The notes under the pieces are model-generated. The model did no database searches. It saw nothing but the letters and a program-made list of their open reading frames with translations, and was not told the DNA's origin. This document shows, piece after piece, positions 1-64,000 of a stretch of DNA of 64,000 nucleotides; position 1 is the first letter of the stretch, and the number at the start of each line of letters is the position of its first letter. Source of the stretch: an uncultured Eubacteriales bacterium (GTDB lineage: Bacteria > Bacillota > Clostridia > Christensenellales > Aristaeellaceae). Location of the stretch: assembly GCA_902790175.1 (NCBI GenBank), contig CADAQZ010000012.1, forward strand, positions 1 to 64,000, written 5' to 3'. The translations under genes were made by a program, and so were the position numbers.

Positions 1-8
1 GTTAACAC

Positions 9-37
9 TTTACATATCCTTCTCATTGTGCTATAAT
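9..37 (+). promoter_or_regulatory. Sigma-A type promoter upstream of first binding-protein gene
   Basis: A TTTACA -35 box at 9-14 and a perfect TATAAT -10 box at 32-37 are separated by 17 bases. The -10 is preceded by TG plus one base, giving an extended -10. Transcription would start near 44, and the ribosome site AGAAGGAGG at 59-67 precedes the ATG at 75. Confidence 0.8.
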
Positions 38-74
38 CTTTCCGTTGAAACTTAACACAGAAGGAGGTTTCCCC

Positions 75-1292
75 ATGAAAAAACTGTTGACTGTGATGCT
101 GGTGCTGGCGATGGCGCTGTCCCTGGTGGCGGTCGCCGCCTCCGCCGAGGACTACTCCGGCTACACCATCCGCATCTACTCCAACTCCAACTCCCCCGAG
201 CGCGTGACCTGGCTGGTGAACGCCGCCAAGGAAGCGGGCTTCTCGATCTCCCTGGATGACAACTCCGTCATCTCCGGCGACACCGCCGCCGTGCAGGCCG
301 CCAACGAGAACAAGGACGCCGACATCATCTTCGGCCTGAACGAGGTTCGCTGGTCCCAGCTGGTGAACGGCACCTACGAGAACCTGTCCGTGATGGACTG
401 GGAGCCCTCCTGGGCCGACAAGGTGGGCCAGTACAAGTTCGACGGCAAGGCCTACGGCCTGGTCATCCAGAACATCCTGATGCTCTACCGCAACGACGAG
501 CTCGGCACCAACGGCGAGGAGCTGCACTTTGACCACTGGGCCGACCTGGTGGACAGCGGCTACGTCTGGTATCGCCAGAACAAGGTGGGCGGCACCACCA
601 ACATGAACACCAACAACGCCCTGCTGTACGCCTTCACCGATCCCGAGAGCCCCGCGGGCGGTATCTCCGTGGACGGCTGGAAGATGCTGTGGAACTACTG
701 CGCCAACGGCAAGGTGTTCCCGGACGACAAGTACGGCCTGGATCCGCTGATCCGCGGCGACGTGCAGGTTTCCACCTTCTACTCCTCCTCCCTCTACGGC
801 AACATCGAGGCCGCCGAGGAAGCCGGCACCGAGGCCAACCCGCTGCACGGCACGCTGGAGCCCGAGAACTGGGATCTGGTGGACATCGCCGACGGCACCT
901 ACTACATCGCCGAGTACATCGGCGTGATCGACAACCCGAACCGCTCCGAGGAGGAGACCGAGGCTGTCAAGGCGTTCGCCGACTGGTTCGGCTCCGCCGA
1001 CGTGCAGATCGAGTGGTCCGACGAGTTCGACAGCTATCCCTGCAACGAGGACGCCGTGGCCGAGCTGTTCGACGAGGTTCCCGCGATCTATGCGATCCCG
1101 AACTTCTCGCTGAACAAGGTGGAGGGCACCGATATGACCTACGCCGAGTACGTGGGCGCGCACTCCTCCGAGTGGACCAACATCATGACCAACCTGGGCT
1201 ACTTCTGGGCCGACAACGCCGACGCGGTGGCCGAGCCCGACTGGGACAACCTGGATTGGGCGACTCTGACCCAGGCCGCGCCTGAGGCGTAA
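75..1292 (+). CDS. ABC transporter extracellular solute-binding protein (PotD-like)
   Basis: A 405-residue secreted binding protein that would deliver a small solute to the permease and ATPase encoded just downstream. Residues 1-24 form a classical signal peptide (MKKLL start, hydrophobic core, ASA before ED). It has no lipobox cysteine, so signal peptidase I cleavage is expected rather than lipid anchoring. The body resembles the spermidine/putrescine-binding-like class of type II periplasmic binding proteins. The start at 75 is chosen over an in-frame ATG at 45 because AGAAGGAGG lies 8 bases upstream and the signal peptide begins exactly there. It is followed by a strong hairpin that would give it higher expression than the transport subunits. 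The substrate cannot be read from sequence; polyamine, iron and phosphonate relatives are all possible. Confidence 0.85.
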   Translation: MKKLLTVMLVLAMALSLVAVAASAEDYSGYTIRIYSNSNSPERVTWLVNAAKEAGFSISLDDNSVISGDTAAVQAANENKDADIIFGLNEVRWSQLVNGTYENLSVMDWEPSWADKVGQYKFDGKAYGLVIQNILMLYRNDELGTNGEELHFDHWADLVDSGYVWYRQNKVGGTTNMNTNNALLYAFTDPESPAGGISVDGWKMLWNYCANGKVFPDDKYGLDPLIRGDVQVSTFYSSSLYGNIEAAEEAGTEANPLHGTLEPENWDLVDIADGTYYIAEYIGVIDNPNRSEEETEAVKAFADWFGSADVQIEWSDEFDSYPCNEDAVAELFDEVPAIYAIPNFSLNKVEGTDMTYAEYVGAHSSEWTNIMTNLGYFWADNADAVAEPDWDNLDWATLTQAAPEA

Positions 1293-1313
1293 TACAAACC
1301 GGCACAGCCCGGC

Positions 1314-1344
1314 AAGGGCGAGCTCAAACGAGCTCGCCCTTTTA
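1314..1344 (+). terminator. Intra-operon hairpin (partial terminator)
   Basis: A perfect 12-bp stem (1314-1325 with 1330-1341) closes an AAAC loop and runs into TTTT. It sits between the binding-protein gene and the ATPase gene, a common place for a partial terminator that keeps binding protein in excess over membrane subunits. Confidence 0.8.
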
Positions 1345-1364
1345 TACGGAAGGAGCTTACCGTT

Positions 1365-2357
1365 ATGATCCAACTGACTGACATTATCGTCAAGTTCGGC
1401 GATTTTGAGGCGCTGCACAACATCAACGTGCACGTGAAGGAGGGCGAGTTCTTCACGTTCCTGGGCCCCTCCGGCTGCGGCAAGACCACCACGCTGCGCA
1501 CGATCACCGGCTTCATCGAGCCCGTCAGCGGCACTGTTAAGATGCAGGGCGCGGACATCACCCACGTGCCCATCGAAAAGCGCAACATCGGCATCGTGTT
1601 CCAGAGCTACGCGCTGTTCCCGACGATGACCGTGCGCGACAACATCGCCTTCGGCCTGAAGCTGAAGAAGCTGGGCAAGGCGGAGATCGAGCAGAAGGTG
1701 AAGACCATCGCCGAGAAGGTGGACCTGTCCGACGAGCAGCTGGCGAAGGCCGTCAGCCAGCTCTCCGGCGGCCAGCAGCAGCGCGTGGCCATCGCGCGCG
1801 CGCTGGTGATGGAGCCGGCCATCATCTGCATGGACGAGCCGCTTTCCAACCTGGACGCGAAGCTGCGCGTGCAGCTGCGCAACGAGCTGAAGAAGATGCA
1901 GCGGGAGTTCGGCATCACCACCATCTACGTCACGCACGACCAGGAGGAGGCGCTGACGCTATCGGACCGCATCGCCGTGTTCAACAAGGGCTACATCGAG
2001 CAGATCGGCACGCCCAACGAGGTGTACAACCACTCCGCCACCGAGTTCGTGGCGAACTTCATCGGCGACATCAACCCGCTGGGCGGCGCGGTGGTCGAGG
2101 GGCTGAAGCTGCCCGCCGACAAGCACCACTTCATCCGCCTGGAGCGGGTGCGCGTGAACCGCCCGCGCGACGAGGGCGAGTTCCAGGCCCGGGGCCGGAT
2201 CGAGAGCCGCGAATACTACGGCCTGTACATCAAGTACTACATCGACGCCGCGGGCCAGACCATCAAGGTGATCGAGAAGAACGACGGCATCAACATCTAC
2301 GAGCCGGGGGACAGCGTCACTGTGGGCATCCATCCGCAGGACGTGATGTCCTACTGA
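1365..2357 (+). CDS. ABC transporter ATP-binding protein (PotA/FbpC-like)
   Basis: A 330-residue cytoplasmic ATPase that powers the importer formed with the flanking binding protein and fused permease. Visible motifs are Walker [10 protein letters not shown] (34-42), Q-loop Gln near 79 in FQSYALFP, signature LSGGQQQ (132-138), Walker B ending MDEP with Asp156-Glu157, and the switch His near 190. The last ~90 residues are the regulatory (TOBE-like) region expected in the CUT1/MalK-PotA-FbpC branch. The ATG follows GGAAGGAG. The permease gene begins 16 bases after its stop, so the two are co-transcribed and probably coupled. Confidence 0.92.
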
Positions 2358-2373
2358 GAAGGGAGGGCTGGCT

Positions 2374-4269
2374 ATGCAGAGCGCTGCGCGGCGCAAATCG
2401 AGCGTAGACCTCTCCCTGCTCTGGAAGGTCTTTGGCGGCATACTGTTCGCCTACCTCTTCCTGGGCTTCATGCTGCTGCCCTGTCTGAGCACGCTGACCT
2501 CGATCTTCACCACCAAGGACGCCGCGGGCCACACGGACCCGCTGGCCGTGGTGCGGTTCTTCTTCGCCGGCAACATGCCCACCTTCGTGATCAACTCGCT
2601 GAAGCTGGCCGTTTGCCTGGTGATCACCGTCAACGTGGTGGGCATCTCCATCGTGCTGCTGACGGAGTACTTTGACATCAAGGGCGCGAAGATACTGCGC
2701 CTGGGCTACATGACCACGCTGATCTACTCCGGCGTGGCGCTGGTCACCGGCTACCAGTTCCTCTACGACGGCAACGGCATGCTGACCCAGTGGCTGGTCA
2801 AGATGTTCCCGATGATGAACAAGCAGTGGTTCTCGGGCTTTAGGGCCGTGCTGTTCACGATGACTTTCGCCTGCACCAGCAACCACGCGCTGTTCTTGCG
2901 CAACGCCATCCGCGGTATCGACTACAACACCGTGGAGGCCGCGCGCAACCTGGGCGCCAAGCCGTTCAAGGTGCTGTGGAAGGTCGTCATGCCGACGCTC
3001 CTGCCCACGCTGTTCTCGCTGACGGTCATGACGTTCATCACCGGCCTGTGCGCCATGAGCGCGCCGACGCTGCTGGGTTACAACTCCATCAACCCCGAGA
3101 TCGTGCGCCTGGCCGGATCATCGGTGGCGGACGAGGCATTCCCGCAGGCCCGCGCCGCGCTGCTGTCCATCATACTGGCGCTGTTCACGATCGTGCTGTT
3201 GACCACGCTCAATCACTACGAGCGCAAGGGACACTACCTGTCCGTGAGCAAGACCAAGGCCAAACTGGTGAAGCAAAAGATCCAGAACCCCGTGTGGAAC
3301 GTGATCGCCCACATCTACGCCTACGTGCTGTTCATCATCTACATGACGCCCGTGGTGATGATCGTGCTGTTCGCGTTCCAGAACTGGCCGGCCGTGCGCG
3401 CCAAGAGCCTGAACGTGGGCGACTGGACGCTGATCAACTTCTTCGGCACGCAGGACTACAGCTACACCACCTCCCGCGGCAAGCAGAAGCTGCGCCAGGG
3501 CGTGATCTCCGGCGTGTTCTCCAACAGCGACACCGTGGGCGGCATCCGGCTGTCGTTCGTGCTGAGCGCGCTGGCGGCGGCGCTGGCCTGCGTGATCGTG
3601 GTCGTGGCCGTGAACTACATCTTCAAGCACCGCAACAAGAAGCGCGCCGCCATCGTGGAGGCCTGCCTGCTGTTCCCGTGGCTGCTGCCCACGATCCTGA
3701 TCTGCTATTCGTTCCGCACCTTCTTCAACGGCGAGGTGTGGTACGTGCTGGGCAAGAACATGTACTACCGCGAGAACGTGCGCTTTTTGATCGTGATGGC
3801 CTATACGGTGGTCAAGCTGCCGTTCGCGCTGAGGATGGTGAAGGCCGCCTTCTACGCCATCGACGACGAGTTGGAGGACGCGGCCCGGAACCTGGGCGCC
3901 AGTTCGCTGGTGACGTTCCTGCGCGTGAAGCTGCCGATCGTGCTGCCGAGCGTGCTGGCCGTGTTTGCGCTGAACTTCAACGCGCTGTTCACGGAGTACG
4001 ACATGTCGGCGACCTTCCACTCCAGCTACGGAAAGAGCTACGCCATGGTCATCCAGTCGATGACGGCGGAGGAGGGCCGCGACGGCTACAACATGAACGG
4101 CTCCGGACGACGTTGCGCGAGCACGGTGTTCATCATGCTGGTCTCCGGCCTGATCCTGTACCTTGTCTACGGCGTCGGCGCGCGCGATTTGGGCGAGCGC
4201 CTCGAGCGCCGCAAGAAGTGGAAGCGGCGCTGGGCGCGCCTGACGGGGAAGAAGGCCGCAAGCGCGTAA
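2374..4269 (+). CDS. ABC transporter permease, two permease domains fused
   Basis: A 631-residue membrane protein that forms the whole translocation pore on one chain. Two BPD/MetI-type domains are visible, each with an EAA loop that contacts the ATPase: one near 188-205 (EAARNLGAKP) and one near 500-515 (DAARNLGASS). Many families encode these halves as separate permeases; the fusion is typical of FbpB and some phosphonate systems. There is a short cytoplasmic start and a basic C-terminus rich in Arg and Lys. It belongs to the same operon as the preceding ATPase. The next gene starts from its own consensus promoter, so this is the last gene of the first transporter unit. Confidence 0.9.
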   Translation: MQSAARRKSSVDLSLLWKVFGGILFAYLFLGFMLLPCLSTLTSIFTTKDAAGHTDPLAVVRFFFAGNMPTFVINSLKLAVCLVITVNVVGISIVLLTEYFDIKGAKILRLGYMTTLIYSGVALVTGYQFLYDGNGMLTQWLVKMFPMMNKQWFSGFRAVLFTMTFACTSNHALFLRNAIRGIDYNTVEAARNLGAKPFKVLWKVVMPTLLPTLFSLTVMTFITGLCAMSAPTLLGYNSINPEIVRLAGSSVADEAFPQARAALLSIILALFTIVLLTTLNHYERKGHYLSVSKTKAKLVKQKIQNPVWNVIAHIYAYVLFIIYMTPVVMIVLFAFQNWPAVRAKSLNVGDWTLINFFGTQDYSYTTSRGKQKLRQGVISGVFSNSDTVGGIRLSFVLSALAAALACVIVVVAVNYIFKHRNKKRAAIVEACLLFPWLLPTILICYSFRTFFNGEVWYVLGKNMYYRENVRFLIVMAYTVVKLPFALRMVKAAFYAIDDELEDAARNLGASSLVTFLRVKLPIVLPSVLAVFALNFNALFTEYDMSATFHSSYGKSYAMVIQSMTAEEGRDGYNMNGSGRRCASTVFIMLVSGLILYLVYGVGARDLGERLERRKKWKRRWARLTGKKAASA

Positions 4270-4283
4270 ATGTTAATTTCATA

Positions 4284-4312
4284 TTGACAACGTTGCGACA
4301 ACATAGTATAAT
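4284..4312 (+). promoter_or_regulatory. Consensus promoter of second transporter operon
   Basis: Perfect TTGACA (4284-4289) and TATAAT (4307-4312) are separated by 17 bases, in an AT-rich island within GC-rich DNA. The initiation site would be near 4319, followed by CGGAGG ahead of the ATG at 4354. Confidence 0.9.
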
Positions 4313-4353
4313 ATTCAACGGTTGATAAACCAATAGAAACGGAGGTTGTTGAC

Positions 4354-5430
4354 ATGAAGAAACTGCTTGCGATCCTGCTGGCCGCGATGCTGCTGCTGGC
4401 GTGCTGCTCCGCGTTCGCGGAGGAGATCGACGCGGACCTGATCGCCGCCGCCCAGGAAGAGGGCGAGCTGGTGGTCTACGGCTCCTGCGAGGAGGAATAC
4501 CTGCAGGCCGCGTGCGAGCACTTTGAAGAGCTTTACGGCATCAAGGTCAGCTATCAGCGCCTGTCCACCGGCGAGGTGCAGGCCAAGATCGAGGAAGAAA
4601 ACGGCAATCCGTCCGCGGACGTCTGGTTCGGCGGCACCACCGATCCCTACAACGTCTGCGCCAAGGAGGGATTGCTTGAGGCCTACGAAGCCAAGAACGC
4701 CGTGCACCTGCTGGGCCCGGCCTACCGCGACGCGGACGGCTGCTGGTACGGCATCTACAAGGGCATCCTGGGCTTCATGGTGAACACCGACGAGCTGGAG
4801 CGCATGGGCCTGGAAGCGCCCCAGGATTGGCAGGACCTGCTCAAGGAGGAGTACAAGGGCCTGATCTGGCTGTCCAACTACAACACCGCCGGCACCGCCA
4901 AGCTGGTCATCAACACGATGATCCAGAAGTACGGCCACGACGAGGGCATCCAGTACCTGGTGGACCTGGACAAGAACATCCAGGTGTACACCAAGTCCGG
5001 CTCCGGTCCCTCCAAGAACGTGGGCACCGGCGAGTGCGTCATCGGCATCGGCTTCCTGCATGACGGCATCTATCAGATCGTGGACAACGGCTACGGCAAC
5101 ATCGGCCTGGTGATCCCGTCCTCCGGCACCTCCTTCGAGATCGGCGCGACCGCCATCTTCAAGGGCGCCAAGCATCCCAATGCCGCCAAGCTGTGGATCG
5201 AGTATGCGCTGAGCCCCGAGTGCGTCGAGCTGGGCCAGGAGAACGGCTCCTACCAGTTCCTGGTGCTGGACAACGCCAAGCAGCCCGAGCAGGCCGAGGA
5301 GTTCGGCCTCGATCCCAACAACGTGATGGACTATGACTTCGAGGACGCCAAGAACAACATCACCACCTACATCGAGGAGGTCATGACTGCTCTGGGCGAC
5401 GCAGCGGACGACCGCTTCCAGACCGAATAA
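4354..5430 (+). CDS. ABC transporter solute-binding protein (FbpA/iron(III)- or phosphonate-type)
   Basis: A 358-residue exported binding protein of the class that binds ferric iron, 2-aminoethylphosphonate or related ligands. The N-terminus (MKKLLAILLAAM) is a signal peptide. The sequence LLAC at 14-17 fits a lipobox, so this protein may be lipid-anchored, unlike the first binding protein; cleavage after SAFA is the alternative. The mature region has the ELVVYGSCEEE opening and the SNYNTAGTAK segment typical of this class. It is followed by its fused permease and ATPase, with a hairpin in between. The ligand is unproven. It is not a duplicate of the first binding protein: the two sequences are clearly different. 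Confidence 0.86.
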   Translation: MKKLLAILLAAMLLLACCSAFAEEIDADLIAAAQEEGELVVYGSCEEEYLQAACEHFEELYGIKVSYQRLSTGEVQAKIEEENGNPSADVWFGGTTDPYNVCAKEGLLEAYEAKNAVHLLGPAYRDADGCWYGIYKGILGFMVNTDELERMGLEAPQDWQDLLKEEYKGLIWLSNYNTAGTAKLVINTMIQKYGHDEGIQYLVDLDKNIQVYTKSGSGPSKNVGTGECVIGIGFLHDGIYQIVDNGYGNIGLVIPSSGTSFEIGATAIFKGAKHPNAAKLWIEYALSPECVELGQENGSYQFLVLDNAKQPEQAEEFGLDPNNVMDYDFEDAKNNITTYIEEVMTALGDAADDRFQTE

Positions 5431-5465
5431 CGCGATCGACCGGACAATCCGGGCGAGTTACCTGA

Positions 5466-5492
5466 GGGGGATGGTGCCCGGCACCATCCCCC
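5466..5492 (+). terminator. Intra-operon hairpin without long T tract
   Basis: A perfect 12-bp GC-rich stem (5466-5477 with 5481-5492) with a CCG loop lies between binding protein and permease genes. Only two T residues follow, so it is more likely an attenuating or mRNA-stabilising hairpin than a full terminator. Confidence 0.6.
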
Positions 5493-5521
5493 TTGCGTGA
5501 GTTAAAAAGGGGGTATGGCAC

Positions 5522-7717
5522 ATGGCGAGAGGACAGGGCGCGGCGCTGGACAGGCGCAAGCTGCTGGCCGATCCCGTAATGGTCACAACCATCGTGCTGC
5601 TGATTACATTTCTGGCGATATTCATACTCTATCCGCTGGCGATTTTGCTGGTGGACAGCTTCTATTCCGCGGAAACGGGCGTCACCTCGCAGTTCTTCTC
5701 CGGCATATTCGGCGAGAACGTGTTTTCCCGCGCGCTCGGCAAAGCGCTGATCATCGGCCTGCTGGCGACGCTGATCGCCGCGGCCGCCGGGTTCGCGCTC
5801 GCGCGGGCGGAAAACACGGCGGACGGCGGGCTTGCGCCGGGGCTGGGCAAGGCGCTGTCGTTCCTGTCGGTCGCGCTGCCGCTGATCGCGGTGGCGGCGT
5901 ATGTCATCGCCGTGTTCGACAGCAGCGGCCCCGTCGCGCGCTTCCTGCAGCGGGCGTTCAGCGGCGGCATTGGAAGCGGCGCGCTGATCGTGCTGGTTGA
6001 AGCCATCGTGCTCGCGCCGCTGTGCTACCGGATGTTTGACGGCGCGATGCGCTATTCGAACCTCACGACCACCAACGCGACGGAGCAGCAGACGCTGCGC
6101 AACAAGCTGCTGTTGAAGGCGGCGGTGACGGCGCTGGTCGTGTTCGCGCTGAACCTGCTGCTGATCGTGTTCCTCGACGCGGCGCTGTACGGCAAGCGCA
6201 GCTTCATCATCGCCATCTCCAACACGCTGAAGGTGGGCTTCCTGGTGGGCATCCTCTCGGCGGCCATCGGATTGCTGTTCGCCTATGTCGAGGTGTACGT
6301 GAAGGTGCGCACGAAGTTCATGGCGGGGCTTTTCAAGGTCGTGTCGATGCTGCCTGTCGTGTCGCCGCCGTTCGTGCTGTCGCTGTCGATGATCATGCTG
6401 TTCGGCAAGGCCGGCATCATCACGCGCTTCCTGCTGCACATCTACGACAACAACGTCTACGGCTTCTGGGGCATCGCCATCGTGCAGACGATGACGTTCT
6501 TCCCGGTGTGCTACATGATGTTCCGCGGCCTATTGAAGAACATCGATCCCTCGATGGAGGAGGCCGCGCGCGACATGGGCGCCAGCCGCTTCCGCGTGTT
6601 CACGTCGGTGACGCTGCCGCTGCTGTTGCCCGGCATCGGCAACGCCTTCCTGGTGACGTTCATCGAATCCATCGCGGACTTTGCAAACCCGATGATCATC
6701 GGCGGCAGCTACGACACGTTGGCGACGACGATCTACCTGCAGATCACCGGCGCCTATGACAAGAACGGCGCGTGCGCGATGGCCGTGGTGCTGCTGGGCA
6801 TCACGATGGTGATGTTCATGGTGCAGAAGTACTATCTGGAGAGCAAGACCGCCGCCACGCTGACCGGCAAGGCCAGCCGCGCGCGCATGCTGATCGAGGA
6901 CAGGAGCGTGACGACGCCGTTGACGATCCTGTGCTCGATGATGGCGCTGTTCGTGATCCTGATGTACATCTGCGTTCCCTTCGGCGCGCTGTTCAAGACC
7001 TGGGGCTATGATTTCCACCTGACCACCAAGTGGTTTGTGCAGGTGTTCAAGAAGTACAAGGGCCTCAAGGCGTTCAAGGATTCGTTCGTGCTGTCGCTGA
7101 TCGCCGCGCCGGTCACGGCGCTGCTGTCCATGATCATCTCCTACCTGGTGGTCAAAAAGAAGTTCAAGGCCAAGGGCTTTATCGAGTTCACGTCGATGCT
7201 GGCCATGGCCGTGCCCGGCACGGTGCTGGGCATCGGCTACATCCGCGGCTTCGCGGGTGGCATGTTCCGCACGGGCTTTTTACAGGGGCTGTACGGCACG
7301 GGCGCGATCCTCGTGATCGTGTTCGTGGTGCGCTCGCTGCCCACCGGCACGCGCAGCGGCATCTCCGCGCTCAGGCAGATCGACAAGTCCATCGAGGAAT
7401 CGGCCTATGACATGGGCGCGGGCAGTTTGAAGGTGTTTACGTCCGTCACGCTGCCGCTGATCAAGGATTCGTTCCTCTCCGGCCTGGTGACCGCGTTCGT
7501 GCGCTCCATCACCGCCATCTCCGCGATCATACTGCTGGTGACGCCCAGCTTCCTGCTGATCACCGTGCAGATCAACGAGTTCGCGGAGAAGGGCTCCTTC
7601 GGCATCGCATGCGCGTTCGCGACGATACTGATCGCGATCACCTACGGATCGGTGCTGCTGATGAATCTCATCATCAAGTACTTCGGCACCAGCAGAAAGA
7701 TAAAGGAGGCTGACTGA
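5522..7717 (+). CDS. ABC transporter permease, two permease domains fused (FbpB-like)
   Basis: A 731-residue integral membrane protein with two permease domains, the channel of the second importer. EAA loops appear near 344 (EEAARDMGAS) and near 623 (EESAYDMGAG), each followed by the LP-rich segment expected to dock on the ATPase. About twelve hydrophobic segments are visible. The start at 5522 is preferred because AAGGGGG at 5508-5513 lies 8 bases upstream; an ATG at 5515 is in a different frame. The ATPase gene follows after two bases. It is about 100 residues longer than the first fused permease, mostly in the N-terminal half. Confidence 0.9.
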   Translation: MARGQGAALDRRKLLADPVMVTTIVLLITFLAIFILYPLAILLVDSFYSAETGVTSQFFSGIFGENVFSRALGKALIIGLLATLIAAAAGFALARAENTADGGLAPGLGKALSFLSVALPLIAVAAYVIAVFDSSGPVARFLQRAFSGGIGSGALIVLVEAIVLAPLCYRMFDGAMRYSNLTTTNATEQQTLRNKLLLKAAVTALVVFALNLLLIVFLDAALYGKRSFIIAISNTLKVGFLVGILSAAIGLLFAYVEVYVKVRTKFMAGLFKVVSMLPVVSPPFVLSLSMIMLFGKAGIITRFLLHIYDNNVYGFWGIAIVQTMTFFPVCYMMFRGLLKNIDPSMEEAARDMGASRFRVFTSVTLPLLLPGIGNAFLVTFIESIADFANPMIIGGSYDTLATTIYLQITGAYDKNGACAMAVVLLGITMVMFMVQKYYLESKTAATLTGKASRARMLIEDRSVTTPLTILCSMMALFVILMYICVPFGALFKTWGYDFHLTTKWFVQVFKKYKGLKAFKDSFVLSLIAAPVTALLSMIISYLVVKKKFKAKGFIEFTSMLAMAVPGTVLGIGYIRGFAGGMFRTGFLQGLYGTGAILVIVFVVRSLPTGTRSGISALRQIDKSIEESAYDMGAGSLKVFTSVTLPLIKDSFLSGLVTAFVRSITAISAIILLVTPSFLLITVQINEFAEKGSFGIACAFATILIAITYGSVLLMNLIIKYFGTSRKIKEAD

Positions 7718-7719
7718 GC

Positions 7720-8808
<1,089 letters not shown>

Positions 8809-8820
8809 GGCGCGCAACAA

Positions 8821-8855
8821 ACGCGGCCGCCGGGCTTCCGGCGGCCGCGTTTTTT
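8821..8855 (+). terminator. Rho-independent terminator of second transporter operon
   Basis: A 13-bp perfect GC-rich stem (8821-8833 with 8838-8850) with a GCTT loop is followed by six T residues, and flanking A/T runs can extend it. Confidence 0.95.
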
Positions 8856-8921
8856 GTAACCTCTGCTCCCTCCAAACGGTCTTATAAGTGAAGCTTCAAA
8901 ACACGAAGGAGCCATGTATAC

Positions 8922-9398
8922 ATGACCAGCGATGAATTCGTCCGCCGCGTGGAGGCGCTGCGACCGACGCTCTACCGCGTCTGCCGGATGCAGCTGTCCG
9001 TTGCCGCCGATCGCGAGGACGCCGTGCAGGAGGCGGTGCTGCGGGCTTGGCGCAAGCTTGGCACGTTGCGCGATGAAAGCCGCTTCGACGGCTGGTTCAT
9101 CCGCATCCTGATCAACGTGTGCCACAATCTCCAGCGCCAGCGCGGCAGGGTCGTTCCGATGGAGGTCCCTCCGGAGCCACCGCCCCGGGACGATTCCCGG
9201 GCGCGGGCGCTGCGCGAGGCGATGAACGCCTTGGATGAAAGACAGCGGCTGTGCGTGCTGCTGCACTACATCGAGGGCTACACGGTGAAGGAGACGGCAA
9301 CGATGCTGGGCATCGGCGAGAGCGCCGCGAAGCTGCGGCTCATGCGCGGGCGAAGGCGATTGAAGGAGATGCTGTCGGAGGAGGTGTTCGGGCGATGA
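8922..9398 (+). CDS. RNA polymerase sigma factor, ECF subfamily
   Basis: A 158-residue sigma-70 family protein with only regions 2 and 4, as expected for extracytoplasmic-function sigma factors. Region 2 (about 10-70) contains the DREDAVQEAVLRAWR helix and the RFDGWFIRILIN segment. Region 4 (about 105-153) has the helix-turn-helix GYTVKETATMLGIGESAAKLRL. It would direct polymerase to a stress or envelope regulon. Its stop overlaps by ATGA with the next reading frame, which resembles the cytoplasmic sigma-binding end of an anti-sigma protein. A weak TGTAACC plus CGGTC pair at 8855-8881 could be an autoregulated promoter. The start at 8922 is used because the ATG at 8914 meets a stop after three codons. 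Confidence 0.9.
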   Translation: MTSDEFVRRVEALRPTLYRVCRMQLSVAADREDAVQEAVLRAWRKLGTLRDESRFDGWFIRILINVCHNLQRQRGRVVPMEVPPEPPPRDDSRARALREAMNALDERQRLCVLLHYIEGYTVKETATMLGIGESAAKLRLMRGRRRLKEMLSEEVFGR

Positions 9399-9493
9399 TT
9401 TCGCGCAAGGATTTCAAGGTCGCCCTTGGCGAACCAGACGCGGGCTTCACGCCGCCCTGCGCGGCATACGCGCGAAGGAGGCGCGACCTGTGA
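9395..9493 (+). CDS. Small ORF: N-terminal module of anti-sigma protein (frame interrupted)
   Basis: A 32-codon frame starting at the ATGA overlap with the sigma gene. It reads MISRKDFKVALGEPDAGF, which looks like the N-terminus of clostridial anti-sigma proteins partnered with this type of sigma factor, and then passes into an unlikely Arg-rich tail that ends at 9493. Reading the other frame from about 9442 gives HAALRGIRAKEARPV followed directly by MKKKLSFG of the next gene, so a single missing base near 9448 would join the two into one protein. It could be a real frameshift, an assembly error, or two coupled polypeptides (TGATG junction). Confidence 0.5.
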   Translation: MISRKDFKVALGEPDAGFTPPCAAYARRRRDL

Positions 9494-10641
9494 TGAAAAA
9501 GAAGCTGTCCTTTGGACTGTTGGCCGCCGTGATCGCGGCGCTGGCCCTGATGGGCGCGGCGCTGGCGGTGGGGCTGAACCTGTTTGATGTGTTTGGAAGG
9601 AGCGACGCGCGCATCGCCCGGCTCGCGCCGCAGGCTGAGCTGGCCACCGAGACGCCCGCGAAGGTGGAGACGGAGAAGACCGGCGTTTCAGCGGTGGAGA
9701 TCGTGAACGCCTACTACGACGGCCAGAGCATGATCGTGTCCTACACCGCGGAGAATGCTCGAAGCTTCGAACCCTTTACGCCCACGGCGGAAGAGCTCGA
9801 CAAGATGGAGATTCTTGACGACGAGTTTTCGGGCAACAGCTTTATTCCCTTTGAGTTTGACGGGCTGGACCCGGTGCAACAGGCATTCGTCGACGCGGTG
9901 GAGGCGGGGCGGCCCTGCGGCTACGCGGAGTATTCCGTGTTCGCCGACGATACCCTGTATGCGGGGGCGGACGGCGCCATCGAGCTTGTACCCTATACCT
10001 GCGATGAAACTGTACTGGAGGATGGGCGCAGGGCGTATCTCGTCGAAATCGCCATGCCGCTGCCGGAGGCGGCGCAGAATCAGGATGAATTGGAGCTGCA
10101 TCTGCCGATCCTGCGCAACGAGTGGCGCGTCTGGTTCGACGGAGAGAAGACCTACACGCTGAACGGCCCGCTGGACGCGGCATTGCACACCTACGAGTGG
10201 ATTGACGGCGAGACCCATTCCAGCTATTCGACCGACCCGCAGCAGATCGGCGAGGCCGTGGCGACGGTGAAGCGCTCGGACGGCGAGACACGCCGCTACA
10301 CGGGCGAGGGCAGCTGCAACGGCGTGCCCGTGCATGTCACGGCGACGGCCAGCGCGGTACACGCCTCGCTGGAGATCCATGCGGACGGCGAGGCGTTTCC
10401 CGAACTGAAGGCGCTCTATCCCGAGGCGGACGACCTGCGGTATGTTCCGGAGCTGACGGACGAGAGCGGCGCGGCGCTTCAAGCCGAAAAAAGCGATTGC
10501 TATGACGACATGGTGCTTGGCGAATTCGCCGGCAACGGCCATGTACCCGAGCAGCTTAGGCTGACCATCGGCATCGGCGGGGAGGGGGAATGGAACGGCA
10601 CGGCGGTGGTTGAACCGATCATACTGACGCCGGTAGATTGA
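9493..10641 (+). CDS. Single-pass membrane protein, anti-sigma factor-like extracytoplasmic part
   Basis: A 382-residue protein with a transmembrane helix at about 5-27 (LSFGLLAAVIAALALMGAAL) and a long extracytoplasmic domain of mainly beta character. No enzymatic motif is recognised. Its position after an ECF sigma gene and the basic residues before the helix indicate the sensor/anti-sigma partner. Its cytoplasmic sigma-binding end appears to lie in the preceding small frame, out of phase by one base. The ATG at 9493 overlaps the stop of that frame (TGATG), so it may still be translated by coupling; a GTG at 9490 is also possible. If it is made only from here it would lack most of the sigma-binding tail. 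Confidence 0.7.
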   Translation: MKKKLSFGLLAAVIAALALMGAALAVGLNLFDVFGRSDARIARLAPQAELATETPAKVETEKTGVSAVEIVNAYYDGQSMIVSYTAENARSFEPFTPTAEELDKMEILDDEFSGNSFIPFEFDGLDPVQQAFVDAVEAGRPCGYAEYSVFADDTLYAGADGAIELVPYTCDETVLEDGRRAYLVEIAMPLPEAAQNQDELELHLPILRNEWRVWFDGEKTYTLNGPLDAALHTYEWIDGETHSSYSTDPQQIGEAVATVKRSDGETRRYTGEGSCNGVPVHVTATASAVHASLEIHADGEAFPELKALYPEADDLRYVPELTDESGAALQAEKSDCYDDMVLGEFAGNGHVPEQLRLTIGIGGEGEWNGTAVVEPIILTPVD

Positions 10642-10646
10642 CGTAT

Positions 10647-10757
10647 AGCCTTCCCCTTCAGGGGAAGGTGGCTCCGCGAAGCGGAGACGAAAGAGGTCGT
10701 TTTCCTCTGCGAGCCTTTGCACAAGGCACGCTATTTGAAGGGGAAGCCTCTATATGT
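10647..10757 (+). repeat. Two-hairpin intergenic repeat with terminal inverted repeats
   Basis: About 110 bases between two convergent genes. The left end AGCCTTCCCCTTCA and right end TGAAGGGGAAGCCT are near-perfect inverted repeats. Inside are hairpins CCTTCCCC/GGGGAAGG and CTCCGC/GCGGAG and the word GAGGTCGTTTTCC. Related copies occur at 19861-19912, 30830-30910, 51004-51048 and 58234-58277. It is MITE-like in structure, with no transposase nearby. Confidence 0.7.
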
Positions 10758-10766
10758 TGTTCTGTC

Positions 10767-12686
10767 TTATTCCGCTACCGCCTCGCTCAGCTCCTCCCAC
10801 AGCTCATACAGCGCGTCCAGCCTTTGCTGGGCGTCTTTGTGTTCGCGGGAGACGCGGGCGGATTCGGCGGGGTTGGCGTAGACCTCGGGCGTGCCCATCT
10901 GCGCCTCCAGGTCCGAGATCAACTGCTCGGTCTGCGCGATGTCGGCCTCCGTCTCCTTCAGGCGCTGCCTCAGGGCCCTGGCGGATTCCTTCGCCAGCCG
11001 CTGGCGACGCTTTTCCTTGTCCTGCTGGGTCCTGGTCATGCCGCCGAGCGCGGCCTCGGCCTCCCCAGCTTCGAGGATGCGCTTCTTTTCGAGGTAGTCG
11101 TCGTAGTTGCCGAGGTACTCCGTCGCGCCGTCGGGGGAGAGCTCGATCACCTTCGTGGCCACCTTGTTGATGAAGTAGCGGTCGTGGCTGACGGTGAGGA
11201 TCGTGCCATCGAAGTCCTCCAGCGCGGCCTCCAGCACCTCGCGGCTGTCCATGTCCAGGTGGTTGGTCGGCTCGTCCAGCAGCAGCACGTTGTCCTGCTT
11301 CAGCATCAGCTTCGCCAGCGCCACGCGCCCGCGCTCGCCGCCGGAGAGCGTGCCCACCGGCTGGAACACGTCGTCGCCGGTCAGCAAAAACAGCGCCAGC
11401 ACGCCGCGAATGCGGTCGGCCTCCAGGCGCGGGAAGTCGTCCCACAGCTCGTCCAGCACCGTCTTGTTCGGGTGCAGCTGCGCCTGCTGCTGGTCGTAGT
11501 AGCCCAGGTCGATGTTGCTGCCGAAGACGACCGTGCCCGCGTCGGGGGAGAGTTGGCCCGCGATGATGTTGAGGAGCGTGGTCTTGCCCACGCCGTTGGG
11601 CCCGATCACGGCCACGCGCTCCCCGGCGCGCAGGTGCAGGTTCAGGTGCTCGAACAGCGTGCGCCCGTCGAAACCCTTTTGTAGGTCCTTTACCATCAAT
11701 ACGTCGTCGCCGGTGCGGCGGCGCGCGGTGAAGTTGAAGCGGACCTTCTGTTCGCTCACTGGCTTTTCGACGCGCTCCAGCTTCTCCAGGCGCTTCTCGC
11801 GGCTCTCCGCCAGCTTGATGCTCTTTTCCCGGTTGTACATGCGGTAGCGGGCGATGATGGCCTCCTGCCGCGCGATCTCGGCCTGCTGCAGCTTGTACTC
11901 CTTCAGCTGGCGCTCGAGGTTCGCCTGCCGCTGAACGGCGAAGCGGTCGTAGTTGCCGTCGTACTGCGTCATGCGCTTCATCGAAAGCTCCGCCATGCAG
12001 TCGCACACGGCGTTCAGGAAGTAGCGGTCGTGGCTGACGACCAGCACCGTGCCGCGGTACTTTTTAAGCGTCTCCTCCAGCCACTGGGTGCTGGCGAGGT
12101 CGAGGTGGTTGGTCGGCTCGTCCAGCATCAACAGGTCCGGCTGCGTCAATAGCAGCCGCGCCAGGCAAAGCCGCGTCTTTTCGCCGCCGGAGAGCAGGTT
12201 CGCGGGCTGGCTCTCCCGGCCGCGCGCGAAGCCCAGGCCCGCCAGCACGCCCTGGATGCGGCTGGGCCACTCGTAGCCCCCGGCGTCCTCGAAGCGGTCC
12301 ATCAGCCGCGAATAGGCGTGGGAGAGCTGCTCGAACGCCGCGGCGTCCCCGTGCTTCTCGGCCATCTCGCGCTCCATGTCGCGCAGCCGCGCCTCCATCT
12401 GGCGCACCGGCTCGAATACGCGCTCCAGCTCCTGCTGGATGGTCAGGTCGCTCTGGATGTCCGCGTCCTGCGTGAGAAGGCCCACGCTCGTGCCGCGCAC
12501 GAGCGAGATCGTGCCGGAATCCGGCTCCATGTCGCCGGTGATCAGCTTGAACAGCGTGGACTTGCCGCTGCCGTTCACGCCCACCAGGCCCATGCGCTGG
12601 CCGGATTGCAGCGTCAGGCAGACGTCCTTTAGGACCTCGTTCATCGCGAAGCTCTTGTTCACGTTTTGAAGCGTCAGAAGTATCAT
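10767..12686 (-). CDS. ABC-F family ATP-binding protein (ribosome-associated)
   Basis: A 639-residue soluble protein with two ABC cassettes and no membrane segments, the hallmark of ABC-F translation factors that act at the ribosomal E site. Cassette 1 has GVNGSGKST (36-44), LSGGEKTRL and DEPTNHLD; cassette 2 has GPNGVGKTT near 360, LSGGERGR and DEPTNHLD. Between them is a basic charged linker (ARYRMYNREKSIKLAESREKR), and the last ~100 residues form a predicted coiled coil as in Uup/YdiF types. It starts inside the 3' end of the upstream DUF3267 gene (ATGA overlap). Resistance-type ABC-F proteins cannot be excluded, but the length and C-terminal extension favour a housekeeping member. Confidence 0.9.
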   Translation of the reverse strand: MILLTLQNVNKSFAMNEVLKDVCLTLQSGQRMGLVGVNGSGKSTLFKLITGDMEPDSGTISLVRGTSVGLLTQDADIQSDLTIQQELERVFEPVRQMEARLRDMEREMAEKHGDAAAFEQLSHAYSRLMDRFEDAGGYEWPSRIQGVLAGLGFARGRESQPANLLSGGEKTRLCLARLLLTQPDLLMLDEPTNHLDLASTQWLEETLKKYRGTVLVVSHDRYFLNAVCDCMAELSMKRMTQYDGNYDRFAVQRQANLERQLKEYKLQQAEIARQEAIIARYRMYNREKSIKLAESREKRLEKLERVEKPVSEQKVRFNFTARRRTGDDVLMVKDLQKGFDGRTLFEHLNLHLRAGERVAVIGPNGVGKTTLLNIIAGQLSPDAGTVVFGSNIDLGYYDQQQAQLHPNKTVLDELWDDFPRLEADRIRGVLALFLLTGDDVFQPVGTLSGGERGRVALAKLMLKQDNVLLLDEPTNHLDMDSREVLEAALEDFDGTILTVSHDRYFINKVATKVIELSPDGATEYLGNYDDYLEKKRILEAGEAEAALGGMTRTQQDKEKRRQRLAKESARALRQRLKETEADIAQTEQLISDLEAQMGTPEVYANPAESARVSREHKDAQQRLDALYELWEELSEAVAE

Positions 12687-13273
12687 GGATTCGCGTCCTC
12701 AGTCGGTTTTTTCTTCATTACGCGCATGTGCACGCCGGTGTCCTGGATCAGCAGGTCCTCGCCCTTCATGCGCATGAGCGCCCAGGCGGTGTACAGGTCG
12801 CCCGCCGAGCCGGAGAGGTTCGAGATCTGTACGGCCCACAGCGGCCAGAACCACTCGCCGGGCAATGCTGCGATGGCGACTTGCAGCGCGACGCCCCAGA
12901 CGACCACCGGCGCAAGGGCCGTTACAATGTGGGATTTGCGGTCAAACCACACGTCGCTGCCCGCATAGGCGTAGGGGAGCTTCAACCCGTATTTCGGCGG
13001 CATGCCGGACAGCAGAAACATCACAATGCCGTGCGTCAGCTCGTGCAGCGGGATGTAGGCGACCAGCGCCGCCGCCAGCAAATGCCACCCGTACCAGCGC
13101 GAGCACAGCAGCCGCCAGCCCGGCCCCAGTGGCGCATAGAGCAGCCCGCCGACGACGGGCGTGACCACCAGCGCCAGCGACAGGATCACCACGGCCTTCA
13201 TCTGCCGCCGGTTGCGCATGAAGTCCAGGTTCCCGGCGTACACGTAGCCGGGGGGAAGGGTTTTGTGGTTCAT
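12683..13273 (-). CDS. DUF3267 family putative membrane zinc peptidase
   Basis: A 196-residue membrane protein with four hydrophobic segments. The segment PLHELTHG (His77, Glu78, His81) is an HExxH zinc-peptidase motif placed at a membrane helix, the signature of DUF3267 proteins; activity and substrate are unknown. The reading frame is open further upstream, but the true start is ATG at 13273, where GAAAGGATG supplies a ribosome site; the longer version would read through an intergenic repeat. Its stop overlaps the ABC-F start by four bases, so both are translated from one message. Confidence 0.8.
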   Translation of the reverse strand: MNHKTLPPGYVYAGNLDFMRNRRQMKAVVILSLALVVTPVVGGLLYAPLGPGWRLLCSRWYGWHLLAAALVAYIPLHELTHGIVMFLLSGMPPKYGLKLPYAYAGSDVWFDRKSHIVTALAPVVVWGVALQVAIAALPGEWFWPLWAVQISNLSGSAGDLYTAWALMRMKGEDLLIQDTGVHMRVMKKKPTEDANP

Positions 13274-13298
13274 CGGGCATCCTTTCGGAGAGAGAGGG

Positions 13299-13460
13299 TG
13301 AGGAGAAAGATTCTTCGACTGCGTTCCGCCTTCGGCGGAACTTCGCTCAGAATGACAGACATGCCGCGACGATGTCATCCTGAGCGGAAATACCGACAAT
13401 GACAGACATGCCGCGACGATGTCATCCTGAGCGGAGCGCCAGCGAAGTCGAAGGATCTTG
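13299..13460 (+). repeat. Repeat of the TCTGAGCGGAG/CGAAGAATC family, two and a half copies
   Basis: Contains AGATTCTTCGACT, a CGCTCAGAATGACA segment, and two direct copies of AATGACAGACATGCCGCGACGATG followed by TCATCCTGAGCGGA, the second ending in AGCGAAGTCGAAGGATCTT. Left and right ends are inverted relative to each other. The same family recurs at 37023-37153 and 60929-60973. It lies between rsgA and the DUF3267 gene. Confidence 0.75.
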
Positions 13461-13480
13461 CCGGCCTTCCCGGGCACCCA

Positions 13481-14485
13481 TCAGCGCTTCCTGTTCGCGC
13501 GGCTGTTCTTGCGCCGCCACATGGCGACGTTCATCATCAATTCGTTCTTCTTGGCCATGCTCCAGCTGTTCTCCTTCTCCAGGCGCGCGTACATCTCCCA
13601 GCGCTCGGGGGCGAGCGTGCCGTCCGCCAGGGCCTGGCGGATCGCGCAGCCCGGCTCCGTGCGGTGCGTGCAGTCGGAGAACGCGCACTGGCCGATCAAC
13701 TCCGCGATGTCGGAGAAGGTGTCCTGGATGCCGGCCTCGGCGTCGACCATGCCCAGCTCCCTCAGCCCGGGCGTGTCGATGAAGGCCACGCCGTCCACCT
13801 CGATCAGCTCGCGGTGGGTGGTGGTGTGGCGGCCCTTCGAGTCCACTTCGCGGATCTCGCCCACGCGCATGACGTCGCGCCCGGCCAGCGTGTTGATCAG
13901 CGTGGACTTGCCCGCGCCGGACGAGCCGAGCAGCGCGATGGTCGCGCCGGGCTTGAAGTACGCCCGCAGGCGGTCGAGGCCGAAGCCCGTGTAGGCGCTG
14001 ACGGACACGACCTCGATGCGCTCGCTCAGCGCGGCGGCCTGCGCCTCCAACTCGGCCACGTTCTCGCACACGTCCGCCTTCGTGAGCACCGCGACGGGAA
14101 CCGCGCCCCCGGCGACGGCCGTGGCGGCGTAGCGCGCGATGCGGCTGACGCTGAAGTCGTTGTTCAGCGACGTGATGATGAACACGTAGTCGATGTTCGC
14201 AACCAGCGGCTGTACCTGCAGGGTCTTGACGAAGCCGTCGGCGTGTCCGCCGCGGTCCGGGCGGCAGAACACGGTCCGCCGCGGCAGGATCGAGCGGATC
14301 AGGCTGTCGCCGTAGGGGTTGACGGTGACCTCCACGTAGTCGCCCACCACGGGGATCTCGTCCTTATAGCGCAGGCTGCCGGCCAGCACGCAGTAGAGCT
14401 CCTCCTCGCCCCTTCGGATGAGGCAGCGCTCTTTGTGCACCAACACGACGCGATAGCGGGATTCCATGTTTGGGTTGTCAGTCAT
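13481..14485 (-). CDS. rsgA: Ribosome small-subunit-dependent GTPase A (first copy)
   Basis: A 334-residue circularly permuted GTPase that checks late 30S maturation. An N-terminal OB-fold (about 1-85) is followed by motif G4 as LTKAD (135-139), then G1 GSSGAGKST (187-195) and G3 DTPG (237-240), the permuted order being diagnostic. A C-terminal zinc site is visible as CAFSDC, His279 and Cys285. It starts within the 3' end of the methyltransferase gene (8-base overlap). A second, different rsgA begins at 63833 in the usual stp-prkC-rsgA setting, so this one is the extra paralogue. Confidence 0.93.
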   Translation of the reverse strand: MTDNPNMESRYRVVLVHKERCLIRRGEEELYCVLAGSLRYKDEIPVVGDYVEVTVNPYGDSLIRSILPRRTVFCRPDRGGHADGFVKTLQVQPLVANIDYVFIITSLNNDFSVSRIARYAATAVAGGAVPVAVLTKADVCENVAELEAQAAALSERIEVVSVSAYTGFGLDRLRAYFKPGATIALLGSSGAGKSTLINTLAGRDVMRVGEIREVDSKGRHTTTHRELIEVDGVAFIDTPGLRELGMVDAEAGIQDTFSDIAELIGQCAFSDCTHRTEPGCAIRQALADGTLAPERWEMYARLEKENSWSMAKKNELMMNVAMWRRKNSRANRKR

Positions 14486-15338
14486 GGCTCCACCTTCCGC
14501 TGGCCCCGCAGGGCAGCACGCCGCCCTCGGTGACGGGCAGCACGATCTCGTCGGCGCGGACGGTGCCGCCGCGCGTCTTCGCCGCGGTCATCGCCAGCAT
14601 GTTGCTGAGCACCGCGGGCTGCAATCCCGTGGTGTAACTGTTGATCAGCATGAACAGCGCGTCCTCGGCCAGCACCTTCTCGCAGGCGCTCACCAGCCCG
14701 AACAGCTCGTTTTCCAGCTTCCATACCTCGCCGCCGGGGCCGCGGCCGTAGCTGGGCGGGTCCATCAATATGCCCTGGTAGGCGTTGCCGCGCCGCGCCT
14801 CGCGCTGCACGAACTTCAGCGCGTCGTCGATGATCCAGCGCACGCGCGTCTCGTCGATCTCGCACAGCCGCCGGTTTTCCCCTGCCCACTGCACCATGCC
14901 CTTGGCGGCGTCCACGTGCGTCACGTGCGCCCCGGCGGCCGCGCAGGCGCAGGTGGCCCCGCCGGTGTAGCCGAACAGATTGAGCACCCGGATCGGGCGA
15001 TTCGCGCCGCGGATGAGTCCCGCCATCCAGTCCCAGTTCACGGCCTGCTCCGGGAAAAGGCCCGTGTGCTTGAAGCCCGTGGGTCGCACGTAGAAGCGCA
15101 GGTCGCCGTAGCGCACCGTCCAGCGCTCGGGCAGCTTCTTGAAGAACTCCCACTCGCCGCCGCCCTTTGGCGAGCGGTGGTACCAGGCGTCGGCCCGCTC
15201 CCACAGCGCCGGGCTCTGCTTGGGCCAGATGGCCTGCGGGTCGGGACGGCGCAATATCACATTCTCCCAGCGCTCCAGCTTTTCGCCGTCGCCGGTGTCG
15301 ATGACCTCATAGTCCTTCCATTCGGACGCGATATACAT
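14478..15338 (-). CDS. Class I SAM-dependent methyltransferase, RlmI/RlmK-like
   Basis: A 286-residue cytoplasmic enzyme. The SAM-binding motif is VLNLFGYTGGAT with the acidic partner HVDAAKG. The catalytic-region motif MDPPSYGRGP matches rRNA cytosine/guanine methyltransferases of the RlmI-RlmK-like group, so a ribosomal target is likely but not proven. The start is ATG at 15338 because AGAGGTG lies at 15345-15351; a GTG at 15347 overlaps that site and is unlikely. It is translationally coupled to rsgA, consistent with a ribosome-maturation pair. There is no PUA domain, unlike full-length RlmI. Confidence 0.85.
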   Translation of the reverse strand: MYIASEWKDYEVIDTGDGEKLERWENVILRRPDPQAIWPKQSPALWERADAWYHRSPKGGGEWEFFKKLPERWTVRYGDLRFYVRPTGFKHTGLFPEQAVNWDWMAGLIRGANRPIRVLNLFGYTGGATCACAAAGAHVTHVDAAKGMVQWAGENRRLCEIDETRVRWIIDDALKFVQREARRGNAYQGILMDPPSYGRGPGGEVWKLENELFGLVSACEKVLAEDALFMLINSYTTGLQPAVLSNMLAMTAAKTRGGTVRADEIVLPVTEGGVLPCGASGRWSHD

Positions 15339-15423
15339 GAAAAACACCTCTCATCGACCTTCATTATACGGTCTTTTGAGAGGCGCTTCAATCGCATTTG
15401 GTTAAATCGGAGGCTGTGGGCGT

Positions 15424-16191
15424 CTACGCCTTGCCAAAGCGCTTGAGGATCGGCTCGGCGGCCGCCTTCACTTCGGCGTCGTCTCCGTCGCGGCAGTAGC
15501 GGTCCAGGAACTCGATCGTCTCGTTGCGAAGCCACGATCCGTCCTCCGCCGCGTCGCTCTTCATCAGATCGAGGAGCAGCCGCGCGGCGCGGTCGGGGTT
15601 GCGGCGGGACAGCTTCAGCGCGGCCGTCCAGCGCGGCTCCAGCGACCCGTCCTCGAGCGACGCGGAAGCGATCCGCTCCAGGGCGTCGGGGCTGCTGAGC
15701 GCGGTATTCTCCACGGCGGCGGTGCGCACGGCGGCGTCCGCATCCTCCATGGCGATCTTCTCCAGCAGTGCTGCGTCGTTGAAATAGGCGTGCCGCACGG
15801 AGAGCTGGCGCACAATGCCGCTCCTGGCCTCGAGGGCGATCCTGCCCAGCAGCGCCGGGTCGGAGATCTTTTCCTTGACGCAGATGGTGCCGACGTTGTC
15901 CCATTCATCCTGGATCGCCACCTGCGCCAGCAGCACCTGATCCGTCAGGTTGGGGTTCTTGACGGCGCACATGCGCTCCCGGCCGCTGGGGCTCTCCAGC
16001 GCGATCCGACCCAGCAGGTCGGCGTCCGTCAGCCCTTCGATGGCCGCCAGGCGCACGGAGGCGTCCTTCGCGTCCGTCGCGATGGCGGACAGCTTCGACG
16101 GATCGGCCATCGCCCTGACCGCCTCGACCGCCTTTTGCGCCTGCTCGGGGGTCAAATCGCCCCTCATGTAAAGCGGTGTGAAAATGCCCAT
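15424..16191 (-). CDS. HEAT-like helical repeat protein, function unknown
   Basis: A 255-residue protein not recognised as any characterised family. It has no signal peptide or membrane segment. From residue ~15 on it is built of units of about 24-30 residues such as LLGRIALE..., LLAQVAIQ..., LLGRIALE..., LLEKIAMED, resembling variant leucine-rich or HEAT repeats that form a curved binding surface. The start ATG at 16191 has GGGAGGT upstream; a slightly longer start at 16209 is less likely. It stands alone on the minus strand with nadD divergent, so context gives no function. Confidence 0.7.
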   Translation of the reverse strand: MGIFTPLYMRGDLTPEQAQKAVEAVRAMADPSKLSAIATDAKDASVRLAAIEGLTDADLLGRIALESPSGRERMCAVKNPNLTDQVLLAQVAIQDEWDNVGTICVKEKISDPALLGRIALEARSGIVRQLSVRHAYFNDAALLEKIAMEDADAAVRTAAVENTALSSPDALERIASASLEDGSLEPRWTAALKLSRRNPDRAARLLLDLMKSDAAEDGSWLRNETIEFLDRYCRDGDDAEVKAAAEPILKRFGKA

Positions 16192-16324
16192 GGTGACCTC
16201 CCGATGCAACGAAAACGTTATCTAATTCTATTATATCAGCATTTTGGGTCAAGTGCAACGGGATTTTGCGTGAAAAACCTGAAAACAAAAGTTGCCCGGC
16301 GGGGTAGATTGTTAAGAAAAACTG

Positions 16325-16333
16325 TGTTATAAT
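16325..16333 (+). promoter_or_regulatory. Extended -10 promoter of nadD-yqeK
   Basis: TGTTATAAT at 16325-16333 is a perfect extended -10 box. The -35 at 17-base spacing is poor, as is usual for extended -10 promoters. The surrounding sequence is AT-rich compared with the genes. Confidence 0.7.
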
Positions 16334-16365
16334 AAAGTATAAGACATCTTTATGGAGGGGCGCGC

Positions 16366-17529
16366 ATGAGAATCGGCATCCTCGGGGGCACGCTGGACCC
16401 CGTCCACAACGGGCACGTCGAAATCGCCCTCGCGGCGATGGAGCAGCTCGGGCTGGACGGCGTGATGCTGATGCCCGCCGGGGACCCGCCCCACAAGCCC
16501 CGCGTCACCGCCCGGCAGGACCGCATGCAGATGGCGCGCCTGGCCGCCGAAATGCACCCGGGCCTCTCGGCCAGCGACGTGGAGATCAGTCGCGAGGGCG
16601 TCACCTACACGGTGGACACGCTCTCGGCGCTGTCCGTCGAGCGCCCGCAGGACGCCTGGACCTACATCATCGGCGCGGACACGCTGAACGTGCTGGAGAG
16701 CTGGCGGGAGTTTCCCCGCGTGGCGCGGCTGTGCGATTTCGCCGTCATCAACCGCCCCGGCTGCGACGTGGAGCTGGCGAAGCTGCGCGCGAAGGCCGTG
16801 TCCGAATGCTACGGCACGCGCGTGGCGCTCTTGCCCCTCAGCGGCCCGGCGCTCTCCTCCACGACGATCCGCCGGCAGGTGGCGGCGGGGGAGGACATCT
16901 CGGGAAGCGTCCCCGCGCCCGTGGCGGAGTACATCCGCGAAAGGGGCCTCTACCTGTGCGACTACAGCGAGGCGCAGATTTTGGAAAAGCTGCGCGCGAC
17001 GCTGACGCCGCGCCGCCTCGCGCACACGATGGGCGTGGCCGAGACGGCCGAGCGCCTCGCGCCGATGTGCGGCGTAGACCCGCGACGGGCGCGGCTGGCG
17101 GGGCTATTGCACGACTGCGCAAAGTCGATGCCGCTGGATCAGATGCGCGCGCTGGTGGCGGAGCGCCTGCCGGATTTGGACCAGGCGGAGCTGGAGACGC
17201 GGCAGATCCTGCACGCCCCCGCCGGGATGATCCTGGCGCAGGACGAGTACGGCGTGCGGGACCCGGCGATCCTCAGCGCCATCCGCAAGCACACCGTCGG
17301 CGCGGGCGACATGTCGCCGATGGACGCCCTCATCTACGTCGCGGACTTCGTCGAGCCCGGCCGCGAGCCCTTCCCGGGGTTGGAGAAGGCCCGCAGGCTC
17401 GCGGAAAAGGACATCTACAGAGCCATGCTCTGCTGCGCGGAGCTGACCGCGCGGCACCTGCGCGCCCACGGGCAGGACATCCACCCGCGGACGCTGAACC
17501 TGATCAGCGCGTTTACATCGGACGAATGA
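16366..17529 (+). CDS. nadD: Fusion of nicotinate-nucleotide adenylyltransferase and YqeK HD-domain hydrolase
   Basis: A 387-residue two-domain protein. Residues 1-200 are NadD, which makes deamido-NAD from nicotinate mononucleotide and ATP: GGTLDPVHNGH (7-17) is the nucleotidyltransferase HxGH site and SSTTIRRQ near 163 the second ATP-binding motif. Residues ~205-387 are YqeK, an HD-domain phosphohydrolase whose relatives hydrolyse Ap4A symmetrically; the metal motif His249-Asp250 (LLHDCAKS) and IRKHTVG are visible. In Bacillus these are adjacent separate genes, so this is a natural fusion. rsfS follows, as in the classic nadD-yqeK-rsfS order. Confidence 0.93.
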   Translation: MRIGILGGTLDPVHNGHVEIALAAMEQLGLDGVMLMPAGDPPHKPRVTARQDRMQMARLAAEMHPGLSASDVEISREGVTYTVDTLSALSVERPQDAWTYIIGADTLNVLESWREFPRVARLCDFAVINRPGCDVELAKLRAKAVSECYGTRVALLPLSGPALSSTTIRRQVAAGEDISGSVPAPVAEYIRERGLYLCDYSEAQILEKLRATLTPRRLAHTMGVAETAERLAPMCGVDPRRARLAGLLHDCAKSMPLDQMRALVAERLPDLDQAELETRQILHAPAGMILAQDEYGVRDPAILSAIRKHTVGAGDMSPMDALIYVADFVEPGREPFPGLEKARRLAEKDIYRAMLCCAELTARHLRAHGQDIHPRTLNLISAFTSDE

Positions 17530-17564
17530 TTCTCCCACAAACCCAATCAAAGGAGGCGCAGAAC

Positions 17565-17918
17565 ATGATGGAACCCAAGGCACTGGCAAGCAGGATCGCC
17601 GAGATACTGGACGGCAAGGGCGCGACCGACATACAGCTGCTGGAGGTCGGCCACATGACTTCCATCACCGACTTCTTCGTGGTGGCCAGCGGCCGCAACG
17701 TGCAGAACGTGCACACCCTGGCCGAGGACCTGGAGGAAAAGCTGGCCGAGGAGGGCATCGAGCCCCGCCGCAAGGAGGGCAAGAACGGCGCGCGCTGGAT
17801 CGTGCTGGACTACGCCCAGGTGATCGTGCACATCTTCCACCCCGAGGAGCGCCAGTACTACAACATGGAGCGCCTCTGGCAGGACGGCACCAACCAGGAG
17901 CCGTACCCGGAGACGTGA
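17565..17918 (+). CDS. rsfS: Ribosome silencing factor RsfS
   Basis: A 117-residue protein that binds uL14 on the 50S subunit and blocks subunit joining. It shows the conserved core DIQLLEVGHMTSITDFFVVASGR, split here only by continuous sequence, and the late segment WIVLDYAQVIVHIFHPEER. The start at 17565 has AAAGGAGG at 17549-17556; a second ATG follows immediately at 17568. It is co-transcribed with nadD-yqeK. The gene that often follows rsfS in clostridia is leuS behind a T-box; here a collapsed T-box leads to a CoA ligase instead. Confidence 0.95.
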   Translation: MMEPKALASRIAEILDGKGATDIQLLEVGHMTSITDFFVVASGRNVQNVHTLAEDLEEKLAEEGIEPRRKEGKNGARWIVLDYAQVIVHIFHPEERQYYNMERLWQDGTNQEPYPET

Positions 17919-17961
17919 CCTTTTTCCTGTCCCACAGCCTGCGAGTAAACGCATAATTAAC

Positions 17962-17990
17962 TTGCGGTATGCCGGATATGAGGCTATAAT
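17962..17990 (+). promoter_or_regulatory. Promoter of T-box remnant and acyl-CoA synthetase
   Basis: TTGCGG (17962-17967), 17 bases, then a perfect TATAAT (17985-17990). The start of transcription would be near 17997, only about 35 bases before the T-box sequence. Confidence 0.75.
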
Positions 17991-17996
17991 CTTAGT

Positions 17997-18085
17997 AACG
18001 CGATGAAGGAGACCACCCGACGCCGATCGAGGTGATACCGCGGGTTTTCATCCGTCCTCTGCTTTGCCGCAGGGGACGGTTTTTT
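17997..18085 (+). promoter_or_regulatory. Internally deleted T-box leader with terminator
   Basis: The leader starts with GCGATGAAGGAGACC, like the foot of T-box Stem I, but goes almost directly to the T-box sequence GGTGATACCGCGGG at 18031-18044. The specifier stem and Stem II/III are absent. An intact terminator follows: 11-bp stem CCGTCCTCTGC/GCAGGGGACGG (18052-18062 with 18069-18079) and six T. The tRNA-acceptor bulge reads TGAT instead of TGGN, so pairing to the CCA end would be disturbed. It is probably a decayed riboswitch that leaves a constitutive terminator ahead of the acyl-CoA synthetase. Confidence 0.65.
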
Positions 18086-18121
18086 ACACTCAATCTTACA
18101 CGACTTGGAGGCCGATTTACC

Positions 18122-19756
18122 ATGCCAATTACCGAGATCCTGGAGAAGAACGCCGAGCTGTACGGAAGCGAGATCGCGCTGGTGGAATTGAACCCCGAGG
18201 TGCGCGAGGATCGCCGCGTGACCTGGAAGGAATATGAGCTGATCGAGCGCGGCACCGCCGACGAGTTCCGCCGCGAGATCAGCTGGAGCGTGTTCAACGA
18301 GAAGGCGAACCGCTGCGCGAACCTGCTGCTCAGCCGCGGCATCAAGAAGGGCGACAAGGTGGCCATCCTGCTGATGAACTGCCTGGAGTGGCTGCCGGTG
18401 TACTTCGGCATCCTCAAGACCGGCGCGCTGGCCGTGCCGATGAACTACCGCTACTCCGCCGACGAGATTCGCTACTGCGCGGACCTGGCCGACGTGGACG
18501 CGCTGTTCTTCGGGCCGGAGTTCATTGGCCGCGTGGAGGAGATCATCGACCGCATCCCGCGGGTGAAGCTGCTGTTCTACGTGGGCGACAACTGCCCGAC
18601 CTTCGCCGAGAACTACCTGCACCTGGCGGCGAACCAGCCCAGCGCGTCCCCGAACGTGAAGCTGACCGACGCCGACGACGCGGCCATCTACTTCTCCTCG
18701 GGCACGACGGGCTTCCCCAAGGCCATCCTGCACAACCACGAGAGCCTGATGCACGCGGCCCGCACCGAGCAGGCGCACCACGGCCAGACCCACGACGATG
18801 TGTTCCTGTGCATCCCGCCGTTGTACCACACGGGCGCGAAGATGCACTGGTTCGGCTCGTTCCTGGTGGGCGGCCGGGGCGTGCTTTTAAAGGGCGTGAA
18901 GCCCCTGACCATCATCAAGACCGCCGCCGAGGAGCACTGCTCCATCGTGTGGCTGCTGGTGCCGTGGGCGCAGGACATCCTCGACGCCATCGACCGCGGC
19001 GAGATCAACCTGGACGACTACGACCTGTCCGCCTGGCGGCTGATGCACATCGGCGCGCAGCCGGTGCCGCGCAGCCTGATCAAGCGCTGGAAGGAGAGGT
19101 TCCCGAACCACCAGTACGACACGAACTACGGCCTGTCCGAGTCCATCGGCCCCGGCTGCGTGCACCTGGGCGTGGAGAACATCGAGAAGGTCGGCGCCAT
19201 CGGCATTCCCGGCTACGGCTGGCAGGCGCGGATCATCGACGAGCAGGGTAATGATGTCAAACAGGGCGAGGTCGGCGAGCTGGCCGTGAAGGGCCCCGGC
19301 GTCATGACCTGCTACTACAAGGACGAGAAGGCCACCGCCGAGGTGCTGCGTGACGGCTGGCTCTGGACCGGCGACATGGCCATGCAGGACGAGGACGGCT
19401 TCATCTACCTGGTGGACCGCAAGAAGGACGTCATCATCACCGGCGGCGAGAACCTCTATCCGGTGCAGATCGAGGACTTCCTGCGCGCGCATCCCGCCAT
19501 CAAGGACGTGGCCGTGATCGGCATCCCGCACCCGCGCCTGGGCGAGATCGCCGCGGCGATTATCGAGCTCAAGAGCGGCGCGACGGCCACCGAGGCGGAC
19601 ATCGAGGAGTTCTGCAAGGGCATGCCGCGCTACAAGCGCCCCCGCAGGATCATCTTCGCCACCGTGCCGCGCAATCCCACCGGCAAGATCGAAAAACCGA
19701 AGCTGCGCGAGATCTACGGCGCCAAGCAGCTCGTCGCCGAGCAGGTGGAGAGCTGA
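18122..19756 (+). CDS. Acyl-CoA synthetase (class I adenylate-forming enzyme)
   Basis: A 544-residue cytoplasmic enzyme that activates a carboxylic acid with ATP and transfers it to CoA. Motifs: P-loop YFSSGTTGFPK (about 190-200), TNYGLSES, LWTGDMA, the hinge/core KKDVIITGGENLYP, and the C-terminal catalytic lysine in PTGKIEKPKLR. It most resembles fatty-acid or aromatic-acid CoA ligases; the substrate is not readable. The start at 18122 follows TTGGAGG. It lies behind a damaged T-box and ahead of paaK and an ACT protein, suggesting a role in acids derived from amino acids. The stop lies next to a GAGTGGAGA-type repeat. Confidence 0.88.
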   Translation: MPITEILEKNAELYGSEIALVELNPEVREDRRVTWKEYELIERGTADEFRREISWSVFNEKANRCANLLLSRGIKKGDKVAILLMNCLEWLPVYFGILKTGALAVPMNYRYSADEIRYCADLADVDALFFGPEFIGRVEEIIDRIPRVKLLFYVGDNCPTFAENYLHLAANQPSASPNVKLTDADDAAIYFSSGTTGFPKAILHNHESLMHAARTEQAHHGQTHDDVFLCIPPLYHTGAKMHWFGSFLVGGRGVLLKGVKPLTIIKTAAEEHCSIVWLLVPWAQDILDAIDRGEINLDDYDLSAWRLMHIGAQPVPRSLIKRWKERFPNHQYDTNYGLSESIGPGCVHLGVENIEKVGAIGIPGYGWQARIIDEQGNDVKQGEVGELAVKGPGVMTCYYKDEKATAEVLRDGWLWTGDMAMQDEDGFIYLVDRKKDVIITGGENLYPVQIEDFLRAHPAIKDVAVIGIPHPRLGEIAAAIIELKSGATATEADIEEFCKGMPRYKRPRRIIFATVPRNPTGKIEKPKLREIYGAKQLVAEQVES

Positions 19757-19770
19757 GAGGCGATAGTTTA

Positions 19771-19912
19771 GAGTGGAGAGTTGAGAGTGGAGAGTGGAGA
19801 GTGAGGAAGCTGTAGGGGCGGCGATGCGCCGCCCGCCCGCGCCCGCCCCCGCGCCTACCTTGCCTCCCCTGTGTAAGGGGAGGTGGCCCGTAGGGCCGGA
19901 GGGGTTGTCGTC
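19771..19912 (+). repeat. Composite of three intergenic repeat families
   Basis: From left: tandem GAGTGGAGA-like units (19771-19805), TGTAGGGGCGGCGATGCGCC (from 19811, a word also present at about 30911 and 51073), and a two-hairpin element CCTCCCC/GGGGAGG then GGCCCG/GGGCC with GGAGGGGTTGTCGTC (19861-19912). Nothing coding is apparent in the gap 19757-19962. Confidence 0.75.
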
Positions 19913-19962
19913 CCCCGCCCGCGCATCATCCCCAGTTACGATCGGAAGGATAGGTTGAGAAC

Positions 19963-21285
19963 ATGAGCCAAACTGAACGGAGAATCTACAACCCCGCCGT
20001 CGAGTGCATCAGCCGGGACGAGCTGCACAAGCTGCAGGGCGAGCGGCTGGTGAAGACCGTGAAGCGGGAGTACGAGAACGTGCCGGTCTACCGCGCGCGC
20101 ATGGACGCCGCGGGCGTCAAGCCCGAGGACATCCGCGGGCTGGAGGATCTGAAGTACCTGCCCTTCATGGAGAAGACGGACCTGCGGGACTACTATCCCT
20201 TCCAGCTGTTCGCCTCCCCGAAGAAGGACATCATCCGCATCCAGGGCTCCTCCGGCACCACCGGCAAGCCCATCGTTTCGGGCTACACCCGCAATGACAT
20301 CGAGGTCTGGAGCGAGATGATGGCCCGCACGCTGACCGCCGCGGGCTGTACCGACGAGGACATCGTGCAGGTCACCTACGGCCTGGGCCTGTTCACCGGC
20401 GGCTTCGGCGCGTATCAGGGCGCGGACAAGCTGGGCGCGATGGTCATCCCGATGTCCAGCGGCAACACCCAGCGCCAGATCACGATGATGAAGGACCTGG
20501 GAACCACGATCCTCTGCTGCACGCCCTCCTACGCCACCTACCTGGGCGAGACCATCCGCGAGATGGGCATTGACCCGGCCAAGGACCTGAAGCTGAAGGC
20601 GGGCTGCTTCGGCGCAGAGCCCTGGACCGAGGAGATGCGCGTGCGCATCGAGCAGCTTCTGAACATCGATGCCTGCGACATCTACGGCCTGACGGAGATC
20701 GCCGGCCCCGGCGTGGCGTTCGAGTGCCTGGAGAAGCACGGCATGCACATCAACGAGGACCACGTGATCGCCGAGATCATCAACCCGACCACCGGCGAGC
20801 AGCTGCCCTACGGCATGCCCGGCGAGCTGGTGTTCACCACGATCACCAAGACCGGCATGCCCATGCTGCGCTACCGCACGCACGACATCTGCACGCTGAC
20901 GGACGACAAGTGCCGCTGCGGGCGCACGCTGGCCCGCATGGGCCGCATCACTGGCCGCACCGACGACATGCTGGTCATCCGCGGCGTCAACGTGTTCCCC
21001 AGCCAGATCGAATCGGTGCTGGTGGGCGCGGACGGCGTCGCCCCGCACTACATGCTCGTCGTGGACCGCGTGAATTCCTCCGACACGCTGGAGGTGCAGG
21101 TGGAGCTGACCGAGGACATGTTCGGCGACACCGTGTCCCACATCGAGAACGTGCGCAAGTACATCACCGGCCAGATCAAGTCCGTGGTGGGCATCGCCTC
21201 CAAGGTGACGCTGGTCGCGCCCAAGTCCATCCCGCGCAGCGAGGGCAAGGCCAAGCGCGTGATCGACAAACGCAATCTTCATTAA
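19963..21285 (+). CDS. paaK: Phenylacetate-CoA ligase family protein
   Basis: A 440-residue adenylate-forming ligase of the compact PaaK type, which converts phenylacetate or related aryl acids to their CoA thioesters. Motifs: IQGSSGTTGKP near 95-105, DIYGLTEIAGPG, the zinc-like cysteine cluster CTLTDDKCRCG, and RTDDMLVIRGVNVFP. In anaerobes such proteins often act with indolepyruvate or phenylpyruvate oxidoreductases to make ATP from aromatic amino acids. The next gene, 13 bases on, is an ACT protein, the usual partner. Exact substrate unproven. Confidence 0.92.
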   Translation: MSQTERRIYNPAVECISRDELHKLQGERLVKTVKREYENVPVYRARMDAAGVKPEDIRGLEDLKYLPFMEKTDLRDYYPFQLFASPKKDIIRIQGSSGTTGKPIVSGYTRNDIEVWSEMMARTLTAAGCTDEDIVQVTYGLGLFTGGFGAYQGADKLGAMVIPMSSGNTQRQITMMKDLGTTILCCTPSYATYLGETIREMGIDPAKDLKLKAGCFGAEPWTEEMRVRIEQLLNIDACDIYGLTEIAGPGVAFECLEKHGMHINEDHVIAEIINPTTGEQLPYGMPGELVFTTITKTGMPMLRYRTHDICTLTDDKCRCGRTLARMGRITGRTDDMLVIRGVNVFPSQIESVLVGADGVAPHYMLVVDRVNSSDTLEVQVELTEDMFGDTVSHIENVRKYITGQIKSVVGIASKVTLVAPKSIPRSEGKAKRVIDKRNLH

Positions 21286-21298
21286 GGAGGGGCTGGCC

Positions 21299-21739
21299 GT
21301 GTTTATCAAGCAGATTTCCGTATTCCTCGAGAACCACCCCGGCGCGCTGCGGGAGATGACCGAGCTGCTGGGCAAGGGCGGCGTGGACATGCTGGCGCTG
21401 TCCGTGGCCGACACGCAGAACTTCGGCATCATTCGCATCATCGTGTCCAGCGACCAGATCGACCCCGCCGTGGAGGCGCTGCGCGCGAACGGCTACATCG
21501 CCAAGGTGAACCACGTGATTTGCGCCGAGGTGCCGGATCGGCCGCTGGGCCTGTGCGAGCTCTTGGCCCTGGTCGAGAAGGCGGGCCTGTCCGTGGAGTA
21601 CATGTACTCGTTCCTGCGCGCGTCCCGCCCCGGCGAGGCCGCGCTGATCCTGCGCTTCTCCAACGGCGAAAAGGCCGCCAAGCTGTTCCAGATGAACAGC
21701 ATCAAGACCCTCAGCCAGGAGGATGTGGACGGAATGTGA
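21299..21739 (+). CDS. Tandem ACT-domain protein
   Basis: A 146-residue protein with two ACT domains (about 1-66 and 70-140), the small-molecule-sensing fold that usually binds amino acids. The first domain shows FLENHPGALREMTELLGKGGVDM and the second GLCELLALVEKAGLSVEYMYSF. It starts with GTG after AAGGAGGGG. Proteins of this kind accompany paaK in many anaerobes and probably regulate the ligase or pathway allosterically. Its last 29 bases overlap convergently with the spoIVFB-like gene. Confidence 0.88.
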   Translation: MFIKQISVFLENHPGALREMTELLGKGGVDMLALSVADTQNFGIIRIIVSSDQIDPAVEALRANGYIAKVNHVICAEVPDRPLGLCELLALVEKAGLSVEYMYSFLRASRPGEAALILRFSNGEKAAKLFQMNSIKTLSQEDVDGM

Positions 21740-22595
21740 TCGCATCTTCGATCGTCAGATCCGCGTTGCGTTCCAATACTGCCCTCAGCAGCCGCCGGTC
21801 GTCCGTGAAGGACACCAGGCGGCTGCCGCTGTATACGGCGTAGAGCGTGAGGGCGTCGGCGCGGGCGGCGCGCAAGGCCGCGCGGGCGGGACAGTCGCCG
21901 CCGACGGCCCACACCCGGGCGGGGACGGGCGCAGTCAGGGGCTTGAGTTCAGACAGCAGCGCCTTCAGCCGCGCGCCGGAGAGCGCCCGGCGCTCGTCGC
22001 CCGCCGAGGCCAGCAGGAACACCGCGGCGAACACGGGGGAGAGGTTGAGTCGCCGCCCGGACAGCGCCGGGATGGCGGCCAGCGCGACGAGCAGCAGCGC
22101 CGTGAGCCGCCCCAGCCAGATGCCGACCTCCGCCGCGCGGGCGCGTCCGAGCCTTCCCTCCAGCAGCGCGTAGAGCATCCGCCCGCCGTCCAGCGGCAGC
22201 GCCGGGAGCAGGTTGAACAGCCCAAGCATCAAATTGGTGCGCACCAGCGCCAGCGCGAGGGCGGGGGAGATGAGCCGCCAGTGGGCCAACGCCGCCGAGG
22301 TCGTGAGCGCGATCAGGCTGCCGACGGGGCCCGCCGCCGCGACGGCCAGCAGCTTTGCCGGGGCCAGCGCGTAGGGGTTTTCCAGCGCGATGGCCCCGCC
22401 GAAGGGCATCAGCTTCAGCTGAGAAACGCCCACGCCCAGCGCCTTCGCCGCCAGCAGGTGGGCCGCCTCGTGAGCTGCTAGGCCGACCAACAGCGCCGCC
22501 ACCTCCTCGCGCGCGCCCAAAAACAGCGCCGCCGCGGGCATCATCAGCGCCAGCGGGTGCGCCTTCACGCGCGTGCGGCCGACCGCGAGCGCCAC
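21711..22595 (-). CDS. spoIVFB: SpoIVFB-like M50 intramembrane metalloprotease
   Basis: A 294-residue polytopic site-2-type protease. Zinc ligands are seen in HEAAH (about residue 41-45) inside a membrane helix and in the second motif LPALPLDGGRM. In Bacillus the homologue cleaves pro-sigma-K during sporulation. It starts with GTG overlapping the TAG stop of the spoIVFA-like gene by one base, so it is strictly coupled to it. The pairing with a degenerate M23 membrane protein, and the place after maf-mreBCD, match the spoIVF operon. Residues past 200 are a poorly conserved cytoplasmic tail. Confidence 0.87.
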   Translation of the reverse strand: MALAVGRTRVKAHPLALMMPAAALFLGAREEVAALLVGLAAHEAAHLLAAKALGVGVSQLKLMPFGGAIALENPYALAPAKLLAVAAAGPVGSLIALTTSAALAHWRLISPALALALVRTNLMLGLFNLLPALPLDGGRMLYALLEGRLGRARAAEVGIWLGRLTALLLVALAAIPALSGRRLNLSPVFAAVFLLASAGDERRALSGARLKALLSELKPLTAPVPARVWAVGGDCPARAALRAARADALTLYAVYSGSRLVSFTDDRRLLRAVLERNADLTIEDAITFRPHPPG

Positions 22596-23338
22596 TACAG
22601 CGCCAGCCTTTCCGACGGGTCGATCGACTCGCCGCCGCTGCGCAGCTCAAAGTAGAGCCCCCCGCCGCTCGTGCCGAGCGCGTCGCCGCGGTTCACCGCG
22701 TCGCCCTGCGCGACATTCACCTCGGAGAGGTTCGCGTACACGCTCTCCAGGCCCTCGCCGTGGTCCACCAGCACGCCGAACAGCCCGCCGGAGAGGGGGC
22801 TGACGGCCGTGACCGTGCCCGCGCCGACGCTGCGCACCGCGGCATTCGCGCCGTCGAACAGCGTCCAGGGCTGCAGCGCGCTCCAGGCGTGCGCGATCGT
22901 GGCGTCCGTGGGCCGCGACATCTGACCGCCGCCGGACACGTTCAGGAAAACCAGCGCCGACTCCGGCATCAGGTTGCGCACGAAGGTCAGTTCGCCCAGC
23001 GAGTCGTCCAGGTCGATGCGCATGGTCAGCGCCCGCTGGATGCCCTCGCGGGCCTTCTGCGCCCAGGGCTGGCGCACGTTTCCCAGCGCCAGCACCCCCA
23101 GCAGCACCGCGCACGCGATGGCGCTGTTGCGCAGCAGCCGGTCGGAGAACGTGGCGCGCGGGCGTGGCGCGCGGGGCTGGCCGCGCTTTTTGCCGGGATG
23201 GCCCGGCTTTGCCGGGTCGGAGGGAGTATTCCCGCGCCTCGGGCTTTCCGTCTTTTTCCGCTTTCGGATCTCTGCCGGTCTCGCCCTTCCCTCCGGCGGC
23301 ATCTGCGTGTGAATGGTCAGCGTGCTGTTTTCAGACAT
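22595..23338 (-). CDS. spoIVFA: SpoIVFA-like membrane protein with degenerate M23 domain
   Basis: A 247-residue protein with a long basic, Pro-rich cytoplasmic N-terminus (1-70), one transmembrane helix (about 72-90) and a LytM/M23-like C-terminal domain (about 160-247). The catalytic HxH of active M23 peptidases is missing: where it should be, the sequence reads GLYFELRSGG. This suits SpoIVFA, which holds and inhibits SpoIVFB rather than cutting peptidoglycan. It directly precedes spoIVFB. An active endopeptidase role is unlikely. Confidence 0.85.
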   Translation of the reverse strand: MSENSTLTIHTQMPPEGRARPAEIRKRKKTESPRRGNTPSDPAKPGHPGKKRGQPRAPRPRATFSDRLLRNSAIACAVLLGVLALGNVRQPWAQKAREGIQRALTMRIDLDDSLGELTFVRNLMPESALVFLNVSGGGQMSRPTDATIAHAWSALQPWTLFDGANAAVRSVGAGTVTAVSPLSGGLFGVLVDHGEGLESVYANLSEVNVAQGDAVNRGDALGTSGGGLYFELRSGGESIDPSERLAL

Positions 23339-23377
23339 AAAAATCCCTCCCGTCGTTCAAGCGTATGCGGGAGGGGG

Positions 23378-23452
23378 AAAGATTAGAGTTGAGAGTGAAG
23401 AGTGGAGAGTGAAGCTGCCGTGCGGCTGCTTTCTTATCTCTAAACTCTCTTG
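23378..23452 (+). repeat. GAGTGGAGA-type inverted repeat at the end of rodA
   Basis: Left arm TTAGAGTTGAGAGTGAAGAG and right arm CTCTAAACTCTCTTGAG enclose a short core with a CGTGCGGCTGC stretch. The right arm overlaps the rodA stop codon, so the last residues of RodA (KRV) are encoded by repeat sequence. Confidence 0.65.
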
Positions 23453-24687
23453 AGTTCCACGACCTTCTCCGTGCCGGTCTTTTGGCGCTGTTCGTGCTGG
23501 CGCGAGCGCATCACCACGTTCATCACCAGGCCGATGCCCATCATGTTGGTGAGCATGTTGCTGCCGCCGTAGCTGACGAACGGCAGCGGGATGCCTGTGA
23601 CCGGCAGAAGCCCGATCACCATGCCGATGTTTTCGACCACGTGGAACAGCAGCATGGCCATCACGCCCACGATGACGTAGGAGCCGTAGGCATCCTTCGT
23701 GCGCATCGCCAGCACGATCAGCCGCGCGATCAGCAGGATGTAGGCCAATATCAGCGACGCGCCGCCCACCAGGCCGAACGACTCGCACACGATGGCGAAT
23801 ATGAAGTCGGTATGGTCGTCGGAGATGTAGCCCAGCGAGGCGAAGCTGCCGGGCGAGACGATGCCCTTGCCCAGTATGCCGCCTGAGCCGATGGCGATCT
23901 GGCCGTTGATGATCTGCCGGGCCTCGTCGGGGTAGGCCTCCGGGTCCAGCCACATCAGTATGCGCGTGAAGCGGAAGTTGTCCGAGCCGGAGTTGTTCAT
24001 GAAGTACCACAGCGGGATCATCAGCAGCACCATCACGCCGATCACGCCCCAGATCAGCTTGCTGCTGGTGCCGGACACGAACACCATCACGCTGAACACC
24101 GCCAGGTACACCAGCGCCGTGCCCACGTCCGGCTGGGCCACGATCAGCACCATCGGGATGCCCACGTAGATGGCCAGCGGGATCACGTCGTGGATCGACA
24201 TGATGGGCTTCACGCGCACGCAGAACGCCTTTGCCAGCGCGATGATGATGGCGATCTTGCACATCTCCGACGGCTGGAAGCCGCGGTCGCTGCCCCAGTT
24301 GAAGAAGGCGGTCATGCCGCCGCGGCCCGCCTGTGCCAGCAGCAGCGTCAGCGACAGCAGTATGATCTGCGCGGCGTAGATGGTGTTGGCGTAGTGCTCG
24401 TAGAGCTGGTAGGGGAAGAATATGACGGCGGCCATGGCCACCAGGCCCGCGCCGATCCAGATCAGCTGCAGGCGGGAGTAGGTGATGGGCTGGGTAGCCA
24501 GCATGTCGATGACGTTCGCCGGCGTTTCCGTCACCTGCGTGGACGTGGCCGAGAAGATGCACACGACGCCGAACAGCGAAATGACGAGCACGATGATCAA
24601 CAGGGGCCAGTCAAAATACTTCATCAGGCTCCTGTCGAAGCGGTTGTCCTTGATGTACTTGAAAAACGCTCTGATTCTGGATAACAT
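23440..24687 (-). CDS. rodA: Rod-shape peptidoglycan polymerase RodA (SEDS family)
   Basis: A 415-residue protein with about ten transmembrane helices. SEDS-family landmarks include the TSTQVTETP stretch after the first helix, the NWGSDRGFQPSE loop, the QPDVGTALVY loop with its Asp, and the late segment GLLPVTGIPLPFVSYGGSN. It polymerises glycan strands from lipid II for lateral wall growth together with class B PBP2, whose gene lies 10 bases upstream. FtsW or SpoVE are relatives; pairing with mreBCD and mrdA favours RodA. Confidence 0.93.
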   Translation of the reverse strand: MLSRIRAFFKYIKDNRFDRSLMKYFDWPLLIIVLVISLFGVVCIFSATSTQVTETPANVIDMLATQPITYSRLQLIWIGAGLVAMAAVIFFPYQLYEHYANTIYAAQIILLSLTLLLAQAGRGGMTAFFNWGSDRGFQPSEMCKIAIIIALAKAFCVRVKPIMSIHDVIPLAIYVGIPMVLIVAQPDVGTALVYLAVFSVMVFVSGTSSKLIWGVIGVMVLLMIPLWYFMNNSGSDNFRFTRILMWLDPEAYPDEARQIINGQIAIGSGGILGKGIVSPGSFASLGYISDDHTDFIFAIVCESFGLVGGASLILAYILLIARLIVLAMRTKDAYGSYVIVGVMAMLLFHVVENIGMVIGLLPVTGIPLPFVSYGGSNMLTNMMGIGLVMNVVMRSRQHEQRQKTGTEKVVELKRV

Positions 24688-24697
24688 GGTGTTTCCC

Positions 24698-27178
24698 TTA
24701 TTCTGCCATACTGAACTCCGTCGGCACGGTGAATTCCTCGCTGTGCTGGAGGGAGTCCAGGTAGTACTCGATCACGGGCTTAATGGCGTAGGCGGAGTAC
24801 GCGCCGGCATAGCCGTTCTGCACGTAGCAGACCACGACGACCTTCGGGCTGTCCGCCGGGGCGTAGGCGACCATCCAGCTGTTGTTCTCCACGTCCAGCT
24901 CCGTGCGCTGGGAGGTTCCGGTCTTGGCGGCGATCTTGTACTTGCTGTCCTTGAAGAACTTGGCCGCGGTACCGCCGGCCACCTCGTCGGTAACGTCCTC
25001 CATGCCCGCGCGGATGGTGGCGAAGTAGAGGGGGTCGCTGTCGATCTGGTTGGCGACGATCGGCTGCTTCTCCAGCACCACGGCCCCGTCCGGCGCGATG
25101 ATCTTGTCCACGATCTGCGCGTCGTACACGGTGCCGCCGTTGACGATGGCGCTGACGTAGCGCGCGACGGCCACGGGCGTCACCTGCGTGATGGACTGGC
25201 CGATGGCGCACATGATGGTCTCGTTCGGCGTCCAGTAGATGTCGGCCAGGTAGGTGACGAACGTGTTGACCATGTAGTGGCTGGAGATGTAGTCGCGCGG
25301 CAGGCCGATGTCGTACTGCAAGATCTCGCGGATGGGCTGATACCACTGCTCCTTGCTGTTGTAGCTGACGGCGATCTTCATCAGGTCGTTCAGGGCCTTT
25401 TCCAGCACCTCCGAGGACACGTTCATCTTGCGCTCGGCGATGATCTCCTCCAGCGTGGTCTTCATGGCCGTGTAGGTCAGAAGCGGCTTGGCGGTGTTCT
25501 GCCAGGTTGGGCTGTTTTCCGGGTCGTAGAGCATGTGCTGGTTGCCCACGAAGCTGGTGGCCTCGCCGGGCAGCTCGATGTTGGTCTTGCTGGTGAGGCC
25601 CAGCGCCGCGGCCCATTGGTACAGCCGGTCGATGCCCAGCCGGTAGCCCACGGTGTAGAAGTACATGTTGCAGCTGTTCTTCAGCGCCTTTTCGAGGTTC
25701 TGGTTCTGGTGCTCCTCCGGGTGGCTGGTCCAGCACTTGGCGGGCCGGTCGGCGTTGGTCTCGGTGAAGCCCTCGGGTCGGTCGTTGATGATCTCGTCCA
25801 CGGTGATGACGCCCTCGGTGAGTCCGCCCAGCGCCGTACACATCTTGAAGATGGAACCGGGCGAATCCTTGGTCCCGATGGCGCGGTTGAGCAGCGGGTT
25901 GTTGCCGGTCAGCACGGCGTCCCACAGCGTCGGGTCCACGCGGCCGTCGTTGAACATGCTCAGGTCGTAGCTGGGCACGCTCACCATGCCCAGCACCCGC
26001 CCGGTGTAGGGGTCCATGGCCACCATCGCGCCGGTCTCGGCCAGCTTGATCTCGCGGCCCTGCTCGGCGTATTCCTTCAGGATGTCCTCGTTCTCGCGCA
26101 GCCAGTGGCCCCAGCGCAGGGAATCTTCCTGGATGGCGTGGATGTCCTTGATGGCGCTCTCCAGCCGCGCGGCCATGTAGTTCTGCAAGTCCACGTCGAT
26201 GGTCAGCACCACGGAATTGCCGTCGGTGGGCGCGGTGTAGGAAAGCTCGCGCACGGCCTTGCCGCGGGTGTCCACCTCCACGGCGCGGGTGCCCTGGCGG
26301 TACTGGATGTAGGGCGACAGCTGGTCCTCCAGGCTGCGCTCCACGCCGTCGGAGCCGATGTAGGCGTCGTTCGGGTAGCCCTGGTTCTGGTAGCTCTCCA
26401 GCTGGGATGCGGAGATCTTGCTGGTGTAGCCCACGATGTGGCAGGCCGTCTCGCCCTGGGGATAGACGCGCGAGGAGCTCTCCTCCACGTCCACGCCCAG
26501 CAGGTCCAGCGCGCGGACCTCGATCTCGGACACGGTCTCGTAGCCCACGTCGTAGGCGATGGTCACGGGCGTGGGCTTAAAGGCGTTCATGCGGCTCTCC
26601 TGCCACAGCGAGAGCACCTTCACGATCATGCTCTCCTCGGCGTCGCGGCCCAGCACGTCCAGCACGCGATACTTCTGCACCAGCGTGCGGTACAGGTCCT
26701 CCTCGGGCACCTTGCTGACGTAGAAGTTGCTGCGCCACTGGCGCTCGCGGGTCTGCTCCACGGCGGCGCTGCCCGAGCCGCTGTCGAAGCGCCAGACGCC
26801 CTCCTCGTCCTTCTTCAGCCAAAAGTCGTTCACGGTGCTCTTGCCGTTGGACTCCACCAGCTTGATCACGTCCACCAGCGTCTGCGTGTAGGCGAGGCGG
26901 TCGGCGTCGCTGTTCTTCAGCGGGTCGCGGTAGAAGGTGACGTTGAAGCTGCGGCGGTCGTAGGCGAGGGGCACCATGTTGGTGTCGTAGATGGTGCCGC
27001 GCATGCCGTAGAGCGTGATGGTCTTGGCCGAGCGCGTCTCAGCACGCTCGGAGTAGGTCTCGCCGCGGGAGCGGATCATCCAGTTGAGCCGCACGAAGAA
27101 CGCGGCGAACACAAGCAGCAGTATGCCCGAGAGGATCAGCATGCGGCGCACAAACATGCGCTTGAGTTCCGGCTTCAA
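24698..27178 (-). CDS. mrdA: Penicillin-binding protein 2 (class B transpeptidase)
   Basis: An 826-residue protein, long for this family. An N-terminal membrane anchor (about 10-33), a dimerisation/pedestal domain and a C-terminal transpeptidase domain are present. Active-site motifs: SxxK as SPGSIFK (Ser near 440), SxN as NSCN, and KTGTSQ near 751. It crosslinks peptidoglycan for elongation with RodA. Its start overlaps the mreD stop by ATGA. The TMK-like variation (SIFK rather than STFK) is conservative. Confidence 0.93.
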   Translation of the reverse strand: MKPELKRMFVRRMLILSGILLLVFAAFFVRLNWMIRSRGETYSERAETRSAKTITLYGMRGTIYDTNMVPLAYDRRSFNVTFYRDPLKNSDADRLAYTQTLVDVIKLVESNGKSTVNDFWLKKDEEGVWRFDSGSGSAAVEQTRERQWRSNFYVSKVPEEDLYRTLVQKYRVLDVLGRDAEESMIVKVLSLWQESRMNAFKPTPVTIAYDVGYETVSEIEVRALDLLGVDVEESSSRVYPQGETACHIVGYTSKISASQLESYQNQGYPNDAYIGSDGVERSLEDQLSPYIQYRQGTRAVEVDTRGKAVRELSYTAPTDGNSVVLTIDVDLQNYMAARLESAIKDIHAIQEDSLRWGHWLRENEDILKEYAEQGREIKLAETGAMVAMDPYTGRVLGMVSVPSYDLSMFNDGRVDPTLWDAVLTGNNPLLNRAIGTKDSPGSIFKMCTALGGLTEGVITVDEIINDRPEGFTETNADRPAKCWTSHPEEHQNQNLEKALKNSCNMYFYTVGYRLGIDRLYQWAAALGLTSKTNIELPGEATSFVGNQHMLYDPENSPTWQNTAKPLLTYTAMKTTLEEIIAERKMNVSSEVLEKALNDLMKIAVSYNSKEQWYQPIREILQYDIGLPRDYISSHYMVNTFVTYLADIYWTPNETIMCAIGQSITQVTPVAVARYVSAIVNGGTVYDAQIVDKIIAPDGAVVLEKQPIVANQIDSDPLYFATIRAGMEDVTDEVAGGTAAKFFKDSKYKIAAKTGTSQRTELDVENNSWMVAYAPADSPKVVVVCYVQNGYAGAYSAYAIKPVIEYYLDSLQHSEEFTVPTEFSMAE

Positions 27179-27723
27179 AAGGATTTCACCTCCCTGTCGC
27201 GGGCGGACACGCGCGTGCGCTCGCTGCCCAGCAGGATGTGGTAGGCCAGCGGGCGCAGAAGCAGCGTCAGCGCGGTGACGATCAGCGCACGCAGCGCGAT
27301 GTTCATAAAGTACATCCAGTGCAGCTCGGCGGTGTTGAAGTACTGGATCACCAGCAGCACGGCCTCGCCCGTCGCGTAGAGCACGAACACCCAGATGGCG
27401 CGCTGGAAGCGTTTGCGGCGCGCCAGGCGGCGGCCGGTGCGCAGGTGTTCGCCGGGGTTATAGAGGATCAGGCCGATCATGAATCCGACGGCCATAAAGA
27501 AGAATGTCATCAGCCCCAGCGTGCCGGAGGTGATGTCGATCAGCAGGCCCCCGATGGTGCCGTACAGCAGCCCGCGCATGCGCCCCATCAGCATCCCGAT
27601 CAGCAGCACGGCAACCACCGTCAGCGGCACGGCGTAAACGCCGCCATAGACGATGGGCAGCACGGTGGTGTCGAGGATGAAGGTTGCCAGGATCAGCAAC
27701 GCGGGCGCAAATCGACGAAGCAA
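27175..27723 (-). CDS. mreD: Rod shape-determining protein MreD
   Basis: A 182-residue protein with about five transmembrane helices and a basic loop (ARRKRFQRAI). MreD is poorly conserved in sequence; the call rests on size, topology and its place between mreC and mrdA. It is part of the elongasome that links MreB filaments to wall synthesis. The 86-base gap to mreC contains a GGGGGAGC/GCTCCCCC hairpin. Confidence 0.85.
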   Translation of the reverse strand: MLRRFAPALLILATFILDTTVLPIVYGGVYAVPLTVVAVLLIGMLMGRMRGLLYGTIGGLLIDITSGTLGLMTFFFMAVGFMIGLILYNPGEHLRTGRRLARRKRFQRAIWVFVLYATGEAVLLVIQYFNTAELHWMYFMNIALRALIVTALTLLLRPLAYHILLGSERTRVSARDREVKSF

Positions 27724-27809
27724 AGTGTTAACCTCCAGAATGCTAAATCACTGACTTGCTGGGGGTATCGGGGGTGGCAGTGGCGGGGGAGCTTGCTCCC
27801 CCGTCCACA

Positions 27810-28919
27810 TTAGTTCTCCCGTACCCACTCGTCCTCCGGCAGGCTCTCGAGGATCTGCACGGTGGCGTCGGCGGAGGGATAGCTCCAGGTCTCCTCGGCG
27901 GGCGTGGGGGACGGGGTGGGCGTGGCGTCCGGACCGGGCGTCGCGCCGATCTGGCCGGGCGCGCGCGTGGCGTTTCCAACGACGGGCAGGGCCTCGTCGC
28001 GGTCGGTCTCGATCACTTCGCGCAGCACGAATACCTCTTCGATGTGCTTGAAGTCTGCCGACGGGGCGATCACGGCGTAGCTGCCCTCGCTGCCGGCGTC
28101 CATGGACACGGCGGTGACGGTGCCGATGTGCAGCCCCTTCGGGAACAGCGAGTCCGTGCCCGACGTGATCACCGCGTCGCCCGGCATGATGCTGTTCAGA
28201 TTGGGCAGGTAGTACACAAAGCACTGGGCGTCGTCGTCGGTGGCGGCCACGCGCCCGCGCATGATGCCGTTGTCGCGCGTGCTCTGCACCATGCAGGCCA
28301 CGGCGCTGCGGGAATCGATGATGCAGATGACCTTGGCGTAGTTCATGCCGGCCTCGTACACGCGGCCGATCAGCCCGTCGCCGTTGACCACGGACATGCC
28401 GGCGTTCACGCCATCGTTCTTGCCGCGGTTGATGGAGAAGGTTTCGAACCATTGGCCGGGGTCGCGGGCGATCACGCGCGCGAAGATCGGGTCCAGCGCC
28501 TCGTAGCGGCTCTTGGCATCCAGCGCGGCCTGCAGGCGCTCGTTTTCGCGGATGGCCTCCTGCGCGCTCTGCAGTTGCAGGCTCAGCTGCTGGTTCTCCA
28601 CCGACAGGGCCTCGTACTCGTCCTCCAGCCTGTCGTAGTCCCGCCAGCGCTGCACGAACTGGCGCACGCTCTCGGTCGCGCCGGTGAACGCGCTCTGCAC
28701 GCGGCTGAACAGCGAGCCGATACCGTTTTCGGCGATGGAGATCTCGCTGCTGTTGCGTAGCACCAGGAAGAACACGATGGCGGCGACCGCCAGCAGCACC
28801 AGCACCGAAAACAGCACGCGACGGCGCGTGAGCTGCGCCCGGCGCTGCTCCTGCGTCGAACGCCGTACCCGCCGCCCCTTCGCGGCACGCTGCTTTTTGG
28901 GGGCTTTGCTTCTTGGCAT
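27810..28919 (-). CDS. mreC: Rod shape-determining protein MreC
   Basis: A 369-residue protein. Basic N-terminal tail (1-35, very rich in Arg and Lys), one membrane helix (about 36-56), a coiled coil (about 85-130, LEDEYEALSVENQQLSLQLQ) and the paired beta-barrel domain (about 140-290), which ends in a low-complexity Pro/Thr tail (GPDATPTPSPTP). MreC scaffolds the elongation machinery and activates PBP2-RodA. The Pro/Thr tail is an extension relative to typical MreC. Confidence 0.92.
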   Translation of the reverse strand: MPRSKAPKKQRAAKGRRVRRSTQEQRRAQLTRRRVLFSVLVLLAVAAIVFFLVLRNSSEISIAENGIGSLFSRVQSAFTGATESVRQFVQRWRDYDRLEDEYEALSVENQQLSLQLQSAQEAIRENERLQAALDAKSRYEALDPIFARVIARDPGQWFETFSINRGKNDGVNAGMSVVNGDGLIGRVYEAGMNYAKVICIIDSRSAVACMVQSTRDNGIMRGRVAATDDDAQCFVYYLPNLNSIMPGDAVITSGTDSLFPKGLHIGTVTAVSMDAGSEGSYAVIAPSADFKHIEEVFVLREVIETDRDEALPVVGNATRAPGQIGATPGPDATPTPSPTPAEETWSYPSADATVQILESLPEDEWVREN

Positions 28920-28951
28920 CTTCTCTTTAACTCCCTTTGGAAGTAGTTATC

Positions 28952-29034
28952 GAGTGAGGAGTTAGGAGTGAGGAGTGAGGAGTGTCAGTTTGCTAACTTC
29001 AACTCCTAACTCCTAACTCCTCACTCCTAACTCG
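28952..29034 (+). repeat. Perfect long hairpin of GAGTGAGGAGTTAG units between mreC and mreB
   Basis: Left arm of tandem GAGTGAGGA / GTTAGGAGT units (28952-28984) and an inverted right arm (29001-29034) separated by about 16 bases. On the mreB strand the arm begins two bases after the mreB stop codon. It would fold into a ~30-bp hairpin in the polycistronic message. Confidence 0.85.
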
Positions 29035-30075
29035 TCAAATCTCTATCAGGCATCCGCTCTGCTCGAACTTCGTCATCATGCGGTCGCTGGAGGCGATCAT
29101 GCAGCAGCCCAGCGCCACGTCGTCCTGCGGGGCCTCGTCGATGGTCACGCGCAGGCCGAGCATCTCGCCCAGGCGCTCGCCCAGGCCCTCCAGCAGCGCG
29201 CCGCCGCCGGACAGGTACAGCCCCTGGGGCAGTATGTCCTCCGCCAGCTCCGGCGGGATGTTCTCGAAGGCGTCGCGGATGTTCTCCACCAGCGCCTCCA
29301 GCGGGGGCTGGATGGCGTTGTGCACGTCCGCGGCCGTGATTTCCACGGTGTTGGGCTTGCCGCTGGCGGCGTCGCGGCCGCGCAGCGTGACGGTCTGGTG
29401 CAAAAGCGACGGCGAGCGCACGGCGCTGCCCAGGTCGATCTTCAGATCTTCCGCCGTGCGCTGGCCGATGACCAGCCCCTTCTCGCGGCGGATGTAGCGG
29501 ATGATGGCCTCGTCGAGCCCGGCGGAGCCCGTGCGCAGCGTGCGCGCGGCCGCCACGCCGTTCATCGACACGATCGTGACCTCCGTGGTGGAGCCGCCGA
29601 TGCACACCAGCAGCGACCCGCGCGGCTCCTCGATGGGCACGCCCGCGCCTACGGCCGCCGCCACGCTGCTGCGCACCATGGCGCTGCGCCGCGCCCCGGC
29701 CGTGCGCACGGCCTCCTCCAGCGCGTTCTGCTCCACGCGGGTACAGCCCTGCGACATCGACACCACCAGCCGGTTCTTCTCCAGCGCGCGCCGCTTGCCC
29801 AGCGCCTTGTTCGCCAGCCGCTGGATCAGCGCCGTGGTCAGCTCGATATTGCCCACGGCCCCGTCCATCACGGGGCTGATCAGCGCCACGTCCTTGGGCG
29901 TGCGGCCCAGCATCTGCCGCGCGTCGCGGCCCACGGCCAGGATCTGGTCGGTGTCCTCGCGCAGCGTCAGCACGTAGCTGGGCTCGCGCAGCACGATGCC
30001 CTCGTTCTCCAGGCAGATCGTCACGTTGGCGGAGCCCAGGTCGATGCCCACGCCGCCCGATGAGAATACACCCAT
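29035..30075 (-). CDS. mreB: Actin-like cell-shape protein MreB
   Basis: A 346-residue actin-fold ATPase that forms curved filaments under the membrane and guides wall elongation. Phosphate 1 motif GIDLGSANVTICL near the start, ISPVMDGAVGN, the phosphate 2 region LLVCIGGSTTEV and the adenosine motif LSGGGALLEGL are all in place. Spacing to maf (33 bases) and mreC fits one operon. Mbl or MreBH are sequence relatives; only one copy is in the window. Confidence 0.95.
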   Translation of the reverse strand: MGVFSSGGVGIDLGSANVTICLENEGIVLREPSYVLTLREDTDQILAVGRDARQMLGRTPKDVALISPVMDGAVGNIELTTALIQRLANKALGKRRALEKNRLVVSMSQGCTRVEQNALEEAVRTAGARRSAMVRSSVAAAVGAGVPIEEPRGSLLVCIGGSTTEVTIVSMNGVAAARTLRTGSAGLDEAIIRYIRREKGLVIGQRTAEDLKIDLGSAVRSPSLLHQTVTLRGRDAASGKPNTVEITAADVHNAIQPPLEALVENIRDAFENIPPELAEDILPQGLYLSGGGALLEGLGERLGEMLGLRVTIDEAPQDDVALGCCMIASSDRMMTKFEQSGCLIEI

Positions 30076-30108
30076 AATAAACCTCCGGTTTGAGAGTTGA
30101 GAGTGTGG

Positions 30109-30681
30109 TTACATCCCAAAATGCGCCAACATCTCCTTGACCTCCACGACAGGGAAGCCGATCACGTTCTCCAGCTCGCCGTCGAGCTTCGATACGAACG
30201 CGCCCGCCCCGCCCTGGATGGCATAGGCTCCGGCCTTGTCCATCGGCTCGCCGGTAGAGATGTAGGCGTCGATCTCTTCGTCCGTCAGGGCGCGGAACGT
30301 GACGCCGGTGCGCACGGCGCGGGTCTCGATCTGGCCCGTGGCGGCGTCCAGCACGCACACGCCGGTGAACACCTCGTGCTCGCGGTCCGACAGCGCCTTC
30401 AGCATCGCGCGGGCGTCCGCGGCGTCGGCAGGCTTGCCCAGCGGCACGCCGTCCAGCGACACCAGCGTGTCCGAGGCGATCACGACGCCCTCTTGAAAAT
30501 GCGCCGCCGCCGCGCGCGCCTTGCGCTGCGCCAGCGTGAACACGATGTCCCGCGCGTGGCCGGTCACGTGCTCGTCCACGTCCGGCGCGCAGATCTCAAA
30601 TGCGTAGCCCATCTTAGCCAGCAGCTCCCGCCGCCGGGGCGACCCCGAGGCCAGGATCAGCTTTTTGTTGCCGTTTGACAT
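30109..30681 (-). CDS. maf: Maf-family nucleotide pyrophosphatase
   Basis: A 190-residue house-cleaning enzyme that hydrolyses non-canonical or excess pyrimidine nucleoside triphosphates (dTTP/UTP type). Motifs: LASGSPRRRELL at the N-terminus, the catalytic IASDTLVSLDG, and AYAIQGGAGAFV. It is the first gene of the maf-mreBCD series, as in Bacillus, where it also links to division arrest. Its promoter is probably the extended -10 at 30727-30735. Confidence 0.93.
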   Translation of the reverse strand: MSNGNKKLILASGSPRRRELLAKMGYAFEICAPDVDEHVTGHARDIVFTLAQRKARAAAAHFQEGVVIASDTLVSLDGVPLGKPADAADARAMLKALSDREHEVFTGVCVLDAATGQIETRAVRTGVTFRALTDEEIDAYISTGEPMDKAGAYAIQGGAGAFVSKLDGELENVIGFPVVEVKEMLAHFGM

Positions 30682-30726
30682 GAAAAACCTCTATAGCGCA
30701 TAATTCTACATTCTATACCATCAAAC

Positions 30727-30735
30727 ATTATACCA
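30727..30735 (-). promoter_or_regulatory. Extended -10 promoter of maf-mre operon
   Basis: On the minus strand the sequence reads TGGTATAAT (30735 to 30727), a perfect extended -10 about 45 bases upstream of the maf start. The -35 position (TTTTAT) is weak. Confidence 0.65.
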
Positions 30736-30749
30736 CACATTTTCCGCGA

Positions 30750-30782
30750 ATAAAAGCAATTCCCGGCTTTGACCGGGAATTG
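30750..30782 (-). terminator. Terminator downstream of the 31-kb CoA ligase gene
   Basis: A perfect 10-bp stem CAATTCCCGG/CCGGGAATTG (30757-30766 with 30773-30782) followed on the minus strand by CTTTTATT. It is placed to stop minus-strand transcription before the maf promoter. Confidence 0.7.
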
Positions 30783-30814
30783 TCACGAACATATTACACA
30801 TAGAAAACATTGTC

Positions 30815-30945
30815 AGACGCGCTTCGCGCGCCAGCTCCCCTTGAAAGGGGAGCCAAGTATCTTCTTGCCTCCCCTGTGTAAGGGGAGGTGGCGCGTAGCG
30901 CCGGAGGGGTTGTAGGGGCGGCGGTGCGCCGCGGGGCGCGGCCCC
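30815..30945 (+). repeat. Two-hairpin repeat elements in tandem
   Basis: CGCGCTTCGCGCG, CTCCCCTTGAAAGGGGAG, then a second copy CCTCCCCTGTGTAAGGGGAGG, GGCGCGTAGCGCC and GGAGGGGTTGT, ending in GTAGGGGCGGCGGTGCGCCGC. Together with the terminator and maf promoter this fills the 286-base gap 30682-30967; no gene is seen in it. Confidence 0.75.
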
Positions 30946-30967
30946 ACCACCCGCAATGCCGCCTGCC

Positions 30968-32674
30968 CTATTCCGCCGCCTGCTTTTCCAGCGCGCGGAA
31001 GTCGATCTTGCCGATGGGCGTCACGGGCAGCGCGTCTATGAACTGGTATCGGATCGGCTGGGCGTACTCCGGCAGCTCCCGCGCGCAGATCGCCCGGATT
31101 TCATTTTCCGCCGCCTGTGCGTTTGCGCCGGGATTGAGCACCGCGAACACGACGGGCAGCATGCCCTGGCTGTGTTCGGCGTCGCGCACGCCCACCGCGC
31201 AGCTTGCCTCCACCAATTCGCTGCGGTTCACGGCCTGCTCGATCGCCGACGGGAAGACCTTGAAGCCGTCGTGGCGAACGATCATGCGCTTGATGCGGTC
31301 CGCGATGAACAGGCTGCCGTTTTCGTTCATATAGCCGATGTCACCTGAGTGGATCCACAGCCGTCCGTCCGCGTGGCGGCGCAGTATGGCGTCGGTCGCC
31401 TCGGGGTTGCCGTAGTAGCCGAGCATGACGTTCGGCCCGGTGATGCAGACCTCGCCGCGCTGTTTGTAGGGAAGTTCCTCGCCCGTCTGGGGGTCAAATA
31501 TGGCGATAGTGGTCTGGACGTAGGGGATGCCGACGCTGCCGATCTCGTTGTTCTGGTCGATGGTGGCGGTCACGGCGGCGCAGAGCTCCGTCATGCCGTA
31601 GCCCTTCGTGACGTTGTGCTTGCATCCGTGCGCCCGCACAAAGGCATTGGCCGCCTTCTCCAGCCCGACATCCATCGAATCGCCGCCCACCGCCGCCAGG
31701 ACGATGTTGGAGAAGTCGGCCCGGGCCAGCTTCCTGCTGTGGATGATCGTTCCCCAGTAGGACGGCACAAAGACCATGTGGACGGGCTTGTGCTTGAGCA
31801 GGAGCAGATCAAACTTCTTTGGGTCGAAGGCGGGAATGAGGATCGTCTCCATGCCCACGACCAGCGGCAGGCAGATGCCCATGCCGAGGCCGTAGGCGAT
31901 GAACGGCGGCATGATGCCCATCCATGTATGCACGCGCCGCATGTCGATGCCCGTCTCGATGGACTGGAACACCATGGCGTTGAGGTTGTCGTCGCTCAGC
32001 ATCACGCCCTTGGGCGCGCCGGTCGTGCCGCCGGTGTGCACGATCAGGCAGCAGCGGTCGGCTCGGTAGGGCGCAGGCTTGAAACCCTTGCCGATCCCGG
32101 ACGCGATGAAATCCCGCCACGGCACGCAGTTCTCCGCCAGCTTCGGCGCGGGCTTTGTCAGCCGGTAGGCGAAGCGCTTGACGCCAGGAAGCGAATCGGC
32201 GGGGGATGTGACGATGATCTTTTCCACGCCCGTGCCCTGCGTCGCCTGGGCGACCTTGCCGTACGCGGCGTCCAGTGTCACGACGATCTTCGCGTTCACC
32301 TCCCGGATGTATTCGCGGATGCCCTCGGGGCTGGTGCGCGGGTCGACCATGTTGGACACGGCGCCCAGCCGGTCCAGCGCGTAGAAGATGTACACCGTTT
32401 CCGGCGTGGTGACGCTGGCGACGACGACGATGTCGCCCTCCCCGACGCCCAGCGCTGCAAAGGATGCCGCCGCCTCGTCGATGTGCCTGAACAGTTCCAG
32501 GAAGGTGACCCGGTTACCGAAATAGTTGAGCGCGACGCGACCGGTATAGTCTTTGTTCTGCCGCCACAGGTATTCATAGATGGTGCACTTCGGCAGCGGG
32601 GCGTTGATCGCCTCGTCCGGGTAGTATTTCAGCCAGGGGCGGTCGATGGACGGATAGCCGGTCAGTTGTGTCAT
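30968..32674 (-). CDS. AMP-dependent acyl-CoA ligase
   Basis: A 568-residue class I adenylate-forming enzyme. Motifs: IVHTGGTTGAPKGV, KGYGMTELCA, HSGDIGYM, DRIKRMIVRHDGFKVFP and the terminal TPIGKIDFRAL. It resembles long- or medium-chain fatty acid CoA ligases; substrate unknown. The start at 32674 is chosen because AAAGGAGTT sits 8 bases upstream, while the ATG at 32707 lies within operator DNA. Divergent from a small XRE regulator, with three palindromic operators in the shared gap; the ligase promoter is overlapped by two of them, implying repression by that regulator. Confidence 0.88.
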   Translation of the reverse strand: MTQLTGYPSIDRPWLKYYPDEAINAPLPKCTIYEYLWRQNKDYTGRVALNYFGNRVTFLELFRHIDEAAASFAALGVGEGDIVVVASVTTPETVYIFYALDRLGAVSNMVDPRTSPEGIREYIREVNAKIVVTLDAAYGKVAQATQGTGVEKIIVTSPADSLPGVKRFAYRLTKPAPKLAENCVPWRDFIASGIGKGFKPAPYRADRCCLIVHTGGTTGAPKGVMLSDDNLNAMVFQSIETGIDMRRVHTWMGIMPPFIAYGLGMGICLPLVVGMETILIPAFDPKKFDLLLLKHKPVHMVFVPSYWGTIIHSRKLARADFSNIVLAAVGGDSMDVGLEKAANAFVRAHGCKHNVTKGYGMTELCAAVTATIDQNNEIGSVGIPYVQTTIAIFDPQTGEELPYKQRGEVCITGPNVMLGYYGNPEATDAILRRHADGRLWIHSGDIGYMNENGSLFIADRIKRMIVRHDGFKVFPSAIEQAVNRSELVEASCAVGVRDAEHSQGMLPVVFAVLNPGANAQAAENEIRAICARELPEYAQPIRYQFIDALPVTPIGKIDFRALEKQAAE

Positions 32675-32710
32675 AGTGATAACTCCTTTGATGTGCTTTC
32701 CTGGCAATTG

Positions 32711-32807
32711 TTAGTGATTTATCACTAGTATACCACAAATTCACCGATTAGTGAAGCATCACTAATATTTTACGTTCCAAACCTCTATCTTAGTGATAGA
32801 TCACTTG
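32711..32807 (+). promoter_or_regulatory. Three palindromic operators TTAGTGA-N4-TCACTAA
   Basis: Sites at 32711-32728 (TTAGTGATTTATCACTAG), 32748-32765 (TTAGTGA, AGCA, TCACTAA) and 32790-32807 (TTAGTGA, TAGA, TCACTTG). All have four-base spacers, with centres 37 and 42 bases apart. The middle site covers the -35 and the first site touches the -10/start of the ligase promoter; the third ends three bases before the ribosome site of the XRE gene. Best read as binding sites of the adjacent regulator. Confidence 0.85.
32727..32755 (-). promoter_or_regulatory. Promoter of CoA ligase, embedded in operators
   Basis: On the minus strand TTCACT (32755-32750), 17 bases, TATACT (32732-32727) preceded by TG plus one base. 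Operators overlap both boxes. Confidence 0.7.
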
Positions 32808-32823
32808 AAAGGAGGCGTGGAAC

Positions 32824-33066
32824 GTGACGACCCAGCAGACCGTCGCCGCGCGGATCAAGGAGCTTTGCAAGCAGCGCGGCATCACGCCGAACGGATTGGC
32901 CTATCTGTCGGCGGTTTCACAGAGCACGATCAAGAGCATCCTCAACGGCGAGAGCCAGAATCCCGGCGTTGTGACGCTGAAAAAGCTGTGCGACGCCTTT
33001 GAGATCACCCTCGGCGAGTTCTTCTCGACGCCGGAGTTTGACGAACTGGAGCAGGAAATCAAATGA
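32824..33066 (+). CDS. Small XRE-family transcriptional regulator
   Basis: An 80-residue protein that is little more than a helix-turn-helix domain: VAARIKELCKQRGITPNGLAYL, then the recognition helix SQSTIKSILNGES, then TLKKLCDAFEITLGEFF. It starts with GTG eight bases after GGAGG. No ligand domain is present, so a signal would have to act through another protein or through the HTH domain itself. Divergent placement and three palindromes in the shared gap point to repression of the acyl-CoA ligase and of itself. Confidence 0.88.
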   Translation: MTTQQTVAARIKELCKQRGITPNGLAYLSAVSQSTIKSILNGESQNPGVVTLKKLCDAFEITLGEFFSTPEFDELEQEIK

Positions 33067-33096
33067 CCGCCTGTCACGAAATGTGACGGGCGGTTT
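33066..33096 (+). terminator. Terminator after XRE gene
   Basis: Stem ACCGCC-T-GTCAC with GTGAC-G-GGCGGT (33066-33077 with 33083-33094), loop GAAAT, then TTT. The stem starts at the last base of the stop codon. Confidence 0.75.
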
Positions 33097-33141
33097 GAAA
33101 TACAGGAGCAGCGAAGGATTTTTTCACTTTATAAAGGCGCT

Positions 33142-35010
33142 TTACTTCTCGATCAACTCCGTCAGCAGCTGGTTGCTGCGGCGGAGGAAGTCCACCATGC
33201 GGTCGGCGACCAGGGGCTGGCGCGCCATTTCGGCCAGGTCGGCTACCTGGGCGCACACGGTCTCGGTTTTTTCGCCCTCGTCGGCGTCCTGCAGCCACTT
33301 CACCAGCGGGTGCTTGTCGTTGAGCACGAGCGTGCGCTTCTCCGGCAGCTTCATGTCGGGGCCGCCCCAGCGGCTGGACATCTCGGTGAAGCGGCGGTTC
33401 TGCTCGTCCACGGTGATCATCGCGATCAGCGCGTCGTCCTTGAAGGGCTTGAGCTGCACGTCCACCTGGTCGTCGTTCATGACCTTGCGGAACAGACCCT
33501 CCAGCTTCTTGCGGGCGTCCTCGCTGATCTCGCCATCCTCGGTGAGGCTGTCGGCGGCGGCGTCCACGCGCTTGAAAGAGACCTTCTGCTCGCGCTCGGA
33601 ATACTCCAGGAAGCTGATGAAGTTGTTGTCGATCAGCGTGTCCAAGAGGATGACGTCCTTGCCCTGGTCGTTGTAGAGCTGGATCATCTGTGCCTGGCGC
33701 TTCTCGTCGCTGGCGTAGTAGACCACCTTGTCCTCGCCGTCCGCGCAGTTCTTGTTCAGGTATTCGTCCAGCGTGACGTACTCCCCGGCGGTGGTCTTGT
33801 AGATCAGCGCGCCCTTCACGCGCTCGTAGAACTTTTCGTCCTTGATGCAGCCGTACTTCACGAACGGGTGGATGTCGTCCCAGTAGCGCTGGTAGTCCTC
33901 GCGCTTGGTGTTGAATTCGCTCACGAGGCGGTCGGCCACCTTGCGCGTGATGTAGGCGGCCATCTTCTTCACGTAGCCGTCGTTTTGCAGGAACGAGCGC
34001 GACACGTTCAGCGGCAGGTCCGGGCAGTCCACGCAGCCCTTCAAGAGCAGCAGGAACTCCGGGATGACCTCCTTGATGTTGTCCGCGACGAACACCTGGT
34101 TGTTATACAGCTTGATGACGCCCTCGCTGGCGGTAAACTCGTTCTTGATGCGGGGGAAGTAGAGGATGCCCTTCAGGTTGAACGGGTACTCGGCGTTCAG
34201 GTGGATCCAGAACAGCGGCTCTTCGAAGTCGTGGAACACCTTGCGGTAGAACTCGCGGTACTCCTCGTCGGTGCACTCGTTCGGCCGCTTCATCCACAGC
34301 GGATGGATGTCGTTGATCGGCTTGGGCTCCTCCGGCTCCTTTTCTTCCTTCTTCTCCTCGCCCTCCTTGGGCTCCTCGGGCTTCTTCACTTCCGTCACAT
34401 AGATCGGCACCGGCATGAACGCGCAGTGCTTTTCGAGCGTCTCGCGAAGCGTCCACAGGTTCAGGAAGTCCTTGTCGGCGTCGTCGATGTACAGCGTGAT
34501 GGCCGTGCCGCGCTCGGTGCGGTCGGAGGGCTCGATTTCGTACTCCATGCCGTCCTCGCTCGTCCAGCGCACGGCGGGGGAGCCGTCGTAGCTCTTCGAG
34601 TCGATGACCACCTTGTCGGACACCATGAACGCGCTGTAGAAGCCCAGGCCAAAGTGGCCGATGATGCCCGCGCCCTCGCCCTTGCTCTCCTCGGTGTACT
34701 TGGTGATGAAGTCCGTCGCGCCGGAGAACGCCACCTGTGCGATGTACTTGACGATCTCGTACTCGGTCATGCCGATGCCGTTGTCAATAAACGTCAGCGT
34801 GCCCTTTTCCTTGTCCGTGATCACGTCGATGCGGTCGGGCGCGTCGTCGCCCTCGGCCTTTCCGTTGCCGACCAGCCAGCGATACTTCTTGATCGCGTCG
34901 CAGCCGTTGGAGATCAGCTCGCGGGCGAAGATATCCTTGTCGGAGTACAGCCACTGCTTGATGACCGGCATGATGTTTTCAGCGTTAATGGATACGGTTC
35001 CCCTGGACAT
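33142..35010 (-). CDS. htpG: Molecular chaperone HtpG (Hsp90)
   Basis: A 622-residue cytoplasmic ATP-dependent chaperone. The GHKL ATPase domain shows ELISNGCDAIKK, TFIDNGIGMTEYEI and GHFGLGFYSAFMVSD. A charged linker (KKPEEPKEGEEKKEEKEPEEP) precedes the middle domain, where LPLNVSRSFLQ carries the catalytic Arg. The C-terminal dimerisation domain follows. It starts after AAGGAGG. Its promoter is a near-perfect sigma-A promoter with a CIRCE operator immediately upstream, so control by the HrcA repressor is likely. That differs from Bacillus, where htpG is not a CIRCE gene. Confidence 0.95.
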   Translation of the reverse strand: MSRGTVSINAENIMPVIKQWLYSDKDIFARELISNGCDAIKKYRWLVGNGKAEGDDAPDRIDVITDKEKGTLTFIDNGIGMTEYEIVKYIAQVAFSGATDFITKYTEESKGEGAGIIGHFGLGFYSAFMVSDKVVIDSKSYDGSPAVRWTSEDGMEYEIEPSDRTERGTAITLYIDDADKDFLNLWTLRETLEKHCAFMPVPIYVTEVKKPEEPKEGEEKKEEKEPEEPKPINDIHPLWMKRPNECTDEEYREFYRKVFHDFEEPLFWIHLNAEYPFNLKGILYFPRIKNEFTASEGVIKLYNNQVFVADNIKEVIPEFLLLLKGCVDCPDLPLNVSRSFLQNDGYVKKMAAYITRKVADRLVSEFNTKREDYQRYWDDIHPFVKYGCIKDEKFYERVKGALIYKTTAGEYVTLDEYLNKNCADGEDKVVYYASDEKRQAQMIQLYNDQGKDVILLDTLIDNNFISFLEYSEREQKVSFKRVDAAADSLTEDGEISEDARKKLEGLFRKVMNDDQVDVQLKPFKDDALIAMITVDEQNRRFTEMSSRWGGPDMKLPEKRTLVLNDKHPLVKWLQDADEGEKTETVCAQVADLAEMARQPLVADRMVDFLRRSNQLLTELIEK

Positions 35011-35056
35011 ATTTTTTCCTCCTTAAGGCAATGATTCACATTGGGTTCACATCCCT

Positions 35057-35084
35057 ATTATAGCCTGAAAGCGGGGGATGTCAA
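35057..35084 (-). promoter_or_regulatory. htpG promoter
   Basis: On the minus strand TTGACA (35084-35079), 16 bases, TATAAT (35062-35057): both hexamers match the consensus exactly. Confidence 0.9.
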
Positions 35085-35091
35085 GTAAATT

Positions 35092-35118
35092 TTAGCACTC
35101 AAATAAAAAGAGTGCTAA
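35092..35118. promoter_or_regulatory. CIRCE element (HrcA operator)
   Basis: TTAGCACTC, nine bases, GAGTGCTAA: a perfect match to the CIRCE inverted repeat. It sits seven bases upstream of the htpG -35 box rather than downstream of the start site. Confidence 0.95.
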
Positions 35119-35212
35119 CAAAACGGCGGTAGCAACTTCGATTTTAGAGAATTCTACTGTTGGTTGCTTGCAAATGTTGGTTGAATGTGCTATGGTGTAT
35201 CTGGGCAGAATG

Positions 35213-35331
35213 CCAGGGAGGCCAGATTGCCACGGCCTGCGGCCTCGCAATGACGCGTGTGCGACTTGCGACGTCATTGCGAGGAGGCCGGGTGAAGCCC
35301 GGCTGACGCGGCAATCCGGTTCCCAAAACTC
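35213..35331 (+). repeat. Intergenic repeat ATTGCCACGGCC/CGGCAATCC
   Basis: GCCAGATTGCCACGGCCTGC, GGCCTCGCAATGACG and later GACGTCATTGCGAGGAGGCC, AAGCCCGGCTGACGCGGCAATCCG: two halves that are inverted copies of each other, with CGCAATGACG pairing CGTCATTGCG. A MITE-like imperfect palindrome about 118 bases long. Only one copy was seen in this window. Confidence 0.7.
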
Positions 35332-35361
35332 AAAACACCGAACTTGATTGGAGGCGGAACT

Positions 35362-36933
35362 ATGATCGATAACATCGCGGTCGGAAAGACCATCGCAAAG
35401 CTTCGGCAGAACAAGAACATGACCCAGCAGCAGCTGGCGGCGGCGCTGAGCGTATCGCATCAGGCCGTTTCCAAGTGGGAGACGGGCGCGGCGCTGCCGG
35501 ACGTGCAGACCCTGATGGCGCTGACGCGCCTGTTCGGCATCACGATGGAGCAGCTGCTGGACGGCGAGGTGCCCGAGGACCGGGTGGAGCCGCCGAAGCC
35601 GGCCTCTCCGTTTGACGAGCCGATCCAGAATATCGGAAACTTCGTCAACAACCTTGTAAACGGCATCTTCAAGTCCCAGCCCAAGGACGCCGAGGCGCCC
35701 GAGATCGACGCCGAAGGCGAGGATGCGCCCGCCGAGGCCGCCGAAGCCGCCGAGGGCGCGGAATCCGCGCAGGGCGAGGGCGAGGAAGCGCCCGCCAACG
35801 ACTTCGACGTGCAGCGGCTGTTGCAGATGGCGCCCTTCATGACCAAGCCCGCCGTGGACGAGCTGCTTTTGGAGAACCGCGACAAGCTGACGGCGGGGGA
35901 CATCGCGCGCTTCGCGCCGTTTGCCAGCCAGGAGTGCCTGGAGAAGCTGATCCAGAACAGCGAGCAGGAGATCAACTGGGACGTGCTGCGCAAGGTCGCG
36001 CCGTTCCTCAAGCGCGAAATGGTGGACAAGCTGGCGAAGGCCGCGTCCAAGGGCGGGCAGTACGCCAAGAAGGCCGTGGAGAGTACCGGCATCAACACCG
36101 AGGACTTCGGCAAGACCGTGCAGGACGTGGGCCAGAAGATCGGCGCTGGCTTGGAGTCCGCCTTCCGCAAGGCGGCCAAGCTGGGCGGCGACGTGGTCGG
36201 CGGCGTGTCCAGCACGATCAACGGCCTTGTGGACGGCGCGCGCGAGCGCCAGGCCCGGGCCGACGCGCTGCGTCGCGCGGCCTGCGAGCGCGCGCTGGCG
36301 GATGAGAAGTGGGACTGGCTCGCAGAGCACATCCCCGAGATCCGCGACGAGGAGCTTCTGCGCGAGATCGCCCAGAAGGCCAACGGCCTGGGCCTGCACG
36401 ACTGGGTGCTGGAAAACCTGAACGGCTACGCCGACACCCGCACCATCGACGCCGCCATCGAGGCGGGCAACTGGGGCTGGCTGGGCGACCACGTCTGGCA
36501 GTTCGAGGACGAATTGCAGGAGAAGATCGCGCTGGCCGCCGCCAAGCAGGAGAACTGGCAGTGGCTGTCCACCTACGCCGAGCAGATCTCGCTGGAGAAC
36601 TGCGCCGACGAGATCGCCATCGCCGCCTACAAGGCCGAGGCGCGCGTGCTGGCGCTGCAAATGGCCGAGCACTGCATGAACGATTCTCAGCGCGAGGCCC
36701 TGGCGAACGAGGCCGTCGCCGCCGGCGACTACGACTACCTGCAGCAGCTGTCCGAGCTGCTCACCCCCGAGTACATTGGCCGCGTGCTGCTGGCCGACGC
36801 CCAGAACAAGCAGTGGGACCGCGTGGCCCGCTTCGTCGGCCTCGCCGACCCCGACAGCGTCGGGCAGATGATGGAGCTGGCCATCGCCGAGGGCAACTTC
36901 GACGCCATCGATATGCTGGACGAACACCTGTGA
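35362..36933 (+). CDS. XRE-family HTH protein with long helical-repeat C-terminus
   Basis: A 523-residue protein. Residues 1-65 are an XRE DNA-binding domain (KTIAKLRQNKNMTQQQLAAAL, recognition helix HQAVSKWETG, then PDVQTLMALTRLFGITMEQLL). An acidic Ala/Glu linker (about 105-150) follows. Three units with (M/F/V)APF are at about 155-240. A Gly/Ala-rich amphipathic stretch follows (about 250-300). The rest consists of about five units with a W-x-W-L core (KWDWLAEH, NWGWLGDH, NWQWLSTY and weaker copies DYDYLQQL, QWDRVARF). Probably a regulator with a protein-binding solenoid; no known family beyond the HTH. The start at 35362 follows GGAGG. Confidence 0.82.
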   Translation: MIDNIAVGKTIAKLRQNKNMTQQQLAAALSVSHQAVSKWETGAALPDVQTLMALTRLFGITMEQLLDGEVPEDRVEPPKPASPFDEPIQNIGNFVNNLVNGIFKSQPKDAEAPEIDAEGEDAPAEAAEAAEGAESAQGEGEEAPANDFDVQRLLQMAPFMTKPAVDELLLENRDKLTAGDIARFAPFASQECLEKLIQNSEQEINWDVLRKVAPFLKREMVDKLAKAASKGGQYAKKAVESTGINTEDFGKTVQDVGQKIGAGLESAFRKAAKLGGDVVGGVSSTINGLVDGARERQARADALRRAACERALADEKWDWLAEHIPEIRDEELLREIAQKANGLGLHDWVLENLNGYADTRTIDAAIEAGNWGWLGDHVWQFEDELQEKIALAAAKQENWQWLSTYAEQISLENCADEIAIAAYKAEARVLALQMAEHCMNDSQREALANEAVAAGDYDYLQQLSELLTPEYIGRVLLADAQNKQWDRVARFVGLADPDSVGQMMELAIAEGNFDAIDMLDEHL

Positions 36934-37153
36934 TGGAGTGTGGAGTGAGGAGTTAGGAGTTTAGAGTGGAGAGTGGAGAGTGGGAATAGTATTGTTTCGA
37001 TGTTGAGATAATCGATATGTACAGATTCTTCAACTTCGCTGACGCTTCGCTCAGAATGACAGCCAACGCGACGCAATGTCATTCTTCTCGGAATGACAGT
37101 CAATGCGGTATATTGTCATTCTGAGCGGAGGCGCAGCCGGAGTCGAAGAATCT
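36934..37153 (+). repeat. GAGTGGAGA-type arm plus TCTGAGCGGAG-family repeat
   Basis: Tandem GAGTGTGGAGTGAGGAGTTAG-like units start two bases after the stop codon of the XRE gene (36936-36985). They are followed by AGATTCTTCAACTTCGCT, CGCTCAGAATGACA and inverted copies TGTCATTCTGAGCGGAG, AGTCGAAGAATCT (37023-37153). The gap 36934-37220 holds only this and the next promoter. Confidence 0.75.
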
Positions 37154-37158
37154 TTTTA

Positions 37159-37187
37159 TTGCGCGCTTCCCCCAATCATGCTATAAT
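37159..37187 (+). promoter_or_regulatory. Promoter of yybS-rplI-dnaB operon
   Basis: TTGCGC (37159-37164), 17 bases, TATAAT (37182-37187) with a TG extension. Confidence 0.75.
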
Positions 37188-37220
37188 ACATCCTGTATTA
37201 ATATATTCGGAGGCGGACAC

Positions 37221-38300
37221 TTGGAATCCAGACAGCTTGTTTCCGTGTCGAAGGGACGCCTGGCGGGGAATATCGTGCTGGCGCTGGTCATCGGCGCGCT
37301 GCTGCCGCTGGTGGCGGTGCTGCAGATCTCGCTGCTTCCGCCGGTATTGATGCTGGGCGGCATATTCGCCGTGCGCATGCAGGCGCGCGCGGGCTGGCTG
37401 CCCGCGGCGGTACTGTTCGGCGCGGCGCTGGCCTCGACGATGTGGTTCCTGGGCGAGGTCATGGCGCTGATGCTGCTGGCGGCGGCGATACTGCCCGCCG
37501 TCTGGGTGATGCGCGGCATGGCCCGCAAGCGCCCGTTCTTCGAGCAGATGAAGTGGGGCGTCGTCGCCTATGCGCTGGGGCTGGTGGTAGCCATGGTGAC
37601 CGCGTACCTCAGCTTCGGCGGCCGCATGATCGCCCGCTTCACGGACGTGCTGCGCGCGGAGTTCGTGCGCATGCCGGACGCGGCGCTACAACCGTTCGTG
37701 GAGGCGATCAACTCGGCGCTCTCGCTGGGCGGCGCGACGGGCCAGCGCTACACCGTGGCGCTCTATCGCGAGCAGCTGGACGGCGTGCTGGACCTGATGC
37801 AGCAGACCTACGCCCAGGCGCTGCCGGGGGCGCTCTTGACGGGCGCGCTGCTCTCGGGCGTGATCAGCGTGTTCTGGGGCAACTGGACCATGGCGCGCCA
37901 GGGCCGGGCCACCAACGAGAGCTTCGTGGGCATGACGGGCTGGTTCCTGCCCGCCCAGCTGACCTGGGGGCTGCTGGGGCTGTGGGTCGCGGGGCTGGTG
38001 CTGGCCATGGGCGGCTACTCGGCGGGGCCCACCGCGTATGACGCCACGCGATCGCTGGCCTGCGCGGGCTTCTTCATCCAGGCGATGGCCGCGCTGGATC
38101 GGCGGATGCTGCGCTCCGGGCGCGAGCTGGGCCGGCGGAAGCTGCTGATCGGGCTGTTGTGCGCGGCGGGGCTGCTGCTGCCGGACGCGGCCGTGCTGCT
38201 GGCCGTGATGGGCGTGGCGTCGGCGCTGTTCGGCTCCCACGGGGCGCTGAAGCGGCCCGCGAACCCGGATCAATCGGATCGGGACGATCCGCAGGAATAG
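37221..38300 (+). CDS. YybS-like (DUF2232) membrane protein
   Basis: A 359-residue polytopic protein with about eight membrane helices. It starts with TTG, seven bases after GGAGG. The match to the YybS/DUF2232 family is by topology, length and the position immediately before rplI and dnaB, where yybS stands in Firmicutes. Function unknown; relatives have been considered as substrate-binding membrane subunits. The gdpP (yybT) gene that usually lies between yybS and rplI is absent here. Confidence 0.75.
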   Translation: MESRQLVSVSKGRLAGNIVLALVIGALLPLVAVLQISLLPPVLMLGGIFAVRMQARAGWLPAAVLFGAALASTMWFLGEVMALMLLAAAILPAVWVMRGMARKRPFFEQMKWGVVAYALGLVVAMVTAYLSFGGRMIARFTDVLRAEFVRMPDAALQPFVEAINSALSLGGATGQRYTVALYREQLDGVLDLMQQTYAQALPGALLTGALLSGVISVFWGNWTMARQGRATNESFVGMTGWFLPAQLTWGLLGLWVAGLVLAMGGYSAGPTAYDATRSLACAGFFIQAMAALDRRMLRSGRELGRRKLLIGLLCAAGLLLPDAAVLLAVMGVASALFGSHGALKRPANPDQSDRDDPQE

Positions 38301-38312
38301 GAGGCAATCGAG

Positions 38313-38762
38313 ATGAAGGTTATCCTGCTACAGGACATCAAGGGAAGCGGCAAGAAGGGACAGATCGTGGAGGTTTCCGACGGCTACGGCCGCAACTACC
38401 TGCTGCCCCGGAAGCTGGCGAAGGAGGCGACCGCCGAGGCGGTGAACGCGCTGGAGAAGTCCCGCGGGGCGGACCGGCACCGCGAGGAGGTGCGCAAGCA
38501 GCAGGCCGAGGAGCGCTCCCGCGAACTGAAGGGCAAGGTGATCCAGCTGGAGGTGAAGGGCGGCGAGAACGGCAAGCTGTACGGCTCCGTGACCAACGAC
38601 CAGATCGCCACCGCCCTGAAGGAGCAGCACGGCATCGACATCGACAAGCGCAAGCTGGAGCAGGAGGAGCCCATCAAGAAGGAGGGCCAGGCCTTCGTCA
38701 CCCTCAAGCTCTATCCCGGCATCTCGACGCGGATGATCGTGAACGTAAGGATTAAGAGATAA
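38313..38762 (+). CDS. rplI: 50S ribosomal protein L9
   Basis: A 149-residue ribosomal protein bL9. N-terminal rRNA-binding domain MKVILLQDIKGSGKKGQIVEVSDGYGRNYL (given here as the recognised opening), long connecting helix (about 40-75), C-terminal domain ending STRMIVNVRIKR. It binds 23S rRNA near the L1 stalk. GGAGG overlaps the upstream stop. Its own stop runs directly into a GAGTTGAGAGTTTAG repeat. Confidence 0.97.
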   Translation: MKVILLQDIKGSGKKGQIVEVSDGYGRNYLLPRKLAKEATAEAVNALEKSRGADRHREEVRKQQAEERSRELKGKVIQLEVKGGENGKLYGSVTNDQIATALKEQHGIDIDKRKLEQEEPIKKEGQAFVTLKLYPGISTRMIVNVRIKR

Positions 38763-38763
38763 G

Positions 38764-38841
38764 AGTTGAGAGTTTAGAGTTTAGATAGAGTTAGTGGAAG
38801 CACTATTTCACTGAACTCTGAACTCTAAACGCTAAACTCTC
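38764..38841 (+). repeat. Inverted GAGTTTAGAG repeat between rplI and dnaB
   Basis: Left arm GAGTTGAGAGTTTAGAGTTT and right arm AACTCTAAACGCTAAACTCTC with a ~35-base core containing GTGGAAGCACTATTTCAC. The arm starts at the rplI stop codon. Confidence 0.8.
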
Positions 38842-38862
38842 GCGTTTTACCAAGGAGTACAT

Positions 38863-40227
38863 ATGGAGACTTACAACTCTGCCCCCGACATCGCCCGCAC
38901 GCCGCCGAGCCATCCGGCATCGGAGCGCAGCGTGCTGGGCGCGATGCTCAGGTCCCGCCAGGCGGCGCAGGTCGCCGCGGAGAGCTTGCGCCCGGACGAC
39001 TTCTACGACCCCGCCAATCGGGAGATATTCGCCGCCATGCTCAGCCTGTCGGACGAATCGCGCCCGATCGACCTGGTGACCCTCGACGAGGAATTGACCC
39101 GCCGGGGCCGTTTGGATGCCGTGGGCGGGGCCTCGTACCTGATCGATCTGCGCCAGAGCGTGCCCTCCGCTGCGAACGTGCAGGCCTACATCCGCATCGT
39201 GGACGAGAAGGCCACGCTGCGCCGCCTGATCGCCGCCGCGGAGCAGATCATGCGCGACAGCTACGCCGGCGATCGGGAGAACGTCGAGATCCTGGAGAGC
39301 GCCGAGAAGGCGATCTACGACATCACGATGCGCAAGGGCGGCGAACAGCTGCAGCCCATCCAGCCGGTGCTGATCAGCACGTTCGAGAAGATCGAGCAGC
39401 TGGTGAAGAACCACGGCCGCATCGAGGGCGTGCCCACCGGCTATCGCGAGCTGGACGACCTGCTCACGGGCCTGCACCCGGGCGAGCTGGTGCTGGTGGC
39501 GGGGCGTCCCGCCATGGGCAAGACCTCCATCGGCATGAACTTCGTCGAAAACGCCGCCATCCGCGCCGGGAAGAAGGCCGCCGTGTTCTCGCTGGAGATG
39601 CCGGCGGAGCAGCTGGCCATGCGCATGATGTGCACCGAGGCCCGCGTGGACATGCAGAAGGTGCGCCGCGGGGCCATCGACGACGAGGAGTGGGGGAAGC
39701 TGGCGGACGCGCTGGTGAGCATCGGCCCGGCCCAGATCTACATCGACTGTACCCCGGGCATCACGGTGCCTGAGATGCGCTCGAAGGCCCGCCGCCTGCA
39801 ACTGGAAAAGGGTCTGGATCTGATCCTGGTGGACTACCTGTCGCTGATGTCGGCCACCGGCCGCTTCGGCAGCCGCCAGGAGGAGGTCTCGCAGATCTCG
39901 CGCACGTTGAAGAGCCTGGCGCTGGAACTGGGCGTGCCCGTGATCGCGCTGCAACAGCTCTCGCGCGCGCCCGCGGGCCGCTCCAACCACCGGCCGCTGC
40001 TCTCGGACATTCGCGAATCCGGCGCCATCGAGCAGGACGCGGACGTGGTGATGTTCATCCATCGCGAGGATTACTACGACCCCGAGACGCCCGACAAGAA
40101 CGTCGCCGAGCTGATCATCGCCAAGCAGCGCAACGGCGCCCTCGGCACCGTGAAGCTGGGCTGGAAGGGCGAGTACACCTGGTTTATGGACTTGTCTGCT
40201 AGGGCAAAAGAAGCAGTTTTTGATTGA
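38863..40227 (+). CDS. dnaB: Replicative DNA helicase DnaB
   Basis: A 454-residue hexameric 5'-3' helicase of the replication fork. N-terminal primase-interacting domain (about 20-130, SERSVLGAMLRS, FYDPANREIF) and RecA-like C-terminal domain with Walker A GRPAMGKTS (about 210-218), SLEMPAEQLAMR, the Walker B DLILVDYLSLM and arginine-finger region ALQQLSRAPAGR. The 3' end overlaps a NUDIX gene by 29 bases on the opposite strand. In Bacillus nomenclature this is DnaC. Confidence 0.96.
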   Translation: METYNSAPDIARTPPSHPASERSVLGAMLRSRQAAQVAAESLRPDDFYDPANREIFAAMLSLSDESRPIDLVTLDEELTRRGRLDAVGGASYLIDLRQSVPSAANVQAYIRIVDEKATLRRLIAAAEQIMRDSYAGDRENVEILESAEKAIYDITMRKGGEQLQPIQPVLISTFEKIEQLVKNHGRIEGVPTGYRELDDLLTGLHPGELVLVAGRPAMGKTSIGMNFVENAAIRAGKKAAVFSLEMPAEQLAMRMMCTEARVDMQKVRRGAIDDEEWGKLADALVSIGPAQIYIDCTPGITVPEMRSKARRLQLEKGLDLILVDYLSLMSATGRFGSRQEEVSQISRTLKSLALELGVPVIALQQLSRAPAGRSNHRPLLSDIRESGAIEQDADVVMFIHREDYYDPETPDKNVAELIIAKQRNGALGTVKLGWKGEYTWFMDLSARAKEAVFD

Positions 40228-40762
40228 GCTTGCGATAGACCTCCGCCATGAACGGCTCCTCCTTGTTGTCGGCAGCCTCCTGTAGCGGCAGCCAGGCCAC
40301 GGCGCTGTTCTCGTCGGGCTTGGGGCGCAGCGGCTGGGCGTCGTCGGTCTCGAGCAGGTAGGTGACGTTCAGGTGCAGGTGGGCGGACACGAACTGTCCG
40401 CGCTTGAAGTGACTGTTCACGGGGAGGACCTCGACCGAGTAGATCTCGCCCGTCACGGGCGCGACGGCCTCCAGGCCGGTCTCCTCGCGGGCCTCGCGCA
40501 GCGCCACGGCCAGCAGGTCGCTCTCGCCGTCGGCGTGGCCGCCGGTCCACGACCAGGTCCTGTAGATGTTGTGCCACGCCATCAGCGCCCTGTCGCGCGC
40601 CGGGTTCACGATCCACGAGGATGCCGTGAAGTGGGCAAAGGGGTTGTCCCGCGTCAGCGGCGTCTGGAGCGTGTCGAGCGCCAGCAAGAGCAGCTCCCGG
40701 TCCCGCGCCTCCCGCGCGTCCGTCGGCGCGTAGGCCATGATCTTATCCCGCAATGCCTGCAT
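40199..40762 (-). CDS. NUDIX hydrolase
   Basis: A 187-residue enzyme of the NUDIX superfamily, which cleaves nucleoside diphosphates linked to another group. The NUDIX box is GGHADGESDLLAVALREARE followed by ETGLEA (about 75-100). The substrate is not evident. ATG at 40762 is favoured, with GAGGGATG just upstream; another ATG at 40768 lies inside that site. Convergent overlap with dnaB by 29 bases. Confidence 0.87.
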   Translation of the reverse strand: MQALRDKIMAYAPTDAREARDRELLLLALDTLQTPLTRDNPFAHFTASSWIVNPARDRALMAWHNIYRTWSWTGGHADGESDLLAVALREAREETGLEAVAPVTGEIYSVEVLPVNSHFKRGQFVSAHLHLNVTYLLETDDAQPLRPKPDENSAVAWLPLQEAADNKEEPFMAEVYRKLNQKLLLLP

Positions 40763-40845
40763 GGGCATCCCTCGCTTTCACGTTCTATGATACCAGTATA
40801 GCGTTTCGCGCGCTGCTTTTCAACCATCAACAACGGAGGTTTTCC

Positions 40846-41244
40846 ATGAAGCGCGTCATCACCTACGGCACCTTTGACCTTTTGCACTACGGCCACATCA
40901 ACCTGCTGCGCCGCGCCCGGGCGCTGGGCGACTACCTGATCGTGGCCCTCTCCACGGACGAGTTCAACCGCGTGGAGAAGAACAAGATGTGCTATTTCAG
41001 CTACGAGGAGCGCAAGCTCCTGCTGGAGTCGATCCGCTACGTGGACCTGGTGATCCCCGAGGAGAACTGGGACCAGAAGCGCTCCGACGTGCACCTGTAC
41101 CACGTGGACACCTTCGTGATGGGCGACGACTGGGAGGGGAAGTTTGACTTCCTGAAGGAAGAGGGCTGCGAGGTGGTCTACCTGCCGCGCACGCCCGAGA
41201 TCTCGAGCACGCAGATCAAGAATGATTTGGGGAATAGGGAGTAG
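40846..41244 (+). CDS. tagD: Glycerol-3-phosphate cytidylyltransferase-type nucleotidyltransferase
   Basis: A 132-residue cytidylyltransferase. GTFDLLHYGHINLLRRA holds the HxGH catalytic motif, and RTPEISSTQIK is the second CTP-binding motif (RTxGISTT-like). It would make CDP-glycerol for teichoic acids or another CDP-alcohol. No other teichoic acid genes are beside it, so the CDP-product's use is open. The start at 40846 follows CGGAGG. The last codons (GNRE, then stop) are part of a GGGAGTAGGGAATAG tandem repeat. Confidence 0.9.
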   Translation: MKRVITYGTFDLLHYGHINLLRRARALGDYLIVALSTDEFNRVEKNKMCYFSYEERKLLLESIRYVDLVIPEENWDQKRSDVHLYHVDTFVMGDDWEGKFDFLKEEGCEVVYLPRTPEISSTQIKNDLGNRE

Positions 41245-41263
41245 GGAGTAGGGAATAGGAATC

Positions 41264-41290
41264 AACGGGGGCGGCAAAGCCGCCCCCGTT
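41264..41290. terminator. Bidirectional terminator between tagD and GNAT gene
   Basis: Perfect 12-bp stem AACGGGGGCGGC/GCCGCCCCCGTT with AAA loop, between convergent genes; only a loose T run (TTCTGTTTT) follows on the plus strand. Confidence 0.75.
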
Positions 41291-41299
41291 GGTTCTGTT

Positions 41300-41848
41300 T
41301 TACAGCCTTTTCACCATGCACACCAAATCCCGGTAACTGCCGTCCTTCAGGCGGATGGCGTCGGGACGCTTGGCGACCTTGACGAAGCCCATCTTCTCAT
41401 ACAGCGCGCGGCCCCGCGCGTTGCCGTCGATGTACTCCAGCTCCACCTGCTCCACGCCGCGCGCGCGGGCGGCGTCGAGCATCGCCTCGAACATGGCCGT
41501 GCCGATACCCTGTCCCCAGAATTTCCGGTACAGCGCGATGGCGACGTCGGCCCGGTGGCGGCATTTGATCTGCGGGAAGAACTGCAGGTTGCAGTTGCCC
41601 GCCAATTCGCCTCCCACGAAGCAGCAGAGCATCAGGCTGTTCGGGTTGTCCTTGAAGGCTTGCAGCAGCTCGCGCTCCTTCTCCAGCGTGTAGCGGTCGC
41701 ACTCCTCCGGGTAGCGCAGTACGAACTCCGTCTCCGCGGCGGTGTCCTTGAGGTATTGTATCATCTGCGGCGCGTCGTCCGGCTCCGCCACGCGCAGCAC
41801 GGCCTCGCGCCCGTCCCTGAGGGTGAAGCGCCTGGGATCGAACAACAT
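41300..41848 (-). CDS. GNAT family N-acetyltransferase
   Basis: A 182-residue GCN5-related acyltransferase. The acetyl-CoA loop appears as KFWGQGIGTAMFEAM (Q/RxxGxG/A motif, about 110-124), followed by VEQVELEYIDGNARGRALYEKMGF typical of RimJ/RimL-like members. The acceptor is unknown. It starts 29 bases after the stop of the upstream HTH-cupin-ligase gene and may be co-transcribed with it. Confidence 0.88.
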   Translation of the reverse strand: MLFDPRRFTLRDGREAVLRVAEPDDAPQMIQYLKDTAAETEFVLRYPEECDRYTLEKERELLQAFKDNPNSLMLCCFVGGELAGNCNLQFFPQIKCRHRADVAIALYRKFWGQGIGTAMFEAMLDAARARGVEQVELEYIDGNARGRALYEKMGFVKVAKRPDAIRLKDGSYRDLVCMVKRL

Positions 41849-41877
41849 GGCGATCGCCTCCGATTCGTTTTCAAAGA

Positions 41878-44148
41878 TCAGAGCTTGTTCCTCTGGATCT
41901 TCCCGCTGATGGTCTTAGGCAGCTCGTCGCGGAAGACGACGATGCGGGGGTACTTGTAGGGCGCGGTGCGCTTCTTGACGTAGTTCTGGATGTCCTTCTT
42001 GAGCTCCTCGGTGGCCTCGATGCCCTTGGTGAGCACGATGCTGGCCTTGACCACCTGGCCGCGGATCTCGTCCGGGGCGGCGGAGACGCCGCACTCCAGC
42101 ACGTAGGGCAGCTCCATGATGACACTCTCGATCTCAAACGGCCCGATGCGGTAGCCGGACGACTTGATCACATCGTCGGTGCGGCTGACGTACCAGAAGT
42201 AGCCGTCCTCGTCGCGCCACGCCATGTCGCGCGTGTGGTAGAGGCCGTCGTGCCAGACGGCGTTCGTGGCCTCCTCGTTGCCGTAGTAGCCCGCGAACAG
42301 GCCGCAGGGGATGCCCTTGTCCGTGCGGATGACGATCTCGCCCGGCTCGCCGACCTTCACGGGGTTGCCGTCCGGGTCCACCAGGTCCACGTCGAACAGC
42401 GGGCTGGGCTTGCCCATGGAGCCCACCTTCGGCTTCGTGCCGGCGAAGTTGCCCAGCACCAGCGTGGTTTCGGTCTGGCCGAACGCCTCCATGATGGACA
42501 GGCCCGTGGTCTTCTTGAACAGGTTGAACACCTCGGGGTTCAGCGCTTCGCCCGCGGTGCAGGCGCAGTGGATGCTGGACAGGTCGTACTTGGAGATGTC
42601 CTCGCGGATCAGGAAGCGGTACATCGTCGGCGGTGCGCAGAACGTGGTGATGTTGTACTTCTTGAACATCGGCAGGATGTCGTGCGCGTTGAAGCGGTCG
42701 AAGTCGTACACGAACACGGCGCACTCGTTCATCCATTGCCCGTACAGCTTGCCCCACAGCGCCTTGCCCCAGCCGGTGTCGGAGATCGTGAAGTGCAGGC
42801 CGTCCGGCTCCACGTTGTGCCAGTAGTGGGCGGTGATGAAGTGGCCCAGCGGGTAGCAGTGGGTGTGCATGGCCAGCTTCGGATAGCCGGTGGTGCCGGA
42901 GGAGAAGAACATCACCATCGGGTCGTCGCCGCAGGGCGCGTCCTCGGTGCGGGGGAACGCGGAGCGGTAGCTCAGGTATTCCTCGTCGAAGTCGTGCCAG
43001 CCCTCGCGCTGCCCGCCGCAGAGCACGCGGGTCTTGACGTAGGGACAGGTCTCGATGGCCTCCTCCACGTGCGAGGCGGCGTCGCCGTCGGCCGTGACGC
43101 AGATGGCGCTGACGCCCGCGGTCTCGAAGCGGTACTCGTAATCCTTCTTCAGAAGCTGGTCCGTGGCGGGGATGGCGACGGCGCCCAGCTTGTGCAGCGC
43201 CATCATTACGACCCAGAACTGCCAGTTGCGCCGCAGCACCAGCATCACGCGGTCGCCCCGCTTGACTCCCAGGGCCTTGAAGTAGTTGGCGGCGCGGTTC
43301 GACTTGCGGCTGATGTCCTCGAAGGTGAAGCGCTGCTCGTTGTTGTTGCGGTCCACGTACAGGAGCGCCAGCTTGTCCGGCTTGCGCTCGGCCAGGCCGT
43401 CCACGATGTCGAACGCGAAGTTGAACTTGTCGCGGGTGGGGAACGCGATGTGCTGCAGGTGGCCCTCGCCGTCCTCGTCCAGGTCCACGAACTTGTCGTA
43501 GATCATGTGCTGCTTGGCGGGGCGCACGGCCATCACGGTCTGCGTCACCTGCTCCTGCTCCACCTTCTCGCCGGGCAGCACCACGGCCACGAACGTGCAG
43601 TCGCGGCCGCCGGTGGCGATCATGCCGTGGGGTGTGGAGGAGTTGTAGTAGATGCTGTCGCCCTCCTTGAGGTGCTCCACGTGGTCGCCCACGCGCACGA
43701 GCAGCTCGCCCGAGAGGATCAGGTCAAACTCCTGGCCGGAGTGCGTGGTGGTGTGGATGGGCTTGTCCTGCAGCTCCTCCGAGTAGCTGTAGGTGACCCA
43801 GAAGGGCTCGGCGATCTTGCCGGAGAACATCGGCGCGAGGTTGGAGATCTCGATGCCCTCCTCGCGGGCGGTGATGCTGGCCTCGCCCTTGCGCGTGACG
43901 TTGTAGGAGCGCAGGTTGGCGCTGCGGCCCTCCATCAGGTCGGTGATATCCACGCCGAAGATGCGCGCGCAGTTGTGGATGAACGTGAAGGGCAGGTCGG
44001 CCTTGCCGGCCTCGTAGTCGATGTAGGTCTCCACATCCAGGCCGGTCTGGTCCGCCATATAGACGACGCTGTAGCCCGCGATCTCGCGCAGGGCGCGGAT
44101 ACGGGTGCCCACCTCGTAGAGCATACCGGTCATTTCCGTTGTGTTCAT
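41878..44148 (-). CDS. HTH-cupin-acyl-CoA synthetase fusion protein
   Basis: A 756-residue three-part protein. Residues 12-72 are an XRE-type helix-turn-helix (VGTRIRALREIAGYSVVYMA, then a recognition helix). Residues about 110-190 are a cupin (TTHSGQEFDLILSGELLVRV, TPHGM). Residues about 215-756 are a full acyl-CoA synthetase (FFSSGTTGYPKLAMHTH, AFGQTETT, HTRDMAWRDEDGY, DDVIKSSGYRIGP, KTISGKIQRNKL). So a regulator/ligand module is joined to an enzyme that activates an acid with CoA. The start is ATG at 44148 behind AAGGAGGA; an open frame upstream belongs to the T-box leader. Expression is governed by that T-box. The acid substrate is unknown; short branched or aromatic acids fit the neighbourhood. 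Confidence 0.88.
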   Translation of the reverse strand: MNTTEMTGMLYEVGTRIRALREIAGYSVVYMADQTGLDVETYIDYEAGKADLPFTFIHNCARIFGVDITDLMEGRSANLRSYNVTRKGEASITAREEGIEISNLAPMFSGKIAEPFWVTYSYSEELQDKPIHTTTHSGQEFDLILSGELLVRVGDHVEHLKEGDSIYYNSSTPHGMIATGGRDCTFVAVVLPGEKVEQEQVTQTVMAVRPAKQHMIYDKFVDLDEDGEGHLQHIAFPTRDKFNFAFDIVDGLAERKPDKLALLYVDRNNNEQRFTFEDISRKSNRAANYFKALGVKRGDRVMLVLRRNWQFWVVMMALHKLGAVAIPATDQLLKKDYEYRFETAGVSAICVTADGDAASHVEEAIETCPYVKTRVLCGGQREGWHDFDEEYLSYRSAFPRTEDAPCGDDPMVMFFSSGTTGYPKLAMHTHCYPLGHFITAHYWHNVEPDGLHFTISDTGWGKALWGKLYGQWMNECAVFVYDFDRFNAHDILPMFKKYNITTFCAPPTMYRFLIREDISKYDLSSIHCACTAGEALNPEVFNLFKKTTGLSIMEAFGQTETTLVLGNFAGTKPKVGSMGKPSPLFDVDLVDPDGNPVKVGEPGEIVIRTDKGIPCGLFAGYYGNEEATNAVWHDGLYHTRDMAWRDEDGYFWYVSRTDDVIKSSGYRIGPFEIESVIMELPYVLECGVSAAPDEIRGQVVKASIVLTKGIEATEELKKDIQNYVKKRTAPYKYPRIVVFRDELPKTISGKIQRNKL

Positions 44149-44223
44149 GGGAATGTCCTCCTTCGCTTCGGTCGTACCGGGGTCAATCGAATATCCGACA
44201 AAGTCCTGTGGGAGGTGGTCCAT

Positions 44224-44520
44224 AAAAAAACCCGCCTCACGCCATGCCTTCGCATGCTTGAGACGAGTTGCAATCAACCCGCGGTACCACTCAAATTGCA
44301 CGTTGCCGTGCCCCTTCAGGCTCCATCAAGCCCTGTGCCTTTACGCAGCATTCACGGGAAGCGTCTACTCGATTCCCCGCCCTCGGGGATCTTTCGGGCT
44401 TCCGGCTCGGAAGGGATGGGCTTGTGAGCAACCTGCGTCCGACCTTTCAGCATCCGGCCGGCTCTCTGCGCGCCGATTGGCTCCGCCGTCTTCGTCATCG
44501 CCTTTGAGATATATTCGATT
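44224..44520 (-). promoter_or_regulatory. T-box riboswitch (tRNA-sensing leader)
   Basis: On the minus strand: Stem I foot GCGATGACGAAGACGG, distal AGAGAGCC motif and GGATGCTGAAAGG loop, then Stem II/III sequences, the T-box GAGTGGTACCGCGGG (44292-44278), and a terminator CGTCTCAAGCATGC/GCATGGCGTGAGGCG with seven T (44230-44224). The bulge TGGT predicts a tRNA with A at position 73. Hand pairing of Stem I (CAATC with GGTTG) leaves CTC at 44428-44426 followed by A as the best specifier, i.e. leucine; this is tentative. It controls the HTH-cupin-CoA synthetase gene. Confidence 0.88.
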
Positions 44521-44526
44521 GTGGTT

Positions 44527-44555
44527 ATTCTATCACCAGCCCCGGCGTCTGTCAA
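44527..44555 (-). promoter_or_regulatory. Promoter of the T-box transcript
   Basis: Minus strand TTGACA (44555-44550), 17 bases, TAGAAT (44532-44527). Confidence 0.85.
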
Positions 44556-44626
44556 AGGTTTATCGCGTTAAATTTATATTGAGGGTCGCCACGCGCGCGT
44601 ATATTTTGTAGGAAAAGACCGGAAAC

Positions 44627-44645
44627 GTTCGACAAACTGCCGAAC
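44627..44645. promoter_or_regulatory. Dyad GTTCG-N9-CGAAC, possible operator
   Basis: An inverted repeat of five-base halves lies seven bases upstream of the -35 box of the P-loop/oxidoreductase unit, in an AT-rich divergent gap. It could be an operator; no second copy was noticed. Confidence 0.3.
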
Positions 44646-44652
44646 AATCGAC

Positions 44653-44681
44653 TTGACAAGCGGCGGCAATACTGCTAGATT
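44653..44681 (+). promoter_or_regulatory. Promoter of P-loop protein and oxidoreductase genes
   Basis: TTGACA (44653-44658), 17 bases, TAGATT (44676-44681) with TG extension. Confidence 0.8.
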
Positions 44682-44712
44682 ATTTATCAAAGTAAAGCGA
44701 AGAGGTGGCCAG

Positions 44713-45429
44713 ATGGGTCAGTTCAGCGGGCTTCGCAAGCCCGACCGGCGCGTGATGGTCGTCACCGGCCACTACGGCAGCGGCAAGACGGAGTTCTGCG
44801 TGAGCCTGGCGATGCGGCTGGCGAAGCTGGGCTTCGGGCCGTATGAGCGCCTGGGCCTGGTGGACCTGGACATCGCCAACCCCTACTTCCGCTCCCGCGA
44901 GCGCCGGGAGACGCTGGAAGCCGCGGGCGTAAAGGTGTACGGCAGCGCCTACATCCACGAAATCACCGCCGAGCTTCCCGCGCTGGGCGCGGACATCCGA
45001 GCGCCACTGGAGGACGCGGGCTGCCGCGTGATCGTGGACGTGGGCGGCAACGACTCCGGCGCGGTGGTGCTCAACCAGTTCGGCAAGTACTTCGACCCCG
45101 AGGACGCGCTGTTTCTGATCGTCGTGAACGCCAACCGGCCCGAGACGCGCGACCTGGAAGGGGCGCTTTCGCACCTGCGGGCCATCGAGCAGAAGACCGG
45201 GCGGCGCATTGACGGCGTGATCAACAACTGCCACCTGCTGCGCGAGACCGACGCCGCGTGCGTGGCGAAGGGACACGCGCTGTGCGAGGCGCTCTGCGAA
45301 GCGACGGGGAAGCTCCTCTGGTGCGACACCTACCCCTCGGGCATCGTCCCCGAAGGCGATCTCGCCGGGAAGTACGAGCACCTGCTGCCGCTGGGGATGT
45401 ACATGCGGCCGACATGGATAGACAAATGA
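44713..45429 (+). CDS. P-loop nucleotide-binding protein (MinD/CobQ-like)
   Basis: A 238-residue soluble protein with Walker A GHYGSGKTE (19-27), LGLVDLDIANPYF as a deviant switch region and IVDVGGNDSGA as the second acidic motif. It resembles SIMIBI-class ATPases (MinD, CobB, NubpL-like). Proteins of this type often precede 2-oxoacid:ferredoxin oxidoreductase genes in clostridia, and a role in assembly or maturation is conceivable but unproven. The start at 44713 follows AGAGGTGG. The stop TGA is the first part of an ATGAGGAATGAG repeat. Confidence 0.8.
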   Translation: MGQFSGLRKPDRRVMVVTGHYGSGKTEFCVSLAMRLAKLGFGPYERLGLVDLDIANPYFRSRERRETLEAAGVKVYGSAYIHEITAELPALGADIRAPLEDAGCRVIVDVGGNDSGAVVLNQFGKYFDPEDALFLIVVNANRPETRDLEGALSHLRAIEQKTGRRIDGVINNCHLLRETDAACVAKGHALCEALCEATGKLLWCDTYPSGIVPEGDLAGKYEHLLPLGMYMRPTWIDK

Positions 45430-45550
45430 GGAATGAGAAATGAGGAATGAGGAATGAAAGTCAGCCGGAGATGTGACCGGCTCCCAATAATGAACAAATC
45501 CCACAGGGATTTGCGCCGCAATTCCTCATTCCTAATTCCTAATTCATAAT
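45427..45550 (+). repeat. Inverted AATGAGGAATGAG repeat with CAAATCCC hairpin
   Basis: Left arm of AATGAGGAATGA units beginning in the stop codon of the P-loop gene, core with GCCGGAGATGTGACCGGC and hairpin CAAATCCC-ACA-GGGATTTG (45495-45513), right arm ATTCCTCATTCCTAATTCC. The same CAAATCCC hairpin occurs in the element at 60790-61040. Confidence 0.8.
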
Positions 45551-45584
45551 TTTTCAAACCTGCCATGCAAGGAGGCTTACGATA

Positions 45585-45818
45585 ATGGCAAACAGAAGGT
45601 TCAAGGTCGTCTTCGACCGGGAGCGCTGCAAGGGATGCGAGCTGTGCCGCAGCTTCTGCCCGAAGCAGATCATCGCCATGGACACCCAGGTGAACGCCAA
45701 GGGCTACTGCCCCGCGATGATCGTCGATCAGGAGCAGTGCATCGGCTGCCAGAGCTGCGCGACCGTCTGTCCCGACTGCGCGATCGAGATTTTCCAGCTG
45801 GAGGAGGGGGAAGCATGA
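45585..45818 (+). CDS. 2-oxoacid:ferredoxin oxidoreductase, ferredoxin-like delta subunit
   Basis: A 77-residue dicluster ferredoxin subunit. Two 4Fe-4S motifs: CKGCELCRSFCPKQI and CIGCQSCATVCPDC. It moves electrons from the TPP site to free ferredoxin. The stop overlaps the alpha subunit start by ATGA. Gene order delta-alpha-beta-gamma is that of VOR/KOR-type complexes. Confidence 0.93.
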   Translation: MANRRFKVVFDRERCKGCELCRSFCPKQIIAMDTQVNAKGYCPAMIVDQEQCIGCQSCATVCPDCAIEIFQLEEGEA

Positions 45819-46891
45819 GCGAGAAGGTATTGATGAAGGGCAACGAGGCCTTCGCCGAGGCGGTCATCCGCGGCGGCGCGCGCTTCTACTTTGGCTATCC
45901 CATCACCCCCCAGAGCGAGATCCCGGAGTTCATGAGCCGGGAGCTGCCCAAGCGGGGCGGCAAGTTCCTCCAGGCGGAGAGCGAGCTGGGCGCGATCAAC
46001 ATGGCCTACGGCTGCGGCGCGGCCGGCGGCAGCGGCTTTATCTCGTCCTCGTCCCCGGGCATCGCGCTGATGCAGGAGGGCATGAGCTTCCTCTGCGGCG
46101 CGGAGGTGCCGGTGACGCTTCTGAACGTGTCGCGCGGCGGCCCCGGCATCGGCTCGATCCAACCCGGCCAGGCCGACTACAACCAGGTGACCCGCGGCGG
46201 CGGCAACGGCGACTATCGCATCCCCGTGTTCGCGCCCGCGTCGATCCAGGAGGCCGTGGACATCCTCTACGAGTGCCCGTCCATCGCCGACAAGTATCGC
46301 AACCCGGTGATGGTGCTGGCCGACGGCCTGATGGGCCAGATGATGGAGCCCGTGATGCTGCCTGAGGAGAAGCACGCGCTGACCAGCGAGGAGATCTCCA
46401 CCGCGAAGCCCTGGGCGCTGTCCGGCAGCAAGAAGGGCACGCGCAGCGTGGTCAAGAGCCTGCGGCTGCAGCCGGAGGTGCTGGAGGAGCACGTGGAGCA
46501 CCTGTTTGAGAAGTACGCCGCCATGGAGAAGGAACTGGAGCGCGTCGAGGTCGAGAACCTCGAGGGCGCCGAGGTCGTGTTCGTGGCGTTCGGCACGATG
46601 GCGCGCCTGGCCCGCGAGGCCATGGAGCTTCTGGAGGCCCAGGGCGTGAAGGCCGGCCTGATCCGGCCCATCAGCCTGTGGCCGTATCCCTACGGCGCGT
46701 TTGAGCAGATCCCCGCCACCGCGAAGGCCGTGATCTCCGTGGAGCTGAGCATGGGCCAGATGCTCCAGGACATCAACCTGGGCGTGAAGGGCCGCGTGCC
46801 CGTCAAACTCATCCACCGCGTGGGCGGCATGCTGCCGACGAGCCTGGAGGTCGTGGAAAAGACGAAGAAGATACTGGAGGAAGTGCGATGA
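45815..46891 (+). CDS. vorB: 2-oxoacid:ferredoxin oxidoreductase alpha subunit (VorB-like)
   Basis: A 358-residue subunit. Characteristic stretches are FYFGYPITPQSEIPEFMSR, FLQAESELGAINMAYG, SSSSPGIALMQEGMSF and NVSRGGPGIGSIQPGQADY; the latter two are typical of alpha subunits that act on branched-chain 2-oxo acids or 2-oxoglutarate. The complex decarboxylates the 2-oxo acid and makes the acyl-CoA with reduced ferredoxin. VOR (branched-chain) is the best guess because of the surrounding CoA ligases and leucine-like T-box, but KOR cannot be excluded from sequence reading. Confidence 0.88.
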   Translation: MSEKVLMKGNEAFAEAVIRGGARFYFGYPITPQSEIPEFMSRELPKRGGKFLQAESELGAINMAYGCGAAGGSGFISSSSPGIALMQEGMSFLCGAEVPVTLLNVSRGGPGIGSIQPGQADYNQVTRGGGNGDYRIPVFAPASIQEAVDILYECPSIADKYRNPVMVLADGLMGQMMEPVMLPEEKHALTSEEISTAKPWALSGSKKGTRSVVKSLRLQPEVLEEHVEHLFEKYAAMEKELERVEVENLEGAEVVFVAFGTMARLAREAMELLEAQGVKAGLIRPISLWPYPYGAFEQIPATAKAVISVELSMGQMLQDINLGVKGRVPVKLIHRVGGMLPTSLEVVEKTKKILEEVR

Positions 46892-47637
46892 AACCTGTAT
46901 TTACCGTAACAGAGGGCATGCTGCCCGTCAGCACCAGCTATTGCCCCGGCTGCACCCACGGCGTCGCACACCGCATCATCATGGAGACGCTGGACGAGAT
47001 GGGCCTGCTCGGGGACACCCTGGGCGTCGCGCCCATCGGCTGCTCCGTCGTGGCGCACCAGTTCATGAACGTGGACATGTGCGAGGCGGCCCACGGCCGC
47101 GCCCCGGCGGTGGCCTCCGGCATCCGCCGCGTGCACCCGGACAAGGTCGTGTTCACCTACCAGGGCGACGGCGACCTGGCCTCCATCGGCATGGGCGAGA
47201 TCGTCCACGCCGCGGCCCGTGGGGAGAAGTTCACCACGTTCTTCATCAACAACGGCATCTACGGCATGACCGGCGGCCAGATGGCCCCCACCACGCTGAT
47301 CGGCCAGCGCTCCACCACCTGCGTGGACGGCCGCACGCGCGAGCAGGCGGGCATGCCGCTGAAGATCTGCGAGCTGCTGGCCACGCTGGACGGCCCGGCC
47401 TACATCGAGCGCGTGGCGCTGAACAGCCCGGCGCACATCCGCGCGGCGAAGAAGGCCGTGCGCAAGGCGTTTGAGTACCAGCTCGCGGGCAAGGGCTTCA
47501 CGTTCATCGAGATGCTGTCCATCTGTCCCACGAACTGGGGCCTGACGCCGCCCAAGGCGATGCAGTGGCTGGAGGAGAACATGATGGCCTACTATCCGCT
47601 GGGCGTCTACCGCGACGTTGAAAAGGAGGCGCAGTGA
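46888..47637 (+). CDS. 2-oxoacid:ferredoxin oxidoreductase beta subunit (TPP-binding)
   Basis: A 249-residue subunit carrying thiamine diphosphate. It shows YCPGCTHGVAHRI with cluster cysteine, the TPP motif FTYQGDGDLASIGMGE and NNGIYGMTGGQMAPTT, all hallmarks of KOR/VOR beta subunits. It starts in an ATGA overlap with alpha. It forms the catalytic centre with the alpha subunit. Confidence 0.93.
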   Translation: MKPVFTVTEGMLPVSTSYCPGCTHGVAHRIIMETLDEMGLLGDTLGVAPIGCSVVAHQFMNVDMCEAAHGRAPAVASGIRRVHPDKVVFTYQGDGDLASIGMGEIVHAAARGEKFTTFFINNGIYGMTGGQMAPTTLIGQRSTTCVDGRTREQAGMPLKICELLATLDGPAYIERVALNSPAHIRAAKKAVRKAFEYQLAGKGFTFIEMLSICPTNWGLTPPKAMQWLEENMMAYYPLGVYRDVEKEAQ

Positions 47638-47638
47638 C

Positions 47639-48172
47639 ATGGCGACGACGAAGCTGTTTTTCGCCGGTTCCGGCGGACAGGGCGTATTGACGATGGGCCA
47701 GATGCTGACCTACGCGGCCATGTACGCCGACATGAACGCCACCTGGCTTCCCTCCTACGGCCCGGAGATGCGCGGCGGCACCGCGAACTGCACCGTGGTC
47801 ATCAGCCCCGACAAGCCCGTGTCCTGCCCGCTGATCTACGAGGCGGACGACGTGGTGGTGATGAACCTGCCGTCGCTGTTGAAGTTTGAATCGCTGGTGA
47901 AGCCCGGCGGCAACCTGTTCGTGAACAGTTCGCTGATCGAGCAGAAGGCGACGCGCGACGACATCAACGTCTACTACGTGCCCGCGAACGACATCGCGCT
48001 GGAGCTGGGCAACGCCCGCACCGCGAACGTCGTGATGCTCGGCGCGCTGATGTCCGTCAGCCCCGTCGTGCCGGTGGAGATGGTCTACAAGATCATGGAA
48101 AAGACGTTCTCCGGCCGCAAGGCGCATTTGCTGGACATCAACAAGACCGCGTTCCACGCCTGGAAGCAGTGA
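47639..48172 (+). CDS. 2-oxoacid:ferredoxin oxidoreductase gamma subunit
   Basis: A 177-residue subunit. Recognised by the N-terminal FFAGSGGQGVLTMGQM motif, TWLPSYGPEMRGGTANCTVVIS and NTALAIELGNAR-like region, typical of the CoA-binding gamma subunits. Its ATG follows AAAAGGAGG, one base after the beta stop. It is the last gene of the oxidoreductase operon; a bidirectional terminator follows. Confidence 0.92.
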   Translation: MATTKLFFAGSGGQGVLTMGQMLTYAAMYADMNATWLPSYGPEMRGGTANCTVVISPDKPVSCPLIYEADDVVVMNLPSLLKFESLVKPGGNLFVNSSLIEQKATRDDINVYYVPANDIALELGNARTANVVMLGALMSVSPVVPVEMVYKIMEKTFSGRKAHLLDINKTAFHAWKQ

Positions 48173-48202
48173 AAAACCGGCGGGCATTGCCCGCCGTTTT
48201 TT
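48172..48202. terminator. Bidirectional terminator after oxidoreductase operon
   Basis: Stem CGGCGGGC/GCCCGCCG (48178-48185 with 48189-48196), ATT loop, A5 before and T6 after, so it can work for the NUDIX gene on the other strand as well. Confidence 0.92.
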
Positions 48203-48204
48203 CA

Positions 48205-48828
48205 CTAATCGAATTCCACCGTCCAATTCTCATCCGCCGCCGCGCGAAAGCACATTGCGATCTGCGCGGCGGTGGTCTTGTTTTCCGCCAGCGGGCTGGG
48301 GAGCTCGTCCGGGCCGAAGAAGCCGCAGGCGACGGTCTCCAGGTTCGGCTTGAATTCGCCGGACACGTAGTCGCAGAGTATGAACGCGGAGCAGATGTTG
48401 AACAGGAACTGCCGCGTGTTGCGCGTGTTGTGGTCGTGCAGCGCGATCACCCGCCGGGGCCTCACGACCATCCCGGCCTCCTCCAGCGCCTCCTTGGCGG
48501 CGTTGGAGCGCAGCGTCTGGTCGTAGTCCACCCAGCCGCCGGGCAGCGCCCACTTGCCGTTCGCCTCCTGCACCAGCAATAGCTTACCGCCGCGCATCAC
48601 GGCCGCGCGGGTGTCCAGCTTCGGGGTCTGGTAGCCGTCGCCGGCGCAGAACGTCGCGCGGATCTGTTCCACGGGCACGTCCCCCAGCGCCGCGACCATC
48701 TCCGCCGAGATCTCCCGGATGCGCTTGAAGCGCTCGATGTCATACTTGTCCTTGCAGTAGGCCAGCGCGCACTGCGAGAGGTCCTGCAGCTCCCTGGCCC
48801 AGTCGAGCCATGTCTGTCCGTTCGCCAT
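48205..48828 (-). CDS. NUDIX hydrolase with N-terminal helical domain
   Basis: A 207-residue protein. Residues 1-65 match the helical domain placed before the NUDIX fold in ADP-ribose-pyrophosphatase-like members (WLDWARELQDLSQCALAYCK). The NUDIX box is GGWVDYDQTLRSNAAKEALE followed by EAGM (about 97-120). The substrate is probably a nucleoside diphosphate derivative. It is monocistronic. Confidence 0.87.
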   Translation of the reverse strand: MANGQTWLDWARELQDLSQCALAYCKDKYDIERFKRIREISAEMVAALGDVPVEQIRATFCAGDGYQTPKLDTRAAVMRGGKLLLVQEANGKWALPGGWVDYDQTLRSNAAKEALEEAGMVVRPRRVIALHDHNTRNTRQFLFNICSAFILCDYVSGEFKPNLETVACGFFGPDELPSPLAENKTTAAQIAMCFRAAADENWTVEFD

Positions 48829-48923
48829 GCCTTTATCTCCTGTAAATCAGATGCCATGAGTATACCCCGCGCCGCCCGCGCTGTCAAGGTGCAGCGCGCC
48901 ACGCGCGGCGATGCAGATTTAAT

Positions 48924-48953
48924 TTGTCTATCCCCCCCAAAATGTGTTATACT
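48924..48953 (+). promoter_or_regulatory. ligA promoter
   Basis: TTGTCT (48924-48929), 18 bases, TATACT (48948-48953) with TG extension, ahead of the ligA start at 48978. Confidence 0.65.
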
Positions 48954-48959
48954 GTGTGA

Positions 48960-51245
<2,286 letters not shown>

Positions 51246-51270
51246 CCCCCTTTAAATTTCCGCTACCCCA

Positions 51271-51370
51271 TAGGCAATCGGCTAATGATGTGGTATAATG
51301 ATTAGGAAAACGGAACGTTTTCCGGGTCGGCGGGCCCCGGAGGGCAGCACGCCGACAATCATGGTATAAT
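51271..51370 (+). promoter_or_regulatory. Tandem extended -10 promoters and hairpin leader of yicC operon
   Basis: P1: TAGGCA (51271-51276), 17 bases, TGGTATAAT (51291-51299). P2: a second TGGTATAAT (51362-51370) with no clear -35. Between them are hairpins GGAAAACG-GAA-CGTTTTCC (51305-51323) and GTCGGCG/CGCCGAC (51326-51332 with 51350-51356). P1 would start transcription right at the first hairpin. Confidence 0.55.
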
Positions 51371-51420
51371 GAACGTGGGCATTTATCCGCCACAGACATC
51401 TCGCGTTGGGAGGAGTTACC

Positions 51421-52299
51421 ATGTTGAGCATGACGGGCTACGGGCGCGCGTTCGTGGAGCGGGACGGACGGCAGATGACCGTGGAGGTCAAGAGCGTGAA
51501 CCACCGCTTCCTGGACATCTCCTTCCGGATGCCCCGGAACCTGATGTTCCTGGAGGACGCGGCGCGCAAGGCCGTGGGGGAGAAGCTCTCCCGCGGGCAC
51601 GTGGACGTGTTCGTGACGTACAAGAACCTGCGCACGGACGCGCGCAAGGTGACGGCGGACGTGGCGCTGTTCAACGCCTACGCCGACGCGCTGCAGGAGC
51701 TGAGCACCGCCTCCGGCGGCGGCATGCGCGACGACCGCACGCTGATGACCATCGCGCGGATGCCGGACGTACTGATGGTCTGCGAGGCCGAGGAGGATCA
51801 GGAGGCCGTGCTTTCGCTGATGCGCGAGGCGCTCGACGGCGCGCTGGACGAGCTGATCGCCATGCGCCGCCGGGAGGGCGAGGCCATGAAGGCGGACCTG
51901 TCCGGCCGCGTGGAGGCCATCCAGAAGATGACCGACGCCGTGGAGGCCCGCTATCCCGAGACGGTGGAGGCGTACAAGCAGCGGCTGAAGGGCGCCGTGC
52001 AGGAGCTGATGGGCGGCGAGGCGGACGAGACGCGGCTGATGATGGAGGTGGCCCTGATGGCCGACCGCAGCGCCATCGCCGAGGAGACCGTGCGCCTGAA
52101 CAGCCACCTGCGCCAGCTGCGCGCGCTGTTTGACAGCGACGAGCCCGTCGGCCGGCGCATCGACTTCATCGTGCAGGAATTGAACCGCGAGGTGAACACC
52201 ATCTCCTCCAAGTCGCAGGACATCCCCATCACCCGGCTGACCGTCGACCTGAAGGCGGAGATCGAAAAGCTGCGCGAGCAGCTGCAGAACATCGAGTGA
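51421..52299 (+). CDS. YicC family endoribonuclease-like protein
   Basis: A 292-residue protein of the YicC/YloC family, whose members act as RNases in E. coli and Bacillus. Conserved ends are MLSMTGYGRA at the start and the C-terminal SKSQDIPITRLTVDLKAEIEKLREQLQNIE-type helix (only partly quoted by family). LNRE(V/A)NTI(S/G)SK is visible before it. The ATG at 51421 follows GGGAGGAGTTACC. It opens the gmk-rpoZ-coaBC-priA group as in other Firmicutes, but the remA gene usual between yicC and gmk is missing. Confidence 0.93.
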   Translation: MLSMTGYGRAFVERDGRQMTVEVKSVNHRFLDISFRMPRNLMFLEDAARKAVGEKLSRGHVDVFVTYKNLRTDARKVTADVALFNAYADALQELSTASGGGMRDDRTLMTIARMPDVLMVCEAEEDQEAVLSLMREALDGALDELIAMRRREGEAMKADLSGRVEAIQKMTDAVEARYPETVEAYKQRLKGAVQELMGGEADETRLMMEVALMADRSAIAEETVRLNSHLRQLRALFDSDEPVGRRIDFIVQELNREVNTISSKSQDIPITRLTVDLKAEIEKLREQLQNIE

Positions 52300-52340
52300 C
52301 CCGGTTTTCCCAATACATAAGCATGAGGGAGTGACCGACC

Positions 52341-52979
52341 ATGGCGAACCGAGGCAGGCTGTTTGTCATCTCCGGTCCCGCGGGCGCGGGCAAGACGGAG
52401 ATCGTCAAGAAACTGATCGAGCGGCATCCGGACGTGAAGCTGTCGGTGTCGTGCACCACCCGCGCGCCCCGTCCCGGCGAGGTGAACGGCGTGAACTACC
52501 ACTTCGTCAGCGACGAGCGCTTCGACGAACTGGTGGCCGAGGGCGCGTTCTACGAGTGGGCGCACGTGCACCAGAACCGCTACGGCACGCTGAAGCACAC
52601 CGTGCAGCAGGAGCTCTCCAAGGGCCACGACCTGATCCTGGAGATCGACGTGCAGGGCTGCCTGCAGGCCATGGCGCAGGACGAGACCGTCACCGGCATC
52701 TTCGTCTGCCCGCCCAGCCGCGAAAACCTGGAGCGGCGGCTGCGGGGGCGGGGCACCGAGACGGAGGAGTCCATCCGCGTGCGGCTGAACAACGTGGCCG
52801 GGGAGGTGGCCCAGGCCTATAAGTACCACTACGTGATCATCCACCAGGACTGGAGCGACGTTCCAAACGCGCTGGAGATCGCGGCCGAGGAGGCCTACGC
52901 CATCATCGCCGCCCGCCGCCTGGAGCTCGCCAACCGAAAGGACTTTTTGGACCACCTGAGCGAAACGCTCAGAAGCTAG
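52341..52979 (+). CDS. gmk: Guanylate kinase
   Basis: A 212-residue kinase converting GMP and ATP to GDP and ADP. Walker A GPAGAGKT (12-19), the GMP-binding segment SCTTRAPRPGEVNGVNYHF, and EIDVQGCLQAM are diagnostic. Conserved position before rpoZ. It also limits (p)ppGpp precursor supply in Firmicutes. Confidence 0.96.
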   Translation: MANRGRLFVISGPAGAGKTEIVKKLIERHPDVKLSVSCTTRAPRPGEVNGVNYHFVSDERFDELVAEGAFYEWAHVHQNRYGTLKHTVQQELSKGHDLILEIDVQGCLQAMAQDETVTGIFVCPPSRENLERRLRGRGTETEESIRVRLNNVAGEVAQAYKYHYVIIHQDWSDVPNALEIAAEEAYAIIAARRLELANRKDFLDHLSETLRS

Positions 52980-53004
52980 CAACAATGACCGGAGGTAATG
53001 CATT

Positions 53005-53220
53005 ATGATGACCGAACCCCCCATCGGCGAACTGCTGGAGAAGGTGGACTGCCGCTACACGCTGGCCGTGGAGGCGTCCAAGCGCGCCCGCGAGATCATC
53101 GCCGGCAGCCTGCCGCTGATCGACACCAAGGAGACCAAGCCGCTGTCCATCGCCATCGAGGAGATCAACCGCCGGCTGATCACCTACACCCGCGACGAGG
53201 AAGCGGACAGCGAGGAGTAA
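53005..53220 (+). CDS. rpoZ: RNA polymerase omega subunit
   Basis: A 71-residue omega subunit that aids assembly of the beta-prime subunit. The conserved opening [20 protein letters not shown] and AREI are clear; the acidic tail is short. It starts 25 bases after gmk with GGAGG upstream. The small size is normal for the family. Confidence 0.93.
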
Positions 53221-53256
53221 TTGATCGCGACGCCCTCGAACCATAGAGACTTTCGC

Positions 53257-53290
53257 AGCGAAACCCGGCCCGGGCTGGTTTCGCTTCTTT
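53257..53290 (+). terminator. Hairpin between rpoZ and coaBC
   Basis: Stem AGCGAAACC/GGTTTCGCT (53257-53265 with 53277-53285) with a GC-rich loop, followed by TCTTT. It may lower read-through into coaBC. Confidence 0.6.
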
Positions 53291-53334
53291 GAGTTGGAAC
53301 ATCCGATGCTTTCACCGGGAAGGAGTGCGGGACT

Positions 53335-54525
53335 ATGCTGAAGGACAGGCAAATCGTGCTGGGCGTGACGGGCGGCATCGCGGCCTACAAGGCGTGCGAC
53401 CTGACCAGCCGCCTGGTGAAACAGGGCGCGAAGGTGCGGGTGGTGCTCACGGAGCACGCGGCCCGCTTCGTGCCGCCCATGACGTTCGCCGCGCTCAGCG
53501 GCTATCCCGCCTGCACGGACACGTTCGCGCCCCGCATGGAGCTGGAGCATATCTCGCTGGCGAAGTGGGCCGACGCCTTCGTGATCGCCCCCGCGACGGC
53601 CAACTGCCTCGGCAAGCTGGCAAACGGCATCGCCGACGACCTGCTGACCACCACGGCGCTGGCGACCACCGCGCCGCTGCTCATCGCCCCGGCGATGAAC
53701 GCCAACATGTGGCGGCACCCGGCCACGCAGGCGAACCTTCAAACGCTGCTGAACCGCGGCGCGAAGACCGTCGGCCCCGGCGTGGGCCGCCTGGCCTGCG
53801 GCGACGACGACGTGGGCCGCATGTCAGAGCCCGCAGAGATCGTCGAGGCGCTGGAAAAGCTGCTGAACGGGAAGCGGGACTTCGAGGGCGTCAAGGTGCT
53901 GGTGACGGCCGGCCCGACCGTGGAGCGCATCGACCCGGTGCGCTACATCACCAATCGCTCCACCGGCAAGATGGGCTACGCCATCGCCGAGGCCGCGCGG
54001 GACCGCGGGGCCGAGGTCGCGCTCGTGTCCGGGCCGGTGAACCTCGCCGCGCCCGCGGGCGTGGAGCTCGTGCCCATCGAATCCAGCGGGGATTTGTGCG
54101 CGGCGGTGCTCGCGCGCGGCGAATGGGCCGACGTGGTGATCCAGGCCGCCGCCCCCGCGGATTTCACGCCCGAGACGTTTACCGAGGGCAAGATCAAGAA
54201 GACCGGCGAGGACATGGTGCTGCGCCTCAAGAATACCACCGACATCGCCGCTGAGTTGGGCAGGCGCAAGCGCCCCGGCCAGGTGCTGGTGGCGTTCGCC
54301 GCCGAGACCGACGACGTGCTCGAAAACGCCCGCGGCAAGCTGGAACGCAAGAACGCGGACATGGTCGTGGCCAACGACGTCAGCCGCGCCGACGCCGGCT
54401 TCGGCGTGGACACCAACGCCGTGACGCTCGTCACCCGTGACGGCGAGACGGCGCTGCCGCTGATGCGCAAGCGCGAGGTCGCGGACGGCATACTGGACGC
54501 CGTGGCCGCGATGATCGGGGCGTAG
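53335..54525 (+). CDS. coaBC: Bifunctional phosphopantothenoylcysteine decarboxylase/synthetase CoaBC
   Basis: A 396-residue enzyme for two steps of coenzyme A synthesis. The CoaC part (1-185) binds FMN and shows the active-site LEHISLAKWAD, the PAMNANMW motif and Cys in LACGDDD. The CoaB part (190-396) shows VTAGPTVERIDPVRYITNRS and TGKMGYAIA and the DMVVANDVS motif. A CoA-making enzyme in a genome with many CoA ligases is unremarkable. priA starts one base after its stop. Confidence 0.96.
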   Translation: MLKDRQIVLGVTGGIAAYKACDLTSRLVKQGAKVRVVLTEHAARFVPPMTFAALSGYPACTDTFAPRMELEHISLAKWADAFVIAPATANCLGKLANGIADDLLTTTALATTAPLLIAPAMNANMWRHPATQANLQTLLNRGAKTVGPGVGRLACGDDDVGRMSEPAEIVEALEKLLNGKRDFEGVKVLVTAGPTVERIDPVRYITNRSTGKMGYAIAEAARDRGAEVALVSGPVNLAAPAGVELVPIESSGDLCAAVLARGEWADVVIQAAAPADFTPETFTEGKIKKTGEDMVLRLKNTTDIAAELGRRKRPGQVLVAFAAETDDVLENARGKLERKNADMVVANDVSRADAGFGVDTNAVTLVTRDGETALPLMRKREVADGILDAVAAMIGA

Positions 54526-54526
54526 C

Positions 54527-56749
54527 ATGTACGCGCAGGTCATCGTCGATCTCTCCGCCGAGGCGGTGGACCGGCAGTTCACCTACGCCGTGCCCGCGGG
54601 CATGGACGTTCGGCCCGGCCAGCTGGTCGAGGTGCCCTTCGGCCCCAGAACGCTGGAGGGCTTCGTGGTGTCGCTGTCCGGAAGCTGCGATTTGCCGCCG
54701 GAAAAGGTGAAGCCCATCCGCCGCGTGACGCGCGGGGAGCCCGCGATCCTGCCGGATCTGATGGAGCTGGCCGAGTGGATGCACGCGCGCTACCTGTGCA
54801 ACCTGGTGGACGCGCTGCGGCTGATGCTCCCTTCCGAGATGCGCAGCGGCCGGGTGCGCGAGCGCACGGAGCGATGCGCGCGGCTGAACCTGACGGAGGA
54901 GCAGATCGACGCCTTCGCCGCGGCCAATCCCCGCGCGAAGAAGCAGATCGAGCTGCTCATGCGGCTGCGCGACGGCGATCTCATGACGGCGCGGATCGGC
55001 GAGAAGTCCGCGCTGAAGGCGCTCGTTGACAAGGGCGCGATCGCGCTCTACGACCGCGAGCACCGGCGCACGCCGCACGTGATGCGCGGCGACGAGAGCA
55101 CCGCCGACCCCGAGCTCCTGCCCGAGCAGAGGCGAGCCGTCGACCAGTTGACGGCGGCGCTGCCGGGCGGCGGGCGGTTCCTGCTGCACGGCGTCACCGG
55201 CTCCGGCAAGACCGAGGTCTACATCCGGCTGATCCGCCGGGCGCTGGAGGTGGGCAGGACGGCCATCGTGCTGGTGCCGGAGATCGCGCTCACGCCGCAA
55301 ATGGCGGCCTGGTTCCACGGGCGCTTCGGCGGGGACGCCGCCGTGCTGCACTCCGCGCTCTCCGCCGGGGAGCGCTTCGACGAGTGGCGGCGCATCCGCT
55401 CCGGCGAGGCCCGCGTGGTGATCGGCGCGCGCAGCGCCATATTCGCGCCGGTCAATAACCTGGGCGTGATCGTGGTGGACGAGGAGCACGAGACCAGCTA
55501 CCAGTCCGACCACCGGCCCCGCTACGACGCGCGCGAGGTGGCCTGGAAGCGGGCCGATCAGCACGGCGCCGTGCTGGTGCTGGGCAGCGCCACGCCCTCG
55601 ATCACCACCTACATGCGCGCCATGCCCGGCGTGCGCCCGGAAAACAGGCTGACGCTGATCGAACTGCGCCAGCGGGCGAACGGGCGGCCGATGCCCGAGG
55701 TGGAGGTCGTGGACATGCGCGGCGAGTTCGAGCGCGGCAACCACTCCATCTTCTCCGCGAAGCTGGCGGGCGAATTGCGCCGCTGCCTGGACGACGGGCA
55801 CCAGGCCATGCTGTTCATCAACCGCCGGGGACACTCCACATTCGTGTCCTGCCGCGCGTGCGGCTACGTCGTGAAGTGCGACCAGTGCGACGTGACGATG
55901 ACCTGGCACCAGGCCGAAAACGCGCTGCGCTGCCACTACTGCGGCAGGACCCTCCCGCCGCCCAAGAAGTGCCCGAAGTGCGGAAGCAAGTACATCAAGT
56001 ACTTCGGCGCAGGCACCCAGAAGGTGCAGGAGGAGGTCCGGCGGTTGTTCCCGGACGCGCGCGTGGCGCGCCTGGACATCGACACCACCCGGGAAAAGGA
56101 CGCTCACGAGCGCATCCTCAGTCGCTTCAAGCGCGGCGAGGCGAACGTGCTGGTGGGCACGCAGATGATCGCCAAGGGGCTGGACTTCCCGAACGTCGCG
56201 CTGGTGGGCGTGGTGGCGGCGGACCTGTCGCTGAACCTGCCGGACTATCGCAGCGTGGAGCGCACGTTCCAGCTGATCACGCAGGTGGCGGGCCGCGCGG
56301 GCCGGGCGGAGGTGCCCGGGCGCGTGGTGGTGCAGACCTACGACCCCGAACACTACGGCATTGCGCTGGCTGCAGCGCAGGACTACCGCGCCTTCTACAC
56401 CCGCGAGAGCGCCCACCGCCGCGCCGCGCTGTACCCGCCGTTTACGATGATCGCGCGGATCATCTACAGCGGCCGAGACGCCGGGACCGTGGCGGCGGCG
56501 GCGCAGGCCGACGAGGCGCGCCTGGGCGCGTACCTGGACGAGAGCGGCGCGCGGGCGGACACCGTGCAACTGGGGGCCATGGAGGCCCCGATCAGCATGA
56601 TCCGGGGCGATACCCGCTGGCAGCTGCTGATCAAGCTCTATTTCAAGGCCGACCTCGAGGCCGTCGCCGCGCGGATGCAGGCCCTGGCCGACGCCGCCCC
56701 CGACGGCGTGCGCGCGGAGCTGGAGATCAATCCGAACAGTATGATATAA
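54527..56749 (+). CDS. priA: Primosomal protein N' (PriA helicase)
   Basis: A 740-residue replication-restart helicase. N-terminal 3'-DNA-binding domain (1-100), Walker A GVTGSGKTEVY, Walker B as VVDEEHE, zinc-binding cysteines in CRACGYVVKCDQCD, CHYCG and CPKCGS, helicase motifs V-VI (GTQMIAKGLDFPNVALVGV, QVAGRAGR). Full length. One base separates it from coaBC. Confidence 0.96.
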   Translation: MYAQVIVDLSAEAVDRQFTYAVPAGMDVRPGQLVEVPFGPRTLEGFVVSLSGSCDLPPEKVKPIRRVTRGEPAILPDLMELAEWMHARYLCNLVDALRLMLPSEMRSGRVRERTERCARLNLTEEQIDAFAAANPRAKKQIELLMRLRDGDLMTARIGEKSALKALVDKGAIALYDREHRRTPHVMRGDESTADPELLPEQRRAVDQLTAALPGGGRFLLHGVTGSGKTEVYIRLIRRALEVGRTAIVLVPEIALTPQMAAWFHGRFGGDAAVLHSALSAGERFDEWRRIRSGEARVVIGARSAIFAPVNNLGVIVVDEEHETSYQSDHRPRYDAREVAWKRADQHGAVLVLGSATPSITTYMRAMPGVRPENRLTLIELRQRANGRPMPEVEVVDMRGEFERGNHSIFSAKLAGELRRCLDDGHQAMLFINRRGHSTFVSCRACGYVVKCDQCDVTMTWHQAENALRCHYCGRTLPPPKKCPKCGSKYIKYFGAGTQKVQEEVRRLFPDARVARLDIDTTREKDAHERILSRFKRGEANVLVGTQMIAKGLDFPNVALVGVVAADLSLNLPDYRSVERTFQLITQVAGRAGRAEVPGRVVVQTYDPEHYGIALAAAQDYRAFYTRESAHRRAALYPPFTMIARIIYSGRDAGTVAAAAQADEARLGAYLDESGARADTVQLGAMEAPISMIRGDTRWQLLIKLYFKADLEAVAARMQALADAAPDGVRAELEINPNSMI

Positions 56750-56761
56750 ACGGAGGCAACT

Positions 56762-57238
56762 ATGGCAATTCGCAAGATCGTGGAAATGGGCAAGGACGAC
56801 ATACTGCGCAAGCACTCCCGCCGGGTGACGAAGTTCGACCGCCGGCTGGCCGTGCTGCTGGACGACATGGCAGAGACCATGTACGAGGCAGACGGCGTGG
56901 GCCTGGCCGCGCCGCAGGTGGGCACGCTGAAGCGGGTCGTCGTGATCGACGTGGGCGAGGGCATCATCGAGCTGGTGAACCCGGAGATCGTCTCCCAGGA
57001 GGGCGAGGCCATCAGCACCGAGGGCTGCCTGTCCGTGCCCGGGCGTCGCGGCACCGTGAAGCGCCCCGAGAAGGTGCGCGTGCGCGCACAGGACCGCAAG
57101 GGCAACCCCATCGAGCTGGAGGGAGAGGGCCTGCTGGCCGTGTGCCTGTGCCACGAGCTGGACCACCTGGACGGCATCCTGTACGTGGACAAGATGATCG
57201 AGGACGTGACGGACAAGGTTGAAGAAGAAAATGAATAA
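56762..57238 (+). CDS. def: Peptide deformylase
   Basis: A 158-residue iron/zinc enzyme that removes the formyl group from nascent proteins. Motifs [13 protein letters not shown] with the metal Cys, and HELDH with two metal His are all intact. Its stop lies within the first codons of fmt, so the formylation and deformylation genes are coupled. Confidence 0.97.
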
Positions 57239-58187
57239 GTATCGTGTCGTATTCATGGGTACTCCCGACTTTGCGGTGCCGTCGCTGAAGGCGCTGGCGG
57301 AGGATGGGCGATATGACATCGTGGGCGTGATCACCCAGCCGGACCGCCCCGCCGGGCGCGGCAACCGGCTGACGGCCTGCCCCGTCAAGCAGTACGCGCT
57401 GGAGAAGGGCCTGCCCGTCTACCAGTTCGAGCGCATCCGCAGGCCCGAGGGCGTCGCACAGATGAAGGCGCTGGCCCCGGACGTGTGCGTGACGGCCGCG
57501 TTCGGCCAGATATTGACGCAGGAGCTGTTGGACATTCCCGCCCACGGCACCGTGAACGTGCACGCCTCGCTGCTGCCGAAGCACCGGGGCTCGGCTCCGA
57601 TCAACTGGTGCGTTCTGATGGGCGAGACCGTGACGGGCGTGACGATCATGCGCACCAACGCCGGCATCGACACCGGCGACATGCTCAGAAGTGCGTCCAC
57701 CCCGATCGGCGAAATGGAGACCGCCGGGGAATTGACGGTGCGGCTGTCGGAACTGGGTGCGAAGCTGCTTTCAGAGACCCTGCCGGATTACCTGGAGGGC
57801 AAGATCAAGCCTGTCCCGCAGGACCCGGACGCCGCCAGCTACCAGCCGATGCTGGACAAGGCCATGGGCGAGGTGGACTGGACGATGGGCGCGACCGAGA
57901 TCGCGAATCGCGTGCGCGGGCTCAACCCCTGGCCCTGCGCCTACACCGACCTGGACGGCGGGCGGCTGAAGCTGTACCTCGCCCGCGCGATGGATTGTGA
58001 TGCGAGTGCCGCGCCCGGCACCGTGATCGCCTCGTCTCCGAAGGAGGGGCTGGTCGTGCGGTGCGGCGAGGGCGCGCTGGAGATCCTCGAGATGCAGGCC
58101 CCCGGCGGCAAGCGCATGGCCGCGAAGGCGTATCTGATGGGGAAGAAGATCGAAGTGGGGACGACATTTGGAAGAGTGGAGAGTTAA
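57231..58187 (+). CDS. fmt: Methionyl-tRNA formyltransferase
   Basis: A 318-residue enzyme that formylates initiator Met-tRNA. Rossmann-type N-terminal domain with [12 protein letters not shown], the folate-site [18 protein letters not shown] and [11 protein letters not shown]-terminal OB domain (about 205-310). The start is ATG at 57231, inside the end of def (8-base overlap); a TTG at 57219 is less likely. The final residues RVES and the stop codon fall in a GTGGAGAGTTAAGAG repeat, so the C-terminus may have been altered by that insertion. Confidence 0.95.
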
Positions 58188-58280
58188 GAGTTGAGAGTGG
58201 AGAGAAAGAGCGCGGAAAGCCGCCAAAAGCCTTCCCCTATGGGGAAGGTGGCCCGCGAAGCGGGTCGGATGAGGTCTTTT
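58176..58280 (+). repeat. GAGTGGAGA arm and two-hairpin repeat between fmt and rsmB
   Basis: AGAGTGGAGAGTTAAGAGTTG (58173-58210) covers the fmt stop. The element CCTTCCCCTATGGGGAAGG with GGCCCGCGAAGCGGGTC and GGATGAGGTCTTTTG (58231-58280) follows and contains the apparent rsmB start codon. Confidence 0.75.
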
Positions 58281-59669
58281 GACGCCAACGCCTCGAACCG
58301 AAATGCGAGCCGTGGCAAACCGCCTCGATCCCCTCGCCTCACCGCCCGCGACGCGGCGCTTCGGGCGCTGCAGGACGTGGCGCGGGGCGACGCCTTCGCC
58401 GCGCAGGCGCTGGACCGCCGCCTGGAGGAGGCGCGGCTGCATCCGGACGACCGGCGGCTGGCGGCGGGGCTGTTCTACACCGCGGTGGAGAACCGGCTGC
58501 ATATCCAGTACATGCTCGACCGCTTCCTGGACCAGAAGCCGGAGCCGGTCGTGGTGGACATACTGCACCTCGCCGCGGCGCAACTGCTGTTCATGGACCG
58601 CGTGCCCGACCACGCCGCCGTTGACGAGGCCGTGAAGCAGGTGCGCGCCGCGCGCCGCGAGGGCTTTTCCGGGCTCGTGAACGCGGTGTTGAGGAGCCTG
58701 ATCCGAGCGCGGGACGCTGGGGAGCTGGCGCTGCCCAACCGCGAGGCGGACCCGCTGGCGTGGCTGTCGGTGAAGTACTCGATCGCCGAGCCCGCCGCGC
58801 GGCGGCTGATCGACGCCTACGGGCTGGACGGGGCCGCGGCCATCGCGGGCTGGACGCCGCCCAGGCGCGAGCAAACCGTGCGCGTGAACCGCCTGCGCAT
58901 GGACGAGGCCGCCTTCGAGGCGTGGCTGGACGAACAGCAGCTGAAGTGGCGGCGCGGCGCGGTATCCGGCGCTTACATCGTCGAGGATGCGGGCAACCTG
59001 GCTGCACACGAGGGCTATCGCCGCGGCGTGTTCTCCATCCAGGGTCAGAGCGCCATGCTGGCGGCGCTGGCCATGGAGGTGAAGCCCGGCATGCAGGTGC
59101 TGGATGCCTGCGCCGCGCCGGGGGGTAAGACCTGCCTGTTGGCCGAGCACATGGGCACGTCCGGGCGCGTGTTCGCGTGGGACGTGCACCCGCACCGCGT
59201 GGAGCTGATCCGAGCCGCGGCGCATAGGCTCGGGCTCGAAAACGTGCGCCCCAGCGAGCGCGACGCCCGCCGGGTGCCGGAGGACATGAAGTTGTCGATG
59301 GACGCCGTTCTGGTGGACGCGCCATGCTCCGGCCTGGGCGTGATCGCCGACAAGCCGGACATCAAGTATCGCCAGAGCGAGGAGAGCCTCGCGGCGCTGC
59401 CGCCGCTGCAAAGGCAGATTCTGGAGGCGTGCGCCGCGGCGGTGAAGCCGGGCGGCCGGCTGGTGTACGCCACCTGCACGCTGCTGCCGGAGGAAAACGA
59501 AATGCAGGCGCGCGCGTTCCTGGACGCCCACCCGGAGTTTGTGCCGGATATGGGCGACGGCTGGCTGCCGGAGGCGCTGAAGCCCCGGCTGTCGGACGGC
59601 ATGCTGCAGATCCGCCCGGACCTCGACGGTCTGGAGGGCTTCTTCATCGCGCGGATGCGGAGGAAGTGA
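58269..59669 (+). CDS. rsmB: 16S rRNA (cytosine-967 C5) methyltransferase RsmB
   Basis: A 466-residue methyltransferase. N-terminal NusB-like helical domain (about 25-165, ARDAALRALQDVARGDAFA) and C-terminal methyltransferase domain with DACAAPGGKTCLLAE, DAPCSGLG holding one catalytic Cys, and YATCTLLPEENE holding the other. Start uncertain: the only in-frame ATG near the conserved domain is 58269, and it lies inside an intergenic repeat. The ~25 residues before the NusB domain (Arg/Asn/Ser-rich) are not family-like. A longer start would read through two repeat elements. Confidence 0.9.
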   Translation: MRSFDANASNRNASRGKPPRSPRLTARDAALRALQDVARGDAFAAQALDRRLEEARLHPDDRRLAAGLFYTAVENRLHIQYMLDRFLDQKPEPVVVDILHLAAAQLLFMDRVPDHAAVDEAVKQVRAARREGFSGLVNAVLRSLIRARDAGELALPNREADPLAWLSVKYSIAEPAARRLIDAYGLDGAAAIAGWTPPRREQTVRVNRLRMDEAAFEAWLDEQQLKWRRGAVSGAYIVEDAGNLAAHEGYRRGVFSIQGQSAMLAALAMEVKPGMQVLDACAAPGGKTCLLAEHMGTSGRVFAWDVHPHRVELIRAAAHRLGLENVRPSERDARRVPEDMKLSMDAVLVDAPCSGLGVIADKPDIKYRQSEESLAALPPLQRQILEACAAAVKPGGRLVYATCTLLPEENEMQARAFLDAHPEFVPDMGDGWLPEALKPRLSDGMLQIRPDLDGLEGFFIARMRRK

Positions 59670-59671
59670 AG

Positions 59672-59718
59672 GAAACGACCTCTTCCGACCTCGCAGGCCA
59701 GACGGAAGAGGTCGTTTC
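59672..59718 (+). repeat. Perfect 16-bp inverted repeat GAAACGACCTCTTCCG
   Basis: GAAACGACCTCTTCCG (59672-59687) and its exact complement (59703-59718) around a 15-base loop, starting three bases after the rsmB stop. The word GAGGTCGTTT also ends the two-hairpin repeats, so it is probably a related fragment. It could serve as a terminator-like hairpin; no T tract. Confidence 0.75.
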
Positions 59719-59743
59719 TCCACTCCCGAATGAAAGGACGCAC

Positions 59744-60814
59744 ATGGACAAGATAGAACTGCTGGGGCTGACCGGCGAGGAGCTGACGCGCTTCGTGGTG
59801 GACGACCTGGGCGAGAGCAAGTTCCGCGCGGGGCAGATCGCGGGGTGGCTGAACCGCGGCGCGGACATCGATGGCATGACGAACCTGTCCGCCGCGCTGC
59901 GCGCGCGGCTGAACGAGATCGCCGTGGCTAACCCGGTGCGCATCCTCGAGAGCTTCAAGTCGAAGCTGGACGAGACGGAGAAGTTCCTCTACGCGCTGCC
60001 GGACGGCAACCTGATCGAGGGCGTGCTGATGCGCTACCACCACGGCGACACGCTGTGCGTGTCCACACAGGTGGGCTGCCGCATGGGCTGCGCCTTCTGC
60101 GCCAGCACGCTGGAGGGCCGCGTGCGCGACCTGACGCCGGGCGAGATCCTCGGCCAGGTGGCGGCGGCGAACCGGCACATCCAGGCCGAGGACCCCGGGC
60201 GCCGCGTACACAACATCGTGCTGATGGGCAGCGGCGAGCCGCTGGACAACTACGACAACGTGGTCAAGTTCCTGCGCCTGGTGAACGATCCGAACGGGCT
60301 GAACATCTCGCTGCGCAACATATCGCTGTCCACCTGCGGGCTGGTGCGTCGGATGTACGACTTCGCCAAGGAGGGCCTGCCGGTGACGCTCTCGCTGTCG
60401 CTGCACGCCCCCAACGACGAGATCCGCCAGAAGATCATGCCCGTGGCCCACGCCTACCCCTACAGCGAGGTGCTGGCGGCCTGCAAGTACTACGTGGAGC
60501 AGACCGGGCGGCGCGTGATCTTCGAGTACGCGCTGATCAAGGACCTGAACAGCGACGTGCGCTGCGCCGAGGAGTTGGCGCGGCGGCTGCGCGGCCTGCG
60601 CTGCCACGTGAACCTGATTCCACTGAACGACGTGAAGGAGCGCAACCTCGCCGCGCCCGACCGCCGGACGGTGGACGCCTTCCTCAAGCGGCTCGAGCTC
60701 AAGCACATCTCCGCCACCGTCCGCCGCGAAATGGGCGCGGACATCGAGGGCGCGTGCGGACAGCTGCGCCGCAAAGTGCTCGACACTTTGAGGAGTGAGG
60801 AGAGTGGAGAGTGA
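59744..60814 (+). CDS. rlmN: 23S rRNA (adenine-2503 C2)/tRNA methyltransferase RlmN
   Basis: A 356-residue radical SAM enzyme. The cluster motif is CRMGCAFC (CxxxCxxC), with MGSGEPLDNYDNV and the late Cys-containing segment with STCGLVRRM. It methylates A2503 in 23S rRNA and A37 in tRNAs. The start at 59744 follows AATGAAAGGA. The last residues EESGE and the stop codon are encoded by a GAGGAGAGTGGAGAGTGA repeat. Confidence 0.96.
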   Translation: MDKIELLGLTGEELTRFVVDDLGESKFRAGQIAGWLNRGADIDGMTNLSAALRARLNEIAVANPVRILESFKSKLDETEKFLYALPDGNLIEGVLMRYHHGDTLCVSTQVGCRMGCAFCASTLEGRVRDLTPGEILGQVAAANRHIQAEDPGRRVHNIVLMGSGEPLDNYDNVVKFLRLVNDPNGLNISLRNISLSTCGLVRRMYDFAKEGLPVTLSLSLHAPNDEIRQKIMPVAHAYPYSEVLAACKYYVEQTGRRVIFEYALIKDLNSDVRCAEELARRLRGLRCHVNLIPLNDVKERNLAAPDRRTVDAFLKRLELKHISATVRREMGADIEGACGQLRRKVLDTLRSEESGE

Positions 60815-61041
60815 AGAGTGGAGAGTGGAGTTGTGGTGCAAATCCCTGCGGGATTTGTTTTGATTGAAACAGGACTTTACCACGATGTTTGTCACCCCGA
60901 TCGCTGGGTTGTCCTGAACGGAACGTACAGATCCTTCGCTTCGCTCAGGATGACAGCGCTTCGCTCAGGATCTTGAATAAAAAGAAATCCGCAAGGATTT
61001 CAACCTGAACTCCACTCTCCACTCTCCACACTCCACTCTCG
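60790..61041 (+). repeat. Large composite inverted element between rlmN and stp
   Basis: Left arm GAGGAGTGAGGAGAGTGGAG and on to 60833, hairpin CAAATCCC-TGC-GGGATTTG (60839-60857), a TCTGAGCGG-family fragment with two CTTCGCTCAGGAT words (60929-60973), AAATCC/GGATTT, and right arm CTCCACTCTCCACTCTCCAC to 61041. Nothing coding is visible in the 295-base gap. Confidence 0.8.
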
Positions 61042-61109
61042 TTCACGCCCACGATACGCTCAACAACCCAACCTACCATCTACGTACAACACCACTGGAG
61101 GTCACGCCC

Positions 61110-61835
61110 ATGAAGGTCTACGCGATTACGGATATCGGCAGGATGCGCCCGATCAACGAGGACTCCTACTACGCGCCCCGGGAGGGGGAGCGCTTCTGCG
61201 CCGTGGCGGACGGCATGGGCGGACACAACGCCGGCGAGGTGGCCAGCGCGCTGGCGGTGCAGGTGTTCTCCGAGCACATGCGCGCTGTGGACGACATCAC
61301 GGCCGAGGCGCTGCACGACGCCGTGGAGCGCGCGAACGACGCCGTGTACCAGGCGGCGCTGGAGAACGCCTCGATGAGCGGCATGGGCACCACCTTCTCC
61401 GCCCTCGCCCAGGAGGGGGAGACCGTGTACCTGGCCCACGTGGGCGACAGCCGCATCTACCTCGTGCGCCGCGGGGCCATCATGCAGGTGACCACCGACC
61501 ACACGCTGGTGGAGGAGATGGTGCAGAAGGGGCTCATCACGCCCCGCGAGGCCCGCATCCACCCCAAGCGCAACATCATCACCCGCGCGCTGGGCACCGA
61601 GGAGAGCGTGCAGATCGACATCGTGCAGATGGGCGCGCGCCCCGGCGACGCCTTCTTCCTGTGCAGCGACGGCATGACCAACTATGTGGACGAGCGGGAG
61701 ATCCTGCGCACCGCCATGTCCGACCAGGCGTGGGAGGACAAGCTCAGGCACCTGGTGTCCATCGCGCTGGAGAACGGCGGCGCCGACAACATCACGGCGC
61801 TCTTTGCCGTGGTTGAGGAGGCGGACGCGAGATGA
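61110..61835 (+). CDS. stp: PP2C-type serine/threonine phosphatase Stp/PrpC
   Basis: A 241-residue metal-dependent phosphatase. PPM motifs: MRPINEDSYY, FCAVADGMGGHNAGE, HVGDSRIYLVR, LGTEESVQ and LCSDGMTNYV, NGGADNIT. It reverses phosphorylation by PrkC, encoded next with an ATGA overlap. The ATG follows TGGAGGTC. Confidence 0.96.
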   Translation: MKVYAITDIGRMRPINEDSYYAPREGERFCAVADGMGGHNAGEVASALAVQVFSEHMRAVDDITAEALHDAVERANDAVYQAALENASMSGMGTTFSALAQEGETVYLAHVGDSRIYLVRRGAIMQVTTDHTLVEEMVQKGLITPREARIHPKRNIITRALGTEESVQIDIVQMGARPGDAFFLCSDGMTNYVDEREILRTAMSDQAWEDKLRHLVSIALENGGADNITALFAVVEEADAR

Positions 61836-63670
61836 TCGGACACGTCATATCGGGCCGATATGTCGTGCAAGCCGTCGTCGGAACCGGCGGCATGGCGGTC
61901 GTCTATCGCGCCTTCGATAAAAAGAAAAACAGGATCGTCGCCATCAAGGTGCTGCGCCCGGAGTACGAGTCGGACGAGGAGTTTGTGCGCCGCTTCAGCC
62001 GCGAGGCCGAGGCCGCCAGCAAGGTGAGCCACGAGAACATCGTGAACATGCTGGACGTGGGCATCGACGGCGACATGCGCTACATCGTGATGGAGTACGT
62101 GGACGGGCAGACGCTGAAGGAGATGATCCGCCAGCGTGGCACCATCCACCCGGATACCGCCATCCGCATGGCCATCCGCATCCTCGCGGCCGTGGACCAC
62201 GCCCACCGCAACGGCATCGTCCACCGGGACATCAAGCCCCAGAACATCATGGTGGACAACCAGGGCCGCGTGAAGGTGGCTGACTTCGGCATCGCCCGCC
62301 TGAAGGCGGCGCAGACCACCGCCACCGAGGAGGGCAGCAACGGCTCCGTGCTCGGCAGCGTGCACTACTTCTCCCCGGAGCAGGCGCGCGGCGAGGTGGC
62401 CGATGAGAAGAGCGACCTCTACTCCGTGGGCGTCGTGATGTACGAGATGCTCACCGGCCAGGTGCCCTTCGACGGCGAGACCAGCGTGTCCGTGGCGCTC
62501 AAGCACGTCAGCGAGGAGCCCAAGTCCATGCGCGACCACCAGGAGGGCATCTCCAAGGCGCTGGACGAGGTGGTGATGCGCGCGCTGTGCAAGGACGCCT
62601 CCAAGCGCTACCAGACCGCCGCCGAGATGGCCGCGGACCTGCGCAAGTGCATCTCCCACCCGCAGGGCGGCTTCGTGGTCTATCCCAAGGACCCGGACGA
62701 GCTGGAGCGCGAGAAGGAGGAGCGCCGCCGCAAGCGCGCGCGCGATCGGCGCAAGATCAAGCAGGCGGTGATCACCTGCATCGCGGTCGGCGTCGTATTG
62801 ATGATCGCCGGGGGCGTGTGGTATTTCCTGAACACCTCGAACACCTACATGATGCCCGATTTGGTGGGCCAGGAGCAGCTGCTGGCGCAGGACGCGCTGG
62901 AGCAGCTGGGCGGATCGAGCGAATTGGATTACGCCTATAGCGAGGATTACGAGGAAGGCATCGTCATCGCCCAGTCGCGCCGCGTGGGCGCGCGGGTCAA
63001 GACCAGTGCGCCGGTGACGCTCACCGTCAGCCGGGGCACCCAGTGGTACTACCTGGACGACTGCGCCGGGCAGAAGCTGGACGAAGCGTCCGAGACGCTG
63101 CGCGCGCTGGGCGTGGAGAGCGTCGAGGCGCTCTACGTGGAGTCCGACGCGCCGGTGGGCACGGTGATCGCCGTGTCCCCGGAGGTGCAGACCACGCAGG
63201 CCAAGGATACGCCCGTGATCTTCACCGTCTCTGGCCAGCGCATCCCCGCGCCGGCGCTCGCGGGCATGAAGCTGGAGGACGCGCAGGCGCTTCTGGAGGC
63301 CGAGGGCCTCGCGCTGGGCGCCGTCAGCGAGGACGCCGCGCCCGACGCCCAGCCCGGCACCGTCGTCAGCCAGAGCGTGGACGCGGGCGAGACGCTGATG
63401 ATGGGCGCGACGGTGGATGTCGTCGTCTGTCCGGCGCAGGAAATGCTCTACTACCCGGCTTCGAAGCTGTCGGTGGTGGTGCCGCTGAACGGCAGCGACG
63501 TGCTGCTGACGATGACCGCGCCCTCCGGGCTTTCGCAGGAGGTCTACCACGGCGTGCTCAACGCCGGCACCTACCGCCTCGCCCTCTCCAGCGCCGAGCC
63601 CGGCGAGCACACCGTCCAGATCACGATGGACGGCGTGGAGATGGAGACGCAGACGGTGCAGTTTGAATAG
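61832..63670 (+). CDS. prkC: Serine/threonine protein kinase PrkC with PASTA domains
   Basis: A 612-residue membrane kinase. Kinase domain (about 8-270): glycine loop GTGGMAVVYRA, Lys39 in AIKVLR, HRDIKPQN, DFGIAR, and HYFSPEQARG. A basic juxtamembrane stretch is followed by one transmembrane helix (about 309-333) and three extracellular PASTA domains (about 335-545) that bind peptidoglycan fragments, then a short Ig-like or beta-rich end. In spore formers it signals germination and wall state. Coupled to stp. Confidence 0.95.
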   Translation: MIGHVISGRYVVQAVVGTGGMAVVYRAFDKKKNRIVAIKVLRPEYESDEEFVRRFSREAEAASKVSHENIVNMLDVGIDGDMRYIVMEYVDGQTLKEMIRQRGTIHPDTAIRMAIRILAAVDHAHRNGIVHRDIKPQNIMVDNQGRVKVADFGIARLKAAQTTATEEGSNGSVLGSVHYFSPEQARGEVADEKSDLYSVGVVMYEMLTGQVPFDGETSVSVALKHVSEEPKSMRDHQEGISKALDEVVMRALCKDASKRYQTAAEMAADLRKCISHPQGGFVVYPKDPDELEREKEERRRKRARDRRKIKQAVITCIAVGVVLMIAGGVWYFLNTSNTYMMPDLVGQEQLLAQDALEQLGGSSELDYAYSEDYEEGIVIAQSRRVGARVKTSAPVTLTVSRGTQWYYLDDCAGQKLDEASETLRALGVESVEALYVESDAPVGTVIAVSPEVQTTQAKDTPVIFTVSGQRIPAPALAGMKLEDAQALLEAEGLALGAVSEDAAPDAQPGTVVSQSVDAGETLMMGATVDVVVCPAQEMLYYPASKLSVVVPLNGSDVLLTMTAPSGLSQEVYHGVLNAGTYRLALSSAEPGEHTVQITMDGVEMETQTVQFE

Positions 63671-63822
63671 AGTGGAGAGTAAAAGTGGAGAGTGGAGAGA
63701 AGAATGCCGCGCATCTATGTCTGTGTGCATCATAGGCTATGTTTCTGCGAAGCAACGGTGATTCGACGCGGCAGCTACACATTTTAATCTTCACACTCCA
63801 CTCTCAACTCTCAAAAAAACCG
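63671..63822 (+). repeat. Inverted GAGTGGAGA repeat between prkC and second rsgA
   Basis: Left arm AGTGGAGAGTAAAAGTGGAG and onward (63671-63702) starts at the prkC stop. The core of ~85 bases includes GAATGCCGCGC and GACGCGGCAG. The right arm is CACACTCCACTCTCAACTCTC (63792-63813). The ribosome site of rsgA follows directly. Confidence 0.8.
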
Positions 63823-63832
63823 GAGGTTTTCC

Positions 63833-64000
63833 ATGTCCCAGACAACGACGCGCATCGGCACCATATTGCAGGGCATCGGCGGGTTTTACACAGCGCGGGA
63901 CGAATCCGGCGCGCTGTACACGCTGCGGGCCCAGGGCAAGCTGCGGCGCGAGCGCCTGAAGCCCAAGGTGGGCGACGAGGTGGAGCTTTCGCCGGGCGAG
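63833..64000 (+). CDS. rsgA: Ribosome small-subunit-dependent GTPase A (second copy, cut by window end)
   Basis: 56 codons of the 5' end only. The reading TTRIGTILQGIGGFYTARDE and KVGDEVELSPGE is the N-terminal OB-fold of RsgA, and the place after stp-prkC is the canonical one. The ATG at 63833 follows CCGGAGG. The GTPase domain lies beyond the window, so intactness cannot be judged. It differs clearly from the copy at 13481-14485. Confidence 0.88.
   Translation, partial: MSQTTTRIGTILQGIGGFYTARDESGALYTLRAQGKLRRERLKPKVGDEVELSPGE

Follow-up and report, generated by a model that had tools for sequence, protein, structure and literature searches.

The window (the whole stretch of 64,000 nucleotides analysed here) carries on its minus strand a T-box leader in front of a gene for an acyl-CoA synthetase joined to its own HTH and cupin domains. 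T-boxes turn genes on when charged tRNA is low. We asked which tRNA this leader reads, and what a shortage of its amino acid would have to do with the activation of a carboxylic acid.

A T-box leader ahead of an HTH-cupin-acyl-CoA synthetase gene

The gene runs from an ATG at 44148 to a stop at 41878 (41878..44148, minus strand) and encodes a protein of 756 aa. HTH, Cupin_2, AMP-binding and AMP-binding_C families all matched over their cut-offs, in keeping with the fusion named in the preliminary description of this DNA. In five related loci (L152, L157, L167, L169 and L181), a single AUC T-box precedes HTH-cupin and synthetase in separate frames, which makes the fusion possibly the later event.

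The Rfam T-box model RF00230 matched at 44507-44256 of the minus strand (58.6 bits; E 3.4e-12 when 621 bases were searched), over model positions 1-219 of 219. The match spans the leader from Stem I to the antiterminator (44256..44507); the elements that follow are likewise on the minus strand. The promoter (44527..44555) reads TTGACA-N17-TAGAAT, has 11 of 12 consensus matches and has an extended -10, with TG ahead of the -10. Sequence and Rfam alignment together place the two sides of a likely Stem I kink-turn (GATGA, 44495..44499, on the 5' side; CGAG, 44409-44406, on the 3' side), the AGAGA motif of distal Stem I (44463..44467), and Stem II (44357..44403), with AGUA (44369-44366) as its S-turn side. 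The lower helix of the specifier loop is readable from the sequence, with GAAG (44490..44493) as the 5' strand and CTTC (44413-44410) as its partner. The antiterminator (44258..44294), placed by fold and Rfam alignment, carries the UGGN bulge as UGGU (44289-44286), predicted to pair with A73-CCA of the tRNA. Behind it, folding reveals an intrinsic terminator with its U-run (44224..44269), and a Shine-Dalgarno sequence, AAGGAGG, lies at 44157..44163.

Antiterminator and terminator are mutually exclusive, as the strand 44269-44258, around CGTCTCAA, belongs to both and forms the 5' strand of the terminator. The terminator hairpin folds at -23.7 kcal/mol, and none of 200 shuffles was as stable (z -4.37). 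The antiterminator folds at -16.8 kcal/mol with UGGUACC as a 7-nt bulge; it has no excess stability over shuffles (z -1.39, 16 of 200 as stable). A T-run with a folding hairpin ahead of it is present in 120 of 136 relatives. A promoter/terminator scan listed no minus-strand terminator. Single-sequence folding was no better than shuffles for the whole leader (z -0.78) or for Stem I alone (z +1.57). Because these z-scores are uninformative, support for Stem I comes from the Rfam match and from conservation in relatives. A plasmid search using the leader gave no match. Judged on its sequence, this is a real and complete T-box with transcription-attenuating anatomy; the preliminary description was right about its completeness, its readable promoter and terminator, and its A73-type bulge.

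The score of 58.6 bits is under the Rfam gathering score of 93 bits, which is a curation threshold and no biological feature, and the leader would therefore be absent from a default annotation. It shares this with most T-boxes of its own genome (G000), where 10 of 13 matches, the window leader among them, fall below the threshold. In ten related loci, leaders of at least the gathering score were found before the first gene in six of ten and in second-gene places in five of ten. In a GC-rich genome such as this one, leaders of this kind can escape the Rfam default threshold.

We surveyed leaders at 110 loci, namely the 80 best loci (of 594 matching stretches) and 30 loci from a family search. 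The T-box word was found upstream of the gene at 102 of the 110, so that the leader conservation upstream of orthologues, which the preliminary description had put forward as a check, was borne out. Among the other eight, L026 and L055 carry a variant T-box word, L031 has the word on the correct strand, L051 and L120 come without upstream DNA, and L073, L076 and L115 lack a good copy. A phylum-level search, at 48-57% identity, found the word at 4 of 29 loci (L223, L224, L248 and L249) and not at the other 25, and for some orthologues no T-box word lies within 650 bases. By these counts, the link between T-box and gene is strong in close orthologues but thins out further away.

The region around the promoter (window 44575-44508, minus strand) holds recurrent words of its own. 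TTTAAC stands ahead of the promoter in several congeners, and AAYYGAATA or AATTTCATA lies 3' of the -10 in some leaders, between the -10 and Stem I. A loose motif in this last interval, whose pattern was chosen post hoc, was found in 30 of 140 leaders vs 6.2 in shuffles. It hints, weakly, at a possible operator for the HTH part.

The specifier codon

We located the specifier with a positional rule in which the codon is followed by one nucleotide and then by the lower Stem I helix; this equals the '+0' frame of TBDB as given in the available text of PMC7778990. In the window leader, the specifier bulge ends at the lower helix GAAG/CTTC, and the codon is therefore AUC (44417-44415, minus strand). 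Position, conservation and the rule as checked on leaders of the same genome thus identify the specifier of this T-box as AUC, isoleucine, and the tRNA expected to respond is tRNA-Ile. Bacterial tRNA-Ile and tRNA-Val generally carry A73, the base that the UGGU bulge would pair with.

The preliminary description had instead proposed CUC as the specifier and tRNA-Leu as the effector. That CUC exists, at 44426..44428 of the minus strand, in the Stem I 3' strand, and is unchanged in eight of ten close leaders (that of the window, L014, plus nine more). A73 of tRNA-Leu would suit the UGGU bulge too. According to PMC7778990, CUC is also the commonest Leu specifier. The triplet, however, forms the 3' strand of a helix, GAGC/GCUC, at the wrong spacing from the lower helix, and it is replaced by TTC in L017 and L045, whereas the AUC position is unchanged in ten of ten. 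No Leu codon occupies the specifier position of the window leader. Covariance-model search with specifier extraction, which the preliminary description had named as its check, put a different codon, AUC, in the specifier loop, and the leucine assignment falls.

A survey of relatives gave the same answer. A script accepting any triplet was run on 223 gene copies, which include some duplicates from different search routes, and returned ATC in 106, GTN in 57, another triplet in five and none in 55 (16 of these 55 were read by hand). Among the 168 leaders with a triplet, the 62 that are not AUC thus consist of the 57 of the Val class and the five others, which are mis-hits elsewhere in the leader and were corrected by hand.

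As a control, we read the T-box leaders of the window's own genome by hand and named their downstream proteins by eye from the sequences; Pfam was run on the protein of L002 and on the window's own gene. The rule returned AUG before metG, AUC before ileS, GUC before valS, UUC before pheS, AAC before asparagine synthase, UGG before a trpB-like gene and before an ABC solute-binding protein, UAC before an aminotransferase and, less surely, UAC before a symporter. At the thrS leader it was one base off, and the weakest match, before hisS, was unreadable. It also returned CUC before an HMGL-like gene (L002), so a Leu T-box, read by the same rule, stands elsewhere in this genome. With all this against it, a leucine T-box with CUC as its specifier is hardly credible here.

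Two groups of T-boxes seen along the way concern other genes. One comprises L003, L007 and L008 of the window's own genome, the UAC T-boxes of the symporter and the aminotransferase and the UGG T-box of the ABC solute-binding protein, all read by eye. The other comprises Leu-type T-boxes before HMGL-like genes: that of L002, on contig C47, and two with CTG, hand-read, at L100 (5365-5594, minus strand) and L106 (5357-5590, minus strand), both divergent to the synthetase operon. These Leu-type T-boxes would fit leucine made from the valine oxo acid.

The loop that holds the isoleucine codon can be outlined from the relatives. Of 136 distinct leaders, 104 have GAAG/CTTC as the lower helix, 14 have GGAG/CTCC and the remainder are mixed; 530 of 544 cells are paired, a count that is biased because the search pattern favoured pairing strands. 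The short helix above the codon was unconstrained by the pattern, and 334 of its 408 pairs are kept, whereas 1000 re-dealings, which ignore kinship, kept 273 on average and 293 at most. This upper helix confines the codon to a compact loop, with 2 nt 5' and 5 nt 3'. Of the 95 Ile leaders, 75 have AC as the 5' dinucleotide; of the 41 Val leaders, 36 have AG. AGUA/GAA is the S-turn motif of the T-box specifier loop. By eye, the loop lacks it, as does that of the ileS leader in the same genome, and this resemblance of a compact loop without S-turn suggests that the window switch was derived from an ileS-type T-box.

Paralogous synthetases, their codons and residue 461

Many relatives carry two HTH-cupin-acyl-CoA synthetases in tandem, with an AUC (Ile) T-box ahead of the first and a GUN (Val) T-box ahead of the second. 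On the same strand, 46 of the 80 best loci show a second match with 45% identity or more, in some cases cut by a contig end. A typical locus reads T-box(Ile), synthetase 1, T-box(Val), synthetase 2, P-loop protein, delta, VorB, VorA and VorC; in G245, G182 and G161, both synthetase genes abut with no second T-box between them. For the tree, we dropped identical proteins and those shorter than 600 aa, which left 190, 157 with a codon label and 33 without. On the FastTree phylogeny, the labelled proteins need two codon changes; a Val clade of 48 accounts for one, and the other is a switch to Val within the Ile clade, in three rows (L034, L114 and L118).

The codon goes with a single residue of the enzyme. 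At position 461 (Gly461 in the window), all 106 Ile enzymes have Gly and all 51 Val enzymes have Ala, an agreement of 157/157, and the hand codon readings preceded the inspection of this residue. We compared the clades position by position, using 100 of the 106 Ile rows (distant ones were left out) and all 51 Val rows. With the three switched rows included, 461 is the sole position of the enzyme part at which Ile and Val residues are disjoint. Positions 96 and 101, in the N-terminal regulatory part, are also disjoint, but at these the main Val clade and the switched rows have different residues. A pairs test on the codon switches gave p 0.5 and was unable to reach significance because the tree holds only two independent switches.

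Genes outside the tree follow the same pattern. All 11 distant genes agree by hand-read codon, with ATC and Gly in L159, L167, L169, L170, L172, L181, L182, L223 and L224, and GTC and Ala in L248 and L249. Thirteen congener leaders (L252-L261 and L263-L265), which are near copies, combine ATC with Gly. Copies without a readable T-box (n=33) have Gly in 17 cases, Ala in 15 and Met in one. The picture is complicated by a further synthetase in the window's own genome (L171), which is of the Ala kind and has no T-box.

The best PDB match of the synthetase is 3etc (E 1.4e-187, query 232-754, the synthetase part), which is also the sole PDB match of a Val-type relative at 1e-100. This structure is MacsMa of Methanosarcina acetivorans, which prefers 2-methylbutyrate; its Trp259, the counterpart of the Trp that determines acyl range in acetyl-CoA synthetase, is critical for substrate binding, according to the available portion of PMC10455477. 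In the window enzyme, residue 461 lies in the segment DTGW-G461-K-A-L-W465, four residues before Trp465, which aligns to Trp259 in the 3etc alignment. The placement uses a numbering offset of 23 deduced from that alignment with the help of the 3ETC entry title. An extra methyl group at this residue would shrink the pocket, as expected for isobutyrate vs 2-methylbutyrate.

Since the codon matches one enzyme residue in relatives, the T-box appears to report what the enzyme handles. If this is true, the codon could be used to read the substrate of an enzyme from its genome, and the locus would be a case of an RNA codon and one enzyme residue changing together, hence predicting substrate.

The oxidoreductase operon and a candidate route to isoleucine

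Divergent from the synthetase, the plus strand carries an operon of the branched-chain type, again as first described. It consists of a conserved P-loop protein (44713..45429, with GHYGSGKT and DLDIVNPYFR), a ferredoxin-like delta subunit (45585..45818; Fer4 families over cut-off, no NCBIfam model over cut-off among the 25 matches listed), a VorB-type alpha subunit (45815..46891; NF005507, 466.9 bits, cut-off 399), a TPP-type beta subunit (46888..47637; TPP_enzyme_C over cut-off, NCBIfam beta models below cut-off) and a gamma subunit (47618..48172; TIGR02175, 91 bits, cut-off 81.1). A neighbour survey of the 80 best loci, queried with seven window proteins, found VorB near the synthetase in 50: downstream on the same strand in 40, divergent upstream in nine and otherwise placed in one. 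Among the 30 loci without VorB, seven cover the full 6 kb downstream and 23 cover less. The P-loop protein, for which no Pfam family over cut-off and no NCBIfam match was found, is present in 48 of the 50 VorB-bearing loci and is a possible partner of the oxidoreductase. No second T-box was found on the window contig, and none before the oxidoreductase genes. The operon, being divergent, thus lies outside this switch in the window, and the switch would gate only the acid-activating step here.

Enzyme family and codon-residue agreement suggest a role for the gene in amino acid supply, and we hold with good confidence that the best explanation is an AUC T-box governing the activation of 2-methylbutyrate toward isoleucine. 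When isoleucine runs short, uncharged tRNA-Ile(GAU) would bind the specifier and the UGGU bulge, the antiterminator would form and the synthetase gene would be transcribed. The synthetase would then activate 2-methylbutyrate left over from the isoleucine breakdown of other microbes, the VorB-type 2-oxoacid:ferredoxin oxidoreductase would carboxylate 2-methylbutyryl-CoA to the oxo acid, and a branched-chain aminotransferase would convert this to isoleucine. In relatives, the second copy behind its valine-specifier T-box would do likewise from isobutyrate to valine. With moderate confidence, we extend this to a regulon, controlled by tRNA charging, that rebuilds branched-chain amino acids from scavenged short-chain acids. 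In such a regulon, the codon of each paralogue (AUC/GUN) would be matched to its acyl pocket (Gly/Ala), the Val switch would have arisen from the Ile switch by duplication and codon change, and the HTH-cupin part would serve as a second, protein-level sensor.

The direction of the chemistry can also be read the other way. 2-Oxoacid:ferredoxin oxidoreductases are reversible, and many related loci come, by their titles, from gut or rumen samples, where the oxidoreductase might oxidise branched-chain oxo acids and the synthetase, run in reverse, release the acid. A T-box that is on when the amino acid is short has the wrong sign for breakdown; this polarity favours an anabolic role, and we regard the catabolic alternative as very unlikely. 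The synthetase might instead prime branched-chain fatty acid synthesis like MbcS of S. aureus, with the isoleucine control tracking precursor supply. MbcS (NF047394) is indeed the closest NCBIfam model, at 427.5 bits against a cut-off of 850 that is not reached, and in the available text of PMC10026030 it activates 2-methylbutyrate and isobutyrate for FabH. The oxidoreductase linkage described above, from a survey that covered the seven query proteins among the neighbours, speaks against such priming, and distinct Ile and Val T-boxes on the paralogues suit amino acid supply better; we consider it unlikely.

The gene content of the host bears on the supply of isoleucine by the activation of 2-methylbutyrate. 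In the window's own genome (87.8% complete), ilvC and ilvD were not found over cut-off, with one weak ilvC-model match at 22 bits. A class IV aminotransferase is present. An acetolactate synthase over cut-off (C14:71249-72937) speaks against a simple picture, as do ilvC and ilvD in the genus: of its 21 genomes, two have ilvC over cut-off and five ilvD. The synthetase (E 1e-220) was found in 19 of these. Among 120 family genomes, an ilvC match (E 1e-20) was found in 4 of 38 with the fused synthetase, including G070, which is cut by its contig, vs 38 of 82 others (p 8e-5, kinship uncorrected). Counted by genus, the link vanishes (5/14 vs 15/36). In genera g7, g14 and g24, the ilvC genomes and the fused-gene genomes are different ones; the two occur together in one of three fused genomes of g30 and in three of three of g31. 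All 40 tRNA hits of the window's genome were typed; tRNA-Ile was not among them and tRNA-Ala was represented by CGC only, which probably reflects an assembly gap at the ribosomal RNA operons.

If the isoleucine reading is true, T-box control would extend from the making, charging and importing of amino acids to the activation of carboxylic acids, and candidate genes with a candidate regulation would be available for rumen and gut anaerobes, which have long been known to use 2-methylbutyrate and isobutyrate. In the main text of open-licence papers, among the matches listed, we found no report of T-box control of an acyl-CoA synthetase, of a branched-chain ferredoxin oxidoreductase or of 2-methylbutyrate or isobutyrate use. 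Against that literature, the T-box mechanism is known, and the target pathway and the codon-pocket match appear to be new.

The proposed chemistry has a precedent in the rumen. As far as the available text of PMC7356843 goes, 2-methylbutyrate is an Ile precursor and isobutyrate a Val precursor in rumen fermentation, and the accessible part of PMC2812497 gives reductive carboxylation of 2-methylbutyrate as the probable isoleucine route of Methanobrevibacter ruminantium; both cite Allison and co-workers for the routes from 2-methylbutyrate to isoleucine and from isobutyrate to valine. The likeness to the window system lies in the reductive carboxylation of branched acids. The difference is that these portions give no acid-activation gene of Clostridia and no T-box control. 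As for the enzymes, MacsMa is the best solved-structure match and shares the GWGK..W segment with the window protein, but it is archaeal and the match spans the synthetase part only. MacsMa is not known to have a T-box. MbcS resembles the window enzyme in being an AMP-forming synthetase for both acids, but one MbcS enzyme serves the two and feeds fatty acids. As for the switch, the leader has what RF00230 T-boxes of the transcriptional kind have, as in B. subtilis: a specifier in Stem I, AGAGA and apical motifs, the S-turn side of Stem II, a UGGN bulge and an antiterminator/terminator switch. It differs from them in its compact 2 nt x 5 nt loop, in a score under the gathering threshold and in its target, an acyl-CoA synthetase.
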